The position numbers were made by a program, and so were the translations under genes. The notes beneath the pieces are model-generated. The model was not told the DNA's origin. It worked only from the letters and a program-made list of their open reading frames with translations, and searched no databases. From NCBI RefSeq assembly GCF_036967205.1, contig NZ_CP146022.1, positions 7,564,001 to 7,628,000 on the forward strand: DNA of 64,000 nucleotides, in the 5' to 3' direction. This document shows positions 1-64,000 of the stretch, one piece after another (within the stretch, counting starts at the first letter, position 1; each line of letters begins with the position of its first letter). The DNA is from Streptomyces sp. Q6. GTDB lineage: Bacteria > Actinomycetota > Actinomycetes > Streptomycetales > Streptomycetaceae.

Positions 1-531
1 CAGAAGGGGGAGGTCATCCAGGAGTTCGGAACCGTCAAGCAGTTCCCCGTCGGCCTCACCTACGAGGCCCGGATGTACGCCTGCCAGCGGCTGAACAAGG
101 CCCTGGCGGACACCCAGATCCTCTACGGCCTCTACAAGAAGCACCACTGGCTGATGCGCGGCGCCACCTTCTACCAACTCCACCTGGTCCTGGACAAGCA
201 CGCCACGGAACAGCTCGAACTCGTCGACACCCTCGCCGAACGGGTCCAGTCCCTGGGCGGGGTCGCGGTCGGCGACCCCCGGCACGTCGCCGAGATCACC
301 TCGATCCCGCGGCCCCCGGACGGCGTGGAGGAGGTGCCGGTCATGCTGTCGCGGCTCCTGGAGGCACACGAGGCCATTCTCGTCGAGGCCCACGACGCGG
401 CCGCCAGGACAGCCGAACTCGGCGACGACGGCACCAACGACCTGCTGGTCTCCCAGGTGATCAGGACCGGGGAGCGCCAAGCGTGGTTCCTGGCCGAGCA
501 CTTGGTGGACACCCCGCTCGTCCGCTCCTGA
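1..531 (+). CDS. dps: Dps family DNA-protection ferritin-like protein (5' end outside window)
   Basis: The frame is open from base 1, so the start codon lies outside the window; the first internal ATG is at 73. The visible 176 residues contain the ferritin-like helix pattern of Dps: HHWLMRGATFYQLHLVLDKHATEQLE supplies the His, Asp and Glu residues that form the inter-subunit iron site in this family, followed by the LAERVQSLGG turn. Dps proteins form dodecamers that oxidise iron with hydrogen peroxide and bind or shield DNA in stationary phase. That role is family knowledge; the iron-site residues are seen here. The next gene starts 128 bases downstream on the same strand and is probably a separate unit. 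Confidence 0.85.
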   Translation, partial: QKGEVIQEFGTVKQFPVGLTYEARMYACQRLNKALADTQILYGLYKKHHWLMRGATFYQLHLVLDKHATEQLELVDTLAERVQSLGGVAVGDPRHVAEITSIPRPPDGVEEVPVMLSRLLEAHEAILVEAHDAAARTAELGDDGTNDLLVSQVIRTGERQAWFLAEHLVDTPLVRS

Positions 532-659
532 ACAGGGCGCCCGCGTGCGGCAGTTCGATGGGGTGACTTTCGACGATTCCCCTCGCGGGGCGAACAGATG
601 AGCGCTTCGTGGATACAGTCGATGGCGGCCCAGCGGTGATCAACTGAGGGAGACGCGCA

Positions 660-3585
660 TTGTCGGGACAGGTCGACACCGGTGGTCGTCGGTTGCCCGG
701 ACTGTCCGGGCCGCGCTTCGTCGGACGGGAGAGCGAGGTCGCCGCGCTCGAAGCCGCACTCGGGCAGCCGGCCGTGATCCTGGTCGAGGGCGAGGCGGGG
801 ATCGGGAAGACCAGGCTGCTGCGGGAGTTCCTCGCCGCGCAGGCCGCACGCGGTCACCGCGCCCTGGCCGGAGCCTGCCCCGAGCTGCGCGTGCCCTACA
901 CGCTCGGCGCGGTCGTCGACGCGGTGCGCGACGGGGTCGACGGCGTCGCCCGGCTGGGACTCAGCGGCCTGGGCGGCGCGCTCCGCCCGCTGTTCCCCGA
1001 ATGGGCGGCCGAACTGCCGCCCGCCCCCGAGCTGTTGGACGACGCGTCCGCCGCCCGGCACCGGCTGTTCCGCGCCTTCGTCGAGGTCCTCGACCGGCTC
1101 GACGTGGCCCTGCTCGTCCTGGAGGACGTGCACTGGGCCGACGAGGCCACCCTGGAGTTCCTGCTGTTCCTCGTCTCCCGAAGACCCCAGCCGGTGAGCC
1201 TGGTGCTGACGTACCGGCGCGAGGACGTGCCGTCCGACTCGCTGCTGCTGCGCCTCTCCTCCCGGCTGCCGGCCGAAGCCCACCTGGTCAGGCTCGCGTT
1301 GCGGCCGCTGGACATCGGCGAGACCGCGGAGGTCGTCTCCTCGATGCTGGCGGACGAGTACGTCTCCGCCGAGTTCGCGACCTTCCTGCACGAGCGCACG
1401 GAGGGCGTGCCGCTCGCCGTGGAGGAGTCGGTGCGGCTGCTCCACGACCGGGCCGACCTCATCCGGCACAACGGCGCCTGGGCACGCCGCCGCCTCGACC
1501 GCATCGAGGTGCCGCCCACGATCCGCGACGGCGTCCTGGAACGGGTCAGACGGCTCGACCCCGACACCCGGACCGTGCTCCACGCGATGTCGGTGCTCTC
1601 CGGATCGGCCGACCACGCGACGCTGCGCGAGGTGACGGGCCTGTCCGAGGACCGGCTTCCCGCGGCGGTCGCCGACGCGCTGACCGGCAGCCTGCTGCGC
1701 GAGGACCGGCCCGGCCAGTGGTCGTTCCGGCACTCCCTGACCGGGCACGCCCTGTACGAGGCCGTGCCCGCCGAGGAGCGGCGGGCCATGCACCGGCGGG
1801 CCGGGCGCGCGTTGGAGAGGTGGCCCGCGCCGCCCGTGGCCGAACTGGCCCGGCACTTCCGGCTGGCCGGCGAGACCGAGGCCGCGCGCGGGTACACCGA
1901 GGAGGCCGTCGCCCTGTGCGTGCAGTCCGGAGACGTCGCCACGTCGTCGCTGCTGCTGCACAGCCTGGTCACGACCGTCGAACTGCCCGCCGAGCCGCTG
2001 GTGCGACTGGTGGCGCACATCCAGTTCCAGGCGCTGCACGGCTCCGACCCGTACTCCCCGATCGTCCGGTCCCTGCGGTCGGCCCTGCGGCGCCTGACCA
2101 TGACGCCGGAACAGGAGGCGCTCGTACGCTTCCAGACCGGCCGGGTCCTCATGGCGTCCGGAGAGATGTCGGCGGGCTGGCTCGAACTCCGCGAGGCCGT
2201 GCCGCACCTCCCGCCCGACTCGTCGGTGGCGGCCCGCGCCCGCCTCCTGCTGGCCCTGCCCTTCGGACAGGTGCGTCCCGCGTCGGAGCATCTGGCCTGG
2301 CTGCACGAGGCGACCGAGGCGGCCCCGTCCCTCACCCCCCACGACCGCCTGCACCAGGTGACCGAACGCGCCTACGTGCTGCTCGCGCTCGGCGAGGAGA
2401 CCGGCTGGGAGCAGGCCCGGCGCATCCCCGACGGCGCGGACACCGCCCGGGACGCCGAGATCGTCGCGATCGGCCACGGAAACGTCGGCGAGGAGGCCAT
2501 GCAGTGGGGCTGCCACGCCGAGGCCGGGGCACGCCTGGACCGGGCCCTCGCCGTCGCCGAACGCTTCGAACTCCTCGACCACCTCGACATCATCGCCTCT
2601 CTGCGGCTCCGTCTCGACTGGCTGACCGGCGCCTGGACCGGCCTCGCCGAACGGGCGGCGCGGCTGAGCGACGACCACGGCGTACGGCAGCGGGAGCGGT
2701 GCGCGGCGGCCCTCGTCGTCGGCCTGCTCAAGGCCGCCAGCGGGGACAGGGAAGCGGCGGGGAGCGGCTGCGGTTCGCCGGGCGCGACGACCAGCAGCGC
2801 ATCGCCGCCTCGACCGCGCTGGCCCGGCTGCGGCTGCGTGAGGGCGATGTGGACGAAGCGATCCGGCTCAGCGAGGAACCGGCCCGCAGCACCCTCGGCA
2901 GGGGAATCTGGCCCCGCGCCGCCGAGGTCGCGCTGGTACGCGTGGAGGCTCTGGTGGCCGCCGGCCGGCTCGACGACGCGGCCGCACTCGTCGCCGACTT
3001 CGAGCGGATCCTGGCCGGCAGGCAAGCCCCGGCGCCGCACGCGTCCCTCCTGACCTGCCATGCGATGCTGGCCGAGGCGCGCGGCCAACGCGCCGACGCG
3101 GCAGGGATGTTCGCCGAGGCCGCCGAGGCGTGGCAGGCGCTGCCGCGCCCTATGCCGCGCTGCTCGCCCGCGAGCGGCACGCCCGCTGCCTGCTCGCCGA
3201 CGGCCAGGGCGACAGCGGCGTCCGCCTGCTGTCCGACGTGGCGGACGCGATGTCGGACCTGGGCGCCCTGGACGACGCGGACCGGCTGGCCCGGGTCCTG
3301 GAGGAGGGCGGTTCCGGCGCCCGGCCGGGCCGGAGCCGAGGCGGACGGCCCAGCTACGGCGACCGGCTCTCCCCGCGCGAACTGGAGGTCGCCCGCCTGC
3401 TCGTGAGCGGCCGGACGAACCGTCAGATCGCCGAAGAACTGGTGGTGTCCGCGCAGACCGTGGGCAGCCAGGTGCGATCGGCGATGCGCAAGCTGCGGGT
3501 CACCTCGCGCACCGCGCTCGCGACCCGCGTCCTGCAACTGGGCCTGGTCGGCGGCGCACAGCGGTCCTCGACGGCCGACGAGTAA
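660..3585 (+). CDS. Large LuxR-family ATPase transcriptional regulator (LAL type), two apparent frameshifts
   Basis: Reconstructed length is about 975 residues, usual for LAL regulators. The likely start is TTG at 660. Near the N-terminus are a Walker A motif (EGEAGIGKTRL) and then a Walker B motif (LLVLEDVHWADEA), typical of STAND ATPases of the MalT/LAL class. The C-terminus has a LuxR helix-turn-helix (LSPRELEVARLLVSGRTNRQ onward, ending in QLGL). The reading frame moves twice, each time by one missing base: in the G run at 2759-2762 and in the CCC at 3148-3150. Adding one base at each site restores continuous homologous sequence, including the TPR-like middle part. Sequencing error is the likeliest cause. 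The target genes cannot be told from the sequence. Confidence 0.8.
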
Positions 3586-3592
3586 ACCCCGG

Positions 3593-3629
3593 CCCGCGTC
3601 GCCCCGTGCGAAAAAACGTCCGACGCGGG
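3593..3629 (+). terminator. Hairpin after the LAL regulator
   Basis: A 9-bp perfect inverted repeat (CCCGCGTCG at 3593-3601 and CGACGCGGG at 3621-3629) starts 8 bases after the regulator stop codon. The loop includes a run of six A. There is no T tract, which is common for actinomycete terminators. Confidence 0.5.
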
Positions 3630-3937
3630 CACGGCGGGGTTAATTCCCGCAGGTGAGGGATCGAGCCGCGCCCGGAATCACCGCACACTTCTTGTCATGT
3701 CACCCGCAGATCTGCCGACCGTCGGCGCGGCGGACGCCTCGGGGGAGCCGGAACACCCCTCGACGCACGCCCACGTACAGCAGGGACCGCCGCCCGAGCA
3801 GCCGGCCGATCCACTCGATGCTCCGGGCCCCCGGAGCACGGACGGCGACGACGCCGTCGACGAGTACGGGCCCGTCTGACGAGCGGCCCGCGTCCGGAGC
3901 CCGATCCGTGTCCCCCATCTCAACAGGAGAGCGACAG
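3630..3937. other. Gene-poor stretch upstream of the first subtilase
   Basis: About 300 bases without a convincing gene. An ATG at 3697 opens a 60-codon frame (acidic, Pro-rich, no Cys), but there is no ribosome binding site before it and no recognisable family. The stretch presumably holds the subtilase promoter; I could not pick out a clear -35/-10 pair. Confidence 0.4.
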
Positions 3938-6900
3938 ATGAGGCGAAGGGAACTACGGCGTCTTAGACGCCACATGAGTGCGCTGACCCTGGGCATGACC
4001 GTCCTCGGGACGGTGCTGCCGGCGACGGCGGCCCAGGCAGCCCCACCCGTCCGGCAGACGTCGGACGCCACCGCGACGGCGACCCGTGCCTCCGCGGGAC
4101 CGCGGACCGCGGACGCGGTCACCGACTCGACCCCGATCGACGACGCCGAACTGGCCAGGGCGGTCGCCGCGATCGGCAAGGACGTACCGGTCACCCTGGT
4201 CACCGGCGACAAGGTGAAGATCGGTCTCGACGACGGCAAGGTGGTCGTCCGCGGGACCGAGGCCGCCGCCCGGACGGGCGGAGCCCCTGTCGTCTTCCAC
4301 ACCATCACCCGTTCCGGACGCGCGTACGTCGTCCCCAACGACGCCCTGAACCTGCTCGGTGAGGGCATCCTCGACTGGTCGCTGTTCGACCTCACCTCGC
4401 TGTCGCGGCTCGTCGCGGCGGGCACGACCGGCGAGGTGCCCGTCATCGTCGGCTACACCGACAAGGACGACGTCACCGAGGCGCCGAAGGTGGCCGGGAC
4501 GAGCAAGGGCAGGGCGCTGCGCAGCGTCGGCGGCCGCTCCCTGGACATCGCCGGCAAGGGCACGTGGTGGAAGGGGGTCCGCAGCAAGAAGGGATCCGCC
4601 TCCGCCGCCCGGTCGGCCGGCTCCCTCGCCGGTGTCAAGAAGGTCTGGCTGAACGGGATGTCCCGGGTCACCCTGGACACGTCCGTGGCCCAGATCGGCG
4701 GCGACGTCGCACGACAGCGCGGCTACGACGGCAAGGGCGTCTCGGTCGCGGTCCTCGACACCGGCATCGACGCCACCCACCCGGACGTGGCCGACCGCAT
4801 CGCCGAGAAGGTCGACTTCACCGGAACCTCCGCCGAGGCCAAGGACGGTTACGGCCACGGCACCCACGTGGCCGCCACCATCCTCGGCACCGGAGCCGCC
4901 TCCGACGGCAAGTACCGAGGTGTCGCCCCCGAGGCCCGGTTGAAGGTCGGCAAGGTCTGCGACGACGAAGGGGCCTGTCGCGACTCCGACGTCATCGCCG
5001 GCATGGAGTGGGCCGCCCACTCGGGCGCCAAGATCGTGAACATGAGCCTCGGCGGCGGCCCCACCGACGGGACCGACCCGCAGAGCCTGGCGCTCGACCG
5101 GCTCAGCCGGGACACCGGCACCCTGTTCGTCGTCGCCGCGGGCAACTCGGGCCCGGACACCGGCCAGGTCGGCTACCCCGGCGCCGCCGACGAGGCGCTG
5201 ACCGTGGCCGCCGTCGACAAGCACGACAAGCTGGCGTACTTCTCCAGCCGTGGCCCGCGCGTCGGGGACTACGCGCCGAAGCCGGACATCGCGGCTCCCG
5301 GCGTCGGCATCATCGCGGCCCGAGCCGCCGGCACCGCCATGGGCACCCCGCTGAACGACACGTACACGGCCGCCGGCGGAACCTCGATGGCCACCCCGCA
5401 CGTGGCCGGCGCCGCGGCCCTGGTGGCCCAGCAGCACCCGGAGCTGACCGGCAGTCAGATCAAGGCGCTCCTGATGGGCACCGCCAAGGACCTGGGGTAC
5501 AAGCCGAGCGAGCAGGGCGTCGGCCGCGTCGACCTTGTGCAGGCCACCGAGCCGCGGCAGATCATCGCCTCCGGAACCCTGAACTTCGGCCGCCGCGCCT
5601 ACCCGCACGCGCCCGGCACGAGAACCGTCACGTACACGAACCTCACCGGCAGCGCGACGACGCTCGACCTGTCGGCGTCGCTCTCCTCCGCAGGCGCCTC
5701 AGCGCCCAAGGGCCTGATCAGCCTCAGCCGGAACCGCGTTTCGCTGCCCGCGGGCGGCTCGGCCGAGGTGACGGTGACGGTCGACGGCGGCGCGCTCGGC
5801 ACCGACGGCGCCTTCGGCCGCTGGAGCGGTGAGCTGACCGCCCGCGACGCGTCGGGCGCCCTCCGGACCACCTCGCGCATCAGCACCTTCCTGGAGGCCG
5901 AGCGGGTTCCGCTGACGGTGAGGATCACGCCGCCCGACGGCGCCACCGCCCTCGCCTACGGCACCGCGGTCTTCACCCCGGTCGACGACAAGGACGCGCT
6001 CCACGACGGCCTCGACACCGTGCCGGGCTCCGCGTCGACCACCGCCTCGCTCTACCGGGGCAGCACGTACTCGGCCACCGTGCCCGTCACCTGGAAGGAC
6101 GCCTCCGGCGCACTCCAGAGCGCGGCGCCCGTGGTGCCCGAGGCGACGCTCGACAAGGCCACCACCGTCACCCTCGACCTGCGCAAGCTCGTCCCCGTGA
6201 GCGTGCGGACCCCGGTGGCGACCGAGACGTACGCGGCACTCAGCGCCACGGAGCGGGTCTCGGCGACCGGCGCCTGGTCGATGGCGACGGACCTCTCCGT
6301 CGACTACCAGGCCCGGGAGACGGCGAACTGGTGGGCCCTGCCCACCGGAAAGGTGCGCACCGGCACCCTGACCCAGCACACCTACAGCGTGCGGACGACC
6401 CCGCTCGTCACCATGAAGGCGGTCGGCGGTGGCGACGCGTTCGACCTGTCCGCCCGCTACCAGACGCCGGACGCGACGTTGCAGACCGCGTCGATCCTCG
6501 TCGGGGCGACACAGGGCTACGGAGAGTCCGACGCGAAGATCCCCCGGCTGCCGACCAAGGGCCGTGTGCCCGTCGTCCACGCCGGCGCAGGCACCGCCGC
6601 GGAGATCGCCGACCTCGACGTCGACGGCAAACTGGTGCTGATCACGCCCACCGACCTCTGCGCGGCGACGTGCGACTTCGACCGGCTCCGTGACGAGCGG
6701 CTGGCTCCCGCCGCGGCCGCGGGCGCCACCGGTGTCCTGGTCGCCTCGCCGGGCCTGACCGGCCTGAACGCCTCCTACGGCTTCCAGGTGTGCGGGCCGA
6801 CCCCGGAGTCCTGCGACGCCCTCGCCCCGTACGCCCCGCTGCCCGTCGTCACGGTCGGCCACGACCAGGCCCAGCGCCTGATCGAGCGGATCGAGGCCCG

Positions 6901-7636
6901 GCCCACCGGCATCGCGATCGACCTCGGCGGCAGTGACACCCCGACGGTCTACGCCGCGCGCTTCACCAGCGGGGGACGCGTCCCGTCGGACCTCACGTAC
7001 CGCCTCGACGCGGACCGCCTCCAGCGCGTCGAGCACTCCTTCCACTCGGACCGGGTCGGCACGCTCACCCGACTGACCTGGGAACAGCGGTCGCAGGCGG
7101 CTCCCGACTCGGTGGCCATGGCCCTGCCGACCGTGCCGACCCGGCAGCGGCTCACCGTGTACGTCCAGCCGCAGGCCGACGCCATCGACCGGTTCGACGC
7201 CGGCTGGGGCGACCTCCTCGACAACGGCGCGCTGAACCACGTGCGCGACGAGACCCACGAGCAGCTCCTGTCCAGGAAGAACGAAGTCCACTGGAACGAG
7301 GGGCCCGGCGTACCGGGGGCCGTGCCGACGGTACGGACGGCATCCGGCTTCACCGGGGAGCCGACCCCCTGCGCGGCCTGCCGGCAGGGCAACACCTTCT
7401 ACCCGTCCCTCTACCTGACCAGCAGCGGCGGCGCACGCCAGGCGCTGATCGGCACGGTCGACGACGACCTGTTCACCCACTTCGCGTTCGGCATCAGCGC
7501 CTGCGGACCGACCCCGCCGCCCTCCATGACCATCCAGGACGCGCGGTGCACCTTCAGCCTGTCGGACGCGTCCGGGCGGAAGATCGAGCCCGGCACCCGG
7601 CACCTGTTCGTCACCAACGCCGGGGTGCTGGGATGA
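3938..7636 (+). CDS. Secreted S8 subtilisin-like serine peptidase (subtilase 1)
   Basis: 1232 residues from ATG 3938, chosen because AGGAGA lies 9 bases upstream and the product then opens with an Arg-rich n-region, a hydrophobic stretch and an AQA cleavage-like site. The catalytic triad is visible: Asp274 (VLDTGID), His310 (GHGTHVA) and Ser483 (GGTSMATPHVAGA), with the oxyanion region AAGNSG between. A PA-like protease-associated region (about residues 880-970) and long beta-rich modules follow. The C-terminus keeps a CAACR Cys motif, then stops after NAGVLG. The paralogue at 32035-35775 continues for one more domain past this point; here that domain is encoded by the next, overlapping gene (ATGA at 7633-7636). 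It probably degrades extracellular protein. Confidence 0.9.
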   Translation: MRRRELRRLRRHMSALTLGMTVLGTVLPATAAQAAPPVRQTSDATATATRASAGPRTADAVTDSTPIDDAELARAVAAIGKDVPVTLVTGDKVKIGLDDGKVVVRGTEAAARTGGAPVVFHTITRSGRAYVVPNDALNLLGEGILDWSLFDLTSLSRLVAAGTTGEVPVIVGYTDKDDVTEAPKVAGTSKGRALRSVGGRSLDIAGKGTWWKGVRSKKGSASAARSAGSLAGVKKVWLNGMSRVTLDTSVAQIGGDVARQRGYDGKGVSVAVLDTGIDATHPDVADRIAEKVDFTGTSAEAKDGYGHGTHVAATILGTGAASDGKYRGVAPEARLKVGKVCDDEGACRDSDVIAGMEWAAHSGAKIVNMSLGGGPTDGTDPQSLALDRLSRDTGTLFVVAAGNSGPDTGQVGYPGAADEALTVAAVDKHDKLAYFSSRGPRVGDYAPKPDIAAPGVGIIAARAAGTAMGTPLNDTYTAAGGTSMATPHVAGAAALVAQQHPELTGSQIKALLMGTAKDLGYKPSEQGVGRVDLVQATEPRQIIASGTLNFGRRAYPHAPGTRTVTYTNLTGSATTLDLSASLSSAGASAPKGLISLSRNRVSLPAGGSAEVTVTVDGGALGTDGAFGRWSGELTARDASGALRTTSRISTFLEAERVPLTVRITPPDGATALAYGTAVFTPVDDKDALHDGLDTVPGSASTTASLYRGSTYSATVPVTWKDASGALQSAAPVVPEATLDKATTVTLDLRKLVPVSVRTPVATETYAALSATERVSATGAWSMATDLSVDYQARETANWWALPTGKVRTGTLTQHTYSVRTTPLVTMKAVGGGDAFDLSARYQTPDATLQTASILVGATQGYGESDAKIPRLPTKGRVPVVHAGAGTAAEIADLDVDGKLVLITPTDLCAATCDFDRLRDERLAPAAAAGATGVLVASPGLTGLNASYGFQVCGPTPESCDALAPYAPLPVVTVGHDQAQRLIERIEARPTGIAIDLGGSDTPTVYAARFTSGGRVPSDLTYRLDADRLQRVEHSFHSDRVGTLTRLTWEQRSQAAPDSVAMALPTVPTRQRLTVYVQPQADAIDRFDAGWGDLLDNGALNHVRDETHEQLLSRKNEVHWNEGPGVPGAVPTVRTASGFTGEPTPCAACRQGNTFYPSLYLTSSGGARQALIGTVDDDLFTHFAFGISACGPTPPPSMTIQDARCTFSLSDASGRKIEPGTRHLFVTNAGVLG

Positions 7637-7671
7637 CGCCGGAGACCGCGCAGAAGAAGGAGACCAGCACG

Positions 7672-8283
7672 ATGATCCCGAGCGCGTCCCAGGTCCGTCG
7701 CCGCAGAGGTGTCCTCGCGGTGCTCGCCACCGTGGCGGCGCTGACCGTCTCCGGCTGCGCCGGCGCAGGCGACCTCGTCTCCTACGAACTGCCGGCGGAC
7801 TCCGCCCGGTACACGTTCGAGACCGAGACCGACGGTGTGGCGACCGTATGGCAGTACGTCTCCGACAAACCGTCCAAGGGCGAGGCCCCGAAGCAGAACC
7901 CGTGCATGGGCGACCTCGTCGGCGGCAACGACGCGGCGTGCAGGCCCGAGTCCCTGATCTTCCTGCGGTACGACCTGGGCCTGGCCCTCGACAACACCGC
8001 GAAGGCCGGGAAGCGGCACGAGATCACCGTCACCGCCTACTACCAGGAACGTCTCACCGCCCCGCCGAAGGTCAACTCGCTGAAGATCGAGGCAAGTTAC
8101 GACGGAGGGAAGAGCTGGAAGCCGGTGACCAGCAGGGCCTCGGGCGGCAACACCTACACCGCCCAGATCGACAACCCGAGCGGCAAGCAGGCCGCCCAGA
8201 GCGTCGGCCTGCGGGTCCACGCGACGGACACCAAGGGGGACACCGTCCGGCAGACGATGCCCACGGCGTACAAGCTGAGCTGA
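7672..8283 (+). CDS. Lipoprotein homologous to the C-terminal domain of the large subtilases
   Basis: 203 residues from ATG 7672, which has GAAGGAG about 9 bases upstream. An in-frame ATG at 7633 overlaps the subtilase stop. The N-terminus is a lipoprotein signal with lipobox VSGC. The mature part aligns by eye with the last 150 or so residues of the subtilase at 32035-35775: both have a YTF segment, a short Cys-containing stretch, an L-x-YDLG motif, IEASYD(G/D)G-x-(S/T)W, and a final pattern of LRV-x-A-x-D, then RQT, then AY-x-L. It therefore looks like a detached beta-sandwich C-terminal domain, membrane-anchored and translationally coupled to subtilase 1. Whether it binds that peptidase is inference. 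Confidence 0.75.
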   Translation: MIPSASQVRRRRGVLAVLATVAALTVSGCAGAGDLVSYELPADSARYTFETETDGVATVWQYVSDKPSKGEAPKQNPCMGDLVGGNDAACRPESLIFLRYDLGLALDNTAKAGKRHEITVTAYYQERLTAPPKVNSLKIEASYDGGKSWKPVTSRASGGNTYTAQIDNPSGKQAAQSVGLRVHATDTKGDTVRQTMPTAYKLS

Positions 8284-8320
8284 ACGCACCGCCGGGACCA
8301 GCGAACCGGATGACGTGACA

Positions 8321-8358
8321 CACGGCCGGGGTGAGCGCACGCGCTCGCCCCGGCCGTG
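8321..8358. terminator. Bidirectional terminator between lipoprotein and LysR genes
   Basis: A 17-bp stem (8321-8337 with 8342-8358, one T-G wobble) closes a 4-base CACG loop between two convergent genes. No T tract. Confidence 0.75.
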
Positions 8359-8394
8359 CCTGCTCCCGGACACGGAGCCGTCGGACCGTGGACG

Positions 8395-9330
8395 TCAGCC
8401 GGCCTTGGACGGCGGCAGCTGGGTGGCGCTCACCAGCGTGCCGAGCACCTCGGTCATGAACCGGACGAGCCACCGCTGGGACGGCGTGCGCGACGACTCG
8501 TGGCGCGCGTAGAGCGCCACCTCCATCGGTTCCGCCTCGAACGGCAGCCGCACCGTGCGGACTTGGTGGGACGCGGCGAAGACCTCACCGACGTACTCGG
8601 GGACGATCGCGATCAGGTCGGTCTGCTCCAGGAGGTAGGGCAGCATCGAGAAACGGGTGGCGTCGACGGCCACCCGGTCGAGCAGCCCGTGCGCGGCGAG
8701 CACGTCGCGCGGGACGGCGTGCCCGCTGGGGCCGTGCACCGACGCGTGGTGTTCGGTGGCCAGCTCCGCGAAGCTGATCTCCGTACCGTGGATCCGCGGA
8801 TGATCACTGGCGACCATCCCCACGTACCGCTCCCGGAACAGGGGGATGCGCACGGTCCGGTGGGAGGCCAGGACCGGAGTCGCGACGAACGCGTCGAGCT
8901 CGCCGCGGCGCAGCTGCCCCTCCGCGTCGTCCACGTCGAGCGGCAGCACGGCGAACGTCACCTCGGGCGCCCGCTCCCGCGCCGCCGCCACCAGCCGGGG
9001 CAGGAGCGTGGTCTCACCCAGGTCCGACATGGCGACGGTGAAGCGGCCCGGCATGGTGTGCGGGTCGAACACATCGGCCTGCCGGACCGTCCGGTCGATC
9101 TGCGCGAGCGCCGCCTGGAGCGGTTCGTACAGGCGGCGCGCCCCTGCAGTCGGCGCGAGGCCGCGCCCCGTGCGCCGGAAGAGCTCGTCGCCGAAGTGCC
9201 GCCGCAGCTTGCCCAGGTTGTAGCTGACGGTGGGCTGGGTGACGTGCAGCGCCTCGGCCGTGGCCGTCACGTTGCTGGTCTCGTAGAGCATCACGAAGAC
9301 CCGGATGAGATTGAGATCGAGACTCGCCAT
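8395..9330 (-). CDS. LysR-family regulator of the benzoylformate cluster
   Basis: 311 residues from ATG at 9330; an upstream in-frame start would add ten non-conserved residues. The N-terminus has the LysR winged helix (LNLIRVFVMLYETSNVTATAEALHVTQPTVSYNLGKLRRHFGDELF), followed by a substrate-binding domain of the NodD/NahR type (MPGRFTVAMSDLGE near residue 90, then DDAEGQLRRGELD). The gene is divergent from the benzoylformate decarboxylase gene with 94 bases between starts, the usual layout for a LysR activator of an aromatic catabolic operon. The inducer is probably mandelate, benzoylformate or a related aromatic acid; this is inferred from the neighbours. Confidence 0.88.
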   Translation of the reverse strand: MASLDLNLIRVFVMLYETSNVTATAEALHVTQPTVSYNLGKLRRHFGDELFRRTGRGLAPTAGARRLYEPLQAALAQIDRTVRQADVFDPHTMPGRFTVAMSDLGETTLLPRLVAAARERAPEVTFAVLPLDVDDAEGQLRRGELDAFVATPVLASHRTVRIPLFRERYVGMVASDHPRIHGTEISFAELATEHHASVHGPSGHAVPRDVLAAHGLLDRVAVDATRFSMLPYLLEQTDLIAIVPEYVGEVFAASHQVRTVRLPFEAEPMEVALYARHESSRTPSQRWLVRFMTEVLGTLVSATQLPPSKAG

Positions 9331-9424
9331 ATCGATCCACTCTATATCGGCCCGCCGCACTATCTATTGGTGTGAATGTCATGGGGTCCCTAGCGTGTTC
9401 GCCATCGCCGTGAAAGGACCGTCC
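9331..9424. promoter_or_regulatory. Divergent promoter region, LysR and benzoylformate decarboxylase genes
   Basis: The 94-base gap holds AT-rich elements rare in this genome. ATATCGAT, just inside the LysR start, is followed by a second ATATCG 13 bases on, and TATCTATTGG lies further right. These are plausible LysR half-sites. The decarboxylase ribosome binding site AGGA is at 9415-9418. Confidence 0.45.
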
Positions 9425-11005
9425 GTGCCCTCCGTACGCCGCATCTCCCACGAGTTCCTGGACCGTCAGGGACTCACCACCGTCTTCGGCAATCCCGGCT
9501 CCAACGAGCTGCCCTTCCTGGCCGAACTGCCGGAGTCCTTCCGCTATGTGCTGGGGCTCCACGAGGGCGCCGTCGTCGGCATGGCGGACGGCTACGCCCA
9601 GGCCACCGGCCGCCCCGTCCTCGTCAACCTCCACGCCGCCTCCGGCTCCGGCAACGCCATGGGCGCCCTGACCAACGCCGTGGCGTCGCGTACGCCCCTC
9701 GTCGTCGTCGCCGGCCAGCAGGTGCGGCCGGCGATCGGCCCCGAGGCCAACCTCGCCAGCGTCGACGCCCCCGCGCTGATGAAGCCGCTCGTCGGCTGGG
9801 CCGCCGAGCCCGCGTGCGCCCAGGACGTCCCGCGCGCCCTCGCCCAGGCCCTCTTCGAGGCCGAACTCCAGCGCCGCCCCACCTATCTCTCCGTCCCGTA
9901 CGACGACTGGGCGGCCGAGGCCGGGGACAACAGCCTGCCGATCCTCGACCGCCGGGTGATCCGCGCGTCGGCACCCGGCGCAGCACAGGCGGACTGGCTG
10001 GTCGGTCAGGTGACCGGCGCCCGGCGGCCGCTGCTCGTCATCGGCGGGGACATCGACACGGCGGGTCTGTTCGACGACGCCGTCGAGCTCGCCGAGCGCC
10101 TCGACTGCCCGGTGTGGGCCGCGCCCTCGCAGTTCCGGCTCCCCTTCCCCAACCGGCACCCGCTGTTCCGCGGCGTGCTGCCGGCCGGCATCGCGCCGGT
10201 GACCGAGGCCTTCGAGGGCCACGACCTCGTGCTGGTCCTCGGCGCCCCGGTGTTCCGCTACCACGAGTACCTGCCCGGCCCGTACCTGCCGCAGGGCACA
10301 CGGCTGATCCAGGTGACCGACGACGCCTCCGCCGCCGCCCGCGCGCCCATGGGCGAGGCCCTGGTCGCCCACCCCGGCGCGGTCATCGACCTCCTGGTCC
10401 AGGCGCTCGACCGCCCCGACCGCCCCGCCGCCCCCTACCGCGGCGACCCCGAGCCGCTCACCGCCGAGGGCCCCGCCCTCCACCCGGAACAGGTCTTCGC
10501 GGCGCTGCGCGACGAGATGCCGCGCGACACGGCCTACGTCGTCGAGTCGACGTCCACCAACGCCGCGTGGTGGCGCCAGATGGACCTGCGCCGCTCCGGC
10601 TCGTACTACTTCCCCGCCGCGGGCGGTCTCGGCTTCGGACTTCCCGGGGCCGTCGGCGTCGCCCTCGGACAGCCGGACCGCCCCGTCGTCGGCGTCATCG
10701 GCGACGGCTCCGCCAACTACGGCATCACCGCGCTGTGGACCGCGGCGCAGCAGCGACTCCCGGTCACCATCGTGCTGTTGCGCAACGGCACGTACGGCGC
10801 CCTGCGCTGGTTCGGCGGACTGCTCGGGGTACCCGACGCACCCGGCCTCGACATCCCGGGACTCGACTTCACCCGCATCGCCGAGGGGTACGGGGTCGCG
10901 GCCCAGCACGTCACCGGCACCGACGAACTGCGGGCCGCGCTCGCCGAGCGCCCCGCCCATCCCCGCCTCATCCAGGTCGACACCGCTCTGACCACCCCGT
11001 CCTGA
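9425..11005 (+). CDS. mdlC: Benzoylformate decarboxylase (thiamine diphosphate enzyme)
   Basis: 526 residues from GTG 9425, with AGGA 6 bases upstream. With this start the known catalytic positions of Pseudomonas putida benzoylformate decarboxylase fall almost exactly: Ser26 (NPGSNELPF), Glu47 (GLHEGAV), His70 (NLHAASG) and His280 (FRYHEY, His281 in the Pseudomonas enzyme). The thiamine diphosphate motif GDGSANYGITALWTAAQ is near residue 428. The enzyme converts benzoylformate to benzaldehyde and CO2 in the cytoplasm. It lies 42 bases before a benzaldehyde-type dehydrogenase gene and upstream of an aromatic acid transporter gene, so the three genes probably form one operon under the LysR regulator. 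Mandelate racemase and dehydrogenase are not in the window. Confidence 0.92.
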   Translation: MPSVRRISHEFLDRQGLTTVFGNPGSNELPFLAELPESFRYVLGLHEGAVVGMADGYAQATGRPVLVNLHAASGSGNAMGALTNAVASRTPLVVVAGQQVRPAIGPEANLASVDAPALMKPLVGWAAEPACAQDVPRALAQALFEAELQRRPTYLSVPYDDWAAEAGDNSLPILDRRVIRASAPGAAQADWLVGQVTGARRPLLVIGGDIDTAGLFDDAVELAERLDCPVWAAPSQFRLPFPNRHPLFRGVLPAGIAPVTEAFEGHDLVLVLGAPVFRYHEYLPGPYLPQGTRLIQVTDDASAAARAPMGEALVAHPGAVIDLLVQALDRPDRPAAPYRGDPEPLTAEGPALHPEQVFAALRDEMPRDTAYVVESTSTNAAWWRQMDLRRSGSYYFPAAGGLGFGLPGAVGVALGQPDRPVVGVIGDGSANYGITALWTAAQQRLPVTIVLLRNGTYGALRWFGGLLGVPDAPGLDIPGLDFTRIAEGYGVAAQHVTGTDELRAALAERPAHPRLIQVDTALTTPS

Positions 11006-11047
11006 CCCTCCCCACGTCCCCCGCCCGCACCGACGAACGGACACACG

Positions 11048-12501
11048 ATGACACTCCTGGACAGCGCCGTCTGGGGCAGCAGCTTCCACAGCGACGGCTG
11101 GCAGCGATCCACCGCCACCCACACCGTCCGCGAACCGGCCACGGGCGCCGAACTCGGCACCGTGGGCCTGGCCGACGCGGACGACGTCCGCCGCGCGGCG
11201 CGCCACGCCGCCGAGACACAGCGCGCCTGGGCCGCGACCTCCCGCAGCAGCGCGCGGCGGTCATGCGGCGCGCGGGCGAGCTGTTCACCCGGCACGCCGC
11301 CGAGATCGAGGACTGGCTGATACGCGAGGCCGGATCCACCCGCCCCAAGGCCGCCTTCGAGGCCGGGCTCGCCGTCGGCGAGGCCTTCGAATGCGCCTCC
11401 CTGCCCACCCACCCGCACGGCGAGGTGCTCACCTCCGAAGAGGCCCGCTGGTCACTGGCCCGGCGGCGCCCCGCGGGGGTCGTCAGCGTCATCGCGCCGT
11501 TCAACTTCCCGCTCATCCTCGGCCTGCGTTCGGTCGCGCCCGCGCTCGCCCTCGGCAACGCCGTCCTGCTCAAGCCGGACCCGCGCACGGCCGTCAGCGG
11601 CGGCGTCGTGATCATGCGGATCTTCGAGGAGGCCGGTCTGCCCGCCGGGGTGCTGCACCTGCTGCCGGGCGACGGCGCCGTGGGCCAGGCCCTGGTCGAG
11701 GCGCCCGAGGTACGGGTCATCTCCTTCACCGGCTCCACCCCCGTCGGCCGGGCCATCGGCGAGCAGGCCGGGCGGCTCCTCAAGCGGGCCCACCTCGAAC
11801 TCGGCGGCAACAACGCCCTGGTGGTGCTGCCCGGCGCCGACGTCCAGAAGGCGGCCTCCGCGGGCGCGTTCGGCTCGTATCTGCACCAGGGGCAGATCTG
11901 TATGACCACCGGCCGCCACATCGTGCACGAGTCGCTCGTCGAGGAGTACGGCGCCGCACTGGCCGCCAAGGCGAAGGCGCTGCCCGTCGGTGACCCCGCC
12001 CGGCAGGACGTGGCCCTCGGCCCGATCATCGACCGCCGCCAGCTGGAGCGGATCCACTCCCTCGTCACCGACAGCGTCGCCGCGGGCGCGACGCTCGCCG
12101 CCGGCGGCGCGATCGACGGAGCCTGCTACCCGGCCACCGTCCTCACCGGAGTCACCGCGGACATGCCGGCCTGGCGCGAGGAGATCTTCGGCCCCGTCGC
12201 CCCCGTGATCGGCTTCTCGACCCTCGACGAGGCCGCGCGCATCGTCGACGACTGCGAGTACGGCCTGTCGGTCAGCATCCTCGGCGACGTCGGCACCGCG
12301 ATGAAGCTCGCCGACAGCATCGAGTCCGGAAAGATCCACATCAACGAGCAGACGGTGGCCGACGAGCCCAACGCCCCCTTCGGCGGAGTGAAGGCGTCCG
12401 GCACCGGCTCCCGGTTCGGCGGCGCCACGGCCAACATCGAGGCGTTCACCGAGACCCAGTGGGTCACCGTCCGGCCGGACATCGCCGACTACCCCTTCTG
12501 A
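11048..12501 (+). CDS. Benzaldehyde/aryl-aldehyde dehydrogenase, one apparent frameshift
   Basis: Reconstructed length is 484 residues from ATG 11048. It has the NAD-dependent aldehyde dehydrogenase fold: APFNFPL cofactor region, SFTGSTPVGRAIGEQAG, LELGGNNALVVL with the general-base Glu, QGQICMTTGR with the catalytic Cys, and EEIFGPVAPV. NN in place of the more common KN and the QGQICM context resemble benzaldehyde and vanillin dehydrogenases. The frame changes at CCC 11241-11243; one more C restores AWAATSPQQRAAVMRRAGEL. It would oxidise benzaldehyde from the upstream decarboxylase to benzoate. The break is probably a sequencing error, since the rest of the protein is well preserved. Confidence 0.85.
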
Positions 12502-12548
12502 TCCGCCCCGCTCCTTCGCCTCGTAGCCGCCCCAGGGGGTCGTTCACC

Positions 12549-13784
12549 GTGAACAACGCTGTCACGACGCAGGCGCCGGAAAGATCCGGCGTCGACACAC
12601 GCAGCACCTGGACCGTCGTCCTGTGCTGGATCACCGTCCTGCTCGAGGGGTACGACCTCGTCGTCCTCGGCGCGATCATTCCCACCCTCCTCAAGACCCA
12701 CCACCTCGGCATGACCACGGGTGATGCCACCACCATCGCGACCACGTCCATGGTCGGCGTGGCCATCGGCGCGGTCTGCGTCGGTCCGCTGGCCGACCGC
12801 CTCGGCCGCCGCCACCTGCTGATCGGCTCGGTGGTGGTGTTCTCCGTGTTCACGCTGCTGGTCCCGGAGGCGGGATCGGTCACCCTGTTCGCCGCACTGC
12901 GGTTCCTGGCCGGCCTCGGCCTCGGCGCCTGCATGCCGGTGTCCCTGACGATGATGGCCGAGAGCATGCCCGCCCACCGGCGGGCGCGCGCCTCGACGTT
13001 GACGATGACCGGCTACCACACCGGCGCGGTCATCACCTCGCTGCTGGCCCTCCAGGTCACCGACAACTGGCAGATCCTGTTCTACGCGCTGGGCGCCATC
13101 GGCCTCGTGGTCGCCGTGATCCAGTGGTTCCGGCTGCCGGAGTCGGCGGCGTTCGAGAAGGCGCGCAGCTCCGACGCCGAGCGGGTCCCGTTCACCGAAC
13201 TGCTCAAGCCCGTGTACCTGCGGGCCGGCATCGGCATCTGGGTCGCGTCGTTCATGGGCCTGCTGCTGGTCTACGGACTCAACACCTGGCTGCCGAAGCT
13301 GATGAACGACGCGGGCTACCCGGTCCCGACCGCCGTCACACAGCTGCTCATCCTGAACATCGGCGGTGTCGTCGGACTCGTCATCGGCGGCTTCGTCGCG
13401 GACCGGCGCGGCATCAAGCTCACGGCCCTCGGCTGGTTCGCGGTGTCCGTCGTCATGCTGGCGCTGCTCAGCATCAAGATGGACAGCGACCTGCTGCTGA
13501 ACTGCGTCGTGTTCCTGACCGGTGTGTTCGTCTTCTCCGCGCAGGTGCTCGTCTACGCCTACGTGACGAACTACTACCCGGCCTCCCTGCGCGGCACCGC
13601 CCTGGGCTCGGCGTCGGGCATCGGCCGCATGGGCTCCATCGTCGGCCCGACCATCACCGGCGCCCTGGTCGCCTCCGGCATCGGCCACCCGTGGGGCTTC
13701 TACTTCTTCGCGGCGGTCGCGGTCCTGGGCTTCGCGGCGGTACTGACCCTGCCGCGCACGAGCCCGGTCACCGAGGACGCGTGA
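12549..13784 (+). CDS. MFS aromatic acid:proton symporter
   Basis: 411 residues from GTG 12549, preceded by AGGGGG at a 9-base spacing. It has about 12 hydrophobic segments and matches the AAHS group of the major facilitator superfamily: LLEGYDLVVLGAIIPTLL in helix 1, GPLADRLGRR in the helix 2-3 loop, and RFLAGLGLGACMPVSLTMMAES in helix 4. This family imports aromatic acids such as benzoate, 4-hydroxybenzoate, protocatechuate or mandelate at the cytoplasmic membrane. It lies 47 bases after the aldehyde dehydrogenase gene, and a strong hairpin ends the unit. The substrate, probably mandelate or benzoylformate, is inferred from the operon. Confidence 0.88.
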   Translation: MNNAVTTQAPERSGVDTRSTWTVVLCWITVLLEGYDLVVLGAIIPTLLKTHHLGMTTGDATTIATTSMVGVAIGAVCVGPLADRLGRRHLLIGSVVVFSVFTLLVPEAGSVTLFAALRFLAGLGLGACMPVSLTMMAESMPAHRRARASTLTMTGYHTGAVITSLLALQVTDNWQILFYALGAIGLVVAVIQWFRLPESAAFEKARSSDAERVPFTELLKPVYLRAGIGIWVASFMGLLLVYGLNTWLPKLMNDAGYPVPTAVTQLLILNIGGVVGLVIGGFVADRRGIKLTALGWFAVSVVMLALLSIKMDSDLLLNCVVFLTGVFVFSAQVLVYAYVTNYYPASLRGTALGSASGIGRMGSIVGPTITGALVASGIGHPWGFYFFAAVAVLGFAAVLTLPRTSPVTEDA

Positions 13785-13791
13785 CGCCGGT

Positions 13792-13834
13792 CCGGGCGCG
13801 GGGACACGGAACGGGATCCGTGCCCCGCGCCCGG
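13792..13834. terminator. Bidirectional terminator after the MFS gene
   Basis: Long inverted repeat: 13792-13810 pairs with 13817-13834 apart from a single bulged A at 13804. It sits between the convergent MFS gene and the permease remnant. Confidence 0.75.
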
Positions 13835-13845
13835 CCGTCTCCCGC

Positions 13846-14917
13846 TCACTCCTTCACGCCGGCCTGCTCCACGGCCCGGCGGCGCATCGCCCACGACGCG
13901 GGCGCTACGGAGAACAGGACGGCGAGCGTCGCGCACGCCGCGACCGTCGCCCCGATCTCCGTCCACGGCAGCTCCACCGGGCTCCCCACCGACTGGAGGC
14001 CGAGCGCGGCCCACATACCGGCCAGGTTCAGCCCGGCGACCAGCAGCCCGAGGACCGCACCGACCACGACGACCATCAGCGCCTCGGCGCCGACCATCCG
14101 CAGGACCTGCCGGTGGGTGGCCCCGGCGAGGCGGAGCACGGCCAGGTCGCGGACCCGGTCGGACGTCGCCATGACCATCGTGTTGGCCAGCGAGATCCCG
14201 GTGTAGAGCAGGGCGATGCCGAGGACCAGGAGGAGGCCGTACCGGGTGGTCCGGTTCGTCTCGGGGCAACTCGCCGCCACCCACTGGTCCTTGGTGAGCA
14301 CCCGCCCGCCCGCGCCGCCCACCGCCCGGCGCAGATCCGCGGCCACCGCGGCGGCGTCGGCCCCGTGGGCGACCGAGACGTCCACGCGGTCCACGGGCGC
14401 CCGGCGCGCGTTGGCCGGGGTGATGTAGGCGCCGTTGTCGCCGGTGCCGACGGGCATGACGGCGGCGACGCGCAGCGACTTCCTCGTACCGTCGCCGAGC
14501 CACACCGCGACCCGGTGGCCCACGGTGTGCTGCGCCCACTCCTCGTTGACGATGATCGAGTCGTCGTCGAGGTCGGCGACCTTCCCCGCGGTCAGCGGCA
14601 GCCGCACCGTCCCGGCGAGCGGACCCGGACGCGCCGCGCGCGCCTCGGACCTGACCAGGGCGACGCCCTCCTCCAGGACGTACACGGCACCGGCCGACGT
14701 CGCCGACACCCGCGCCCCCTCGACCGCCTCCAGCCGCGCCACCGTCGCCGGGTCGAACCCGGCGTCACCGGCGGGGCGCACCACGAAGTCGGCCGTGGTC
14801 CGCTCCCGCGTTTCGGTCGCCGCGGCCGCGTTCAGGGTGGCCGTGGCCCCGAGCAGGGAGCCCGCGAGGGCCACCGTGACCAGGACGGGCGCCGCGATCG
14901 CGGACGTGCGGCGGATT
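13846..14917 (-). pseudogene. C-terminal half of an FtsX/MacB-type ABC transporter permease (5' end missing)
   Basis: About 355 residues similar to the second half of the 800-plus-residue FtsX-type permeases common in Streptomyces. It opens at RRTSAIAAPVLVTVALAGSL, normally an internal transmembrane segment in the middle of the protein, then has an extracytoplasmic domain and three further helices near the end (YGLLLVLGIALLYTGISL, LMVVVVGAVLGLLVAGLNL, IGATVAACATLAVLFSV). There is no start codon or ribosome binding site at the beginning; homology stops at about 14917 where a rightward response regulator remnant begins. No cognate ATPase gene is nearby. It is a remnant of a deletion or rearrangement unless the assembly is chimeric here. 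Confidence 0.75.
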
Positions 14918-14928
14918 CCGGCGGCCGC

Positions 14929-15543
14929 GTGCTGCTGCGCGAAGGGCTCATCGGCCTGCTCGGCCGCCTCGGGCACGAGGTGGTCGCCGCCGTCGGGGAC
15001 GCCCCGGCGCTGATCGCCGCCACCGAGGAGCACGCGCCGGACATCGTCGTCACCGACGTACGGATGCCGCCCGGATTCCAGGACGAGGGGCTGCACGCGG
15101 CCGTCCGGCTGCGCGAGCAGCAGCCCGCGCTGCCGGTGCTCGTCCTGAGCCAGTACGTGCAGCGGACCTACGCGGCGGAGCTGCTCGACTCCGGGGACGG
15201 CACGGGCGTCGGCTATCTGCTCAAGGACCGGGTCGGTCAGGTCGAGGAGTTCGTGGACGCCCTGTGCGAGGTCGCCGACGGCGGCACCGTCGTCGACCCC
15301 GAGGTGGTGCGCCAACTGCTGCGCCGCCGCCGCGACCCGCTGGAGCGCCTCACCCCGCGCGAGCGCGAGGTCCTCGCCCTGATCGCGGAGGGCAGATCGA
15401 ACGGGGCGATCGCCCGCGAACTGGTGGTGTCCGAGGCGGCCGTCGGCAAGCACATCAGCGGCATCCTCACCAAACTCGACCTGCCCCAGGCGGACGAGAC
15501 GCACCGCCGCGTCCTCGCCGTCCTCGCCTACCTCAGGGCGTGA
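14929..15543 (+). pseudogene. LuxR-type response regulator lacking its first strand (5' end missing)
   Basis: 204 codons from GTG 14929. The sequence enters the receiver domain at VLLREGLIGLLGRLGHEVV, which in intact proteins follows an opening like MRVVIAEDS. The first beta strand and the acidic pair that binds magnesium are therefore missing. The phospho-acceptor Asp (IVVTDVRMPP), the conserved Ser/Thr position (VLSQYV), the Lys (YLLKDRV) and a full C-terminal helix-turn-helix (LTPREREVLALIAEGRSNGA onward) are present. GTG 14929 could serve as a start but has no good ribosome binding site. The gene normally sits beside a histidine kinase gene, which is absent. It meets the permease remnant head to head. 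Confidence 0.75.
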
Positions 15544-15575
15544 GACACCGCCGTCGGTGCCCGGGGGGAGCAGGT

Positions 15576-16634
15576 CTACGCAGGCGGCACGCTCGGGCGC
15601 AGTGAGGAGGCCCGTACCTGGAGGCGGGTCGGCACCAAGGTTCCGGCGGGCTCGGTCATGCCCTGTTCCAGGACGGCCACCATGCGCTCCACCCCGGCCT
15701 GCGCGACGGCCCGGGGCCGCAGACTCAGCGTCGTCACCGCGGGGGAGGTGTGCAGCGCCGTCACGTCCTCGCTCACGCAGACCAGGAGCAGATCGCCCGG
15801 TACGTCGAGACCGTGGCGGCGCAGCGCCTCCAGCACGAGCGGCGGGCTCGCCTCGGCCACCAGCACCAGCGCGTCGGGGAGCTCGCCTTGCGTGAGCATC
15901 TCCTCCAGGGCCCGCACGACCGGGCCGTTGCCCGCACCCTCGGCGCGCACGACGCGCTCCGCCAGGCCGCGCTCGGCGCACCAGGCGCGGTAGGCGGCGA
16001 GCGCGTCGCGGTTGAAGCGGGTGTCCGTCACGGGCGCCACCAGCGCGGGCCGCCCGGCGCCCTGCTCCGCGAGATGGTCGAGGATCTCCCGCAGCGCCGC
16101 TTCGGCGTCCACGTCCACCCAGTACGCGCCGGGCCGCCCGGCCACCGAGCGGTCGCTGAACACCGGGATGCCCGCCGCGAGCAGGTCGTCGACGATCCGG
16201 TCGTCGGCCACGGGATCGGCGACCACCACCGCGTCCAGCGGCAGCTCCACCCACTCGTTCTGGAGCGACCCCGCGGGGAGCAGCACCATCGCGTAGCCGC
16301 GCTCGATGGCGGTCGCCGCGGTGGCCCCGGTGAGCCGGGCGACGTACGGCGACTCCAGGAACGCCCAGGGCTCCCCGGCGTACTCCCCGACGACGTACCC
16401 GATCAACCGGGCCCGCCCCGCGCGCAGTTGACGTGCGGTGGCGTTCGGCCGGTAGCCCATGGCGCGCGCCGTCTCCCGCACTCGTTCGCGTACCGCTTCG
16501 GAGAGCCGTCCGGTGCCGGTGAGCGCCGCGGAGACGGTGGTCTTGGACAGGCCCGTCTCCCGGGCGACGTCCACGAGACGGACCCGCACCGGGGGCGGCG
16601 ACGGCTGCCCGGGGCGCCGTGAAGGTTCGGTCAT
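15576..16634 (-). CDS. LacI-family repressor of the adjacent ABC transporter
   Basis: 352 residues. The N-terminal helix-turn-helix with hinge reads VRLVDVARETGLSKTTVSAALTGTGRLSEAVRERVRETARAMGYRPNATARQLR, followed by a periplasmic-binding-protein-like effector domain. Downstream motifs include DAVVVADPVADDRIVDDLL and the C-terminal AVTTLSLRPRAVAQAGVERM. The gene is divergent from a five-gene ABC transporter operon, and the gap contains a perfect 18-bp palindrome with an additional half-site. It probably represses both itself and the transporter. LacI effectors are usually sugars, which is worth noting because the transporter belongs to the peptide-type family 5. Confidence 0.9.
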   Translation of the reverse strand: MTEPSRRPGQPSPPPVRVRLVDVARETGLSKTTVSAALTGTGRLSEAVRERVRETARAMGYRPNATARQLRAGRARLIGYVVGEYAGEPWAFLESPYVARLTGATAATAIERGYAMVLLPAGSLQNEWVELPLDAVVVADPVADDRIVDDLLAAGIPVFSDRSVAGRPGAYWVDVDAEAALREILDHLAEQGAGRPALVAPVTDTRFNRDALAAYRAWCAERGLAERVVRAEGAGNGPVVRALEEMLTQGELPDALVLVAEASPPLVLEALRRHGLDVPGDLLLVCVSEDVTALHTSPAVTTLSLRPRAVAQAGVERMVAVLEQGMTEPAGTLVPTRLQVRASSLRPSVPPA

Positions 16635-16672
16635 GGGGCTGATGCTGCCACCCTCGCGACCTCAGCAAAACC

Positions 16673-16707
16673 GTTCCCGCAAGGTCTTGTGCGGGAACGT
16701 TCCCGCA
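16673..16707. promoter_or_regulatory. LacI operator: 18-bp perfect palindrome plus an extra half-site
   Basis: TGCGGGAACGTTCCCGCA at 16690-16707 is a perfect palindrome with the central CG typical of LacI operators. A further copy of its right half, GTTCCCGCA, lies at 16673-16681. Together they form an inverted pair in the gap between the LacI gene and the binding-protein gene. Confidence 0.8.
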
Positions 16708-16793
16708 TCAATACTTCGGTCCACCCCCCAGCGCCCCGTCCTCGCACCGGGAACCGCCCGTACCTCCGCCACACCCATCAAGGGGTGAAACGC

Positions 16794-18428
16794 ATGCGCA
16801 TGCCCAGAACCGCTCTGTGCCTCGCCGCCGTCACCGCGCTCGCCGCCACGAGCGCGTGCTCCGGCGCCACGGCCCGGAAATCCACCGGCCCGGCCTCCAC
16901 CGACGCGGTCAAGGCGACCTCGTCACCGGCGAAGGGGCCGCTCGACTCCGTCACCTGGTCGCTGTACGCGGAGCCGTACACGCTCGACCACGCCCTCGCG
17001 TACGACTACCCGCCCAACACCGTCCTCGCCAACGTCTGCGAGCAACTGCTGCGCGTCACACCGGACTTGAGGATCGAGCCGGGGCTCGCCACCACGTACC
17101 GGCATCCCGATCCGAAGACGTACGTCTACACGCTGCGCCCCGGGGTGAGGTTCCACGACGGCACGACCATGACCGCGAACGACGCGGTCGCCTCGCTGAA
17201 GCGGCAGATGGAACCGGCGACCGGCTCCCCCTGGGGATCCGCCTTCAAGAACGTCAAGTCCATAGAGAAGAGCGGCGCGTTGGAGGTGACCGTCAAGCTC
17301 ACCAAGCCCGACGTCCTGTTCAACGAACTCCTCGCCGCCTCACCCGGCACCGTCGAGTCCGCCGCCACCCTCGCCGCGGAGGGCAAGGACTACGGCACCC
17401 CCAAGGGCACGGTCAACTGCACCGGCCCCTACGCCCTCGACCGCTGGGACCAGGGCGACAGCATCACGCTGAAGAAGTTCGACGGCTACTGGGACAAGGC
17501 ACTCACACCCAAGTCGGCGGCGGTCAGATTCACGTTCATCGAGGACGCGTCGGCGCGCGCCAACGCCTTCATGTCCGGCACGGCCGACGGCGGCTACATG
17601 GTGCCGTCCTCCTCGTACGCCCAACTGCGCTCCAGCGGCAAGGGGCAGGTCCTGTTCGGCCCGAACACGGCCGCGGCCGACCTGGCCGTGCTGAACTTCC
17701 ACGGCCCGCTCGGCGACCTGAAGGTCCGCAGGGCGCTGTCGATGGCGCTCGACCGGAAGAACATCATCAAGGCCGCGGCCGGCGGCGTCGGCGACCCCGC
17801 CAAGGCCCCCGCCGCGCGCGGCGCCTGGGCCCTCGACCCGGAGCAGGGGCACAAGCTGTACGACGCCCTGCCCGAGCCCGCGTACGACATCGAGGCCGCG
17901 AAGAAGCTCGTCTCCCAGGCAGGAGCGACGGGCAAGCGGATCACCGTCGTCACCAGCCCGCTCGCGCCCGAGATCAGCGTCCTCGCCAACGCCGTACAGG
18001 CCGCCGGGCGCAAGATCGGCCTCGACGTGCGCCTCAAGGCCGTCTCCGCGGACGCCTACAGCGGCATCTTCGTCGACCCCGCCTCCCGCAAGGGCCTCGA
18101 CCTGGTGATCACCAACGGGTACGACAACACCCCGGACCCGCTGGAGTTCTACCAGTACCTGCGCACCGGCGACTTCGGGAACTACGGCAACTGGTCGAAC
18201 GCCGCCTACGACGCCGCCTTCGACCGGGCCAACGCCGAGCCCGACGTCGCCGAGCGCACCCGGCTCACCGCGGAACTCCAGAAGATCGCGGTACGTGAGC
18301 TGCCCATCATCCCCGTGTACGAGACCCCGTTCTCGGTGTTCCTCGGCAACCGCGTCACCGGCGCACCCACCGGCATCGCCCAGCTGTACTACCCGTGGGC
18401 CGCGACGATCGGGGCCGCGAAGCGATGA
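16794..18428 (+). CDS. ABC transporter substrate-binding lipoprotein, family 5 (peptide/nickel/oligosaccharide type)
   Basis: 544 residues from ATG 16794, with AAGGGG 8 bases upstream. The signal peptide ends in a lipobox at ATSAC, so the protein is tethered outside the membrane. The SBP_bac_5 signature is clear: LRVTPDLRIEPGLATTYRHPDP followed by TYVYTLRPGVRFHDGTTMTANDAVASLKR, then the late segment KVRRALSMALDRKNII. It is the first gene of an operon with two permeases and two ATPases, each coupled to the next by a 4-base overlap. Family 5 proteins bind di- and oligopeptides, nickel complexes or, in some cases, oligosaccharides. The LacI control argues for a sugar-like ligand but does not prove it. 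Confidence 0.88.
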   Translation: MRMPRTALCLAAVTALAATSACSGATARKSTGPASTDAVKATSSPAKGPLDSVTWSLYAEPYTLDHALAYDYPPNTVLANVCEQLLRVTPDLRIEPGLATTYRHPDPKTYVYTLRPGVRFHDGTTMTANDAVASLKRQMEPATGSPWGSAFKNVKSIEKSGALEVTVKLTKPDVLFNELLAASPGTVESAATLAAEGKDYGTPKGTVNCTGPYALDRWDQGDSITLKKFDGYWDKALTPKSAAVRFTFIEDASARANAFMSGTADGGYMVPSSSYAQLRSSGKGQVLFGPNTAAADLAVLNFHGPLGDLKVRRALSMALDRKNIIKAAAGGVGDPAKAPAARGAWALDPEQGHKLYDALPEPAYDIEAAKKLVSQAGATGKRITVVTSPLAPEISVLANAVQAAGRKIGLDVRLKAVSADAYSGIFVDPASRKGLDLVITNGYDNTPDPLEFYQYLRTGDFGNYGNWSNAAYDAAFDRANAEPDVAERTRLTAELQKIAVRELPIIPVYETPFSVFLGNRVTGAPTGIAQLYYPWAATIGAAKR

Positions 18429-19378
18429 CGCGCTACCTCGCCGGACGGCTCACGGGCCTCGCGGCGGTGCTCTTCGTGACGTCCGTGGTCGTGTTCGGCG
18501 CGATCCACCTCGCGCCGGGCGACCCCGTGACGTTCCTGCTCCACGGGCGCCCGGCGACCCCCGAAGCCGTGGCCGCCCTGCGGTCCCAGTACCACCTGGA
18601 CGACGCGCTGCCCGTCCAGTACGGAAAGTGGCTCGGCGCCGTGCTGCACGGGGACTTCGGCCGCTCCGCCCAGTTCCACCAGGACATCTCCGGACTCATC
18701 GGCTCCCGCCTGCCGGGTACCGCGCTGCTCGTCGGGTACGCCGCCGTGCTCGTCGCCCTGGTCGGCACGGCGGCCGGTATCGCCGCCGCCCTGCGCCCGG
18801 GGCTGCTCGACCGGGCGGTCCTCGTCGGCACCGGCGTGGCGACGGCGACCCCGTCGTTCGTGATCGCGCTCGTCCTGGTGTCGGTGTTCTCGGTGCGGTT
18901 GGGCTGGTTCCCCGGACCGGGCGGCACCGCCGGCGGCTTCGCGGACCGCGTGTACCAGCTCACCCTCCCCGCGATGGCGCTCGCGCTGACCTTCGCGGGG
19001 CTGCTCGCCCGCGTGACCCGCTCGGCGATGCTCGACGAACTGGGCCGCGAGCACGTCGAGGTGGCCCGCGCCCGCGGTGTCGCGTACCGCGACGTGGTGC
19101 GCCGGCACGTCCTGCGCAACGCGCTCGGCCCCGTCGTCACCGTCGGCGGCACCCTGCTCGCGGGCTTGCTCATCAGCACCTCCATCGTCGAGACCGCCTT
19201 CGACGTGCCCGGCCTCGGCTCGCTGCTCGTGCAGTCGGTCACGGCCAAGGACTTCGCGGTCGTCCAGGCGATCACTCTCCTCAGCGTGACGGCCTTCGGC
19301 GTCGTGAACCTCGCCGTCGACCTGCTCGCGCCCCTCATCGACCCGCGTCTCACCCTGCGCGGGGAAGGCTCCTCATGA
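18425..19378 (+). CDS. ABC transporter permease, DppB type
   Basis: 317 residues from ATG 18425, which overlaps the binding-protein stop by 4 bases. It opens with RYLAGRLTGLAAVLFVTSVVVFGAIHLAPGDP, the first helix and N-terminal domain of DppB/OppB permeases, and has about six helices. The EAA-like cytoplasmic loop reads EVARARGVAYRDVVRRHVLRNALGPVVTV, the coupling site for the ATPases. It forms the membrane channel with the next gene product. Confidence 0.9.
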   Translation: MTRYLAGRLTGLAAVLFVTSVVVFGAIHLAPGDPVTFLLHGRPATPEAVAALRSQYHLDDALPVQYGKWLGAVLHGDFGRSAQFHQDISGLIGSRLPGTALLVGYAAVLVALVGTAAGIAAALRPGLLDRAVLVGTGVATATPSFVIALVLVSVFSVRLGWFPGPGGTAGGFADRVYQLTLPAMALALTFAGLLARVTRSAMLDELGREHVEVARARGVAYRDVVRRHVLRNALGPVVTVGGTLLAGLLISTSIVETAFDVPGLGSLLVQSVTAKDFAVVQAITLLSVTAFGVVNLAVDLLAPLIDPRLTLRGEGSS

Positions 19379-20241
19379 CCACCACCTCTCTGGCGCCCCG
19401 GCGCGGATTCGGCCTGCGGCGCCTCCAACTCCTCGGCCAGGGCCCGATGTTCACCGCCTCGATCGTGGTGCTCGCCGTCCTCGTCCTGGTCGCCGTGCTC
19501 GCTCCGGTCCTCGCGCCGTACGACCCCGAGGCCGTCGACCTCGCCCACAGCCTGGTCGGCACCTCGGCCGACCATCCGCTCGGCACCGACCAGTCGGGGC
19601 GGGACATCCTGTCGCGCCTCATGTACGGCGCCCGCACCGGGCTGCTCGGGCCGCTGCTCGTCGTCGGCGTCTCCACGCTCCTCGGCATCCTGCTCGGGGT
19701 GGCCGCCGCATGGCGCGGCGGCCGGCTGGACGCGATCCTGTCCCGCTCGATGGACCTGGTCTTCGCGATCCCCGGCCTGCTGCTCGCGATCCTCGTGGTC
19801 TCCGTGGCCGGTTCCGGGATGACCGCGCCGGTGGCCGCGATGGCGGTCGCGTACACGCCGTACGTCGGCCGCCTCGTACGGAGCATCGCGCAGCAGGAGA
19901 AGGCCAGGCCGTACATCGAGTCCTACCGGGTCCAGGGCTGGTCCGCCCTGACCATCTCGCTGCGCCACCTGCTGCCCAACATCGTCCCGACGGTCTTCGC
20001 GCAGTCCGCGATGAACTTCGGCTACGCGCTGATGGACCTGGCGGCGCTCTCCTTCCTCGGCTTCGGCGTGCAGCCGCCGACCGCCGACTGGGGCGCCATG
20101 ATCAACGACGGGCAGTCGGCCGTCCAACTCGGCGCGATGCTCCCGGCGTTGGCGCCCTCGGCGTGCATCGTCCTCGCCGTGGTGGCGTTCGGCATCGTCG
20201 GCGAGGGAATCGCCGACCGGATCGCGAGGCGGGAACGATGA
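19375..20241 (+). CDS. ABC transporter permease, DppC type
   Basis: 288 residues from ATG 19375 (4-base overlap with the preceding gene). It shows the DppC/OppC pattern: an N-terminal helix, the periplasmic segment ending HPLGTDQSGRDILSRLMYGARTGL, and the EAA loop YIESYRVQGWSALTISLRHLLPNI. It pairs with the preceding permease to make the translocation pore. Confidence 0.9.
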   Translation: MTTTSLAPRRGFGLRRLQLLGQGPMFTASIVVLAVLVLVAVLAPVLAPYDPEAVDLAHSLVGTSADHPLGTDQSGRDILSRLMYGARTGLLGPLLVVGVSTLLGILLGVAAAWRGGRLDAILSRSMDLVFAIPGLLLAILVVSVAGSGMTAPVAAMAVAYTPYVGRLVRSIAQQEKARPYIESYRVQGWSALTISLRHLLPNIVPTVFAQSAMNFGYALMDLAALSFLGFGVQPPTADWGAMINDGQSAVQLGAMLPALAPSACIVLAVVAFGIVGEGIADRIARRER

Positions 20242-21248
20242 GTGCGACGCGGACACAGCAGAACGAACCGAGTGACCGTCGACCAGTGCTCGAGATGACG
20301 GACGTGAGCGTCCGGCTCGGCGACGGGACGGGCGCGGCCCGCCCGATCCTGGACGGCGTGAGCCTGCGGGTGCTGCCGGGGGAGACCGTGGGACTCGTCG
20401 GCGAGTCGGGATCCGGCAAATCGGTGGCCTGCCGCAGCGTCCTCGGACTGCTCCCCGGCGGCGCGCGGGCGAGCGGCCGCATCCGGGTCTCGGGCCGCGA
20501 CGTCCTCACCATGAGCCCCGCCGACCTCGCCGCACTGCGCACCCGCGAGGTGGCGATGGTCTTCCAGGACCCGCGCGCCTCCGTCAACCCGCTGCGCCGC
20601 GTCGGCGACTTCCTCACCGAAGGACTCCGCGCCGGCGGCACCCCGCCCGCCGAGGCCATGGCCCGCGCCGAGGAACTCCTCACCGCCGTCGGCATCCGCG
20701 ACCCGCGCGGAGCGCTGCGCCGCCACCCGCACCAGTTCTCCGGCGGCATGCTGCAACGCGTCGTCATCGCCGCCGCGCTCGCCGCCGAACCCGCGCTGCT
20801 CCTCGCCGACGAACCGACCACCGCCCTCGACGTCACCACGCAGGCGGAGATCATCGCGATCCTCACCCGGCTGCGGGCGGAGCGCGGCACCGGGCTGCTC
20901 TTCGTCACCCACGACCTCGAACTCGCCGCCGCGATCTGCGACCGGGTCTACGTGATGTACGCGGGCCGCATCGTCGAGACCCGCTCCACCGACGAACTGT
21001 TCGACCGGCCCCGCCACCCGTACACGGCGGGCCTGCTCGCCTGCACCCCGCGCATCGAACCCGACGCGCCGCCGCCCCGACCCATCCCCGGACGCCCCGT
21101 GTCGCTGGCCGAGGCGCCGCCGGGCTGCGCGTTCGCGGACCGCTGCGCCCACGCCGTAGCGCGCTGCACCCAGGAGGCGCCCGTGCTCGCCCGGCACGGC
21201 GACGGCCTCGCCGCCTGCCACCGGGCCGACGAAGGGATCGCCCTGTGA
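20238..21248 (+). CDS. ABC transporter ATP-binding protein, DppD/OppD type
   Basis: 336 residues from ATG 20238 (4-base overlap). It has Walker A (GESGSGKS), Q loop (VFQDPRASVNP), signature motif (QFSGGMLQRVVIA), Walker B (LLLADEPTTALD) and the switch His (VTHDLELAA). The C-terminal oligopeptide-transporter extension carries four Cys (CTPRI, then GCAFADRCAHAVARC), which in this family often hold an iron-sulfur or metal site. It energises uptake together with the next ATPase. Confidence 0.9.
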   Translation: MSATRTQQNEPSDRRPVLEMTDVSVRLGDGTGAARPILDGVSLRVLPGETVGLVGESGSGKSVACRSVLGLLPGGARASGRIRVSGRDVLTMSPADLAALRTREVAMVFQDPRASVNPLRRVGDFLTEGLRAGGTPPAEAMARAEELLTAVGIRDPRGALRRHPHQFSGGMLQRVVIAAALAAEPALLLADEPTTALDVTTQAEIIAILTRLRAERGTGLLFVTHDLELAAAICDRVYVMYAGRIVETRSTDELFDRPRHPYTAGLLACTPRIEPDAPPPRPIPGRPVSLAEAPPGCAFADRCAHAVARCTQEAPVLARHGDGLAACHRADEGIAL

Positions 21249-22081
21249 CCACGAGGAACACAGGAACCACGACGGCCACGACCACCGACGGGGCCACCGC
21301 CGCCACGACAGGGCTTGTGGTGGAGGACCTGAGCAAGCGGTTCGGCGACCACCTGGCCGTCGACGGCGTCTCGTTCACCCTGGCCCCCGGCACCTCGCTC
21401 GCCCTCGTCGGCGAGTCCGGCAGCGGCAAGACGACCACGGCCCGCATGGTCGTGGGCCTGGAGCGGCCGAGCGCGGGAACGGTACGGCTCGACGGCAGGG
21501 ACCGTGCGACGCGCCACCGCGGTCGGGCCGAACGGCTGGCCCGCGCCCGCGAGATCCAGATGGTGTTCCAGGACCCGTATCTCTCGCTCGACCCCCGCGT
21601 GACGGTGGGCGCGTGCGTGGAGGAGGGCCTGAGACTCCACACCGACCTGGACGCGGCCGCCCGCCGGGAGCGGGTCGCCGAACTCCTCGACCAGGTCGGC
21701 CTCGGCGAACGCGAGGCGGCGGCGCCGCCCCGACGGCTCTCCGGCGGCCAGCGCCAGCGCGTGGCCATCGCCCGCGCCCTGTCCGTCGAGCCACGCGTGC
21801 TCGTCCTCGACGAGGCGGTCGCCGCGCTCGACGTGTCCATCCAGGCGCAGATCCTCGCGCTGCTCGCCACGATCCGCCGCGACGCGGGTATCGGCTACCT
21901 CTTCGTCACGCACGATCTCGCGGTGGTCCGGCACATCGCCGACGAGGTGCTGGTCCTCAAGTCGGGCCGGGTCGTCGAGTCCGGCCCGACCGACCGGGTC
22001 CTCGACGCCCCGCGACACCCCTACACGCGCCTGCTCCTGGACTCCGTACCGCGCAGGGGATGGACGCCGGGCAGCGGGTGA
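21245..22081 (+). CDS. ABC transporter ATP-binding protein, DppF/OppF type
   Basis: 278 residues from GTG 21245 (4-base overlap with the preceding gene). It has Walker A (GESGSGKT), Q loop (VFQDPYLSLDPR), signature (RLSGGQRQRVAIARAL), Walker B (VLVLDEAVAALD) and switch His (VTHDLAVVRHIAD). It lacks the longer Cys-rich tail of its partner. It is the last gene of the operon, and a 12-bp hairpin follows 13 bases later. Confidence 0.9.
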   Translation: MTTRNTGTTTATTTDGATAATTGLVVEDLSKRFGDHLAVDGVSFTLAPGTSLALVGESGSGKTTTARMVVGLERPSAGTVRLDGRDRATRHRGRAERLARAREIQMVFQDPYLSLDPRVTVGACVEEGLRLHTDLDAAARRERVAELLDQVGLGEREAAAPPRRLSGGQRQRVAIARALSVEPRVLVLDEAVAALDVSIQAQILALLATIRRDAGIGYLFVTHDLAVVRHIADEVLVLKSGRVVESGPTDRVLDAPRHPYTRLLLDSVPRRGWTPGSG

Positions 22082-22094
22082 GCGCGGACGACAG

Positions 22095-22122
22095 AGCCCC
22101 AGGCGTCACAACGCCCGGGGCT
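22095..22122. terminator. Terminator hairpin after the ABC operon
   Basis: A 12-bp stem with one mismatch (22095-22106 pairing with 22111-22122) and a CACA loop, between convergent genes. Confidence 0.75.
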
Positions 22123-22144
22123 CGATGTCGGCGGTGAGGAGAGC

Positions 22145-22189
22145 GAAGAGGCTGTTTCTACAGGAAAGGTATGAGAAGGAAGCCTCTTC
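22145..22189. repeat. Inverted repeat GAAGAGGCT / AGCCTCTTC
   Basis: Perfect 9-bp arms at 22145-22153 and 22181-22189. The right arm lies inside the first copy of the 25-base direct repeat. It could form a stem with a 27-base loop. Function unknown. Confidence 0.55.
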
Positions 22190-22281
22190 ATGGCCTCACC
22201 GGCCGTCGCCGAGGAAAGCGAAAGGGCTGGTGGCAAACCCCCGATGAGGGTGGGTGGAGAAGGAAGCCCCTTCATGGCCTC
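22173..22281. repeat. Two 25-base direct repeats, 84 bases apart
   Basis: The 25 bases at 22173-22197 recur at 22257-22281 with one mismatch (core AGAAGGAAGCCyCTTCATGG). Both lie in the non-coding gap between the ABC operon and the TerD-like gene. The 59-base spacing and only two copies do not fit a CRISPR array. Function unknown. Confidence 0.7.
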
Positions 22282-22301
22282 GACACGCTGGACGCTACCA
22301 G

Positions 22302-24475
22302 TCACTCAGGGATCACGTCGCGCAGATTTTCCGGCGTGAGAATCCGCGACGCGGGATGCAGCCCGTCCGGGCGCTGCATCCCCACGAACGTGACCGGCCC
22401 GTGCGGAACGCTCGTGCCGTCCCACACGGTCACGTCCACGTCGGCCGACAGGCCGAGCAGCCAGCGCACGGTCAGCTGCTCGCGCTCGACGATGCCGCGC
22501 GCCAGCTCCTCCACCGTCACCCGGGTCTCCTCGACACGGTTCGCCGCCGGCATGCCCTTGAGATACAGGTGCAGCCAGTGCGCACGCCACCGGCCGTCCT
22601 CGCCCCGCCGGAACACCAGCGGCAGCGCCACCCGGCCGGGGCCCCGCAGATCCGACTTCATCCGCACGGTCCGCGGTTCGAACGGCCGCCCCCGCTGCTC
22701 GCCCTCCCGCAGCATGAACCCGAAGAACGACTCCTCCACGTCCATGAAGCCCTCCCCGGCGAACAGCAGCACCTGCGGCACGACGAAGCTGCCGCGTACC
22801 GCCCCGAGCCGCAGGTCGATGAACTCCGAGGCGCCTTCGGGCGCTTCGACGATGTCCCCGGAGTGCCGGCCCTCCACCGCCGTCAGCTGGGTGTACGAGA
22901 GCCAGGTGACCTGCTGGTACTCCTCGTCCAGGATCAGCGCGGACAGGTCGTAGTCGGTGGTCAGGCTCTTCTGCTTCCAGTACACGAAGAACCGCAGCAG
23001 CTCGCCCTCGACCGGCGACACCGAACCGCGCGGCAGCACCCCGAGCCCGGACGAGACCGCCTTGCCGCTGAGCGGCAGCGCGACATCGAGCATGTCCGGG
23101 TCCACGAGCACCGGACCGGCGACCGGCAGCCGACGCGTGATCTCCGCGTCGAGCAGCGCGACCAGCCGCTCCTTGACGGAACCGGGCAGCGCGGGACGGG
23201 CGTCCTCGGCGACCCAGGCGCGCCCGCGCCGGTTGATGAACACCCGGCGCGCACCGGCCTGTTCGAGCCGGTCGCCCCGGTTCAGCAGATGCTGGCGTAC
23301 CGAGAGCAGCACCCGCCCCGCCGTCCTGGGGCGGCCTCCTCGACGGCGGCGAGCACGGCCGCCCGCTCCTCGTCCGTACGGGCCGTGCGCGCCAGCCGGT
23401 CCACGGACCGCAGCAGCACACCCGGCGCCGACGCCAGCAGCCCGATCGCGCCGGCCAGGTCGCCCCGGCCCAGCAGCTCCTCCGTACGGCTCGCGAAGGA
23501 CCGTACGCGCTGCTCGCCGCGCGCCACCGCGAAGACCTGCGCGGCGTGCGGCCATCGCGGGTACTCGTGCGGGTGCAGCCGCTCACCGAGCCGCTTCCAC
23601 GCCTCCCCGTGCACGGCCACGTCGGCGAGCTTCGCGGGCGCCGCGGCGACCACCGCGTCCAGACCCGCGAGCAGCGCCCGACGCGTGGGCCGCGACAGCT
23701 TCACGAACCGGGTGGGTTCGAGGAGGGACACGTCGCCGTCCACCAGCGCGCACGCGAGACGCAGCACATCGGTGACGGTGTCCAGGAGCAGCCCCGAACC
23801 CGCGCGCAGCCGCGCCTTGTTGATCACCGCACGGTTCTCCCGTACGGGGATCTCCTCGGGCTGCGGGCCGTCCACGCAATGCTCCGCCAGCGCGTCGAGG
23901 TCACGGAGGTGGTCCTCGCCCAGCGGCGTGCGGCTGCCCGCGAGCTTCAGGTACAGCTCGCCGACCTCGTCGGCCGCGTCCCGGCCGAGGTGCAGGACCG
24001 TCACCCGGTCACCGGCCGCCGCGATCAACTCGTCGTGGTGGCCCAGCATTTCGGTGTACGTGTGCGGATAGCGCCCGTACGAAGGCAGCGTCAGGAGATT
24101 CACCACACCGATGCTCAGCTGCTTGAGCGTGCCTTCACGGGCGTCGTCGTCGGCCAGCGCCTCACGGACGCACCGCATCCAGAAGTCCATGGTGTCCGGC
24201 ACGTTCGCCGGGAAGTCGATGAAGTACGCGTTGTGCCGCACGTGGTCACCGACCAGCTCGCGCACGCAGGCCAGCGTCCGCACGGCGACATCGACCACCG
24301 CGCCGTCCGACAGCCCGGCCAGCCGCTCCAGGAGCGGCGCCGACAGCTTGAAGCCCACGGACATCAGCGCGGCATCGAACTGGCGCGCGGCGACGGCCCC
24401 GTCACCGGCCGCCCCTGCGGGGGCGGGGAGACGGCGCGCATGCCGGACGACCAGATGTTCGAGAGGGTGAACCAT
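22302..24475 (-). CDS. TerD-domain stress protein resembling the MXAN_6230/SCO0854 family, one apparent frameshift
   Basis: Reconstructed length is 724 residues from ATG at 24475. The N-terminal 400 residues are alpha-helical, with a conserved-looking block RLHPHEYPRWPHAAQVFAVARG. The C-terminal region resembles the TerD fold of tellurite and stress-resistance proteins: FFVYWKQKSLTTDYDLSALILDEEYQQVTWLSYTQL followed by a beta-rich part. From memory this resembles a large protein family first named from SCO0854, but I see no Cys-rich RING segment in the N-terminal half. The frame breaks at the G run 23328-23331; one more base restores EEAAPRTAGRVLLSVRQHLL. Function is unknown; TerD proteins are calcium-binding and linked to stress and development. 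Confidence 0.65.
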
Positions 24476-24564
24476 GCCGGAATGGTGGCAGAGCGGTACG
24501 CGCGGACGCACGTGGGTTTCCGGCGCGAGGCGGCGTACCCGCGGCCGCTCCCCACCTCGCGGGT

Positions 24565-25086
24565 TCAGCTGTGGGGATGGTGCCGGGAGCCCCAGAAGTC
24601 GGAGCGCGCGGCGCGGACACGGGCGGCCTGCCGTTCGGGGGCGCGGGCACGGGTGAGCGCGGCGAGCAGGGTGTCCGGGTCGGCGAGCCGTCCGTACCCG
24701 TCCGGCACGGTGCGCCACAACAGGCCGTGCTGCTGCGCGCCGACGATGGCGTCGGCCGCGGGGGAGGGGACGGCGAACAGCGCGCCCTGGGTGAGGATCG
24801 CCGTGTCCGGGGCGTCAGGCCAGTCGTCCATGCCGCCGGGGTGGACCAGGAGGTGGAAGACGGGGCGTTTGACGTGCTCCTCCAGGACCGGAATCCCCTC
24901 GGCCTCCTCGCCCAGCTCCAGCAGCAGGGTCAGGCCCAACGGCTGCGGCACGCTCAGCACGTCGAAACGGATCCCCACCGGGATCTCGGCTATCAGGGTC
25001 TGTTCCCACTGCTCCTGGACATGCCCCGGTCTGGAGTGACAGTGGGCCAGCCATTGAGCCCCAGGGCAGATCAGCGAGGCTGTCAC
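24565..25086 (-). CDS. Hypothetical protein, 173 residues
   Basis: The start is GTG at 25086, with GGAAGG about 10 bases upstream. There is no signal peptide and no membrane segment. The sequence has a compact mixed alpha/beta pattern (GIRFDVLSVPQPLGLTLLLEL, RPVFHLLVHPG, ALFAVPSPAA, DPDTLLAALTRA). It reminded me faintly of small primase/polymerase-like proteins seen in Streptomyces, but no catalytic motif supports that. It lies 89 bases upstream of the TerD-like gene on the same strand and may be co-transcribed with it. Confidence 0.55.
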   Translation of the reverse strand: MTASLICPGAQWLAHCHSRPGHVQEQWEQTLIAEIPVGIRFDVLSVPQPLGLTLLLELGEEAEGIPVLEEHVKRPVFHLLVHPGGMDDWPDAPDTAILTQGALFAVPSPAADAIVGAQQHGLLWRTVPDGYGRLADPDTLLAALTRARAPERQAARVRAARSDFWGSRHHPHS

Positions 25087-25129
25087 CTGTAGGGCCTTCC
25101 ATCATTCCGCGCCGGCAGGACAACGTTCC

Positions 25130-25170
25130 AGGTGGCCGGCTCCGCTCGGCTGGAGCGGGGTCGGCCACCT
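25130..25170 (-). terminator. Double-stem hairpin after the DUF4232-type lipoprotein gene
   Basis: AGGTGGCCG (25130-25138) pairs with CGGCCACCT (25162-25170), and a second short stem GCTCC/GGAGC lies inside. It is downstream of the leftward lipoprotein gene. Confidence 0.6.
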
Positions 25171-25227
25171 GCGGCAAGTTTGGCATATGCACTTCACGCT
25201 GTGCGCGCCCGCGCACCTGTGGTGAGG

Positions 25228-25962
25228 TCAGTCGGACATCGGGCGCAGGGCGAGGCCCTCGGTTCCCGCCCAGTAGCCGACACGCGCGCCGTCGCTGACG
25301 ACGGCCGGCTCACCGAGGACGGCGGGGAAGTCGTGGTTCGTGTCGGTGCCCTCACCGGAGATCAGTCGGACGATGAAGGTGTCGGTCGACCCCTCGTCGT
25401 GCGGGCCCTTGGCGGTGCGCAGACCGGCCCAGGCGGCGTCGCCCGGCGACAAGACCAGGGCCTCGTCGTCGGCGGTGCTCTCGTCGGGCCGCACGCTCCC
25501 GGTGGCACCGGCCTTGTCGTCGAGCCACACCTGCGGGTACTCGTTGATCACACACTTGTGGTCGGAGCGGTTGGTGAGGGACAGGGCGTAGAAGGTGTTC
25601 TTGCTGCCGTCGGCGGGAGTGCGGGGCTCGGCGGAGAGCGCCGACAGGTCTTCGGGGCCGCAGTCCGGGTAGGACGTGCCGTTGCCACCACCGGTCTCGC
25701 CGCTGTCGCCGCTCGCGCCGGTCCTCCCGGCGCCCTTGGAGCTGTCGTCGGTCCCGGTCCCGGTGTCCGCCGAACTCGCGGACGCCTTGGCGGACGGGCT
25801 CGACGGGGACGGTGTGCCGGAGGCCGACACGGCCGCGTCCGCCTTGTCACCCGACTGGCACGCGGTGATGCCCAGGAGAGCCGTGACCACGGCCGCCCCG
25901 GCGAGCACGGTGTGCGCCGTCCGGCCTCTGCCCGAGCGCGTCCTGGCGGTGCTGCTGTTCAT
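25228..25962 (-). CDS. DUF4232-type secreted lipoprotein
   Basis: 244 residues with a lipoprotein signal (hydrophobic AVVTALLGITAC, lipobox ITAC). A long Ser/Thr/Gly/Asp-rich disordered linker follows (about residues 40-95). The folded domain begins at YPDCGPEDLSALSAEP and contains FYALSLTNRSDHKCVINEYPQVWL, with the two Cys and the Asn-x-Ser/Thr context typical of DUF4232. Such proteins are numerous in Streptomyces, sit on the outside of the membrane and have no known activity. The gene stands alone, with a hairpin after it. Confidence 0.75.
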   Translation of the reverse strand: MNSSTARTRSGRGRTAHTVLAGAAVVTALLGITACQSGDKADAAVSASGTPSPSSPSAKASASSADTGTGTDDSSKGAGRTGASGDSGETGGGNGTSYPDCGPEDLSALSAEPRTPADGSKNTFYALSLTNRSDHKCVINEYPQVWLDDKAGATGSVRPDESTADDEALVLSPGDAAWAGLRTAKGPHDEGSTDTFIVRLISGEGTDTNHDFPAVLGEPAVVSDGARVGYWAGTEGLALRPMSD

Positions 25963-26197
25963 GTTCCGCTCCTGATCCCCCGTGGCCGGTCACGGTGACC
26001 GGCCCGAAATGTGGATGGTGGAGTCATTCTGCTCATCTTGATCAGCGAACTCACCCAGGACGAGATGTTGTTACCGGTCCCGGACGAGCCCGTTGCCCTA
26101 CAGCGGAGATCGGGCCGTTTCCGCACCTCAGCAGGTATGTCCCGGATCGTGCGTCACATCGCCCGGACGGCGGTGTACGTGGCCCGGCCGGTGTGGT

Positions 26198-26890
26198 TCA
26201 GCGCGCCCACATGCCCCGTACGTGGCCGAGGTGACGCGTCATCACCTCGCGCACCCGCCGCTCGTCGCGGGCCAGCAGCGCGTCGAGGATCTCGTGGTGC
26301 TCCCGCGCGGAGGCCTCCAGACGGCCCTGCTCGACCAGCGCCGTCAGACCGTAGAGGCGCGAGCGCTTGCGCAGGTCGTGCACGACCTCGACGAGGTGCG
26401 CGTTGCCGGCGAGGGCCAGCAGGCCCAGGTGGAAGCGGATGTCGGCGTCGACGTAGGCGATGAGATCGCCCGCCACCGCGGCGTCGACGATCTCCCCGGC
26501 CACGTCGCGCAGCTTCTCCAGGTCGTCGGGGGCCGCCGTCGCGGCGAGGGCGGCCGTCGTCGGGATCTCGACGAGCGACCTGATGTGGGTGTACTCGTCC
26601 AGCTGCTGCTCGGAGACGGCCGTGACCCGGAACCCCTTGTTGGGGACGGCTTCGACCAGTCCCTCCTTCACGAGATCGAGCATCGCCTCGCGCACCGGCG
26701 TCGCCGAGACGCCGAAGCGCGCGGCGAGCGACGGCGCCGAGTGGATCTCGCCGGGCTTCAGCTCACCGGCGACGAGCGCGGCGCGCAGGGCGTTCGCCAC
26801 GCGCGCGCGGTAGTGGGGCCGGGGCCCGGCGAGGCTGGGCAGCGCGGGCCCGGGGCTCGCCGGAACGGCCTCCTTGCGCTGAACGGCCAT
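26198..26890 (-). CDS. GntR-family regulator (FCD subfamily) of hydroxyproline catabolism
   Basis: 230 residues from ATG at 26890, preceded by GGAGAGGAG. The N-terminal winged helix reads RVANALRAALVAGELKPGEIHSAPSLAARFGVSATPVREAMLDLVKEGLVEAVPNKGFRV, and the C-terminal helical FCD domain has the metal-binding His and Asp residues (DADIRFHLGLLALAGN, HHEILDALLARD). It is the last gene of the leftward hydroxyproline operon, 34 bases after the epimerase gene. It is probably the local repressor, released by hydroxyproline or a pathway intermediate; this is inferred from position. Confidence 0.85.
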   Translation of the reverse strand: MAVQRKEAVPASPGPALPSLAGPRPHYRARVANALRAALVAGELKPGEIHSAPSLAARFGVSATPVREAMLDLVKEGLVEAVPNKGFRVTAVSEQQLDEYTHIRSLVEIPTTAALAATAAPDDLEKLRDVAGEIVDAAVAGDLIAYVDADIRFHLGLLALAGNAHLVEVVHDLRKRSRLYGLTALVEQGRLEASAREHHEILDALLARDERRVREVMTRHLGHVRGMWAR

Positions 26891-26924
26891 GCGAGGCTCC
26901 TCTCCTGGGGATGTCACTGAGGAC

Positions 26925-27926
26925 TCAGAGGATGAACCCGGCCGGGAACGGGTCCGTCGGGTCCAGCAGGTACTGGGCGGTGCCGGTGATCCAGGCGCGT
27001 CCCGTGACGGTCGGTACGACGGCCGGGCGCCCGGCGACCTCGGTGGCCTCGACGAGGCGGCCCGTGAAGGACGTACCGATGAACGACTCGTTCACGAAGT
27101 CCCGGTGCAGCGGCAGTTCGCCGCGGGCGTGCAGCTGCGCCATGCGCGCGGACGTGCCGGTGCCGCACGGCGAGCGGTCGAACCAGCCCGGGTGGATGGC
27201 CATCGCGTGCCGCGACCGCGTGGCGTCGGAGCCGGGGGCGGCGAGATAGACGTGGTGGACGCCGTGGATCGAGGGGTTCTCCGGGTGGACCGGGGCGTCC
27301 TCGGCGTTGATCGCGTCCATGAGGGCCAGCCCGGCGGCGAGCAGGTCGTCCTTGCGTTCACGCTCGAAGGGCAGCCCGAACTGCTCCAGCGGCAAAATCG
27401 CGTAGAAGTTGCCGCCGAAGGCCAGGTCGTAGGTGACCGTGCGGCCGTCCGCGAGGGTCGCCTTGCGGTCGAGGCCGACCGCGAACGACGGCACGTTGCG
27501 CAGGGTGACGGCCCTGGCGGCGCCGTCCTCGACCGCGACCTCGGCGACGACGAGTCCGGCCGGGGTGTCCAGGCGGATGGTGGTGACCGGCTCGACTACC
27601 GGCACCATCCCCGTCTCCACGAGGACGGTCGCGACCCCGATCGTGCCGTGGCCGCACATCGGCAGATAGCCGGAGACCTCGATGTAGACGACTCCGTAGT
27701 CGCAGTCGGGGCGGGTGGGCGGCTGGAGGATCGCCCCGCTCATGGCAGGGTGCCCGCGCGGCTCGTCCATCAGGAAGTGCCGTACGTCGTCGCGGTGTTC
27801 ACGGAACCACAGGCGGCGTTCGTCCATGGTGGCGCCCGGGATGGTCCCGAGGCCGCCGGTGATCACACGCGTGGGCATGCCTTCGGTGTGCGAGTCCACG
27901 GCGTGCAGGACGAGCTTGCTGCGCAT
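26925..27926 (-). CDS. lhpA: 4-hydroxyproline 2-epimerase (proline racemase family)
   Basis: 333 residues from ATG at 27926. Both catalytic Cys of the racemase/epimerase group are present: MCGHGTIG near residue 90 and SPCGTGT near residue 255. The related dehydratases replace one of these with Thr, so epimerase is the better call. It converts trans-4-hydroxy-L-proline to cis-4-hydroxy-D-proline in the cytoplasm, the first step of bacterial hydroxyproline breakdown. It is followed by a GntR gene and preceded by the DapA-family deaminase gene, matching the known lhp gene set of Pseudomonas. Confidence 0.88.
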   Translation of the reverse strand: MRSKLVLHAVDSHTEGMPTRVITGGLGTIPGATMDERRLWFREHRDDVRHFLMDEPRGHPAMSGAILQPPTRPDCDYGVVYIEVSGYLPMCGHGTIGVATVLVETGMVPVVEPVTTIRLDTPAGLVVAEVAVEDGAARAVTLRNVPSFAVGLDRKATLADGRTVTYDLAFGGNFYAILPLEQFGLPFERERKDDLLAAGLALMDAINAEDAPVHPENPSIHGVHHVYLAAPGSDATRSRHAMAIHPGWFDRSPCGTGTSARMAQLHARGELPLHRDFVNESFIGTSFTGRLVEATEVAGRPAVVPTVTGRAWITGTAQYLLDPTDPFPAGFIL

Positions 27927-27958
27927 GAGCGGGGTCTCCTCTCCGTACTTCGGGCCGA

Positions 27959-28870
27959 CTACTTCAGGCCGTGGGCGACGGCCCGCTCCGTGGCCTCGCG
28001 GATCGCCTTCTCCTGCTCCGGCAGGAGCGGTACGCGCGGGGGCCTGACCGGGCCGCCCCGCCGCCCCACGATGTCCATGGACAACTTGATGGCCTGGACG
28101 AACTCGACCTTGGAGTCCCAGCGGTGCAGCGCGTGCAGCTCCTTGTAGAGGGGCAGCGCGGTGGCCAGGTCTCCCTTGACGGCGGCGTGGTACAGCTCGA
28201 CCGTCGACTCCGGCAGGGCGTTGGGGTAGCCGGAGATCCAGCCTTTGGCGCCGGCCACGGCGAGCTCCAGAAGGACGTCGTCCGCGCCGATCAGCACATC
28301 GAGATCCGGGGCGAGTTCCTCGATCTGGTAGATGCGGCGGGTGTCGCCGGAGAACTCCTTCACGGCCCTGATGTGCCCGGCCGCGTGCAGCTCGGCGAGG
28401 AGTTCGGGGGTCAGGTCGACCTTGGTGTCGTGCGGATTGTTGTACGCGACGACGTCGATGCCGACCTCGGCGACGGCGGCGTAGTGCGCGCGCACCGAAC
28501 GCTCGTCGGCCCGGTACGCGTTGGGCGGCAGCAGCATGACGGCCGCGCAGCCCGCCGCCTCGGCCTGCCGCGCCCAGCGCACGGCCTCGGCGGAGCCGTA
28601 GGCGGAGACGCCGGGCATGACCCGGTCGCCGCCGATGGCCGCCACGGCGGTCTCGACGACCCGGGCGCGCTCCTCGTCGGTGAGGACCTGGTACTCGCCG
28701 AGCGAGCCGTTCGGGACGACGCCGTCGCAGCCGCTGTCGACGAGCCAGCGGCAGTGCGCGGCGAAGCCCTCGAAGTCGACCGAGAGATCGTCGTTCAGGG
28801 GCAGGGCGGTGGCGACGAGGACGCCGCGCCACACGGGGCGGGGCGGGTTCTGCGGGGTGTACGTGCTCAT
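27959..28870 (-). CDS. lhpC: DapA-family protein, probable pyrroline-4-hydroxy-2-carboxylate deaminase
   Basis: 303 residues from ATG at 28870. It has the N-acetylneuraminate lyase/DapA barrel: CDGVVPNGSLGEYQVLTDEER (substrate loop), AYNNPH (conserved Tyr) and AVKEFSGDTRR (Schiff-base Lys). In this operon the expected reaction is hydrolytic deamination of delta-1-pyrroline-4-hydroxy-2-carboxylate to 2-oxoglutarate semialdehyde. That assignment comes from context; by sequence alone it could be another DapA-like lyase. It lies 32 bases upstream of the epimerase gene. Confidence 0.8.
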   Translation of the reverse strand: MSTYTPQNPPRPVWRGVLVATALPLNDDLSVDFEGFAAHCRWLVDSGCDGVVPNGSLGEYQVLTDEERARVVETAVAAIGGDRVMPGVSAYGSAEAVRWARQAEAAGCAAVMLLPPNAYRADERSVRAHYAAVAEVGIDVVAYNNPHDTKVDLTPELLAELHAAGHIRAVKEFSGDTRRIYQIEELAPDLDVLIGADDVLLELAVAGAKGWISGYPNALPESTVELYHAAVKGDLATALPLYKELHALHRWDSKVEFVQAIKLSMDIVGRRGGPVRPPRVPLLPEQEKAIREATERAVAHGLK

Positions 28871-28997
28871 GGGTGTCTTCGGACCTTCCGTCGGGGCGGG
28901 CCGCTGCGGGGACCGCACGGGAACTGGACGAGCTGTGACACGGCACGGTCAGGGCTGGTCGAGGGGGGCGCTGGGCCCGAGGTGCTTCAGGGGTGGC

Positions 28998-30448
28998 TCA
29001 ACGCTGGTCCAGGTGTGTGTCAGGGGGGTCGGGCTCCCGGGCGAGTACGCCGAGCGGGACGGGCCGGGCGAACGGGCGCTTCGCCGGGCCCGGCGCGCAG
29101 CCCGCGATCCCGGCGACCCCGGGCGCGCAGATCCGCCCCTGGCACCAGCCCATCCCGGCGCGGGTGAGGAGCTTGACGGTGCGCAGGTCGCAGGCGCCGA
29201 GTTCGCCGACGGCCTCGCGGACCGCGCCCGCGGGGACGTCCTCGCAACGGCAGACGAGCGTGTCGTCCGTGACGAGGTCCGCCCAGTGCGCGGGCGGGGC
29301 GTACGCGGAGTCGAGCACCGAGGCGACGTCCCGCAGCCGCGAACGGGAGCGGGCGGCCTTCGCCCGGACGGCCGGATCCGGGTCGACTCCTTGAGGCGGG
29401 CGGCGACCGAGTGCCCCGCGATCTCGCCCTCGGCCAGCGCGAGCGCGGCCCCGCCGATCCCGGTGGCCTCGCCCGCGGCCCACACGCCGTCGACGTCTGT
29501 GCGCTGCTCGTCGTCGGTCACCACGCGGGCGTCGCCGGTGGTGTCGAGGGCGCAGCCCAGCGACTCGGCGAGATCGGTGTGCGCGAGCATGCCGTGGCCG
29601 ACGGCCAGCGCGTCGCAGGCGATCCGCCGTTCGGTGCCCGCCCTGACCCGGCCGCTCGGATCGAGGGCGGCGATCGTGACGGCCTCGACGCGGTCGCTCC
29701 CATGGGCCTCGACCACTGTATGACCCACGGTCACCGGCACTCTCCGGCGCGCCAGTCGACCCGCGTACCGGGCCGCTTCGACGAGCTTGGCCGGGTTGGC
29801 GGCGAGTCGCGCGCCGTGCCGTACGAAGTTCCCCGGGCGGGCCGATTCGACGTACGCGGCGATCCGCGCTCCGGCGGCGGCGAGCCCCGCGGCGACCGGC
29901 ATCAGCAGCGGTCCGGTCCCGGCCACGACCACCGTCCGCCCCGGCAGCACCAGCCCGCCCTTGAGCATGGCCTGGGCGCCGCCCGCGGTGAGGACCCCGG
30001 GCAACGTCCAGCCCGGGAACGGCAGCACCTTCTCGTAACCGCCGGTGGCGAGGAGCACCGCGTCGGCGCGGACCGTCTCGGACTCCTCCTGGGCCGGTCC
30101 GACGAGCGCGTGCACGGTGAAACCCGTGGTGCCGACATCCCTGTTGTCGGTCGCCAAGTGGCGCTCCACGAACCACACATGACGGTCCGGCAGGTAGGTG
30201 ATTCCGCCCGTTCTGACGTGCGCGGCCAGTCGGTCGCGCAGCTTCTCCCAGGTGCCCCAGGCGTGGTGCAGGGCCTGGGGCCTTTCCGCCCTCAGTTGCT
30301 CGGCGGGCCGGCGGTAGTACTGGCCGCCGGGTGTCGCGGCCGCGTCGAGCAGCGTGACCGGGACGCCCTGGTCGGCGGCCGTCAGCGCGGCGGCGAGCCC
30401 GGCCGGGCCCGCGCCGATGACCGCCAGAGAGTCACGCGAGGTCGCCAT
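28998..30448 (-). CDS. lhpE: cis-4-hydroxy-D-proline dehydrogenase, FAD/NAD(P)-binding and [2Fe-2S] subunit, one apparent frameshift
   Basis: Reconstructed length is 483 residues from ATG at 30448. The N-terminal Rossmann motif (LAVIGAGPAGLAAALTAAD) and second nucleotide motif (VVVAGTGPLLMPVAAGLAAAG) mark a pyridine-nucleotide-disulfide-oxidoreductase-like fold. The C-terminus carries a BFD-like [2Fe-2S] domain with Cys in CRCEDVPAGAV, LTRAGMGWCQGRICAP and GC. It resembles the HcnB/LhpE type large subunit. The frame breaks at 29389-29390; one extra C on the plus strand restores AARLKGVDPDPAVRAKAARS. It overlaps the small ferredoxin-like subunit gene by 17 bases and acts in a three-subunit membrane-associated dehydrogenase. 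Confidence 0.82.
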
Positions 30449-30758
30449 GGCCGGTCGCCTCCTGGGTGCCGATCGTGTCGCCGGGAGAGACGGGGACGAG
30501 GCAAGCCCGTTGGTTGGGGCGGCCGTTGACCGTGACGAGGCAGTCGAAGCAGACGCCGATCCCGCAGAACACCCCGCGCGGCGCTCCGCTGCCCCGGGTC
30601 GTGCGCCACGAGGTGATCCCGGCCGACCAGAGCGCCGCCGCGACGCTCTGTCCGGGCAGCGCCTCGGTCTCCCGTCCGTCGACGGTCACCGTGAACGGCG
30701 GACCGGGGCGGGCGCGGGCCAGCGTCAGCGGCGTCGTGACCGGGGACGTCCTCTTCAC
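30432..30758 (-). CDS. lhpF: Small [2Fe-2S] subunit of the hydroxy-D-proline dehydrogenase
   Basis: 108 residues from GTG at 30758, overlapping the stop of the preceding gene (GTGA). It has a single plant-ferredoxin-like motif: GVFCGIGVCFDCLVTVNG followed by NQRACLVPV, giving the four Cys ligands. It matches HcnA/LhpF small subunits. It passes electrons between the two flavoprotein subunits encoded on either side of it. Confidence 0.85.
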   Translation of the reverse strand: MKRTSPVTTPLTLARARPGPPFTVTVDGRETEALPGQSVAAALWSAGITSWRTTRGSGAPRGVFCGIGVCFDCLVTVNGRPNQRACLVPVSPGDTIGTQEATGHGDLA

Positions 30759-31963
30759 TGCTGTCCTTCCTCACGACGGTTCGGGGACCCCTCCGGAGCG
30801 GCGTCCTCGAAGCGATCCGGACGGAACGGTGCGAGGTCCAGGTCGGGGGTGGCCCCCGTCAGGGACTGCGCGATCAGATGCCCGGTGCCGACGGCGAGCC
30901 CGATGCCCGCGCCCTCGTGACCGCAGGCGTGGTACAGCCCCGGCACCCGGGGATCGGCCCCGATCGCCGGGAGATGGTCCGGCAGATACGGGCGGAAGCC
31001 CAGGTAGCCGCGCATGACGCGGACCGTGTCGAGCGCGGGGAACAGCGCGACGGCCTGCGCGGCGAGCCGCCGGGCCACCGGCAGCGAGAACCCGCGGTCG
31101 AATCCGACCCGCTCCCTGCTCGCCCCGATCAGCACCGGACCCGCCGCGGTGCCCTCGACGACCGCCGAGGACTGGAGGCCCGCGTCACCGCTCGCGACGT
31201 CCGCGACATAGTCGGCGGCGTACACCTTGTGCCGTACCACCGCGCGCGGCAGCGGCTCGGTGACCAGGACGAAGCCGCGGCGCGGCAGAACCGGCAGCCG
31301 CACGCCGGCGAGCGCGGCGACCTCGCCGCCCCAGGTGCCCGCCGCGTTCACCACCACAGGAGCGCGCAGGTCACCGTGCCGGTCGGTCCGCACGCCGCGC
31401 ACCGAGCCGTCCTTCGTGCGCAGCACGGCGGTGACGGTGGCGCCGATGCGCAGTTCGGCCCCGGCCCGCCGTGCCGCGCGGACGACCTGGGCGGCGGCCA
31501 GCGACGGCATCACCTGGCAGTCCTGCGGGTAGTGGACGCCGCCGGCCACGTCCTTGGTCATATGCGGTTCCAGGTCGCGCAGTTCCTCGGGCGTGACCGT
31601 CAGGGCCTCGACCCCGGCGGTGCGCTGGCCCTCGGCGAACGTGCTCAGCGCGGCCATGCCCTCGGGCCCGGACGCGACGACCACGCCGCCCTTCTCCTCG
31701 AACTCCACCGCCCGGCCGAGGCCGGGCTCGGCGGCGAGATCGCCCCACAGGCGCCTCGACAGCAGCGCGAGGTCCAGCTCGGGACCCGGCTCCTTGTCGG
31801 AGACGAGCAGGTTCCCCTCACCGGCGCCGGTGGTGCCGCCGGCCACGGGCCCCCGGTCCACCAGCAGGGTCCTCAGCCCCGCCCGACTGGCGTACAAGGC
31901 ACACGCGGCCCCGACCATTCCGGCCCCAACTACCACGACATCGCAGGCCAGTTGGTTGTCCAC
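30755..31963 (-). CDS. lhpB: cis-4-hydroxy-D-proline dehydrogenase, FAD (DAO) subunit
   Basis: 402 residues. The N-terminal FAD site DVVVVGAGMVGAACALYASRAG, the TGAGEGNLLVSDKEPGPELDLALL segment and the C-terminal ACGHEGAGIGLAVGTGHLIA place it in the D-amino-acid oxidase-like (HcnC/LhpB) group. It would bind and oxidise cis-4-hydroxy-D-proline. It is first in the leftward order dehydrogenase (three genes), deaminase, epimerase, GntR. Glycine or sarcosine oxidase-like activity is an alternative, but the neighbours favour hydroxyproline. Confidence 0.85.
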   Translation of the reverse strand: MDNQLACDVVVVGAGMVGAACALYASRAGLRTLLVDRGPVAGGTTGAGEGNLLVSDKEPGPELDLALLSRRLWGDLAAEPGLGRAVEFEEKGGVVVASGPEGMAALSTFAEGQRTAGVEALTVTPEELRDLEPHMTKDVAGGVHYPQDCQVMPSLAAAQVVRAARRAGAELRIGATVTAVLRTKDGSVRGVRTDRHGDLRAPVVVNAAGTWGGEVAALAGVRLPVLPRRGFVLVTEPLPRAVVRHKVYAADYVADVASGDAGLQSSAVVEGTAAGPVLIGASRERVGFDRGFSLPVARRLAAQAVALFPALDTVRVMRGYLGFRPYLPDHLPAIGADPRVPGLYHACGHEGAGIGLAVGTGHLIAQSLTGATPDLDLAPFRPDRFEDAAPEGSPNRREEGQQ

Positions 31964-31972
31964 GGCAGTACA

Positions 31973-31981
31973 ATGTCACAT
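31973..31981. promoter_or_regulatory. Possible GntR operator before the hydroxyproline operon
   Basis: ATGTCACAT, a 9-base palindrome around a central C, lies 10 bases upstream of the first operon gene. It is short and unconfirmed, but it is AT-rich for this region and well placed for a GntR/FCD repressor. Confidence 0.3.
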
Positions 31982-32034
31982 GTTTCCCGACCGGCCCAGA
32001 CCTCGTACGCACCGGATCCGCGACGGCCCCCGCC

Positions 32035-35000
32035 TCACCCGCGCAGCGCGTACGCCCGCACGACGGTCTGCCGGGTGCGGTTCCCGGAGCCGTCCCACGC
32101 GGTGACCCGGAGCGTCACGTGGCCCGTGTCGACGCGCGGATGCGTCAGGACGGCGGTGGCCGAGCCGTCGGGACGGACCGGGGGCTCCACGCGGTCGCTC
32201 CAGGTGGCGCCGTCGTCGTACGAGGCCTCGACGCGGATGCCGGTGACAGGCGCGCCCCGGTGGCCGTCGGGACGGAGCGTGCCGACCCGCACGGGGAAGG
32301 AGCGGCCGGCCGGAGCGGTGTTCGTGCCGTCCACGCCCAGGTCGTAGCTGAGGAGGATGACCGGCAGGGCGGCGCACGGGTGGCCCGCGCCGTAGACGTC
32401 CTCGCAGCCGGGGGCCGTGGCACCCGCCTCGGGGGCCTTCGAGCGGAACGTGTACGTGGTGTCGGTGCGGATGCCGAGCGTCTCCAGGGCGTTGGTTCTG
32501 CGGATCACCGTCTGGTCGATGCTGTACTCGGCCTCCTCGGGGACGAACAGCTGGGCCGCGGAGACCTCTTGGCCGTCGCGACGATAGGTGAGCGTGGCCG
32601 TGGCGCTGCCCATGCCGAAATGCTCCGGGTCCCCGTCGCCGTAGGGGGCGAGCAAGAAGCTGGCTCCGCTGTCGGCACGGCACATCGGACAGCTGATGCG
32701 GCGCGGCAGTGTGGGGTGCATGGGGGCGCGGCCCCAGTCGCGGTGCAGGGTGCTGCCCGCCTCGTGGGCCGCCGGGTACTCCTCCAGATAGGTGCCGGAC
32801 AGGTCGGAGGTGTGCACCGTCTGGAGGTACCGGCTGTCGGCGGCGTGCACGAAGTCGGTCCGGGTGCCCGGGGCGAGATGCCGGGCGGTCGTGCGGAACG
32901 TCGACGTCTCCCAGGTGTGCCAGGTCGTCAGATCGTCCTCGGCGAGCCGCGAAGTGCCGTCCGCGGAGAAGGTGTTGACCAGGGCGGCGAACTGCGCGGG
33001 GCGGCCTGTCACCGTGGTCTCCTCGGGGATGCCGCCCCGGGCGTGGAAGGGCAGCGTGTAGGTGAAGCGGCTGTCGCCGCGGCCCGTGAGCGCGACCGTC
33101 ACCGGGCTTCCCTCGGCGAGGGCGCGGAGCAGGGGCGCGCCTTGTTCGTGGCTGACGGCGACGGCGGGCAGGGTGTCGGCCGCGCTGCCCTGGACGAGCG
33201 TGACACCGCCGGTGGGGCGGATCGCCAGGACGGCGGCGGCGCCGTGCCGGGCGGCGGTGGCCAGGACGGGAGGGAGCCAACCGTTGGTGCGGACCACGGC
33301 GAGCCTGCCCGAGACGTCACGGCCGGCGTAGTCGCTATCGTCACCGGTACCGACATCCACGGCCGTCAACTCCTGTGCTCCTGTGGAGCGTTCACCGAGA
33401 TCCGGAGTGAGCAGATCGAGCCGCGTGGTGCGGTGGGCGGCCGTCCATGAGCCCCGGACGAGCGGGTCCCGCAGGCGGTGCTCGGCTGTCAGGTCGAAGG
33501 TGCCCCGCTCGGCCGTGCTGTGCGACGGGATCGCCCCGTACTGGGAGGTGCGGTCACTGAGCCCGGTGGCGACACCGATCGCGGCACTCGCCCCGTCGTC
33601 GAGCGTGCGGCGCGCGGTGACGCTGACGGCGGCGCGTTCCAGCGGGCGGTCCTCGCCGTCGATCCGGGCGGTCAGCGGCCGTGCCGCGCGGGCGTCGACC
33701 GCCACGGTGCGGTCGCCGTCGACGGTGAACTCCGGTTCGGCGAAGGTGTCCACGGCCGCCGGGTACCGCTGGGCGTCGTACGTGGTGACCAGGGCCTGGA
33801 GGGCGTAACGGCCCTCGGGCAGTTCGGTCCGCCAGGTGTCCGCGCCCAGGAAGGTGAGGCTGCGCAGCTCCGCCTCGCCGCTGGTCGTGTTCAGGATCTG
33901 AAGATTGGTCTGTCCCGCCGCCTTGCCGTCGCGTCCGGTGAAGGTGAAGTCCACGGTGCGGCGCGGGGGTTGCTCGGTCCAGCCGACGGCCGTGGTGAGC
34001 GTGGTGGTGGCGTCGGTGGCGGTCAGGTAGCCGTCGTAGCGGCCGGTGCCGGTGCGGGCGGGGTCGACGCTGAGCGTGACGGTGGCCGTGCCCCGCGCCG
34101 GGACGGTGACCGTGTCGGCGGAGAGCGCCGCCGCGCCGCCACGGCTCAGGTCGAGGCGCAGCGCGAGAGTGACGGCGTGGTCGCCGTCGTTGGTGTAGGT
34201 GACGTCCCGGTCCAGCGGCTGCTGACGGTCGCGCAGGTCGCCGAGGTCGACGGTGCCGGAGGCGGTCACCGGCTGCGCCGAGGCCCGGTCGACGGCGACC
34301 CGTCCCGCGCCCTGCTCGTAGACGTCGTGGTCGGCGGCGGTCCGCGCCGACGACACGAGGGAGTCCTTGAGACGCGCGGCCTTCCACTGCGGGTGCTGCT
34401 GCTTCAGGAGGGCCGCCGCGCCGGCGACGTGCGGTGTGGCCATCGACGTGCCGTCCATGGCGGTGTAGGACGCGTCGACGGCCGTGCCGATGTTCGTGCC
34501 CGCCGCACGGGCCGCGACGATGCCGACGCCCGGCGCGGTGATCTCCGGCTTGAGCGCCCCGTCGACGGTGGGCCCGCGCCCGGAGAAGTCGGCCAGCCGG
34601 TCCTGAGCGTCCACGGCGCCGACGGTCAGCGCGGAACGGGCGGTCCCGGGGCTCGCCACGGTGGCCCGGCCGGGCCCGGTGTTCCCTGAGGCGATCACGA
34701 ACAGGGCGCCGGAGGACTCACTGAGCCGGTCCACGGCTTCGCTCAGCAGGTCACTGCCCACCTCGGTGGGCGATCCCAGGCTCATGGACACGATGTCGGC
34801 GCCCTGCGCGACGGCCCACTCCATTCCGGCGATCACACTGGACTCGTCGCCGTTGCCCCGGTTGTCCAGCACCTTCCCGACCAGGAGCCGGGCCCCCGGC
34901 GCGACCCCCTTGTACCGTCCGCCCGACGCCGCACCGCTGCCGGCGACGGTGCTCGCCACGTGGGTGCCGTGGCCGCGCCCGTCCTGCACGCCCTGCCCGG

Positions 35001-35775
35001 CGATGAAGCTCTTGGAGTCCAGGACCCGGTCGGCGAGATCGGGGTGGGCGAAGTCGATCCCGGTGTCCAGGACGGCGACCTTGACGCCGCTGCCGTCGTA
35101 GCCGCTCTTCCACACCTCGGGCGCGCCGATCTGCGGGACGCTCTTGTCGAGAGTGGCGCGCACCCTGCGGTCCGGACGCAGTACGGCCTTCGGGCCGTCG
35201 AGCACCTCACGGGAGAAGGCCCGGACCTTGTCCTTGTCGACCTCCACGGCGGTGGCGCCGAGCGAGGCGAGGGCGGCGTGGCGGGTGACGCCGGGGGCGT
35301 CCGCGGCGCGCGCGGCCAGGGTGGAACGGGCCGGGTTACCGGGGTAGTCGACGATCAGCGGCAGGGTGTCGCCGCCCGTGTCGTCCTGCCCGTCGGCGAT
35401 GAGCCGGGTGACGTTGAACAGCTCCCGGTCGAGCCGCCCGTCGGCGAGTCCCGCCCCCGCGCTGTCCGGAATGACGTAGGTGGCTCCGGCGGGCGTGGAC
35501 TCGGTGTGGAAGGTGGTGGCCGTGCCCGGCGCGGGCCGGGCGTCGATCGAGGTCCGCCCGCCGGGGCCGGTGGTGACCGTGACGGTGTCGCCGGTGACCA
35601 GCGTGACCGTGTCGGTGTGAGCGCTCCGGTCGGCGGTCCGCGTCGTCACGCCGACCGGAGCGGACTGGGGAGCCGCGTCGGCCCGCACGGGAAGCGCCGG
35701 GCCGACGACGGCCAGGGTGAGTGCGGCGCACAGAGCGGCGGTTCTGCCGCTGCGCGGAGTCGGACCGGTCGGCAT
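32035..35775 (-). CDS. Secreted S8 subtilisin-like serine peptidase (subtilase 2)
   Basis: 1246 residues from ATG at 35775, with CAGGAG 6 bases upstream. It opens with a signal peptide (RTAALCAALTLAVVGPALPVRADA), then a propeptide. Catalytic residues are Asp237 (VLDTGIDFAHPD), His272 (GHGTHVAS) and Ser444 (DGTSMATPHVAGA). Later it has beta-rich modules, a PA-like region, a CPMC motif and a final beta-sandwich domain with LSYDLG and VEASYDDGATW. The same final domain is encoded as a separate lipoprotein beside subtilase 1. The gene lies 71 bases upstream of the hydroxyproline operon on the same strand, so a role in releasing hydroxyproline-rich peptides is possible but only inferred. Confidence 0.9.
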   Translation of the reverse strand: MPTGPTPRSGRTAALCAALTLAVVGPALPVRADAAPQSAPVGVTTRTADRSAHTDTVTLVTGDTVTVTTGPGGRTSIDARPAPGTATTFHTESTPAGATYVIPDSAGAGLADGRLDRELFNVTRLIADGQDDTGGDTLPLIVDYPGNPARSTLAARAADAPGVTRHAALASLGATAVEVDKDKVRAFSREVLDGPKAVLRPDRRVRATLDKSVPQIGAPEVWKSGYDGSGVKVAVLDTGIDFAHPDLADRVLDSKSFIAGQGVQDGRGHGTHVASTVAGSGAASGGRYKGVAPGARLLVGKVLDNRGNGDESSVIAGMEWAVAQGADIVSMSLGSPTEVGSDLLSEAVDRLSESSGALFVIASGNTGPGRATVASPGTARSALTVGAVDAQDRLADFSGRGPTVDGALKPEITAPGVGIVAARAAGTNIGTAVDASYTAMDGTSMATPHVAGAAALLKQQHPQWKAARLKDSLVSSARTAADHDVYEQGAGRVAVDRASAQPVTASGTVDLGDLRDRQQPLDRDVTYTNDGDHAVTLALRLDLSRGGAAALSADTVTVPARGTATVTLSVDPARTGTGRYDGYLTATDATTTLTTAVGWTEQPPRRTVDFTFTGRDGKAAGQTNLQILNTTSGEAELRSLTFLGADTWRTELPEGRYALQALVTTYDAQRYPAAVDTFAEPEFTVDGDRTVAVDARAARPLTARIDGEDRPLERAAVSVTARRTLDDGASAAIGVATGLSDRTSQYGAIPSHSTAERGTFDLTAEHRLRDPLVRGSWTAAHRTTRLDLLTPDLGERSTGAQELTAVDVGTGDDSDYAGRDVSGRLAVVRTNGWLPPVLATAARHGAAAVLAIRPTGGVTLVQGSAADTLPAVAVSHEQGAPLLRALAEGSPVTVALTGRGDSRFTYTLPFHARGGIPEETTVTGRPAQFAALVNTFSADGTSRLAEDDLTTWHTWETSTFRTTARHLAPGTRTDFVHAADSRYLQTVHTSDLSGTYLEEYPAAHEAGSTLHRDWGRAPMHPTLPRRISCPMCRADSGASFLLAPYGDGDPEHFGMGSATATLTYRRDGQEVSAAQLFVPEEAEYSIDQTVIRRTNALETLGIRTDTTYTFRSKAPEAGATAPGCEDVYGAGHPCAALPVILLSYDLGVDGTNTAPAGRSFPVRVGTLRPDGHRGAPVTGIRVEASYDDGATWSDRVEPPVRPDGSATAVLTHPRVDTGHVTLRVTAWDGSGNRTRQTVVRAYALRG

Positions 35776-36275
35776 GACGGGCTCCTGGCGGGGTGCGGCC
35801 ACGGCACCGGGGGCCGGGCGACGGACGCGAAGCGGCGCTGGGCCGGGCCGGGCGGCTTCCCCACCTGCCACCCGGCCCGGCAGTGGCCATGATCCGATCG
35901 CGGGTGGCGGAGGGAGAAGGGGCGCGGGTGGCGAGAGTGCGTCGTGTCGCAATCCCGACAGCCCCGGCCCGGTGTCATGGCGAGGTTGCGATGGCGAGGT
36001 CGCGCCATGACGAGTACTCGCCAGGCCGCGAGCCCCGCGACGCCGCGCCGCCGGGACAGACTTCCGCCCAGCGCACCGCACATGATGGGCCGTCATGTGC
36101 ACGGTCGGCGCGTCCTGTTGACGTCGGTGCGAGCCCGCTCCGGACCCGACAGCCATCCCGGCTCACCGCTCCCGGCCCGACGAGCCGCCCCTGCCCACCG
36201 TTCCCGAGGCGACGGTCGCCCCCGGCCCGCCGCTTCCGCCCATCGTCCGTACCCCGTCCGAGGAAGGACCTCACC
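35776..36275. other. 500-base divergent region between subtilases 2 and 3
   Basis: No convincing gene is present. It must hold both start regions. It contains the symmetrical element described at 35975-36012 and the ribosome binding site of subtilase 3 (AGGAAGGA at 36261-36268). Confidence 0.5.
35975..36012. promoter_or_regulatory. Symmetrical element with inner direct repeats
   Basis: GTCATGGCG (35975-35983) and CGCCATGAC (36004-36012) are perfect 9-base inverted arms. Within and between them ATGGCGAGGT occurs twice (35978-35987 and 35992-36001), 14 bases apart. It is centrally placed between two divergent secreted peptidase genes, so a shared regulator site is plausible. Confidence 0.45.
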
Positions 36276-39200
36276 GTGATGAGACAGCGACGCGGCAGAC
36301 GCAGACGCACCGCCGCTCCCCGTACCTGGGCCCTGCTGCTGAGCGCGGGGCTCGCCGTCGCCGGGCTGCCGGCCATGGCCGCGACCACGTCCGCCACCCC
36401 GCACGAGGATCGGCCGGCCGTCGAGAGCAAGGTCCGCAACGCCCTGGCCGACGGCGGCACTTCCACCTTCTGGGTTTATCTGAAGGACCACGCGGACCTG
36501 CGCTCCGCGGCGAGGATCAAGGACCGGGCGCGGCAGGGCCGGACCGTGCGCGACCGCCTCGTGCGGACGGCCCGCGACAGCCAGGCCGGTCTCCTCGACG
36601 TACTCGGCGCCGCTCACGCGCCCCACACCTCGTACTGGATCGCCAACACCGTGCGGGTGAAGGGCGACGCGACGCTCCTGAAGAAGATCACCGCGCTGCC
36701 GGACGTCGACCGGGTCGCCGCGGACCGTACGTACGCGCTGCCCGCGATCCGGCAGGCCGAGGCCGAGCCCACCGTCGACGACGTCGAGTGGGGCGTCGAC
36801 CGGATCGGGGCGCCCAAGGCGTGGAAGGAGTTCGGCGCGACGGGCCAGGGGATCGTCGTCGGCAGCATCGACTCCGGCGTGCAGTTCGACCACCCGGCGC
36901 TGGCGCGGCAGTACCGGGGCAGCAAGGCCGACGGGACCGTCACCCACGCCTACAACTGGTACGACCCGCAGAGCGGTTGCGCGGTGATCCCGAGCCTGAG
37001 CAAGCCCTGCGACACCGTCGGGCACGGCACCCACACGGTCGGCACCATGGTCGGCGACGGCGGTGCCGGTCAGCACATCGGCGTCGCCCCGGGCGCGCGG
37101 TGGATCGCTGCCAAGGGCTGCGGAGGATCCACCTGTACGCAGAGCGGACTGCTCGCCAGCGGGCAGTTCATGCTCGCGCCCACCGACCTCGACGGCCGCA
37201 ACCCCCGCCCCGAACTGCGCCCGCACGTCGTGAACAACTCGTGGGGCAGTTCGGACGCCGGAGCCGACCCCTGGTTCCAGCAGACCGTGCGGGCCTGGGT
37301 CGCGGCCGGGATCTTCCCCGTCTTCTCCAACGGCAACGAAGGGCCGGAGTGCGGCACCGACGCCAACCCGGCCAATCTGCCCGAGAGTTACGGGGTCGGC
37401 GCCTTCGACGCCGACGGGAACATCGCCGCCTTCTCCAGCCGCGGACCGTCCGAGAACGGCCACGACCTGATCAAGCCGGACGTGTCCGCCCCCGGCGTGG
37501 CCGTCCGTTCCGCCTACCCCGGCGGCAAGTACGCCGTCGGCAGCGGTACGTCGATGGCGGCGCCGCACGTCGCGGGCGCCATCGCCCTCCTGTGGTCGGC
37601 GGCCCCCGCCGTCGCCCGGAACATCGACGCGACCCGCCGACTGCTCGACGAGACCGCGGTCGACGTCGACGCCACCGAGTGCGGCGGCACACCGACGGAC
37701 AACAACGTCTACGGGCAGGGCCGGCTCGACGCCTACGCGGCCGTCGAGAAGGCACCGCGCGGCGCGGTCGGCACCCTCACCGGCACCGTCACCGACGCGG
37801 CCACCGGAGATCCCGTCGCCGGTGCCACGGTCGCCCTGCGCGACGACTCGGGCCCGGTCGGCCTGGCGCAGCAGACCGACGCCGACGGCCACTACGCGAT
37901 GCTCGCCTCCGTCGGCGACTACACGGTGTCGGCCTCCGCTCCCGCCTACGGGACCGAGAAGGCCGTCGCGCACCTCGCCGAGGGCACCACGGCCACGGCC
38001 GATCTGACACTCGGCGCGCTGCCCGGCAGGCACCTCGAAGTCGCCCTGGACCGGGCCGGGTTCGGTACGGTCCCCATCGGCACGACGGGCGGCCCCGCCA
38101 CCGTCACGCTCACCGGAACCGGCGCCGACCCTGTGACCGTCCGTCAGATCACCGACCACGACGGGGCGTTCGTCTCCGAGACGGGCACCTGCGGTCCCGC
38201 CCCCTTCACCCTCGCCCGCAAGGAACACTGCACCCTCGGCATCACGTACCGGCCCACCGAGAAGGGCGAGCAGACCGGCACGCTCACGATCGACAGCGAC
38301 GCCGCCGAGGCCGCACCCCCTCTGGCCGTGCACGGCAGCGGGACGACCATGCCCGCCCGCACGGCCACGCTGCGGATGCGGAGCTTCGAGAAGAACATGC
38401 ACGCGGCGGTCATCGACCCGCAGGGCCGCTACGCCTACTTCGGCACCGACAACGCCCCCGACCCGCTGTCCGGCTACATCGTCAAGTTCGACCTGAAGAC
38501 CTTCGAACGCGTCGGCGTCATACCGGTCGGCATCGGCCAGAAACTGCTCCAGGACGCCGTCATCGACCCGTCGGGCACGTACGCCTACTTCGTGGCCGCC
38601 GCGAACCCGGGCCGCGTGGTCCGCGTCGACCTGGACACCTTCACCCTCGACAGGATCACACCGCTGGCCACCGGCGCGGACAACCCCCGCTCGATCCTCA
38701 TGGACCCCGCGGGCCGCTACGCGTACATCGGCACCGGGACGAACCCCGGCCGGGTGATCAAGTTCGACCTGGAGACGTTCGCGCAGGTCGGCTCCGTCAC
38801 CCTCGGCAAGGGCGAGGACTTCCTCGACGACGGAGTGATCGACTCCCGGGGCCGGTACGCCTACTTCGGTACGGTCACCAGCCCGCAGGGCCACGTCGTC
38901 AAGGTCGACCTGGCGGAGATGAAGGAGACCGGCTCGCTGACCCTGGAGCCGGGGGAGGGGCCGCTGCGCACGGCGGTCGTCGCCCCCGACGACCACTACG
39001 CCTACTTCGGGACGGGCGAGGGCGCCCGCGGAAAGATCGTCCGGGTCGACCTGACCACCTTCGAACGCGCCGGGGCGATCACCCCGTCCGGCGGCGGGAC
39101 GTTCTACTCCTCCGTGATGGACCCCGCGGGCCGGTTCGCGTCGTTCGGCACCGTGTCCTCGCCGGGCCGCGTGGTCACCGTCGACCTGAAACACTTCACG

Positions 39201-39611
39201 GCCGCCGGAACCGTCACCCTCGGCGCGAACGAGGACGCGCTCATCTCCGCGGCCATCGACCCACGGGGCGAGTACGCGTACTTCGGTACGCAGAGCGCGC
39301 CCGGCCGGGTCGTCAAGGTCCGGCTCGGCGCCTCGTACGAGCTCACCGCCCGGGGCAGCCGGGTCCGGGGTGTCCACTCCGCCGCGCTCACCTGGAACGG
39401 AGCGACCACGGCGAAGATCGAGGTCGTCAGGAACGGCAAGGTGATCGCGACCGTGCCGAACACCGGCCGCTCCACGGACGTGGTCCACATCGAGGAACGG
39501 CCCACGTACACCTACCAGTTGTGCGACGCGGGCACGGAGCACTGCTCGAACACGTCGAAGGTCGACTTCACGGGCCCGCCCGCCGGCGGGACGGACGCGC
39601 GGACCCGGTGA
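36276..39611 (+). CDS. Secreted S8 subtilase with C-terminal seven-repeat beta-propeller (subtilase 3)
   Basis: 1111 residues from GTG 36276 (ATG 36279 also possible), with AAGGA 7 bases upstream. Domain order: signal peptide; propeptide; peptidase with Asp199 (SIDSGVQFDHP), His253 (GHGTHTVG) and Ser426 (SGTSMAAPHVAG); carboxypeptidase-regulatory-like domain (GTLTGTVTDAATGDPVAGAT); an ASH-like beta-sandwich (GFGTVPIGTTGGPATVTL); then seven repeats of about 45 residues with the core DP-x-G-x-YAYFGT and GRVVKVDL (bases 38391 to about 39330), consistent with a seven-bladed propeller; and a short C-terminal beta domain. The propeller probably mediates substrate or surface binding. It differs in architecture from subtilases 1 and 2. 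Confidence 0.9.
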   Translation: MMRQRRGRRRRTAAPRTWALLLSAGLAVAGLPAMAATTSATPHEDRPAVESKVRNALADGGTSTFWVYLKDHADLRSAARIKDRARQGRTVRDRLVRTARDSQAGLLDVLGAAHAPHTSYWIANTVRVKGDATLLKKITALPDVDRVAADRTYALPAIRQAEAEPTVDDVEWGVDRIGAPKAWKEFGATGQGIVVGSIDSGVQFDHPALARQYRGSKADGTVTHAYNWYDPQSGCAVIPSLSKPCDTVGHGTHTVGTMVGDGGAGQHIGVAPGARWIAAKGCGGSTCTQSGLLASGQFMLAPTDLDGRNPRPELRPHVVNNSWGSSDAGADPWFQQTVRAWVAAGIFPVFSNGNEGPECGTDANPANLPESYGVGAFDADGNIAAFSSRGPSENGHDLIKPDVSAPGVAVRSAYPGGKYAVGSGTSMAAPHVAGAIALLWSAAPAVARNIDATRRLLDETAVDVDATECGGTPTDNNVYGQGRLDAYAAVEKAPRGAVGTLTGTVTDAATGDPVAGATVALRDDSGPVGLAQQTDADGHYAMLASVGDYTVSASAPAYGTEKAVAHLAEGTTATADLTLGALPGRHLEVALDRAGFGTVPIGTTGGPATVTLTGTGADPVTVRQITDHDGAFVSETGTCGPAPFTLARKEHCTLGITYRPTEKGEQTGTLTIDSDAAEAAPPLAVHGSGTTMPARTATLRMRSFEKNMHAAVIDPQGRYAYFGTDNAPDPLSGYIVKFDLKTFERVGVIPVGIGQKLLQDAVIDPSGTYAYFVAAANPGRVVRVDLDTFTLDRITPLATGADNPRSILMDPAGRYAYIGTGTNPGRVIKFDLETFAQVGSVTLGKGEDFLDDGVIDSRGRYAYFGTVTSPQGHVVKVDLAEMKETGSLTLEPGEGPLRTAVVAPDDHYAYFGTGEGARGKIVRVDLTTFERAGAITPSGGGTFYSSVMDPAGRFASFGTVSSPGRVVTVDLKHFTAAGTVTLGANEDALISAAIDPRGEYAYFGTQSAPGRVVKVRLGASYELTARGSRVRGVHSAALTWNGATTAKIEVVRNGKVIATVPNTGRSTDVVHIEERPTYTYQLCDAGTEHCSNTSKVDFTGPPAGGTDARTR

Positions 39612-39623
39612 ACGGCTGAGGCC

Positions 39624-39651
39624 GGCGGCGCCGAGGAGGCTCGGCGCCGCC
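39624..39651 (+). terminator. Terminator after subtilase 3
   Basis: A 12-bp perfect stem, GGCGGCGCCGAG with CTCGGCGCCGCC, and a GAGG loop, 12 bases after the stop codon. Confidence 0.8.
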
Positions 39652-39698
39652 GTGCGACAGGGCCTCCCGGCGGTCCCGTCCCTCACGCCCACACCCCT

Positions 39699-39711
39699 CG
39701 AAACTCTTTCG
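39699..39711. promoter_or_regulatory. LacI operator CGAAA-CTC-TTTCG before the xylan-type LacI gene
   Basis: A 13-base inverted repeat, 21 bases upstream of the LacI start codon. The same CGAAA-N3-TTTCG architecture recurs at 40775-40787 before the xylanase. It resembles the short CGAA/TTCG operators reported for Streptomyces xylan regulators of the BxlR type. Confidence 0.65.
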
Positions 39712-39732
39712 GCTTGCCCTAAGATCCTGGGT

Positions 39733-40752
39733 ATGCGAGATGACGAGTACGTGGGTCGGATCACCCTGGCGCAGGTCGCTCAGCAGGCGGGGGTCTCCAT
39801 TTCGACAGTTTCGAAGGTGCTCAACGGGCGGCAGGACGTGGCGGCGCCCACCCGCGTCAAGGTCGAGCGCCTGTTGGACGAGAACGCCTACCGCCGCACC
39901 ACCCGGGTCGCCCACGAGGCGCCGCTGATCGAGCTCGTCTTCCACGAGCTGGAGAGCGTCTGGGCGTTGGAGCTCATCCGGGGCGTGGAGAAGGTGGCCA
40001 AGGCGAACAACGCCAGCGTGGTGCTCACGGAGAGCGGCACGCGTCAGGCGCCGGGGCCCGAGTGGATCGAGGGCGTGCTCCAGCGCAGACCGCTCGGTGT
40101 CGTCCTGGTCTTCTCGACGCTGCCCGCCGAGGTGAAGCGGCAGTTGAGGTCGCGCTCCATCCCGTTCGTCGTGATCGACCCGGCGGGCGACCCCGACCCC
40201 GACGTGCCCTCGGTCGGCTCGGCCAACTGGAACGGCGGCCTCGCCGCCACCCGGCACCTCGTCCAGCTCGGCCACCGCCGCATCGGCGTCATCACCGGGC
40301 CCGAGGACATGCTGTGTTCGCTGGCCCGCCTCGACGGCTATCGCTCGGCCCTGAGCATGGCCGGTCTGTCGGCCGACCCCGAACTCGTCCGGTACGGGGA
40401 CTTCCATGTGGAGGGCGGCCGTGAGCGGGCCGCCGAGCTGCTCGACCTGGCCGACCCGCCGACCGCGATCTTCGCGGGCAGCGACCTTCAGGCGCTCGGC
40501 GTCCTGGACGCGGCCCGCCTGCGGGACCTGCGGGTCCCCGACGACCTGTCCGTGGTCGGCTACGACGACGTGCCCCTCGCCCAGTGGTCGAGCCCCGCGC
40601 TGACGACGGTCCACCAACCGCTGCGCGGCATGGCCGAGGGCGCGGCCCAGATGCTCCTGCGGCTCCGGGCCGAGGAAGCGGTGGCGACCCGGCTGGAGCT
40701 GGCCACCTCCCTGGTCGTGCGGCAGAGCACGGCCGCCCCCGGGCGCCGCTGA
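39733..40752 (+). CDS. LacI-family repressor of the xylanase/acetylxylan esterase genes
   Basis: 339 residues from ATG 39733. The helix-turn-helix and hinge read ITLAQVAQQAGVSISTVSKVLNGRQDVAAPTRVKVERLLDENAYRR, followed by a sugar-sensing domain (GVVLVFSTLPAEVKRQLRSRSIPFVVIDP, AIFAGSDLQALGVLDAARLRDLRVPDDLSVVGYDD). Subtilase 3 lies upstream behind a terminator; downstream lie a GH11 xylanase and an acetylxylan esterase. Identical inverted repeats before this gene and in the gap before the xylanase suggest autoregulation and control of xylan degradation, with a xylo-oligosaccharide as the likely inducer. Confidence 0.88.
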   Translation: MRDDEYVGRITLAQVAQQAGVSISTVSKVLNGRQDVAAPTRVKVERLLDENAYRRTTRVAHEAPLIELVFHELESVWALELIRGVEKVAKANNASVVLTESGTRQAPGPEWIEGVLQRRPLGVVLVFSTLPAEVKRQLRSRSIPFVVIDPAGDPDPDVPSVGSANWNGGLAATRHLVQLGHRRIGVITGPEDMLCSLARLDGYRSALSMAGLSADPELVRYGDFHVEGGRERAAELLDLADPPTAIFAGSDLQALGVLDAARLRDLRVPDDLSVVGYDDVPLAQWSSPALTTVHQPLRGMAEGAAQMLLRLRAEEAVATRLELATSLVVRQSTAAPGRR

Positions 40753-40773
40753 GTCCGCGTCCGCTCTCCCGTG

Positions 40774-40788
40774 TCGAAAATATTTCGA
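40774..40788. promoter_or_regulatory. LacI operator TCGAAA-ATA-TTTCGA
   Basis: A perfect 6-base-arm inverted repeat between the LacI stop and the xylanase gene. It contains the same CGAAA-N3-TTTCG core as the site at 39699-39711. Confidence 0.7.
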
Positions 40789-40921
40789 AGCTGTCGATGC
40801 GGTGACGCACTGACTCCGGCATCGATGTTCGATCACCTCGCGTGAGACTTCTGTCATGCGCCTGTAATGCGTGTCTGAGCTGCGCATACGGCGGGCTTGA
40901 AGGCCTCTTGATGTCACAAAA

Positions 40922-40951
40922 GTTTCGCACTGCTTGTCGAAACAGTTGACA
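40922..40951 (+). promoter_or_regulatory. Xylanase promoter: everted half-sites next to a TTGACA -35 box
   Basis: GTTTCG (40922-40927) and CGAAAC (40938-40943) are half-sites of the LacI operator in outward arrangement. TTGACA at 40946-40951 is a consensus -35 box, 91 bases before the xylanase start. The -10 box is not clear. Confidence 0.5.
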
Positions 40952-41042
40952 GTGCGTGGGGGCGAGACCACTCTGACGGCGTCGACACGCACCTCAATGG
41001 CTGTGCAGCCTCCCTCAGGCCCCACCAGGAGGAAGCAGGAAC

Positions 41043-41726
41043 ATGGACGACAAGACGCCGATCCCGCCCCTGAGCCGTCGCGCCTTCATCGGTACGGTCG
41101 GTGCCGTCGCGCTGGGCGCCTCCGCTCTGGCGCTGCCGGGCACCGCCTTCGCGGACACGACGATCACGACCAACCAGACCGGCACCAACAACGGTTACTA
41201 CTACTCGTTCTGGACCGACGCGCCCGGCACGGTCTCCATGACCCTGTCGTCCGGCGGCAGCTACAGCACGTCGTGGCGGAACACCGGCAACTTCGTGGCC
41301 GGCAAGGGCTGGGCCAACGGCTCCCGCAGGACCGTCACCTACTGGGGCAGTTTCGCGCCCTCCGGCAACGCCTACCTGGCGCTGTACGGCTGGACGTCGA
41401 ACCCGCTCGTCGAGTACTACATCGTCGACAACTGGGGCACCTACCGGCCCACCGGCACGTACAAGGGAACCGTCACCAGCGACGGCGGCACGTACGACAT
41501 CTATCAGACGACGCGCTACAACGCCCCGTCCGTCGAGGGCACCAGGACCTTCAACCAGTACTGGAGCGTCCGGCAGTCCAAGCGCACCGGCGGGACCATC
41601 ACGACCGGCAACCACTTCGACGCCTGGAGCCGGGTCGGGATGCCCCTGGGCAGCTTCAGCTACTACATGATCATGGCGACCGAGGGCTACCGGAGCAGCG
41701 GCGCCTCCAGCATCACCGTGAGCTGA
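41043..41726 (+). CDS. Secreted GH11 endo-1,4-beta-xylanase (Tat-exported, XlnC-like)
   Basis: 227 residues from ATG 41043, with AGGAGGAAG upstream. A twin-arginine signal (PLSRRAFIG) is followed by a hydrophobic stretch and an AFA cleavage site, so export is probably by Tat, as for Streptomyces lividans XlnC. The beta-jelly-roll GH11 domain fills the rest: [39 protein letters not shown] with the nucleophile Glu124, and [10 protein letters not shown] with the acid/base Glu214. It has no carbohydrate-binding module. It cleaves xylan outside the cell. The next gene is an acetylxylan esterase, the same pairing as xlnB-axeA in S. lividans. Confidence 0.93.
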
Positions 41727-41733
41727 GCCGGCA

Positions 41734-41769
41734 CCCCGAAACCGGCGCTCCCGAAATCGGCGCCCCGAA
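41734..41769. repeat. Short tandem repeat between xylanase and esterase genes
   Basis: The 15-base unit CCCGAAAyCGGCGCy occurs twice in tandem, followed by a partial third copy (CCGAAG). It ends just before the esterase ribosome binding site. Confidence 0.6.
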
Positions 41770-41785
41770 GCTGGAGGACCCCCGC

Positions 41786-42484
41786 ATGAAGGACAGAACT
41801 GATCGCTCGTTACGTTCGCGGGTCGCGCGAGTGGCCGTCGCCGCGGCCGTCGGCGTCTGCCCCCTCGCCGTCGGCGGCACGGCCTCGGCGCAGCCCGCCG
41901 CCGCGTGCGGCGGATACGTCGGGCTCACCTTCGACGACGGCCCGCAGGCCGGCAACACCCCCGCCCTGCTCGACGCGCTCCGCCAGAACGGCCTGCGCGC
42001 CACGATGTTCAACCAGGGCCAGAACGCGGCCGCCAACCCGTCCCTCGTACGCGCCCAGGTGGCCGCCGGGATGTGGGTCGGCAACCACAGCTACACCCAC
42101 CCGCACCTGACCCGGCTCGGCCAGGCGCAGATCGACTCGGAGATCGCCAGGACGCAGCAGGCGATCGCCCAAGGAGGAGGCGGCACCCCCCGGCTGTTCC
42201 GTCCGCCGTACGGCGAGACGAACACGACCGTGCGGTCCGTCGCCGCCACGTACGGGCTGACACAGATCATCTGGGACGTCGACTCGCAGGACTGGAACGG
42301 CGCGAGCACCGACGCCATCGTGCAGGCCGCCGCCCGGCTCACCAGCGGCCAGGTCATCCTCATGCACGACTGGCCCGCCAACACCCGCGCCGCTATCCCG
42401 CGCATCGCCCAGGGGCTCGCCGCCCGCGGCCTCTGTGCGGGCATGATCTCCCCGCAGACCGGCCGGGCCGTGGCTCCGGCCTGA
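41786..42484 (+). CDS. axeA: Secreted CE4 acetylxylan esterase / polysaccharide deacetylase
   Basis: 232 residues from ATG 41786, with GGAGG upstream. A signal peptide ends near ASAQPAAA. The NodB-homology (CE4) motifs are complete: motif 1 TFDDGP with the catalytic base Asp, motif 2 HSYTH with the two metal-binding His, motif 3 RPPYG, motif 4 DVDSQDW and motif 5 ILMHDW. It removes acetyl groups from xylan so that the neighbouring xylanase can work. No binding module is attached, unlike the longer AxeA of S. lividans. It is 59 bases downstream of the xylanase and probably co-transcribed. Confidence 0.9.
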   Translation: MKDRTDRSLRSRVARVAVAAAVGVCPLAVGGTASAQPAAACGGYVGLTFDDGPQAGNTPALLDALRQNGLRATMFNQGQNAAANPSLVRAQVAAGMWVGNHSYTHPHLTRLGQAQIDSEIARTQQAIAQGGGGTPRLFRPPYGETNTTVRSVAATYGLTQIIWDVDSQDWNGASTDAIVQAAARLTSGQVILMHDWPANTRAAIPRIAQGLAARGLCAGMISPQTGRAVAPA

Positions 42485-42554
42485 CGGCCGACGCCCGACG
42501 CCCGCGGCCGCTCGGTGCCCGCGTCCTCGCGCGGGCACCGAGCGGCCGAGCGGG

Positions 42555-43388
42555 TCAGCGCAGTCCGGCGAAGAGGTCGTTCTCCGGGACGGGGGCGCCG
42601 GTGGTGTCCCTGACCCGCAGGAAGGTCTCCACGCCCATCAGCTCGGTGAACTTCTCCTGGCCCATCTTGAGGAAGAAGATGTTCTCGCCCTGGCTGGCGT
42701 GCGCGGCCAGGGCGTCGAACTTCTGGCCGCCGAACGCGGCGGTGTCCACCCAGGTGGTGATCTCCTCGTCGGGGAGCCCGATCTCGGCCATCGCGGCCGC
42801 CTCGGCGGGATCCGGCTCCGGGACGTCCTCTCCGAACTCGCGCATCGCCTCCCCGAACCGTCGCATCACCGAGTGCGGCATCGTCGTCCAGTACACCTTC
42901 GGCGTCCGCGCCGTCATCTCCAGCGCCGCCATCGTGATGCGATGGGCCTGGATGTGGTCGGGGTGGCCGTAGAAGCCGTTCTCGTCGTACGTCACGACGA
43001 CATCGGGTTCGTAGCGGCGCATCAGTTCGGCGAGCCGGGCGGCGCCCTCCTCCACCGGGGTCTGCCAGAACGAGCCGGGGGCGTCGTTGCTCGGCCAGCC
43101 CATCATTCCGGAGTCGGCGTAGTCCAAGGTCTCCAGGTCGCTGATCTTCAGGACCTCGCGGCTCGCCTCCAGCTCCTGACGGCGCATCGCGGCGACGGCC
43201 GCCGGGTCGTGACCCGGTTCGCCCGGTTTGGCGCCCCCTGGGCCGTCGCCGCACCTGCCGTCGGTACACGTCACGAGAACCGTGCGGATGCCCTCGGCCG
43301 CGTACCGCGCGAGGACGCCTCCCGTGCCGGTCGCCTCGTCGTCGGGGTGCGCGTGCACCGCCATGAGCGTCAAGGTTCCGTCCTTCAT
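42555..43388 (-). CDS. PIG-L (LmbE-like) family N-deacetylase
   Basis: 277 residues from ATG at 43388; the minus strand has AGGAGG 8 bases before it. The zinc motif AHPDDEATG at the N-terminus and the later HPDH motif (YGHPDHIQAH) mark the PIG-L fold. In actinomycetes such enzymes include the mycothiol proteins MshB and Mca and many of unknown substrate. The CTDGRCGDGPGG loop and the overall length fit the Mca/MshB-like group, but I cannot say which substrate is used. It stands alone, convergent with the esterase gene. Confidence 0.85.
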   Translation of the reverse strand: MKDGTLTLMAVHAHPDDEATGTGGVLARYAAEGIRTVLVTCTDGRCGDGPGGAKPGEPGHDPAAVAAMRRQELEASREVLKISDLETLDYADSGMMGWPSNDAPGSFWQTPVEEGAARLAELMRRYEPDVVVTYDENGFYGHPDHIQAHRITMAALEMTARTPKVYWTTMPHSVMRRFGEAMREFGEDVPEPDPAEAAAMAEIGLPDEEITTWVDTAAFGGQKFDALAAHASQGENIFFLKMGQEKFTELMGVETFLRVRDTTGAPVPENDLFAGLR

Positions 43389-43636
43389 GAAGCAGTCCTC
43401 CTGTGTGAACGCGCCGGACAGGGGTCCCTGGCGGCGCACGTACCTCCACCGTGCAACATCGGCGGCCCGACCTGCTGTTCCCGCTCCGCGGCCCCCGTTG
43501 ACCGGGGATCGGCCGCCGTGCGACGGTGAGAGCGCGTTGCCCCCGCTGTCTGCCCCGGGCCCGCGCGATCACGGCCCGCCTCGAGAAGTGGAACCGGATC
43601 ACTGTGACGCTCGGACACCCGCACCCCCGTCAGGCC

Positions 43637-44965
43637 ATGGACCGCAGTCTCACCTCCGCCCAACTCGACGTGTTCGAGAAGGAGTTCGCCGCCCGTCCCG
43701 CGAACCGGCTGATGCAGAACGCCGTGACGCGGACCCCCGTCGACGACATCGCCCTCGACCGGCGGATCGTGACCGCCACCGACCACTCGGTCTCCCACCA
43801 CCTGGACGACTGGAAGGTCACCGACCAGCGGCGGAGCGGCCGCTGTTGGATGTTCGCCGGGCTGAACCTGCTGCGCGTCGGCGCCGCCCGGAAGCTCAAC
43901 GTCAAGGACTTCGAGTTCTCGCAGAACTACCTGCTGTGGTGGGACAAGTTCGAGCGGGCCAACCACTTCCTGGAGGCCGTCGTCGAGACCTCAGGACGTG
44001 ATGTGGACGACCGGACGGTGGCGCATCTGCTCGGGGACCCCATCAGCGACGGCGGCCAGTGGAACATGTTCGTGGCGCTGGTGGCCAAGCACGGCCTGGT
44101 GCCGAAGTCGGCGATGCCCGAGACGGACAGCTCGTCGGCGACCGGCCCGATGAACCGGGCGCTGCGGACGCTTCTCCGCAAGGGCGCCCGCGACCTGCGC
44201 CGCCTCGCGTCCGAGGGCGTCGAGGCGCAACGCGCCTGCAAGGGTGAGGTGTTGGCGGCCGTGCACCGGGTGCTCAGCATCCATCTCGGCACCCCGCCGA
44301 GCCGGTTCCTGTGGCAGTGGCGGGACAAGGACCAGGAGTTCCACCGTGACGGCTGGACGACACCGGCCGAGTTCGCCGCGGCGTACGTCCGGATACCCCT
44401 CGACGAGTACGTGTGCCTGGTCCACGACCCGAGGGAGTCGAGTCCGGTGGGCCGGACCTTCACCGTCGAGTACCTGGGCAATGTCGTCGAGGCTCCTCCC
44501 GTCGTCTATCTCAACGGGGAGATCGACCTGCTGAAGCGGCTCAGCATGGACGCCGTCGTGGGCGGTGAGCCGGTCTGGTTCGGCTGTGACGTCGGCCGGA
44601 TGATGCGGGCCGACGTCGGGATCTGGGACGCCGCGCTCTACGACTACGAGGCGGTCTACGACGCGTCCTTCACGATGGACAAGGCGTCCCGGCTCGTCCA
44701 CCACGAGACTCAGATGACGCACGCCATGCTGTTCACCGGCGTGGACGTGGTCGACGGTGCTCCGCGTCGCTGGCGGGTGGAGAACAGCTGGGGCGACGAG
44801 AAGGCCGACAAGGGCTTCTGGACGATGAACGACTCGTGGTTCGGCGAGCACGTCTTCGAGGTCGCCGTGCGCCGCTCCGCGCTCCCGCCGGAGCTGGCCG
44901 CCGCCCTCGACGAGCCGCCCATCGTCCTGCCGGCGTGGGACCCCATGGGGGCGCTCGCGCAGTAG
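43637..44965 (+). CDS. Aminopeptidase C / bleomycin hydrolase family (peptidase C1B)
   Basis: 442 residues from ATG 43637; upstream in-frame codons add an unconserved stretch. The catalytic residues are visible: Cys in QRRSGRCWMFAGLN (residue about 73), His in TQMTHAMLFTGVD and Asn in VENSWGDE. Length and order fit the hexameric cytoplasmic C1 aminopeptidases (PepC, bleomycin hydrolase). It removes N-terminal amino acids and, in some organisms, inactivates bleomycin-type compounds. The C-terminus (DPMGALAQ) is a few residues past the usual auto-trimmed end. A strong terminator follows 9 bases later. Confidence 0.88.
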   Translation: MDRSLTSAQLDVFEKEFAARPANRLMQNAVTRTPVDDIALDRRIVTATDHSVSHHLDDWKVTDQRRSGRCWMFAGLNLLRVGAARKLNVKDFEFSQNYLLWWDKFERANHFLEAVVETSGRDVDDRTVAHLLGDPISDGGQWNMFVALVAKHGLVPKSAMPETDSSSATGPMNRALRTLLRKGARDLRRLASEGVEAQRACKGEVLAAVHRVLSIHLGTPPSRFLWQWRDKDQEFHRDGWTTPAEFAAAYVRIPLDEYVCLVHDPRESSPVGRTFTVEYLGNVVEAPPVVYLNGEIDLLKRLSMDAVVGGEPVWFGCDVGRMMRADVGIWDAALYDYEAVYDASFTMDKASRLVHHETQMTHAMLFTGVDVVDGAPRRWRVENSWGDEKADKGFWTMNDSWFGEHVFEVAVRRSALPPELAAALDEPPIVLPAWDPMGALAQ

Positions 44966-44974
44966 GCCCGCCAC

Positions 44975-45000
44975 AGGCCCGGACCGTCAGGTCCGGGCCT
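44975..45000. terminator. Bidirectional terminator after the aminopeptidase gene
   Basis: An 11-bp perfect stem (44975-44985 with 44990-45000) and a GTCA loop, between convergent genes. Confidence 0.8.
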
Positions 45001-45139
45001 TCCGTTCGACGTGACGGGAACAGTGTTCCACGATGGCCTGGAACGACATTCCAGAAGGGGGCGCCGCCGTCCCCACCGTCAGGAAGAAGGCCCGCCGACC
45101 CGGCCTGAGCGCCCGTCTCGCGCCCGTGCGGCGGGACCG

Positions 45140-45919
45140 TCACGACCGCACGTGCAGCCCGAACCCCGTACGGCCCGCCGGCTCCAGGCCCTCCTTGAGG
45201 TGCAGCGAGGGGATCTCGTAGTCACCGAAGTTCTGCCGGCGGAAGGCGATCGGCGGGGTCGACTCCAGAGTGAGCAGGCGCTCCTCCCAGGCCTTGGCGA
45301 CGTCCGCGTAGGCCCCCTCGCCCAGCCGGTCGGTGCCGTACCGCACGAACGGCGGGAGCACCTCGATGCCCGGGTAGTAGAGGATGCCGTGCTGGATGGG
45401 GAAGAGGACGTCGTCGATGGGGCCGTTGATCCCGCGCGGGCCGTAGTGCGACTCCGGGCCGCCGACGGTCACCGACAGCAGGGCCTTCCGGCCGGCGAGG
45501 GTTCCCTCGCCGAAGCGCTCGCCGTACCGGGTGGCGCTGTGCTCACCGACGCCGTACGCGAAGCGGTACGTGAACACCCGGTCCACCCAGCCCTTGAGGA
45601 TCGCGGGCATCGAGTACCACCACAGCGGGAACTGGAAGATGACCGTGTCCGCCCACAGCAGCTTCTCCTGCTCGGCGCGGACGTCCGGGGTCAGCTCGCC
45701 GGCCAGGAAGGCCCGGCCCGAGTCCAGCGGGACCTTCAGCGGGTTCGAGGCGTGCGGGCCGTAGTCCTCGGCGTCGACCGCCGCCTTCCAGTTCATCGCG
45801 TACAGGTCGCTCACCTGTACCTCGTGGCCCGCCTTCTCCAGGGTGGACACGGCGAGGTCCGTCAGGGAGCCGTTGAGCGACTCGGGCTCGGGGTGGGCGT
45901 GGACGATGAACGTCTTCAT
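45140..45919 (-). CDS. NAD(P)H dehydrogenase (quinone), flavodoxin-fold
   Basis: 259 residues from ATG at 45919, with AGGAGC upstream. It belongs to the DT-diaphorase/MdaB-type family: N-terminal FIVHAHPEPESLNGSL binds the flavin phosphate, followed by VIFQFPLWWYSMPAILKGWVDRVF and GRKALLSVTVGGPESHYGPRGING. It reduces quinones or other electrophiles by two electrons in the cytoplasm. It is divergent from an MmyB-like regulator gene, a pairing often seen for such detoxifying reductases. Confidence 0.9.
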   Translation of the reverse strand: MKTFIVHAHPEPESLNGSLTDLAVSTLEKAGHEVQVSDLYAMNWKAAVDAEDYGPHASNPLKVPLDSGRAFLAGELTPDVRAEQEKLLWADTVIFQFPLWWYSMPAILKGWVDRVFTYRFAYGVGEHSATRYGERFGEGTLAGRKALLSVTVGGPESHYGPRGINGPIDDVLFPIQHGILYYPGIEVLPPFVRYGTDRLGEGAYADVAKAWEERLLTLESTPPIAFRRQNFGDYEIPSLHLKEGLEPAGRTGFGLHVRS

Positions 45920-46073
45920 GGGAGCTCCTGCGGATCGAAGGCGCGCGGTGCGGACGTCTTCGATCCTGGCCGCCGCGGCGCCCGGTGTTCAGGGGCGCCG
46001 ATTCCGTAGGACGGGACTTCCTGGTAACGGCGGGGCCACCCTCGCGGCCGTCGCCGTGCCCATACTGGGGGGC

Positions 46074-47008
46074 ATGGACGATCTCGCGAGCTTCCTCAAG
46101 ACCCGGCGCTCCCGCGTCGACCCCGCGGCCGTCGGCATCCCCACCGACAGCCGCCGCCGGGTCGCGGGACTGCGCCGTGAGGAGGTCGCGCACCTGTCAG
46201 GGGTGAGCGTCGACTACTACGTGCGCCTGGAGCAGGGGCGCGCGACCCAGCCCTCCGAGCAGGTCCTCGACGCGCTCGCCGGGGTGCTCGCCCTGGACGA
46301 CACCGAACGGGAACACCTCTACCGGCTGGCCCGGCAGCGCCGCCGCCGCGCGAAGGCGCCGGGCGGTCGGGTACGGCCGGAGCTCCTTCGCGTCCTCGGC
46401 CTGGTCGCCGACGCGCCCGCGCTGATCGTGGACCACCGCCTCGACGTGCTCGCGGGCAACGGCCTCGCCGAACTCCTCTACGGCCGTCCGCTGCCGGGGC
46501 TGAACACCGCCCGGCACATCTTCCTGGAGGAGACCGAGCGCGGCCTGTACGCGGACTGGGAGTCCTGCACCCTCGACGTGGTCGGGCACCTGCGCCTGGC
46601 CGCGGGCAAGTACCCCGACGACTCCCGACTGGCCTCGCTCATCGGCGAGTTGGCGATGGGCAGCGAGCGGTTCCGCCGGTTGTGGGCCCGCGCGGACGTG
46701 CGCGCCCGCACCCACGGCCGCAAGGCGTACCGGCATCCGCTGGTCGGCCTCCTCGAACTGCACCAGGAGAACTTCGCGCTGCCGGACGCCTCGGGGCGCG
46801 AACTCCTGGTGCTGTCCGCGGCCCCCGGCAGCCCCGCCGAGGACGGGCTGCGTCTGCTGGCGGGGCTCGGGGCGGGCACCGCTCAGCCCGGCGGCTCCGC
46901 GACCCACACGTCCAGCACCGAGGCGTCGGAGCCGAGCGGCCCCGCGGAGCCGACCGAGTCGGTCGTGGAGGGCGCAGCTCGCCGATCCGGCGCCATCCCC
47001 GGCCCTGA
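46074..47008 (+). CDS. Helix-turn-helix regulator, MmyB-like ligand-binding domain (3' end affected by an apparent frameshift)
   Basis: The N-terminal XRE-type helix-turn-helix reads SRRRVAGLRREEVAHLSGVSVDYYVRLEQGRATQPSEQVLDALAGVL; then comes the MmyB PAS-like domain (APALIVDHRLDVLAGNGLAELLY, RHIFLEETERGLYADWE, LHQENFALPDASGRELLVLSAAPGSP). About 311 residues when one G is added to GGG 46970-46972, which brings in a stop at 47006-47008; without it the frame runs on to 47174 with an unrelated Arg/Pro-rich tail. It is divergent from the quinone reductase gene, probably its target. Its 3' end overlaps the convergent acetyltransferase gene. Confidence 0.8.
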
Positions 47009-47475
47009 AGGGCGCCCTGCGCCACCGAGTCGGCCGGGTCGAGCAGCGCGACCGGCAGCTCCGCGTCGTCGGCGGCGAGCAGCCGCTCCAGGAGCCGGCC
47101 GCCGATGCCCCGGCGGCGATGGCGCGGCAGCACCATCAACTCGGCGACGGCGAACACCTTGCCGGACGCGGTGAGTTGCTCGATCTCGTCCGGCAGCTCC
47201 CCGACGAAGCCCCGCCACCACGAGCCGTCGCGGTGCAGCGGATACCCGTACGCCATGCCCGCCGGCGCGTCGTCGTCCCCCGTCGCGTCGTCGGCCGCGA
47301 CCATGTGGAACCCCGGCCGCTGCACGTCCTCCGCCAGCCGGGCCAGGAACCTCTCCCGATTGCGGTACTCCTCGCCAGGTGGCTCCTCGTAAGCCGTCAC
47401 GTACAGGTCCGCGAGTCTCTCGCGGTCCCCGTCCGCCTGCCATCGAGTCAGCCTGCGGTAGAACACCTCGCCCAT
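46883..47475 (-). CDS. GNAT-family N-acetyltransferase, one apparent frameshift
   Basis: Reconstructed length is 197 residues from ATG at 47475. It has the GNAT core: FAVAELMVLPRHRRRGIGGRLLERLLAADD, where RRRGIGG is the acetyl-CoA pyrophosphate loop, and VALLDPADSVAQGALQGRGWRRIGEL. The frame breaks at GGG 46970-46972; one added base joins GWRRIGELRPSTTDSVG and ends at the stop at 46883. The same correction fixes the convergent MmyB-type gene. The substrate is unknown. The two genes overlap tail to tail by about 126 bases. Confidence 0.75.
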
Positions 47476-47530
47476 GTGCCGCCCCCTCACCTGTGACGCC
47501 TGGGGGTCAGCGTGCCCAACGGCGCAGCGG

Positions 47531-49108
47531 CTATGCGGGCGAGCCGGTGGCGGTGGCCGCGTCCTGTCGGCGGAGCTCGGGTTTGACCACCTTGCCGCCC
47601 GCGTTCCGGGGAAGCTCGGGGACCACGACGAGGTCCTTGGGCCGCTTGAACGAGGCGAGCCTTCCGTCGAGGAAATCCGTCAGCTCGGGCAGGGACAGTT
47701 CGGTTCCCGGCGCCACGGTCACGTACGCGACCGGGACCTGGCCCCAGCGTGCGTCGGGCCTGCCGATCACGGCGACCTCCCGCACGGCCGGGTGGGTGGC
47801 GACGGCGTTCTCCAGCTCGGCGCAGTAGATGTTCTCGCCGCCACTGATGATCATGTCCTTGGCGCGGTCGACGACCCAGACGAAGCCCTCCTCGTCCTGC
47901 CTGACCAGGTCGCCCGAGTGGAACCAGCCGCCCGCGAAGGCCTGCGCGGTCTCGCGCGGCTTCTGCCAGTACCCCCGTGTCACGGTGGGCCCCCGGTAGA
48001 CGATCTCGCCGACCTCGCCCACGGGGACGTCGTTCATGGCGGCGTCGACGATGCGGTACTGGATGCTCGGGACAGGCCGCCCGACGGAGCCGAGCTTGCG
48101 CAGTGAGTCCTCGCCGCGGAGCACGCAGGTGATCGGCGAGGTCTCGGTCTGGCCGAACACGGCCACGTTCAGCGCGCCCGGGAACCTCTCGCCCATGGCG
48201 CGCAGCGTCGCGTCGCTCGCGGGCGCGGCACCCCAGCTGATGATCCGCAGCTTCAGGTCGCGTTTGTCGATGTCGGGCTGGGCGCAGATCAGGTCCCACT
48301 GCTGCGGGACGTTGAAGACGACGGTGGCGCCCTCGCTCTCGTACGCGTCGAGCACCGCCCGCGGGTCGAAGGCGCCCAGCGGATGGAGCACGACCGTACT
48401 GCCGACCACGAAGTTCGCCACGATGGAACCCAGGCCCGCGATATGGAAGAAGGGCGCCGTCAGGAAGCCGACGTCGGAGTCGTCGAAGATCTCCATCGCG
48501 CGGATGCAGGTCATCGCCTGGACCTGCATGTTGCGGTGGGACAGCAGCACCCCCTTGGGGCGTCCGGTGGTGCCGGAGGTGTACATGATCAGCGCGGTCG
48601 ACTCCTCGCTGATGTCGGGCAGTTCCATGGGCTCGTACGCCGACAGGAAGTCCTCGTACGCCAGATCGCCCTCGGCCGGGTCCGCCGCGTCGACGACGAC
48701 GACCGTGCCGATGCGCGCGGCGTTCGGCGCCGCCCGGAGCAGCGGTACGAGCCGGGCGTCGACGACGATCGCCGACGGTGCGCAGTCCTCCAGGATGTGG
48801 TCGAGCTCCAGCGGCGCGAGCCGGAAGCTGAGCGGCACGGCCATCGCCCCCAGGCTGTTCGCCGCGAGGACGCTCTCCACGAACCAGGGGTGATTGAGCG
48901 TCAGCAGGGCCACGCGGTCACCCGCGGCGACGCCCCGGTCGGCGAGCCCGGCGGCCAGTCGCAGGGACCGCCGCGACAACTGCGCCCAGGTCGTGGTCCG
49001 TCCGAGATGGCGCAGCGCGGGCTTGTCCGGGCGGGTCTGCGCGTGGGTGGCGACCTGGGTCATCCAGTGGTTCCTGAAGGACCAGGCGGGCGCCGTGTCG
49101 GCCGGCAT
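47531..49108 (-). CDS. Acyl-CoA synthetase (long-chain fatty acid / oligo-isoprenoid acid type)
   Basis: 525 residues from ATG at 49108, with GAGGAG 6 bases upstream on the minus strand. ANL superfamily motifs: ALIMYTSGTTGRPKGVLLSH (P-loop), GQTETSP, GWFHSGDLVRQDEEGFVWVVDRAKDMIISGGENIY and the C-terminal PRNAGGKVVK lysine. It activates a carboxylic acid with CoA and ATP. It is divergent from a TetR gene and lies in the cluster with lcp, aldehyde dehydrogenase and acyl-CoA dehydrogenase genes, so the substrate may be oxidised rubber fragments; that is inference. The shared 19-base motif lies about 90 bases upstream of its start. Confidence 0.87.
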   Translation of the reverse strand: MPADTAPAWSFRNHWMTQVATHAQTRPDKPALRHLGRTTTWAQLSRRSLRLAAGLADRGVAAGDRVALLTLNHPWFVESVLAANSLGAMAVPLSFRLAPLELDHILEDCAPSAIVVDARLVPLLRAAPNAARIGTVVVVDAADPAEGDLAYEDFLSAYEPMELPDISEESTALIMYTSGTTGRPKGVLLSHRNMQVQAMTCIRAMEIFDDSDVGFLTAPFFHIAGLGSIVANFVVGSTVVLHPLGAFDPRAVLDAYESEGATVVFNVPQQWDLICAQPDIDKRDLKLRIISWGAAPASDATLRAMGERFPGALNVAVFGQTETSPITCVLRGEDSLRKLGSVGRPVPSIQYRIVDAAMNDVPVGEVGEIVYRGPTVTRGYWQKPRETAQAFAGGWFHSGDLVRQDEEGFVWVVDRAKDMIISGGENIYCAELENAVATHPAVREVAVIGRPDARWGQVPVAYVTVAPGTELSLPELTDFLDGRLASFKRPKDLVVVPELPRNAGGKVVKPELRRQDAATATGSPA

Positions 49109-49197
49109 GGGCGACTCCTCGGGTCTGGTGGCGATGGGTGGTCGCTGCCGCATCATCCCGCCCAACACCGCGGCGGGAGAAGCGTCGTGCAGCAATT

Positions 49198-49216
49198 TGT
49201 TAATGGAGAATCACAT
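49198..49216. promoter_or_regulatory. Shared operator-like motif TGTTAAT-N4-AATCACAT (copy 1)
   Basis: Located between the divergent acyl-CoA synthetase and TetR genes. Fifteen fixed bases around a 4-base spacer match the motif over the lcp promoter exactly. Reverse-complemented, it forms an imperfect inverted repeat ATGTGATT-N4-ATTAACA, as expected of a TetR operator. It is strikingly AT-rich for this genome. Confidence 0.7.
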
Positions 49217-49331
49217 GGGGCGCGGTCCGGGACCCGCTGCTCCGCGGTCGTTCCCGAGTGATCGGGGAGCGCGCGGCGGCGTGTGATTGACTGGGCCGCA
49301 TGGTCCCGTCCCCGTGTGCGTCCGACCGGTC

Positions 49332-50525
49332 ATGACGGCCGAGTCGATCTCGGTCGCGCGCCCCCGCAACCGGAAGCAGCTGATCGTCGACGCGGCGGGC
49401 CGGCTGTTCAGCGAGCGCGGGTACCACGCGGCGTCCATGGAGGACATCGCCGCCGCCGTCGGGATCACCGCCGCGGCCCTGTACCGGCACTTCCCGAACA
49501 AGTACGCGCTGTTCGCCGCGTGCACGCGGACCATGGTGGACCGGCTCGTCGCCGCCCTCGACGCACTGCCGCCCGAGACGCCCGCCGCGGACGTGCTGAC
49601 CGCGCTGATCCGGGTCACGGTCGCGCACCGGACGTCGGGCGGCGTGTACCGGTGGGAGGCCAGGTATCTCGTCCGCGAGGACCGGCTGCTGCTCAAGGAG
49701 AAGTTCGGGCAGGTCGTCGAGCGGGTCACCGAGGCGGTGCACCGTGAGAACGGGAGGCCCCGCGATCCGCTGCGGGCCGTGGCCGCGCTCGGCGCCATCG
49801 GATCCCTCACCATGCACCGCACCTCCATCGCTCAACGCCGGGTCGAGGAACTGCTGTCGGCCTGCGCCCTGCGCGTGGCCGCGACCGGTCCGGCCCGGAG
49901 CGGACCCGCCCCGACCGGTCCCGGACCGGACGCCCGGGAAGCGCGCGCCGTCGAGCTGCCGGCCCTGCCGGTGCCGCGCTCGCGGCGGGCGGAGATCCTC
50001 GCGGCCGCCGTCCCGCTGTTCGCCCGGGACGGGTTCACCAGCGTCACGAACGGCCAGATCGCCGAGGCGGTCGGCATCGCCCCGTCCGCGCTCTACCGGC
50101 ACTACCCCGGCAAGGTCGACATCCTCGCGGCGGCGTGCCTCCAGGCGGCCGGGCTGCTGGCCCAGGCGGTGGACCGCAGCCTCGACGGCGTGGACGATCC
50201 GCACGAGGCCGTCGCCGTGCTGGCGGCGACGTACGTCGCGTACAGCTTCGAGCACACCGCGCTGACGAGCGTCGCCGAAGCCGAGTTCGTCGGCCTGCCG
50301 GCGGATCTCCAGCGCCCTCTGGTGCAGGCGCAGCGCGAGCACATCGCGGTGTGGGAGGAGCAGTTGCGGCTGGCCCGCCCGGACCTCGACCCGCGGCAGG
50401 CCCGGGTCCTTGTGCACGCGGGGTTCGGTGTGGTGGTCGAGGCCGGACGGCGGCTCCGCTGGCGGGACGGCCCCGACCACCGTGCCCTGGTGACCCGCCT
50501 GGTCGTGGCGGCTCTCGGGCTCTGA
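49332..50525 (+). CDS. TetR regulator with two TetR DNA-binding domains
   Basis: 397 residues from ATG 49332, twice the normal TetR length. Two TetR helix-turn-helix domains are seen: KQLIVDAAGRLFSERGYHAASMEDIAAAVGITAAALYRHFPNK near residue 15 and AEILAAAVPLFARDGFTSVTNGQIAEAVGIAPSALYRHYPGK near residue 225, each followed by a helical ligand domain. The two halves are joined by a Pro/Ala-rich linker. The gene is divergent from the acyl-CoA synthetase gene and convergent with lcp. TetR regulators are known beside lcp in other rubber degraders. It probably represses the cluster until a degradation product binds. Confidence 0.88.
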   Translation: MTAESISVARPRNRKQLIVDAAGRLFSERGYHAASMEDIAAAVGITAAALYRHFPNKYALFAACTRTMVDRLVAALDALPPETPAADVLTALIRVTVAHRTSGGVYRWEARYLVREDRLLLKEKFGQVVERVTEAVHRENGRPRDPLRAVAALGAIGSLTMHRTSIAQRRVEELLSACALRVAATGPARSGPAPTGPGPDAREARAVELPALPVPRSRRAEILAAAVPLFARDGFTSVTNGQIAEAVGIAPSALYRHYPGKVDILAAACLQAAGLLAQAVDRSLDGVDDPHEAVAVLAATYVAYSFEHTALTSVAEAEFVGLPADLQRPLVQAQREHIAVWEEQLRLARPDLDPRQARVLVHAGFGVVVEAGRRLRWRDGPDHRALVTRLVVAALGL

Positions 50526-50532
50526 GGACGGC

Positions 50533-51738
50533 TCAGGACGGCCTGTTGCCCGTCGGGATGACGATGCGGGTGGTCGTCGGCGAGGTGCCCCGGTTCAGAA
50601 ACAGCATGGCCAGCGCGCGGACGAACTGGTCGAACAGGTAGAACGCGCCGGGGACGACGGGCGACAGGCCCTCGCGGAACAGGATGAAGGCCGGCCACGC
50701 GGTACGGATCAGGGTCGCCGACGCGTAGTCGCGCTTGAGCCCCAGCCAGTCACCGACCTCGTCGTTCAAGACGTAGCGCACGAACTCGTTGAGGAATCCG
50801 CGGGTGACACCGAGGTCGACCTGGGCGGTCAGCCCCAGCAGATCCTCGGCCAGTTCCTTGCCCTCGGGCGTCGGCGTGAGGATCGGGGTGAGCACCTGAC
50901 CCGACTGGGCCTCCGCCTCGGCCCACGACGCCGGGATGTACTCGTCGCGTACGCCGAGCAGATGCAGGGCGACCTGCCAGCTGTGCAGGAACGCCTCCTG
51001 GTCGGCGGCGGGGAACGGGACCTTCCAGTCGAGCAGCTTCCTGCGGACGAAGGTGCCCAGGCTGTGGAAGGTGACCAGGATGTCCGCGTTGCTGATCGGG
51101 ATCTCCTGGTCCGTGACCGCCCGCCATTGGGGCGACCGCGGCAGCAGATGACGCACCCCGGCGTGCACCAGACGCGTCTTGTTGGCCGTCACCACGAACT
51201 GCCCCGACGGTTCGAAGCCCTTCAGCTGGGCCAGGTCGTAGCCGAACGTGAAGGTCTTCGCGGCCCGGTCCTGCATGTCGGCGCCGCCCGCCGACCAGTA
51301 GACGCTCCTGGCCTCACGCGGGATCACCGTGCTCATGATCCCGCTGCCGAGGCCGTAGAGCACGAAGAGGTAGGTGTCCTTGCGCCGGTTGAAGTCGGCG
51401 GCACGGGCCAGCTTCACCGGATCCGCCCAGTCGGGCAGCTTGTTGACCGTCCGCAGGTACGCGGTGAGGTCGGCCGGCAGTCCGGTGGGCAGCGGGTCGC
51501 CGTTGTTCACCCACGACTCCATCGCGGTGTTGACGGCGGGCACCTGACCGCTGTCGATGAGCGAGGCCACCAGGCGGTCCACCTCGTCGTCCCACACGTA
51601 CTCCGGATCGACGCCCGCACCCGCTCCGGCGACCGAGCCCGACGGCGACCACGCCCAGGCGGTCCCGGTGCCCGCCGCGCTCGCGAGGCCCAGCGCGGCC
51701 CCCAGTGACAGCATTCTTCTACGGCTGAGATTACTCAT
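50533..51738 (-). CDS. lcp: Latex clearing protein, secreted heme rubber oxygenase
   Basis: 401 residues from ATG at 51738. It starts with a Tat signal (LSRRRMLSLGAALGLASAAG), as in Lcp of Streptomyces sp. K30 (407 residues). The key residues reported for that enzyme are found with a constant offset of six: Arg158, Lys161 and Thr162 (DRAAKT), Arg189 and His192 (RLVHAG, heme ligand) and Arg196. The fold is the DUF2236/MpaB-type b-heme domain. Lcp cleaves cis-1,4-polyisoprene outside the cell into fragments with aldehyde and ketone ends. The neighbours (aldehyde dehydrogenase, acyl-CoA synthetase, acyl-CoA dehydrogenase) fit later steps. No oxiAB genes are adjacent. Confidence 0.88.
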   Translation of the reverse strand: MSNLSRRRMLSLGAALGLASAAGTGTAWAWSPSGSVAGAGAGVDPEYVWDDEVDRLVASLIDSGQVPAVNTAMESWVNNGDPLPTGLPADLTAYLRTVNKLPDWADPVKLARAADFNRRKDTYLFVLYGLGSGIMSTVIPREARSVYWSAGGADMQDRAAKTFTFGYDLAQLKGFEPSGQFVVTANKTRLVHAGVRHLLPRSPQWRAVTDQEIPISNADILVTFHSLGTFVRRKLLDWKVPFPAADQEAFLHSWQVALHLLGVRDEYIPASWAEAEAQSGQVLTPILTPTPEGKELAEDLLGLTAQVDLGVTRGFLNEFVRYVLNDEVGDWLGLKRDYASATLIRTAWPAFILFREGLSPVVPGAFYLFDQFVRALAMLFLNRGTSPTTTRIVIPTGNRPS

Positions 51739-51833
51739 TCACTTGCTCGCTTTCCTGGTAGGACGTGCGGCTCATCACGCCTTGTTCTGCTCGGTGTTGG
51801 CGTCGCCAGCACGGTTGAAGAGCTTGTTCCAGG

Positions 51834-51852
51834 ATGTGATTTTTGATTAACA
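51834..51852. promoter_or_regulatory. Shared operator-like motif (copy 2), over the lcp -10 box
   Basis: On the minus strand this reads TGTTAAT-CAAA-AATCACAT, identical outside the 4-base spacer to the motif at 49198-49216. It overlaps the proposed lcp -10 box, the position expected for repression. Confidence 0.72.
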
Positions 51853-51877
51853 TAGCGAGGCGCGTCGCCGTCGACAA
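51849..51877 (-). promoter_or_regulatory. lcp promoter (-35 TTGTCG, -10 TATGTT)
   Basis: On the minus strand TTGTCG (51872-51877) and TATGTT (51849-51854) are spaced by exactly 17 bases, about 110 bases before the lcp start. It is an AT-rich patch in a GC-rich region. Confidence 0.6.
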
Positions 51878-51904
51878 GGGCGTTGACACGGTGTCGACAA
51901 GGGC
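51870..51904. promoter_or_regulatory. Paired 12-base direct repeats GTCGACAAGGGC
   Basis: Copies at 51870-51881 and 51893-51904, 23 bases apart (about two helical turns). The first covers the lcp -35 box; a TTGACA at 51883-51888 lies between them. They are likely regulator sites in the lcp/aldehyde dehydrogenase divergent region. Confidence 0.5.
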
Positions 51905-51954
51905 AGCGCACGGCATTCCGGTTCGCGTCAGTCCCGTACGACCGAGGAGCCCGC

Positions 51955-53598
51955 ATGACCACCGATCAGGACCAGACCCCCGCCCCGCCGGGCCCCGCGG
52001 CGGCGGGCTCGCGGCCCGCCTGGGTGACCGACGAGGCCATCGCGCGATGGTGTGCGTGGGTGTGCCGGGACGTGTCGCGACAGGGGGCCGAGGGCGGGGG
52101 AGGCGCCGGACCGGTGGCCGTCGCGGTCGCGCCGTTCGACCTGACGCCGATCGCCACCGTCCCCGCCTGTACGCCGGAGGATGTCGTGGAGGCGGTGACC
52201 GGTGCCCGTGCCGCACAACCGGCCTGGGCGGAAAGGGAGTCGAGGCGTCGCGGCGACGTGGTCCTCGCCTTCCACGACCTGCTCCTGGAGCGACAGGAGC
52301 AGGCGCTCGACCTGATCCAGTGGGAGACGGGCAAGGCCCGCTACCACGCCTGGCAGGAGGTGGCCCAGGTCGCGACGATCGCCCGGCACTACGCGCGCCG
52401 CGCCCGCCACTACCTGGCCCCCCGCCGTGTACGCGGGATGGTGCCCGGCCTGACCAGGGTCCAGGAGGTACGGGTGCCGAAGGGCGTCGTCGGCGTCATC
52501 TCCCCGTGGAACTACCCCCTCTACCTCGGCGTCGGCGACGTCCTGCCCGCGCTCCTGGCCGGCAACGCCGTGGTCTCCAAGGCGGATTCCCAGACCGCGC
52601 TGACCCTGCTGTGGACGCGGGCCCTCATGGCGGAGGCCGGACTGCCGGCCCAGCTGTGGCAGATCGTGACCGGGTCCGGGGCCGTGGTGGGGACCGCCCT
52701 GGTCGACTCCGTCGACTTCGTCTGCTTCACCGGGTCGACGGCGACCGGACGCGCCGTCGCGGAGCGCGCCGCGCGCCGGCTGGTCGGGGCCTCGCTCGAA
52801 CTCGGCGGCAAGAACCCGCTGATCGTGCGCGAGGACGCCGACCTCGCCGCCGCGGCGGCCGGCACGGCCGTGGCGGCCTTCGCCAACACCGGCCAGATGT
52901 GCATCCACATCGAGCGCGTCTACGTCCACGAGAAGGTCTACGACGCCTTCCGCGCCGAACTCGTCCGCGCCACACAGGCGTTGCGGCTCGGACGGTCCTA
53001 CGACTACGCGGCCGACGTCGGATCACTGACGTCGGCGGCGCGGCTCGCGGAGGTCGCCGCGCACGTCGACGGCGCGGTGGCCAAGGGGGCGACGGTCCTC
53101 ACGGGTGGCCGGGCCAGGACCGACATCGGCCCGCTCTTCTACGAACCGACCGTCCTCGAAGGCGTCACGCCGGAGATGCCCGTGTGGGACCAGGAGACCT
53201 TCGGCCCGGTCCTCTCGCTCGCCTCCTACGCCACCGACGAGGAAGCCGTGGCGCTGGCCAACCAAGGGACGTACGGCCTGTCGGCGTCGGTCTGGTCGAA
53301 GGACGTCCGCGCGGCCGGCCGGATGGCCGGCCGGATCCGCGCCGGATCGGTCAACATCAACGACGGCGCCGCCGCGGCGGCCGGAAGCATCGAGGCGGGC
53401 ATGGGCGGCACGGGAGACAGCGGACTCGGCAGGCGCCACGGCGTCGAGGGCATCCGCAAGTACACCGAGAGCCGGACGGTCGCCACCCAGCGCCTGATGC
53501 CGCTCGGACCGCCGAAACCGGGTGAGAGCGCCGTGCGGGGTTTCGTGAATCGGACCAACAGCCAACTGGCCCTGCTGCGTCGGCTGGGGGTCCGATGA
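51955..53598 (+). CDS. Aldehyde dehydrogenase (succinate-semialdehyde dehydrogenase-like) of the rubber cluster
   Basis: 547 residues from ATG 51955, with GAGGAG upstream. NAD(P) aldehyde dehydrogenase motifs are complete: VISPWNYPLYLGVGDVLPALLAGNAVVSK, FTGSTATGRAVAERAA, LELGGKNPLIV with the general-base Glu, NTGQMCIHIER with the catalytic Cys, and QETFGPVLSLASY. It resembles the GabD2-like group. It is divergent from lcp and coupled by overlap to a DUF4334 gene and an alcohol dehydrogenase gene. It could oxidise the aldehyde ends of Lcp products to acids, the role of OxiAB in strain K30; this is inference. Confidence 0.87.
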   Translation: MTTDQDQTPAPPGPAAAGSRPAWVTDEAIARWCAWVCRDVSRQGAEGGGGAGPVAVAVAPFDLTPIATVPACTPEDVVEAVTGARAAQPAWAERESRRRGDVVLAFHDLLLERQEQALDLIQWETGKARYHAWQEVAQVATIARHYARRARHYLAPRRVRGMVPGLTRVQEVRVPKGVVGVISPWNYPLYLGVGDVLPALLAGNAVVSKADSQTALTLLWTRALMAEAGLPAQLWQIVTGSGAVVGTALVDSVDFVCFTGSTATGRAVAERAARRLVGASLELGGKNPLIVREDADLAAAAAGTAVAAFANTGQMCIHIERVYVHEKVYDAFRAELVRATQALRLGRSYDYAADVGSLTSAARLAEVAAHVDGAVAKGATVLTGGRARTDIGPLFYEPTVLEGVTPEMPVWDQETFGPVLSLASYATDEEAVALANQGTYGLSASVWSKDVRAAGRMAGRIRAGSVNINDGAAAAAGSIEAGMGGTGDSGLGRRHGVEGIRKYTESRTVATQRLMPLGPPKPGESAVRGFVNRTNSQLALLRRLGVR

Positions 53599-54077
53599 AC
53601 CACGTACACGCGAAGTGGCAGGCGCTCCGCGCGGCGCGAGGGCCCGTCGATCCGGCCGAACTGGACGATCTGTGGGCGCAGTTGGAGGTTGTCGACGCTG
53701 CGTCCGTGCTCGGCTCCTGGCGCGGCTTCGCCTTCCGCACCGGCCACCCCGTCGAGAAGATGCTCGGCGCGAGCCGGTGGCACGGCAAGCGGTTCGATGC
53801 CCTCGACTCCGCCCAGCCGCTGATCTGCCGGGCCGAGGACGGCACCCTCTACTCCGACACCGCGGCGGGCCACGGCGAGGCCAGTCTGTGGAACGTCGAG
53901 TTCCGGGGCGAGGTGACCGCCACGATGGTCTACGACGGCATGCCGGTGCTCGACCACTTCAAGCGCGTGGACGAGCACACCCTCATGGGCGTGATGAACG
54001 GCAGGCCCGACGTCGTCCTCGCGCGGGGCGGGTACTTCTACTTCGGTCTCGAGCGCGAAGACCCGGACTCCGCGTGA
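53595..54077 (+). CDS. DUF4334 (GXWXG motif) protein
   Basis: 160 residues from ATG 53595, overlapping the aldehyde dehydrogenase stop by 4 bases. It contains the GXWXG motif (VLGSWRGFAF) near residue 40 and the DUF4334 core (GKRFDALDSAQPLICRAEDG, then FRGEVTATMVYDGMPVLDHFKRVDEHTLMGVMNG). The fold is thought to be a small beta-barrel; function is not known. Its position between two oxidoreductases suggests a lipophilic-substrate or product-binding role. Confidence 0.82.
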   Translation: MNHVHAKWQALRAARGPVDPAELDDLWAQLEVVDAASVLGSWRGFAFRTGHPVEKMLGASRWHGKRFDALDSAQPLICRAEDGTLYSDTAAGHGEASLWNVEFRGEVTATMVYDGMPVLDHFKRVDEHTLMGVMNGRPDVVLARGGYFYFGLEREDPDSA

Positions 54078-55144
54078 GGACCTCGGTGCTGCTCTCGCGC
54101 GGCCCCGGACACCACGAGATCGTCGAGGCCGAACTCGACGGACCGCGAGCGCACGAGGTGATCGTCCGGATCGAGGCGGTCGGCGTCTGTCACACCGACC
54201 TCGTCACCCGCGAGGCCCTCGGCGACCGGCCCGCCGTGCTCGGACACGAGGGCTGCGGCATCGTCGAGCGGGTCGGCGCGGAGGGCGGCACCCTGCGCGT
54301 CGGGGACCGGGTCGTGATCTCCTTCGCGTCCTGCGGGCGGTGCGCGCGCTGCCGCGCCGGGCACCCGGCCTACTGCGACCTGGCGGCCGCGCACAACAGC
54401 TCCGGGGGCAGGCCCGACGGGTCGCCGACGATCCGTGTCGACGGCGAGCCGGTGTTCGGCGGGTACTTCGGGCAGTCCTCGTTCGCCACGGCCGCGCTGA
54501 CCGACGCCCGCTCGTGCGTGCCGGTCGGCGACCTGCCACCGGAGATCGCCGCCCCGCTCGGATGCGGCTTCCTGACCGGGGCGGGCGCCGTGCTCAACGT
54601 CCTGCGGCCCGCCCCCGGCGACCGGCTCCTGGTGATCGGCGCCGGAGCGGTCGGCACCGCGGCCGTCCTGACCGCGCTGTCCGAGGGCGTCGAGGTCGTG
54701 GTCGCGGAACCCGTGGCCGCACGCCGGGCCCGCGCCGTCCGGCACGGGGCCTCGGCCGTCGACTCCCTGGACGGCCTGACCACTTCGTCCGGCCGCGCCG
54801 CGGCCGTGACGCACGCGCTCGACACCACCGGGCGCCCCGAGTCGATCGCCGCGGCCCTCGCCCTGCTGCGGCCCCGCGGCACGCTCGCGGTGGTCGGCCT
54901 CGGCCCCGCCGCGGCCGCCATCGACGTACGGTCCCTGATGCTGCGCGGGCTGCGGCTGCGCGGCTGCGTCGAGGGGGACGCCCAACCGGCGCTGCTCATA
55001 CCGGAACTGATCAGGCGTCACCTCAAGGGCGGCCTGCCGCTCGACGACCTGGTGACCCCCTACCCCCTGCGGGACTTCGGCCGCGCGGTCGCCGACCAGC
55101 GGGCCGGACGCGTTCTGAAACCGGTGCTCCTCCCGCCCGGCTGA
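54074..55144 (+). CDS. Zinc-dependent alcohol dehydrogenase (aryl/benzyl alcohol type)
   Basis: 356 residues from GTG 54074 (GTGA overlap with the DUF4334 stop). Catalytic zinc ligands are visible in GVCHTDLVTREA and GHEGCGIVE; the structural zinc Cys set is CGRCARCRAGHPAYC; the nucleotide motif is GAGAVGTAAVLTAL. It oxidises alcohols or reduces aldehydes with NAD(P). In this operon it may balance the aldehyde and alcohol forms of the Lcp fragments. Confidence 0.87.
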   Translation: MRTSVLLSRGPGHHEIVEAELDGPRAHEVIVRIEAVGVCHTDLVTREALGDRPAVLGHEGCGIVERVGAEGGTLRVGDRVVISFASCGRCARCRAGHPAYCDLAAAHNSSGGRPDGSPTIRVDGEPVFGGYFGQSSFATAALTDARSCVPVGDLPPEIAAPLGCGFLTGAGAVLNVLRPAPGDRLLVIGAGAVGTAAVLTALSEGVEVVVAEPVAARRARAVRHGASAVDSLDGLTTSSGRAAAVTHALDTTGRPESIAAALALLRPRGTLAVVGLGPAAAAIDVRSLMLRGLRLRGCVEGDAQPALLIPELIRRHLKGGLPLDDLVTPYPLRDFGRAVADQRAGRVLKPVLLPPG

Positions 55145-55208
55145 CCGCCCCACGCCCCCTCCTTCTTCTTCCTGCCCCGACACGAGATCAGCCCCGATCG
55201 GAGTCCTG

Positions 55209-56372
55209 ATGACGCGTGCGATCTTCACCGAACGAGCCCTGTACGACGACGACCACGAACTGCTGCGCAAGACCGTGCGCGCGTTCGTCGACAAGCACGC
55301 GGCGCCGCACGCCGAGCGGTGGCGGGCGGCGGGCAAGGTCGACCGCACCCTGTTCCTGGAGGCCGCGCGGGCCGGGATCCTCGGCTTCAACATCCCCGAG
55401 GAGTACGGCGGCGGCGGGATCACCGACTTTCGCGTCAACGCCGTGATCGGCGAGGAGTTCTCCCGCCACCCCGCGTCCGACGGCCTCGCCGGGGTCGGCC
55501 TCTCCAACGACATCGTCGTGCCCTACTTCACCGACCTGACGAACGACGAGCAGAAGGCGCGCTGGCTGCCCGGCATCGCCGCGGGCACGCACATCGTGGC
55601 CGTCGCGATGACCGAGCCCGGCACCGGCAGCGACCTGGCCGGCATCGCCACCACGGCCGTGCGCGACGGCGACGCGTACGTGGTCAACGGCAGCAAGGTC
55701 TTCATCTCCAACGGCCAGAACGCCGACCTGGTCGTCACCGCCGTACGCACCGGCCCCGACCGCCACGGCGGACTCAGCCTGCTGGTCGTCGAGGCCGACC
55801 GGCCCGGGTTCTCGCGCGGCCGCAACCTGGAGAAGGTCGGCCTGCACGCCCAGGACACCAGCGAGCTGTTCTTCCAGGACGTGCGCGTGCCGACCGCCAA
55901 CCTGCTCGGCGAGGAGGGCTCCGGGTTCCAGGCCCTGATGCGCAACCTCCCGCAGGAGCGGATCTCGATCGCCGCCAACGCCCTGGCGTCCATCGAAGGC
56001 GTCCTGGAGCGGACCGTGGAGTACGTCCGGGAGCGCAAGGCGTTCGGCCGGAGCATCGGATCCTTCCAGAACACCCGCTTCCAGCTGGCCGACATGGTCA
56101 CCACCGCACGCGTGGGCCGCACCTACATCGACGACCTGCTCGCGCGGCACTCCCGCGGCGAACTGAGCGCGGTGGACGCCGCGGCGGCCAAGTTCTGGGC
56201 CACGGAGAACTACGTCGACATCGTCGGACGCTGCCTCCAACTGCACGGCGCCTACGGCTACATGCTCGAGTACCGCATCGCGCACGACTACCTCGACTCG
56301 CGCATCACCACCATCTACGGAGGGACCACGGAGATCATGAAGGAGATCGTGGCGCGCGATCTGGGGCTGTAG
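55209..56372 (+). CDS. Acyl-CoA dehydrogenase, long-chain/isovaleryl type
   Basis: 387 residues from ATG 55209. FAD motifs: MTEPGTGSDLAGI, VNGSKVFISNGQNADLVV, RKAFGRSIGSFQNTRFQLADM and LHGAYGYMLEYRIAHDY. The C-terminal motif is IYGGTTEIMKEIVAR, where the medium-chain enzymes have Glu; Gly here is the long-chain and isovaleryl type, in which the base lies on another helix (candidate LERTVEY near residue 270). That type accepts long or branched acyl-CoA, fitting isoprenoid substrates. It lies 64 bases after the alcohol dehydrogenase. Confidence 0.88.
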   Translation: MTRAIFTERALYDDDHELLRKTVRAFVDKHAAPHAERWRAAGKVDRTLFLEAARAGILGFNIPEEYGGGGITDFRVNAVIGEEFSRHPASDGLAGVGLSNDIVVPYFTDLTNDEQKARWLPGIAAGTHIVAVAMTEPGTGSDLAGIATTAVRDGDAYVVNGSKVFISNGQNADLVVTAVRTGPDRHGGLSLLVVEADRPGFSRGRNLEKVGLHAQDTSELFFQDVRVPTANLLGEEGSGFQALMRNLPQERISIAANALASIEGVLERTVEYVRERKAFGRSIGSFQNTRFQLADMVTTARVGRTYIDDLLARHSRGELSAVDAAAAKFWATENYVDIVGRCLQLHGAYGYMLEYRIAHDYLDSRITTIYGGTTEIMKEIVARDLGL

Positions 56373-60478
<4,106 letters not shown>

Positions 60479-60532
60479 CCGGGCCGGACCCGGGTCGGCG
60501 CCCAGCGTGCGCCGACCGGTGCCGCCCCGCTG

Positions 60533-62674
60533 TCAGGCGATCGCCGCGCCTCCCAGGACCCGGGCGATCCCCGCGTCGAGGTCGGTGCGGTAGCCGGCCT
60601 CGAAAGCGGTGTCGTAGTCCTGCTCGCCGAGCGACGCGCGGGTGCGCGCGACGCAGTCCTCGTGGGCCGCCACCCAGGAGGGGATGCCGACCTGGGGGCG
60701 GCCGAGCGTGTTCCACAGCTGGTGCGCGAGGCCGAGGGTCCGGGCCGCCCGCTCGGCCTCGCCCTCGGCGATCGCGCACTGGGCGAGCGCCTCCAGGCAC
60801 ATGCCGGAGCCGAAGTTGTCGTGCATGCGGTGCTTGACCGTCAGCGAGGCCCGCGCGGAGTGCTCGGCCTCCTGGATGCGACCGAGCGCGAGCTCCGCCT
60901 GGGCGCGGATGGAGTCGCCCCAGGCGCGCATCCAGTTCTCGCCCGTCTTCTCGCAGATCTGCCGCATCTCGTCCAGGCCGGGCAGGGCCTCCTCGGCCAT
61001 CCCCATGGCGATGCGCGCATGGCTGCCGACCGCGAGGGAGCCCAGGCCGGCCAGGGAGAGCATGGAGTCCAGCGAGCGGCTGTGCCGGGCGTGCAGCGCG
61101 TCGGTCACGTCCAGGACCGTCGCCACGTCGCCGCGCAGCGCGGCGGCCACCGCGACCACCGACTTCGCGAGGCTGTCCTCCTCCTCGCCGAACCGCGCCG
61201 CCAGCGGGACGGCCTCGGCGGCGCACTCCTCCAGCGCGGGCAGGTCGCCCAGCTCGGTCAGCGCCAGGCCCAGCGCGTACAGGGCCTTGAGCCGCAACGG
61301 GCTCGGACCGGAGAACGCGGCGAGCGCGCGGTCCAGATAGTGCCGCCCTTCCCGGGCGAGCCCGCACGCGTACCAGAGGAACCAGAGGTCACCGGCCATG
61401 CCGAGGCCGATCCGGCTGTCGGCGGAGCCCAGGCACGATTCGAGGGCGAGGCGGAGGTTGTCGAGCTCGGCGTGCATCCGCTCGTACCAGAGGTACTGGT
61501 CGGCCCCCATCCAGGCCGCGTCGCCGTCCCGCGCGAGACGCACGTACCAGGTGCGGTGGCGGCGGCGGAACTCACGGCCCTCGCCCAGACTCCGCAGCCA
61601 GCCCTCGCCGTACTCCCGGATCGTGTCCAGCATCCGGTACCGCTCGCCGGCCGCCGTCGGCTCCCACGTGATGATCGACTTCTCCGCGAGCTGGGCGAGG
61701 AGCCGGGGGATCTCCCCGCGGTCCAGCCGGTCGTCGCCGCAGACCTGGACCGCGCCCTCCAGGTCGAAGCTGCCCACGAACACGGAGAGCCGCGCCCACA
61801 GCAACCGCTCGGCAGGCGTGCACAGTTGGTGGCTCCAGCCGATCGCGGTGCGCAGCGCCTGGTGCCAGACGGGATCCGCGTCGTCGAGCGCGGCGTCGCC
61901 CTCGCCGAGCACGTCGAACCGGTCGGACACCCGGTCGGAGAGGCGGTCGGTGAGTTCGCCGGGGGACAGCTCGCTCAGCCGGGCCGCGGCCAGCTCGATC
62001 GCCAGCGGCAGCCCCTCCAGCTGGCGGCAGACCTCTTCGAGGGCGGGACGGCCGGCTTCCGTGACGGTGAAGCCGGGCACCGCGGCCGCCGCCCGTTCCA
62101 TGAGCAGCACCATGGCGTCGGACTCCGGTCCCGTCTCCGGTCCAGCGCCGGGCGCCGTGCGCGGTCCGGGGACCGGCAGGGGCTCCACGGTCAGGACCTC
62201 CTCCCGCGCCGTCCCCAGCGGCCGCCGGCTCGTGGCCAGGATTCGCAGCCCCGGCGCGGCGGCCACCAACTCCTCGACCACCGGACGGAGTTCGTGCGTC
62301 AGATGCTCACAGGTGTCGAGGACGAGGAGGAGGTCGCGCTCGGCGAGGTAGGCCGCGAGGGCCTCGATGACCGGGACGCTCGTCTGGTGCGACATCGGCA
62401 ACGCCTCGGCGACGGCGTGCGGCAGCAACTCCGCGTCGCGCAGACCCGACAGCGCGACCCACCACACCCCGTCCGCGAACCCCGGCCGCACCTGGGCGGC
62501 GACGCTCCGGGCCAGCCGGGTCTTGCCCACGCCGCCGACCCCCACGAGCGTCACCACCCGGTGCGGTTCGAGGGCCCGCGCCACGCGGTCCAGCTCCGTC
62601 CGGCGGCCGACCAGCGCCCCGGTCTCCCGGGGCAACTCGCCCACGCGTCGCTCTTGTTGCCTGTCCGTCGCCAT
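60533..62674 (-). CDS. STAND ATPase with TPR-like C-terminal region, no DNA-binding domain seen
   Basis: 713 residues from ATG at 62674; GTG 62692 is an alternative start. The N-terminal NB-ARC-like ATPase has Walker A (GVGGVGKTRLARSVA), Walker B (LLLVLDTCEHL), an ATSRRPLG sensor and a LEGLPLAIELAAARL helix. The rest is helical TPR-like repeats (ALYALGLALTELGDLPALEECAAEA and similar). It resembles the ATPase of AfsR-type regulators, but the winged helix at one end and the LuxR helix at the other are absent. It may act through a partner or be a signalling NTPase. It is convergent with the beta-galactosidase gene. Confidence 0.8.
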   Translation of the reverse strand: MATDRQQERRVGELPRETGALVGRRTELDRVARALEPHRVVTLVGVGGVGKTRLARSVAAQVRPGFADGVWWVALSGLRDAELLPHAVAEALPMSHQTSVPVIEALAAYLAERDLLLVLDTCEHLTHELRPVVEELVAAAPGLRILATSRRPLGTAREEVLTVEPLPVPGPRTAPGAGPETGPESDAMVLLMERAAAAVPGFTVTEAGRPALEEVCRQLEGLPLAIELAAARLSELSPGELTDRLSDRVSDRFDVLGEGDAALDDADPVWHQALRTAIGWSHQLCTPAERLLWARLSVFVGSFDLEGAVQVCGDDRLDRGEIPRLLAQLAEKSIITWEPTAAGERYRMLDTIREYGEGWLRSLGEGREFRRRHRTWYVRLARDGDAAWMGADQYLWYERMHAELDNLRLALESCLGSADSRIGLGMAGDLWFLWYACGLAREGRHYLDRALAAFSGPSPLRLKALYALGLALTELGDLPALEECAAEAVPLAARFGEEEDSLAKSVVAVAAALRGDVATVLDVTDALHARHSRSLDSMLSLAGLGSLAVGSHARIAMGMAEEALPGLDEMRQICEKTGENWMRAWGDSIRAQAELALGRIQEAEHSARASLTVKHRMHDNFGSGMCLEALAQCAIAEGEAERAARTLGLAHQLWNTLGRPQVGIPSWVAAHEDCVARTRASLGEQDYDTAFEAGYRTDLDAGIARVLGGAAIA

Positions 62675-62799
62675 CGTTGCACTCACTCCCACGCCGAGTC
62701 CCGCTGCACCGTCAGTGCTATCAACTCGGCGGGGTCCCGCGGGGAGTTATGGCTCGATCCGGCGAATCCGGGGCGCCGGTCGGGCCCGGGAACCCGTCG

Positions 62800-64000
62800 T
62801 CACCCGAGGGTGAACGACGCCAGTCGCATCCCTTCGCCGAGCACCAGGTACACGTCGTCCTTGCCGGCGGGTACGCCGTCGAGCGGAGCCGTCACCGTCG
62901 CGTAGGCGTACTCCGAGGACGTCCCGGCGAACGCCGCCGACGCGACACGGCGGCCGGTCGGCGATCCGAGCCGCACCTCCAGCGTGCCCGCGGTGCCCGC
63001 GACGCGCGCCGTGAACCGGCCCTTGCCGCTCGCCAGCCGGGCGTCCGCGTACGACACCCACGCGCCGTCCGCGGTCGCCCCCACCGCCGTGCCGCGCGCC
63101 TTCGACTCGTCCACCAGACGGATCGAGGCGTAGTCGTCGAAGTTCTCCGCGCGGGTGGTGCGCGACAGGTCGCGCGGCGCGATGGTCTCGCCGGACACCT
63201 TCCACGTCGTGCGCGCGCGCAGGTCCGAGGACGAGGACCCGGCCCGGATGTCGTACGTGGCCGACTCCACGACCCACCGCGAGCGGGTGACGTCCCAGTG
63301 CGCGAGGTCCCGGGAGGTGAGGCGCAGCCGGACCGTCTTCGTCTCGCCCGGCTTCAGCGACACGCGCCGGAAGGCCTTGAGCTGCTGGATCGGCTGCACG
63401 TCGCGGGACGTGCGCTGGTGGACGTACAGCTGCACGACCTCGTCGCCCGCGCGGCGGCCCGTGTTGGTGACGTCGACCGTGTAGCCCCCATCGAAGCGCT
63501 TCAACTGCCCGTACGCGAAGGTCGTGTAGGAGAGGCCGTGGCCGAAGGGGTAGAGCGGCGTGCCCCGGAAGTACCAGTAGGTGCGCTCGTGCTTGATGAT
63601 GTCGTACTCGAGGATGGACGGGAGGTCGTCCTCGGAGCGGTACCAGGTCTGAGTGAGGCGGCCCGCCGGGTTGGCGTCGCCGAAGACGAGGTCGGCGAGG
63701 GCGTTGCCGGTCTCCTGGCCCGCGTGCGACGTCCAGAGCAACGCCGGTACCTGAGCGGCCAGTTCACCGATCGTCGTCGGGTAGCTGTTCTCGACGATCA
63801 CGACGGTACGGGGATTCGCCGCGACCACCGCCGCCACCAGGGCCGCCTGCGCCGGGGCGATGCCCATGTCGGTGCGGTCGTGGTTCTCGCGGCCGTTGAT
63901 CGCGGGCATCGAGCCGATGACGACGATCGCCGCGTCCTTGCCGGTGACCGCCGCGACGGCCTCCTGCGTGCCGGAGCGCACCACCTCGCGCGTGTAGCGG
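62800..64000 (-). CDS. GH3 beta-glucosidase, C-terminal part (5' end outside window)
   Basis: The minus-strand frame is open to the window edge, so at least 399 residues are the C-terminal part of a larger protein. Visible domains: the GH3 C-terminal domain (DAAIVVIGSMPAINGRENHDR, LLWTSHAGQETGNALADLVFGDANPAGRL, PFGHGLSYTTF), a fibronectin-III-like domain (VDVTNTGRRAGDEVVQLYV, then LKPGETKTVRLRL) and a CBM6-like domain at the end. The catalytic Asp nucleophile would lie outside the window. It probably hydrolyses beta-glucosides or xylosides, consistent with the nearby secreted hydrolases. Confidence 0.85.
   Translation of the reverse strand, partial: RYTREVVRSGTQEAVAAVTGKDAAIVVIGSMPAINGRENHDRTDMGIAPAQAALVAAVVAANPRTVVIVENSYPTTIGELAAQVPALLWTSHAGQETGNALADLVFGDANPAGRLTQTWYRSEDDLPSILEYDIIKHERTYWYFRGTPLYPFGHGLSYTTFAYGQLKRFDGGYTVDVTNTGRRAGDEVVQLYVHQRTSRDVQPIQQLKAFRRVSLKPGETKTVRLRLTSRDLAHWDVTRSRWVVESATYDIRAGSSSSDLRARTTWKVSGETIAPRDLSRTTRAENFDDYASIRLVDESKARGTAVGATADGAWVSYADARLASGKGRFTARVAGTAGTLEVRLGSPTGRRVASAAFAGTSSEYAYATVTAPLDGVPAGKDDVYLVLGEGMRLASFTLG

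Follow-up and report, generated by a model that had tools for sequence, protein, structure and literature searches.

In Streptomyces coelicolor A3(2), the regulator LcpRB and the operator it binds are reportedly treated by Coenen et al. 2019. In the published descriptions through which LcpRB is known here, and in the parts of them covered, the protein binds 5′-TATGTTAATGAAAAATCACA-3′ upstream of lcp (PMC7413915), and the operator is given as TATGTTAAT-N2-AAAATCACA in the lcp promoter, with footprinting mentioned and with 15 bases conserved to 90% or more in twelve strains that possess both LcpRB and lcp (PMC8235351). In Actinoplanes sp. OR16, ACTI_69510 shifts lcp3 upstream DNA containing TATGTTAATGGAAAATCACA (Gibu et al., 2020; PMC7413915). 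According to the sections covered, each half of this protein contains a TetR-type domain, its authors favour an origin by duplication, and it also bound the lcp1 promoter, in which they found no such sequence (PMC7413915), so its specificity may be wider. The lcp genes of Gordonia polyisoprenivorans VH2 are controlled by LcpR, likewise described in the covered passages as a TetR-type regulator (PMC7413915, PMC8235351). For Mce3R of Mycobacterium tuberculosis, what is presented as the first structure of a single-chain double TetR to bear on the question of DNA reading is reported; in the part of that account covered, two non-identical helix-turn-helix domains read an asymmetric operator, and the operator region holds two 25-bp sites 53 bp apart (PMC11667970). 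For double TetRs of the Mce3R type, chains are described as pairing via helix 15, by which two operators might be bridged.

The Rubber Cluster and Its Probable Operator Pair

The window, that is, the whole stretch analysed, comprises 64,000 nucleotides of Streptomyces sp. Q6 (contig NZ_CP146022.1, positions 7,564,001 to 7,628,000) with a G+C content of 72.4%. It contains a rubber-degradation cluster (Table 1) in which the motif TGTTAAT-N4-AATCACAT occurs twice, on opposite strands and with all 15 fixed bases identical, the spacers GGAG and CAAA being the sole difference within the 19 bases. The pair encloses the double-TetR gene (tetR) and lcp, and the acyl-CoA synthetase and aldehyde dehydrogenase genes lie outside it. 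The ATG at 49108 is most likely the start of the synthetase gene.

Table 1. Operator copies, genes and putative promoter boxes of the cluster, in window coordinates.
Feature	Position	Strand	Remark
Synthetase/tetR intergenic copy, TGTTAATGGAGAATCACAT	49198..49216	+	Read as acyl-CoA synthetase operator
lcp/aldehyde dehydrogenase intergenic copy, TGTTAATCAAAAATCACAT	51834..51852	-	Matches published LcpRB operator
Acyl-CoA synthetase, AMP-binding	47531..49108	-	Closest NCBIfam model FadD5, below cut-off
Double-TetR regulator, LcpRB-type, 397 aa	49332..50525	+	Two TetR_N domains
lcp, latex clearing protein (rubber oxygenase)	50533..51738	-	PF09995
Aldehyde dehydrogenase, first gene of divergent direction	51955..53598	+	
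GXWXG/DUF4334 protein	53595..54077	+	Overlaps end of aldehyde dehydrogenase gene
Acyl-CoA dehydrogenase	55209..56372	+	
Putative lcp -10 box, TATGTT	51849..51854	-	Overlaps operator; in 70/70 lcp copies
Putative lcp -35 box, TTGTCG	51872..51877	-	17-bp spacing; TTG there in 67/70
Putative -10 box of divergent aldehyde dehydrogenase operon, TAACAT	51848..51853	+	Overlaps operator
Putative -35 box of aldehyde dehydrogenase operon, TTGTTC	51824..51829	+	18-bp spacing
Weak candidate synthetase -10 box, GATGAT	49152..49157	-	CACAAT or CATAAT in most relatives
Candidate synthetase -35 box, TTCTCC	49176..49181	-	18-bp spacing; TTCT/TTCC box in 17/18 loci, none in L192

The preliminary description had reported each copy as an imperfect inverted repeat and the match between them as very unlikely by chance, had placed one copy over the lcp -10 box, and had proposed the motif as a good candidate operator of the double-TetR protein that would tie both operons into one regulon. 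Coordinates, strands, fixed bases and the spacer-only difference are all confirmed, and so is the inverted repeat, TGTTAAT against TGTGATT agreeing at 5 of 7 positions. The lcp copy TATGTTAATCAAAAATCACAT fits the published TATGTTAAT-N2-AAAATCACA, and this site is therefore already known; the copy at the synthetase agrees with it at the 15 fixed bases and has TT rather than TA before TGTTAAT. The double-TetR homologue of S. violaceorubidus is 74% identical to the window regulator. The system can be assigned to the known LcpRB regulon type. Both sites are very probably operators of this LcpRB-type protein, which would repress lcp and the aldehyde dehydrogenase gene together and include the synthetase in its regulon.

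Linkage of the lcp Operator to the Double-TetR Gene

A search with the Lcp protein, a query independent of the motif, returned 65 rows from 43 positive genomes among 384 of the same genus, and the upstream regions of all 65 lcp rows were inspected. The site is present with at most one mismatch in 37/65, on the lcp strand, its first base lying 106-128 bp before the aligned lcp start (114 bp in the window). A double-TetR gene is found in the fetched stretch for 36 of these 37, the contig ending early in the remaining one (L194). Thus the site precedes every one of the 36 lcp genes for which the fetched stretch also contains a double-TetR gene, as against 0/28 of the others, for which no double-TetR gene was found within 3.5-5.8 kb and the best match has at least 5 mismatches. 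Because the 28 site-less genes form a different clade (46-56% identity to the window Lcp), linkage and ancestry are partly confounded. Both kinds of lcp co-occur in 11 genomes. Two lcp genes that are only 57-60% identical (L152, L196) nevertheless have the site, which is also present in L181 (G386), a motif-found locus outside the protein-search rows.

An exception to the 0/28 is found in G487: an other-kind lcp (51% identity), located away from the tetR locus of that genome, is preceded by an exact site, and the 10-kb stretch examined contains no double-TetR gene. The same promoter layout with an exact site is seen at this locus (L244) and at L117 (Streptomyces sp. NBRC 110468), on a contig of the same length, where control in trans is possible. 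In G786, an lcp (68%) carries the site and a double-TetR gene is absent within 7 kb.

Putative Promoter Architecture

The boxes in Table 1 are a consensus reading; a built-in sigma-70 consensus scan reported no promoter here. After removal of three duplicate loci, 70 lcp copies were available, and the overlap of the operator with a putative lcp -10 box is supported by the conservation of TATGTT and of TTG at the -35 position. On the divergent strand, TTG occurs at 18 bp in 16/19 loci with a divergent ALDH/ACAD gene and in 4/51 without one, and at 19 bp in 0/19 and 8/51, respectively. The same operator bases would thus form a putative -10 box on both strands, so that one bound protein would cover both; of the two promoter regions that had been called divergent, that at lcp can be specified as lcp against aldehyde dehydrogenase.

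At the synthetase the arrangement is different, and 0/18 copies show a promoter of this kind across the site. There the operator lies upstream of the putative -35 box. The candidate -10 box, whose pattern (CATAAT, CACAAT or similar) was selected post hoc from the alignment, follows the operator after 29 bases in 7 loci and after 40-41 bases in 11; the GATGAT of the window is a poor match. The operator centre is thereby placed near -51 or -62, and the two spacings are about one helical turn apart, which represents two events at most, because the loci fall into two related groups. This position is only a hint that activation or looping suits the synthetase better than simple blocking. A dual role is a tentative possibility: over the shared -10 boxes the regulator would repress lcp and the divergent aldehyde dehydrogenase gene, and at the synthetase it would activate, or would be connected by looping with the site at lcp, over a distance of 2.6 kb. 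In five synthetase upstream regions (L196, L242, L251, L254, L259), an extra CACAT box abuts the operator as TTCACAT-3-ATGTGATT or nearly so; judged by eye, it is possibly a third half-site.

The Second Copy Follows the Synthetase Gene

The copy at 49198-49216 might instead be an autoregulatory operator of tetR, since autoregulation is common among TetR genes and the site, which lies on the same strand as tetR, is centred 81-145 bp before that gene in 17/17 labelled loci. The distribution of the site makes this improbable. In the loci of the lcp protein search, it stands upstream of 10/10 synthetase genes with 0-2 mismatches, and upstream of tetR it is found in 9/9 loci with an adjacent synthetase and in 0/28 without, where the best match has at least 4 mismatches. 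A second set of loci, found through the motif and mostly through its lcp copy, gives 6/6 and 0/14, respectively. In G346 (L158), where tetR lies about 12 kb away, the synthetase keeps the site and tetR is without it. Moreover, tetR has a conserved leader box of its own, the core of which, G[AG]TT[GC]ACT, chosen post hoc, occurs within 200 bp upstream of tetR in 65/66 loci. Judged from these comparisons, the copy at 49198 belongs to the acyl-CoA synthetase and not to tetR. The proposal that both copies are operators of the double-TetR protein is therefore upheld with two refinements, that the site is known at lcp and that the second copy follows the synthetase.

The tetR leader box reads approximately TGTGRTTGACTGnnCCGCATGG at 49282-49303 (+), shortly before tetR, and is present in clusters with and without a synthetase. 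It contains a TGTGATT half-site, is conserved upstream of double-TetR genes elsewhere, and may represent the tetR promoter or a control element.

A third exact copy in G346 precedes a row of alcohol dehydrogenase, acyl-CoA dehydrogenase, thiolase and hydroxyacyl-CoA dehydrogenase genes, which looks like a beta-oxidation operon. At this copy (L158, 2238-2256), TTGCCC-18-TAACAT resembles the aldehyde dehydrogenase promoter.

Asymmetry and Specificity of the Operator

It is very unlikely that the motif is a sigma-factor promoter element, namely an extended -10, in place of an operator. The left half does lie within the good -10 box TATGTT in every lcp copy, but the AATCACAT half varies about as little. 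The synthetase copies read TTTGTT and, whichever strand is considered, have TTG at a spacing of 17 or 18 bp in 0/18, and the 15 bases are kept there with few changes. An LcpRB footprint is also reported on the same sequence in the part of the source covered (PMC8235351).

Half of the motif, TGTGA, is shared with CRP-type sites for carbon control, TGTGA-N6-TCACA, and TGTGAN6TCACT is reported for Gordonia rubber genes in the section covered (PMC8235351). Neither window copy has the CRP arrangement: both read TGTTA-N8-TCACA, with the halves 8 and not 6 bases apart, and the same spacing and the left half TGTTA are found in 91/91 listed copies. As the site furthermore tracks the double-TetR gene, a CRP-type site is a highly improbable reading.

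At the two positions where TGTTAAT and TGTGATT differ, the same difference is seen in 48/48 copies (37 at lcp and 10 at synthetase genes in the loci of the protein search, and L181). This constancy is as expected for an operator of a single-chain double TetR like Mce3R. In the predicted fold of the window regulator, a single chain holds two TetR units that together make up one pseudo-dimer; the protein is 30% identical to Mce3R over the structural alignment.

Distribution of the Motif

In the whole window, two sites have at most 3 mismatches, as against a mean of 0.01 in 100 dinucleotide shuffles, none of which held two. The genome-wide search over 8,951,745 bases gave no unrelated exact match: the exact copies are these two, no other site has at most 2 mismatches, and the motif read backwards as a control has 0 matches. 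The one 3-mismatch site of the genome, at 2204378 (TGTTCAAGGAGAATGACAT; L003, 1501-1519), lies near TetR-like and thiolase-like reading frames, as labelled by eye.

Across related strains, the motif is strongly conserved in Streptomyces and extends into other genera. Among the matches listed in the genus scan, 37/38 exact rows are upstream of lcp or a synthetase, the 38th being that before the other operon of G346. An order scan with TGTTAAYNNNNAATCACRT, whose genomes partly overlap those of the genus scan, found 45 sites in 39/392 genomes, all upstream of lcp or a synthetase, and 0 backward matches. The class scan gave a match in 9/394 genomes, of which 5 are outside the genus, 3 at lcp and 2 not near lcp. 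In the collection scan, which yielded at least 119 loci, 26 of the matches listed hold lcp and one (L068) ends just beside the site, at which L181, on a contig of equal length, has lcp; Streptomyces and Kitasatospora loci among the listed matches fall into this lcp group in 23/23 cases. In Actinoplanes, Mumia, Nocardioides and Yinghuangia loci, lcp is likewise preceded by the exact site and a double-TetR gene is present. The other 92 listed loci, mostly from low-G+C organisms by title, contain none of the six query genes.

It is barely conceivable that the copies are chance matches or functionless shared ancestry: the clusters are inherited, so that the loci are not independent, and exact matches occur in those many unrelated, mostly low-G+C genomes with the cluster genes not nearby, but a mean of 0.01 is expected in the window, 15 nearly invariant bases flank a 4-base spacer that takes 14 different forms in 38 lcp copies, and no relation is visible by eye between the sequences surrounding the lcp copies and those surrounding the synthetase copies, so that neither was copied from the promoter of the other.

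At up to two mismatches, the genus scan gave, among the matches listed, single backward-control matches in at least 11/392 genomes against 127 for the forward motif; outside the gene-anchored sets, operator status is therefore restricted to 0-1 mismatch. Three recurrent families with 1-2 mismatches from that scan, labelled by eye, were set aside as not near lcp: TGTTAAC..GATCACAT beside a phoD-like gene (4 loci examined), xxTTAATGTG..AATCACAT beside a membrane/PBP-like gene (8 loci), and, within a reading frame that resembles a deacetylase, TGTTCATCGG..AATCACTT (3 loci). In many Streptomyces (L136, L141, L142, L144), the first, as TGTTAAC-N4-GATCACAT, separates the phoD-like gene from another conserved gene; among the matches listed, it also occurs in G041, G346, G386 and others. 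Nine more loci with 1-2 mismatches (L183-L191) contain none of the six query genes.

A Model for the Regulon

If both sites are operators of the LcpRB-type protein, its chain would fold into a pseudo-dimer whose two helix-turn-helix domains differ, and each of these would read its own half, TGTTAAT or TGTGATT, of the asymmetric site. Bound at 51834-51852, the regulator would cover TAACATA, the putative -10 boxes of lcp and of the divergent aldehyde dehydrogenase gene, and both transcripts would be repressed from this one site. Its release would be brought about by a ligand derived from rubber, possibly an aldehyde, acid or CoA ester of oligo-isoprenoid type. At 49198-49216 the regulator would bind upstream of the synthetase promoter, acting by blocking, looping or activation, and would thereby bring the acyl-CoA synthetase into the regulon.

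The known lcp switch would in this way be widened to a pathway regulon, in which rubber cleavage, aldehyde oxidation and acyl-CoA activation are under one operator. The second copy apparently places the enzyme that activates the acids of rubber breakdown under the lcp regulator, and in G346 an apparent beta-oxidation operon carries its own operator copy. The 15-base site would also be a specific handle for rubber-degradation genes in high-G+C Actinomycetes.

Comparison with Known Systems

As far as seen in the parts of the literature covered, the synthetase operator, the shared divergent -10 box and the invariant asymmetry appear to be new. The covered text on LcpRB-type regulators mentions no second operator at an acyl-CoA synthetase, though Coenen et al. 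2019 may contain one. A literature text search with the motif letters listed matches that are unrelated by title.

The window system resembles that of LcpRB of S. coelicolor in having a double-TetR regulator of lcp with an operator in the lcp promoter. Unlike LcpRB as described in the passages covered, for which operators at lcp only are given, it has a synthetase operator and a divergent aldehyde dehydrogenase promoter that the lcp operator covers. A double-TetR protein and the same type of operator before lcp are likewise shared with ACTI_69510 and lcp3, the account of which, in the part covered, mentions no synthetase operator (PMC7413915). LcpR of Gordonia differs, being in the covered descriptions a TetR of another type, described as a dimer, with longer and different palindromes (PMC7413915, PMC8235351). 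In structure comparison, the window regulator is like Mce3R (PDB 9b7y), a single chain of two TetR units, over its full length, although Mce3R, in the part of its account covered, controls mce3 and lipid genes. With its invariant asymmetry, the rubber operator would allow DNA reading by single-chain double TetRs of this kind to be tested directly.
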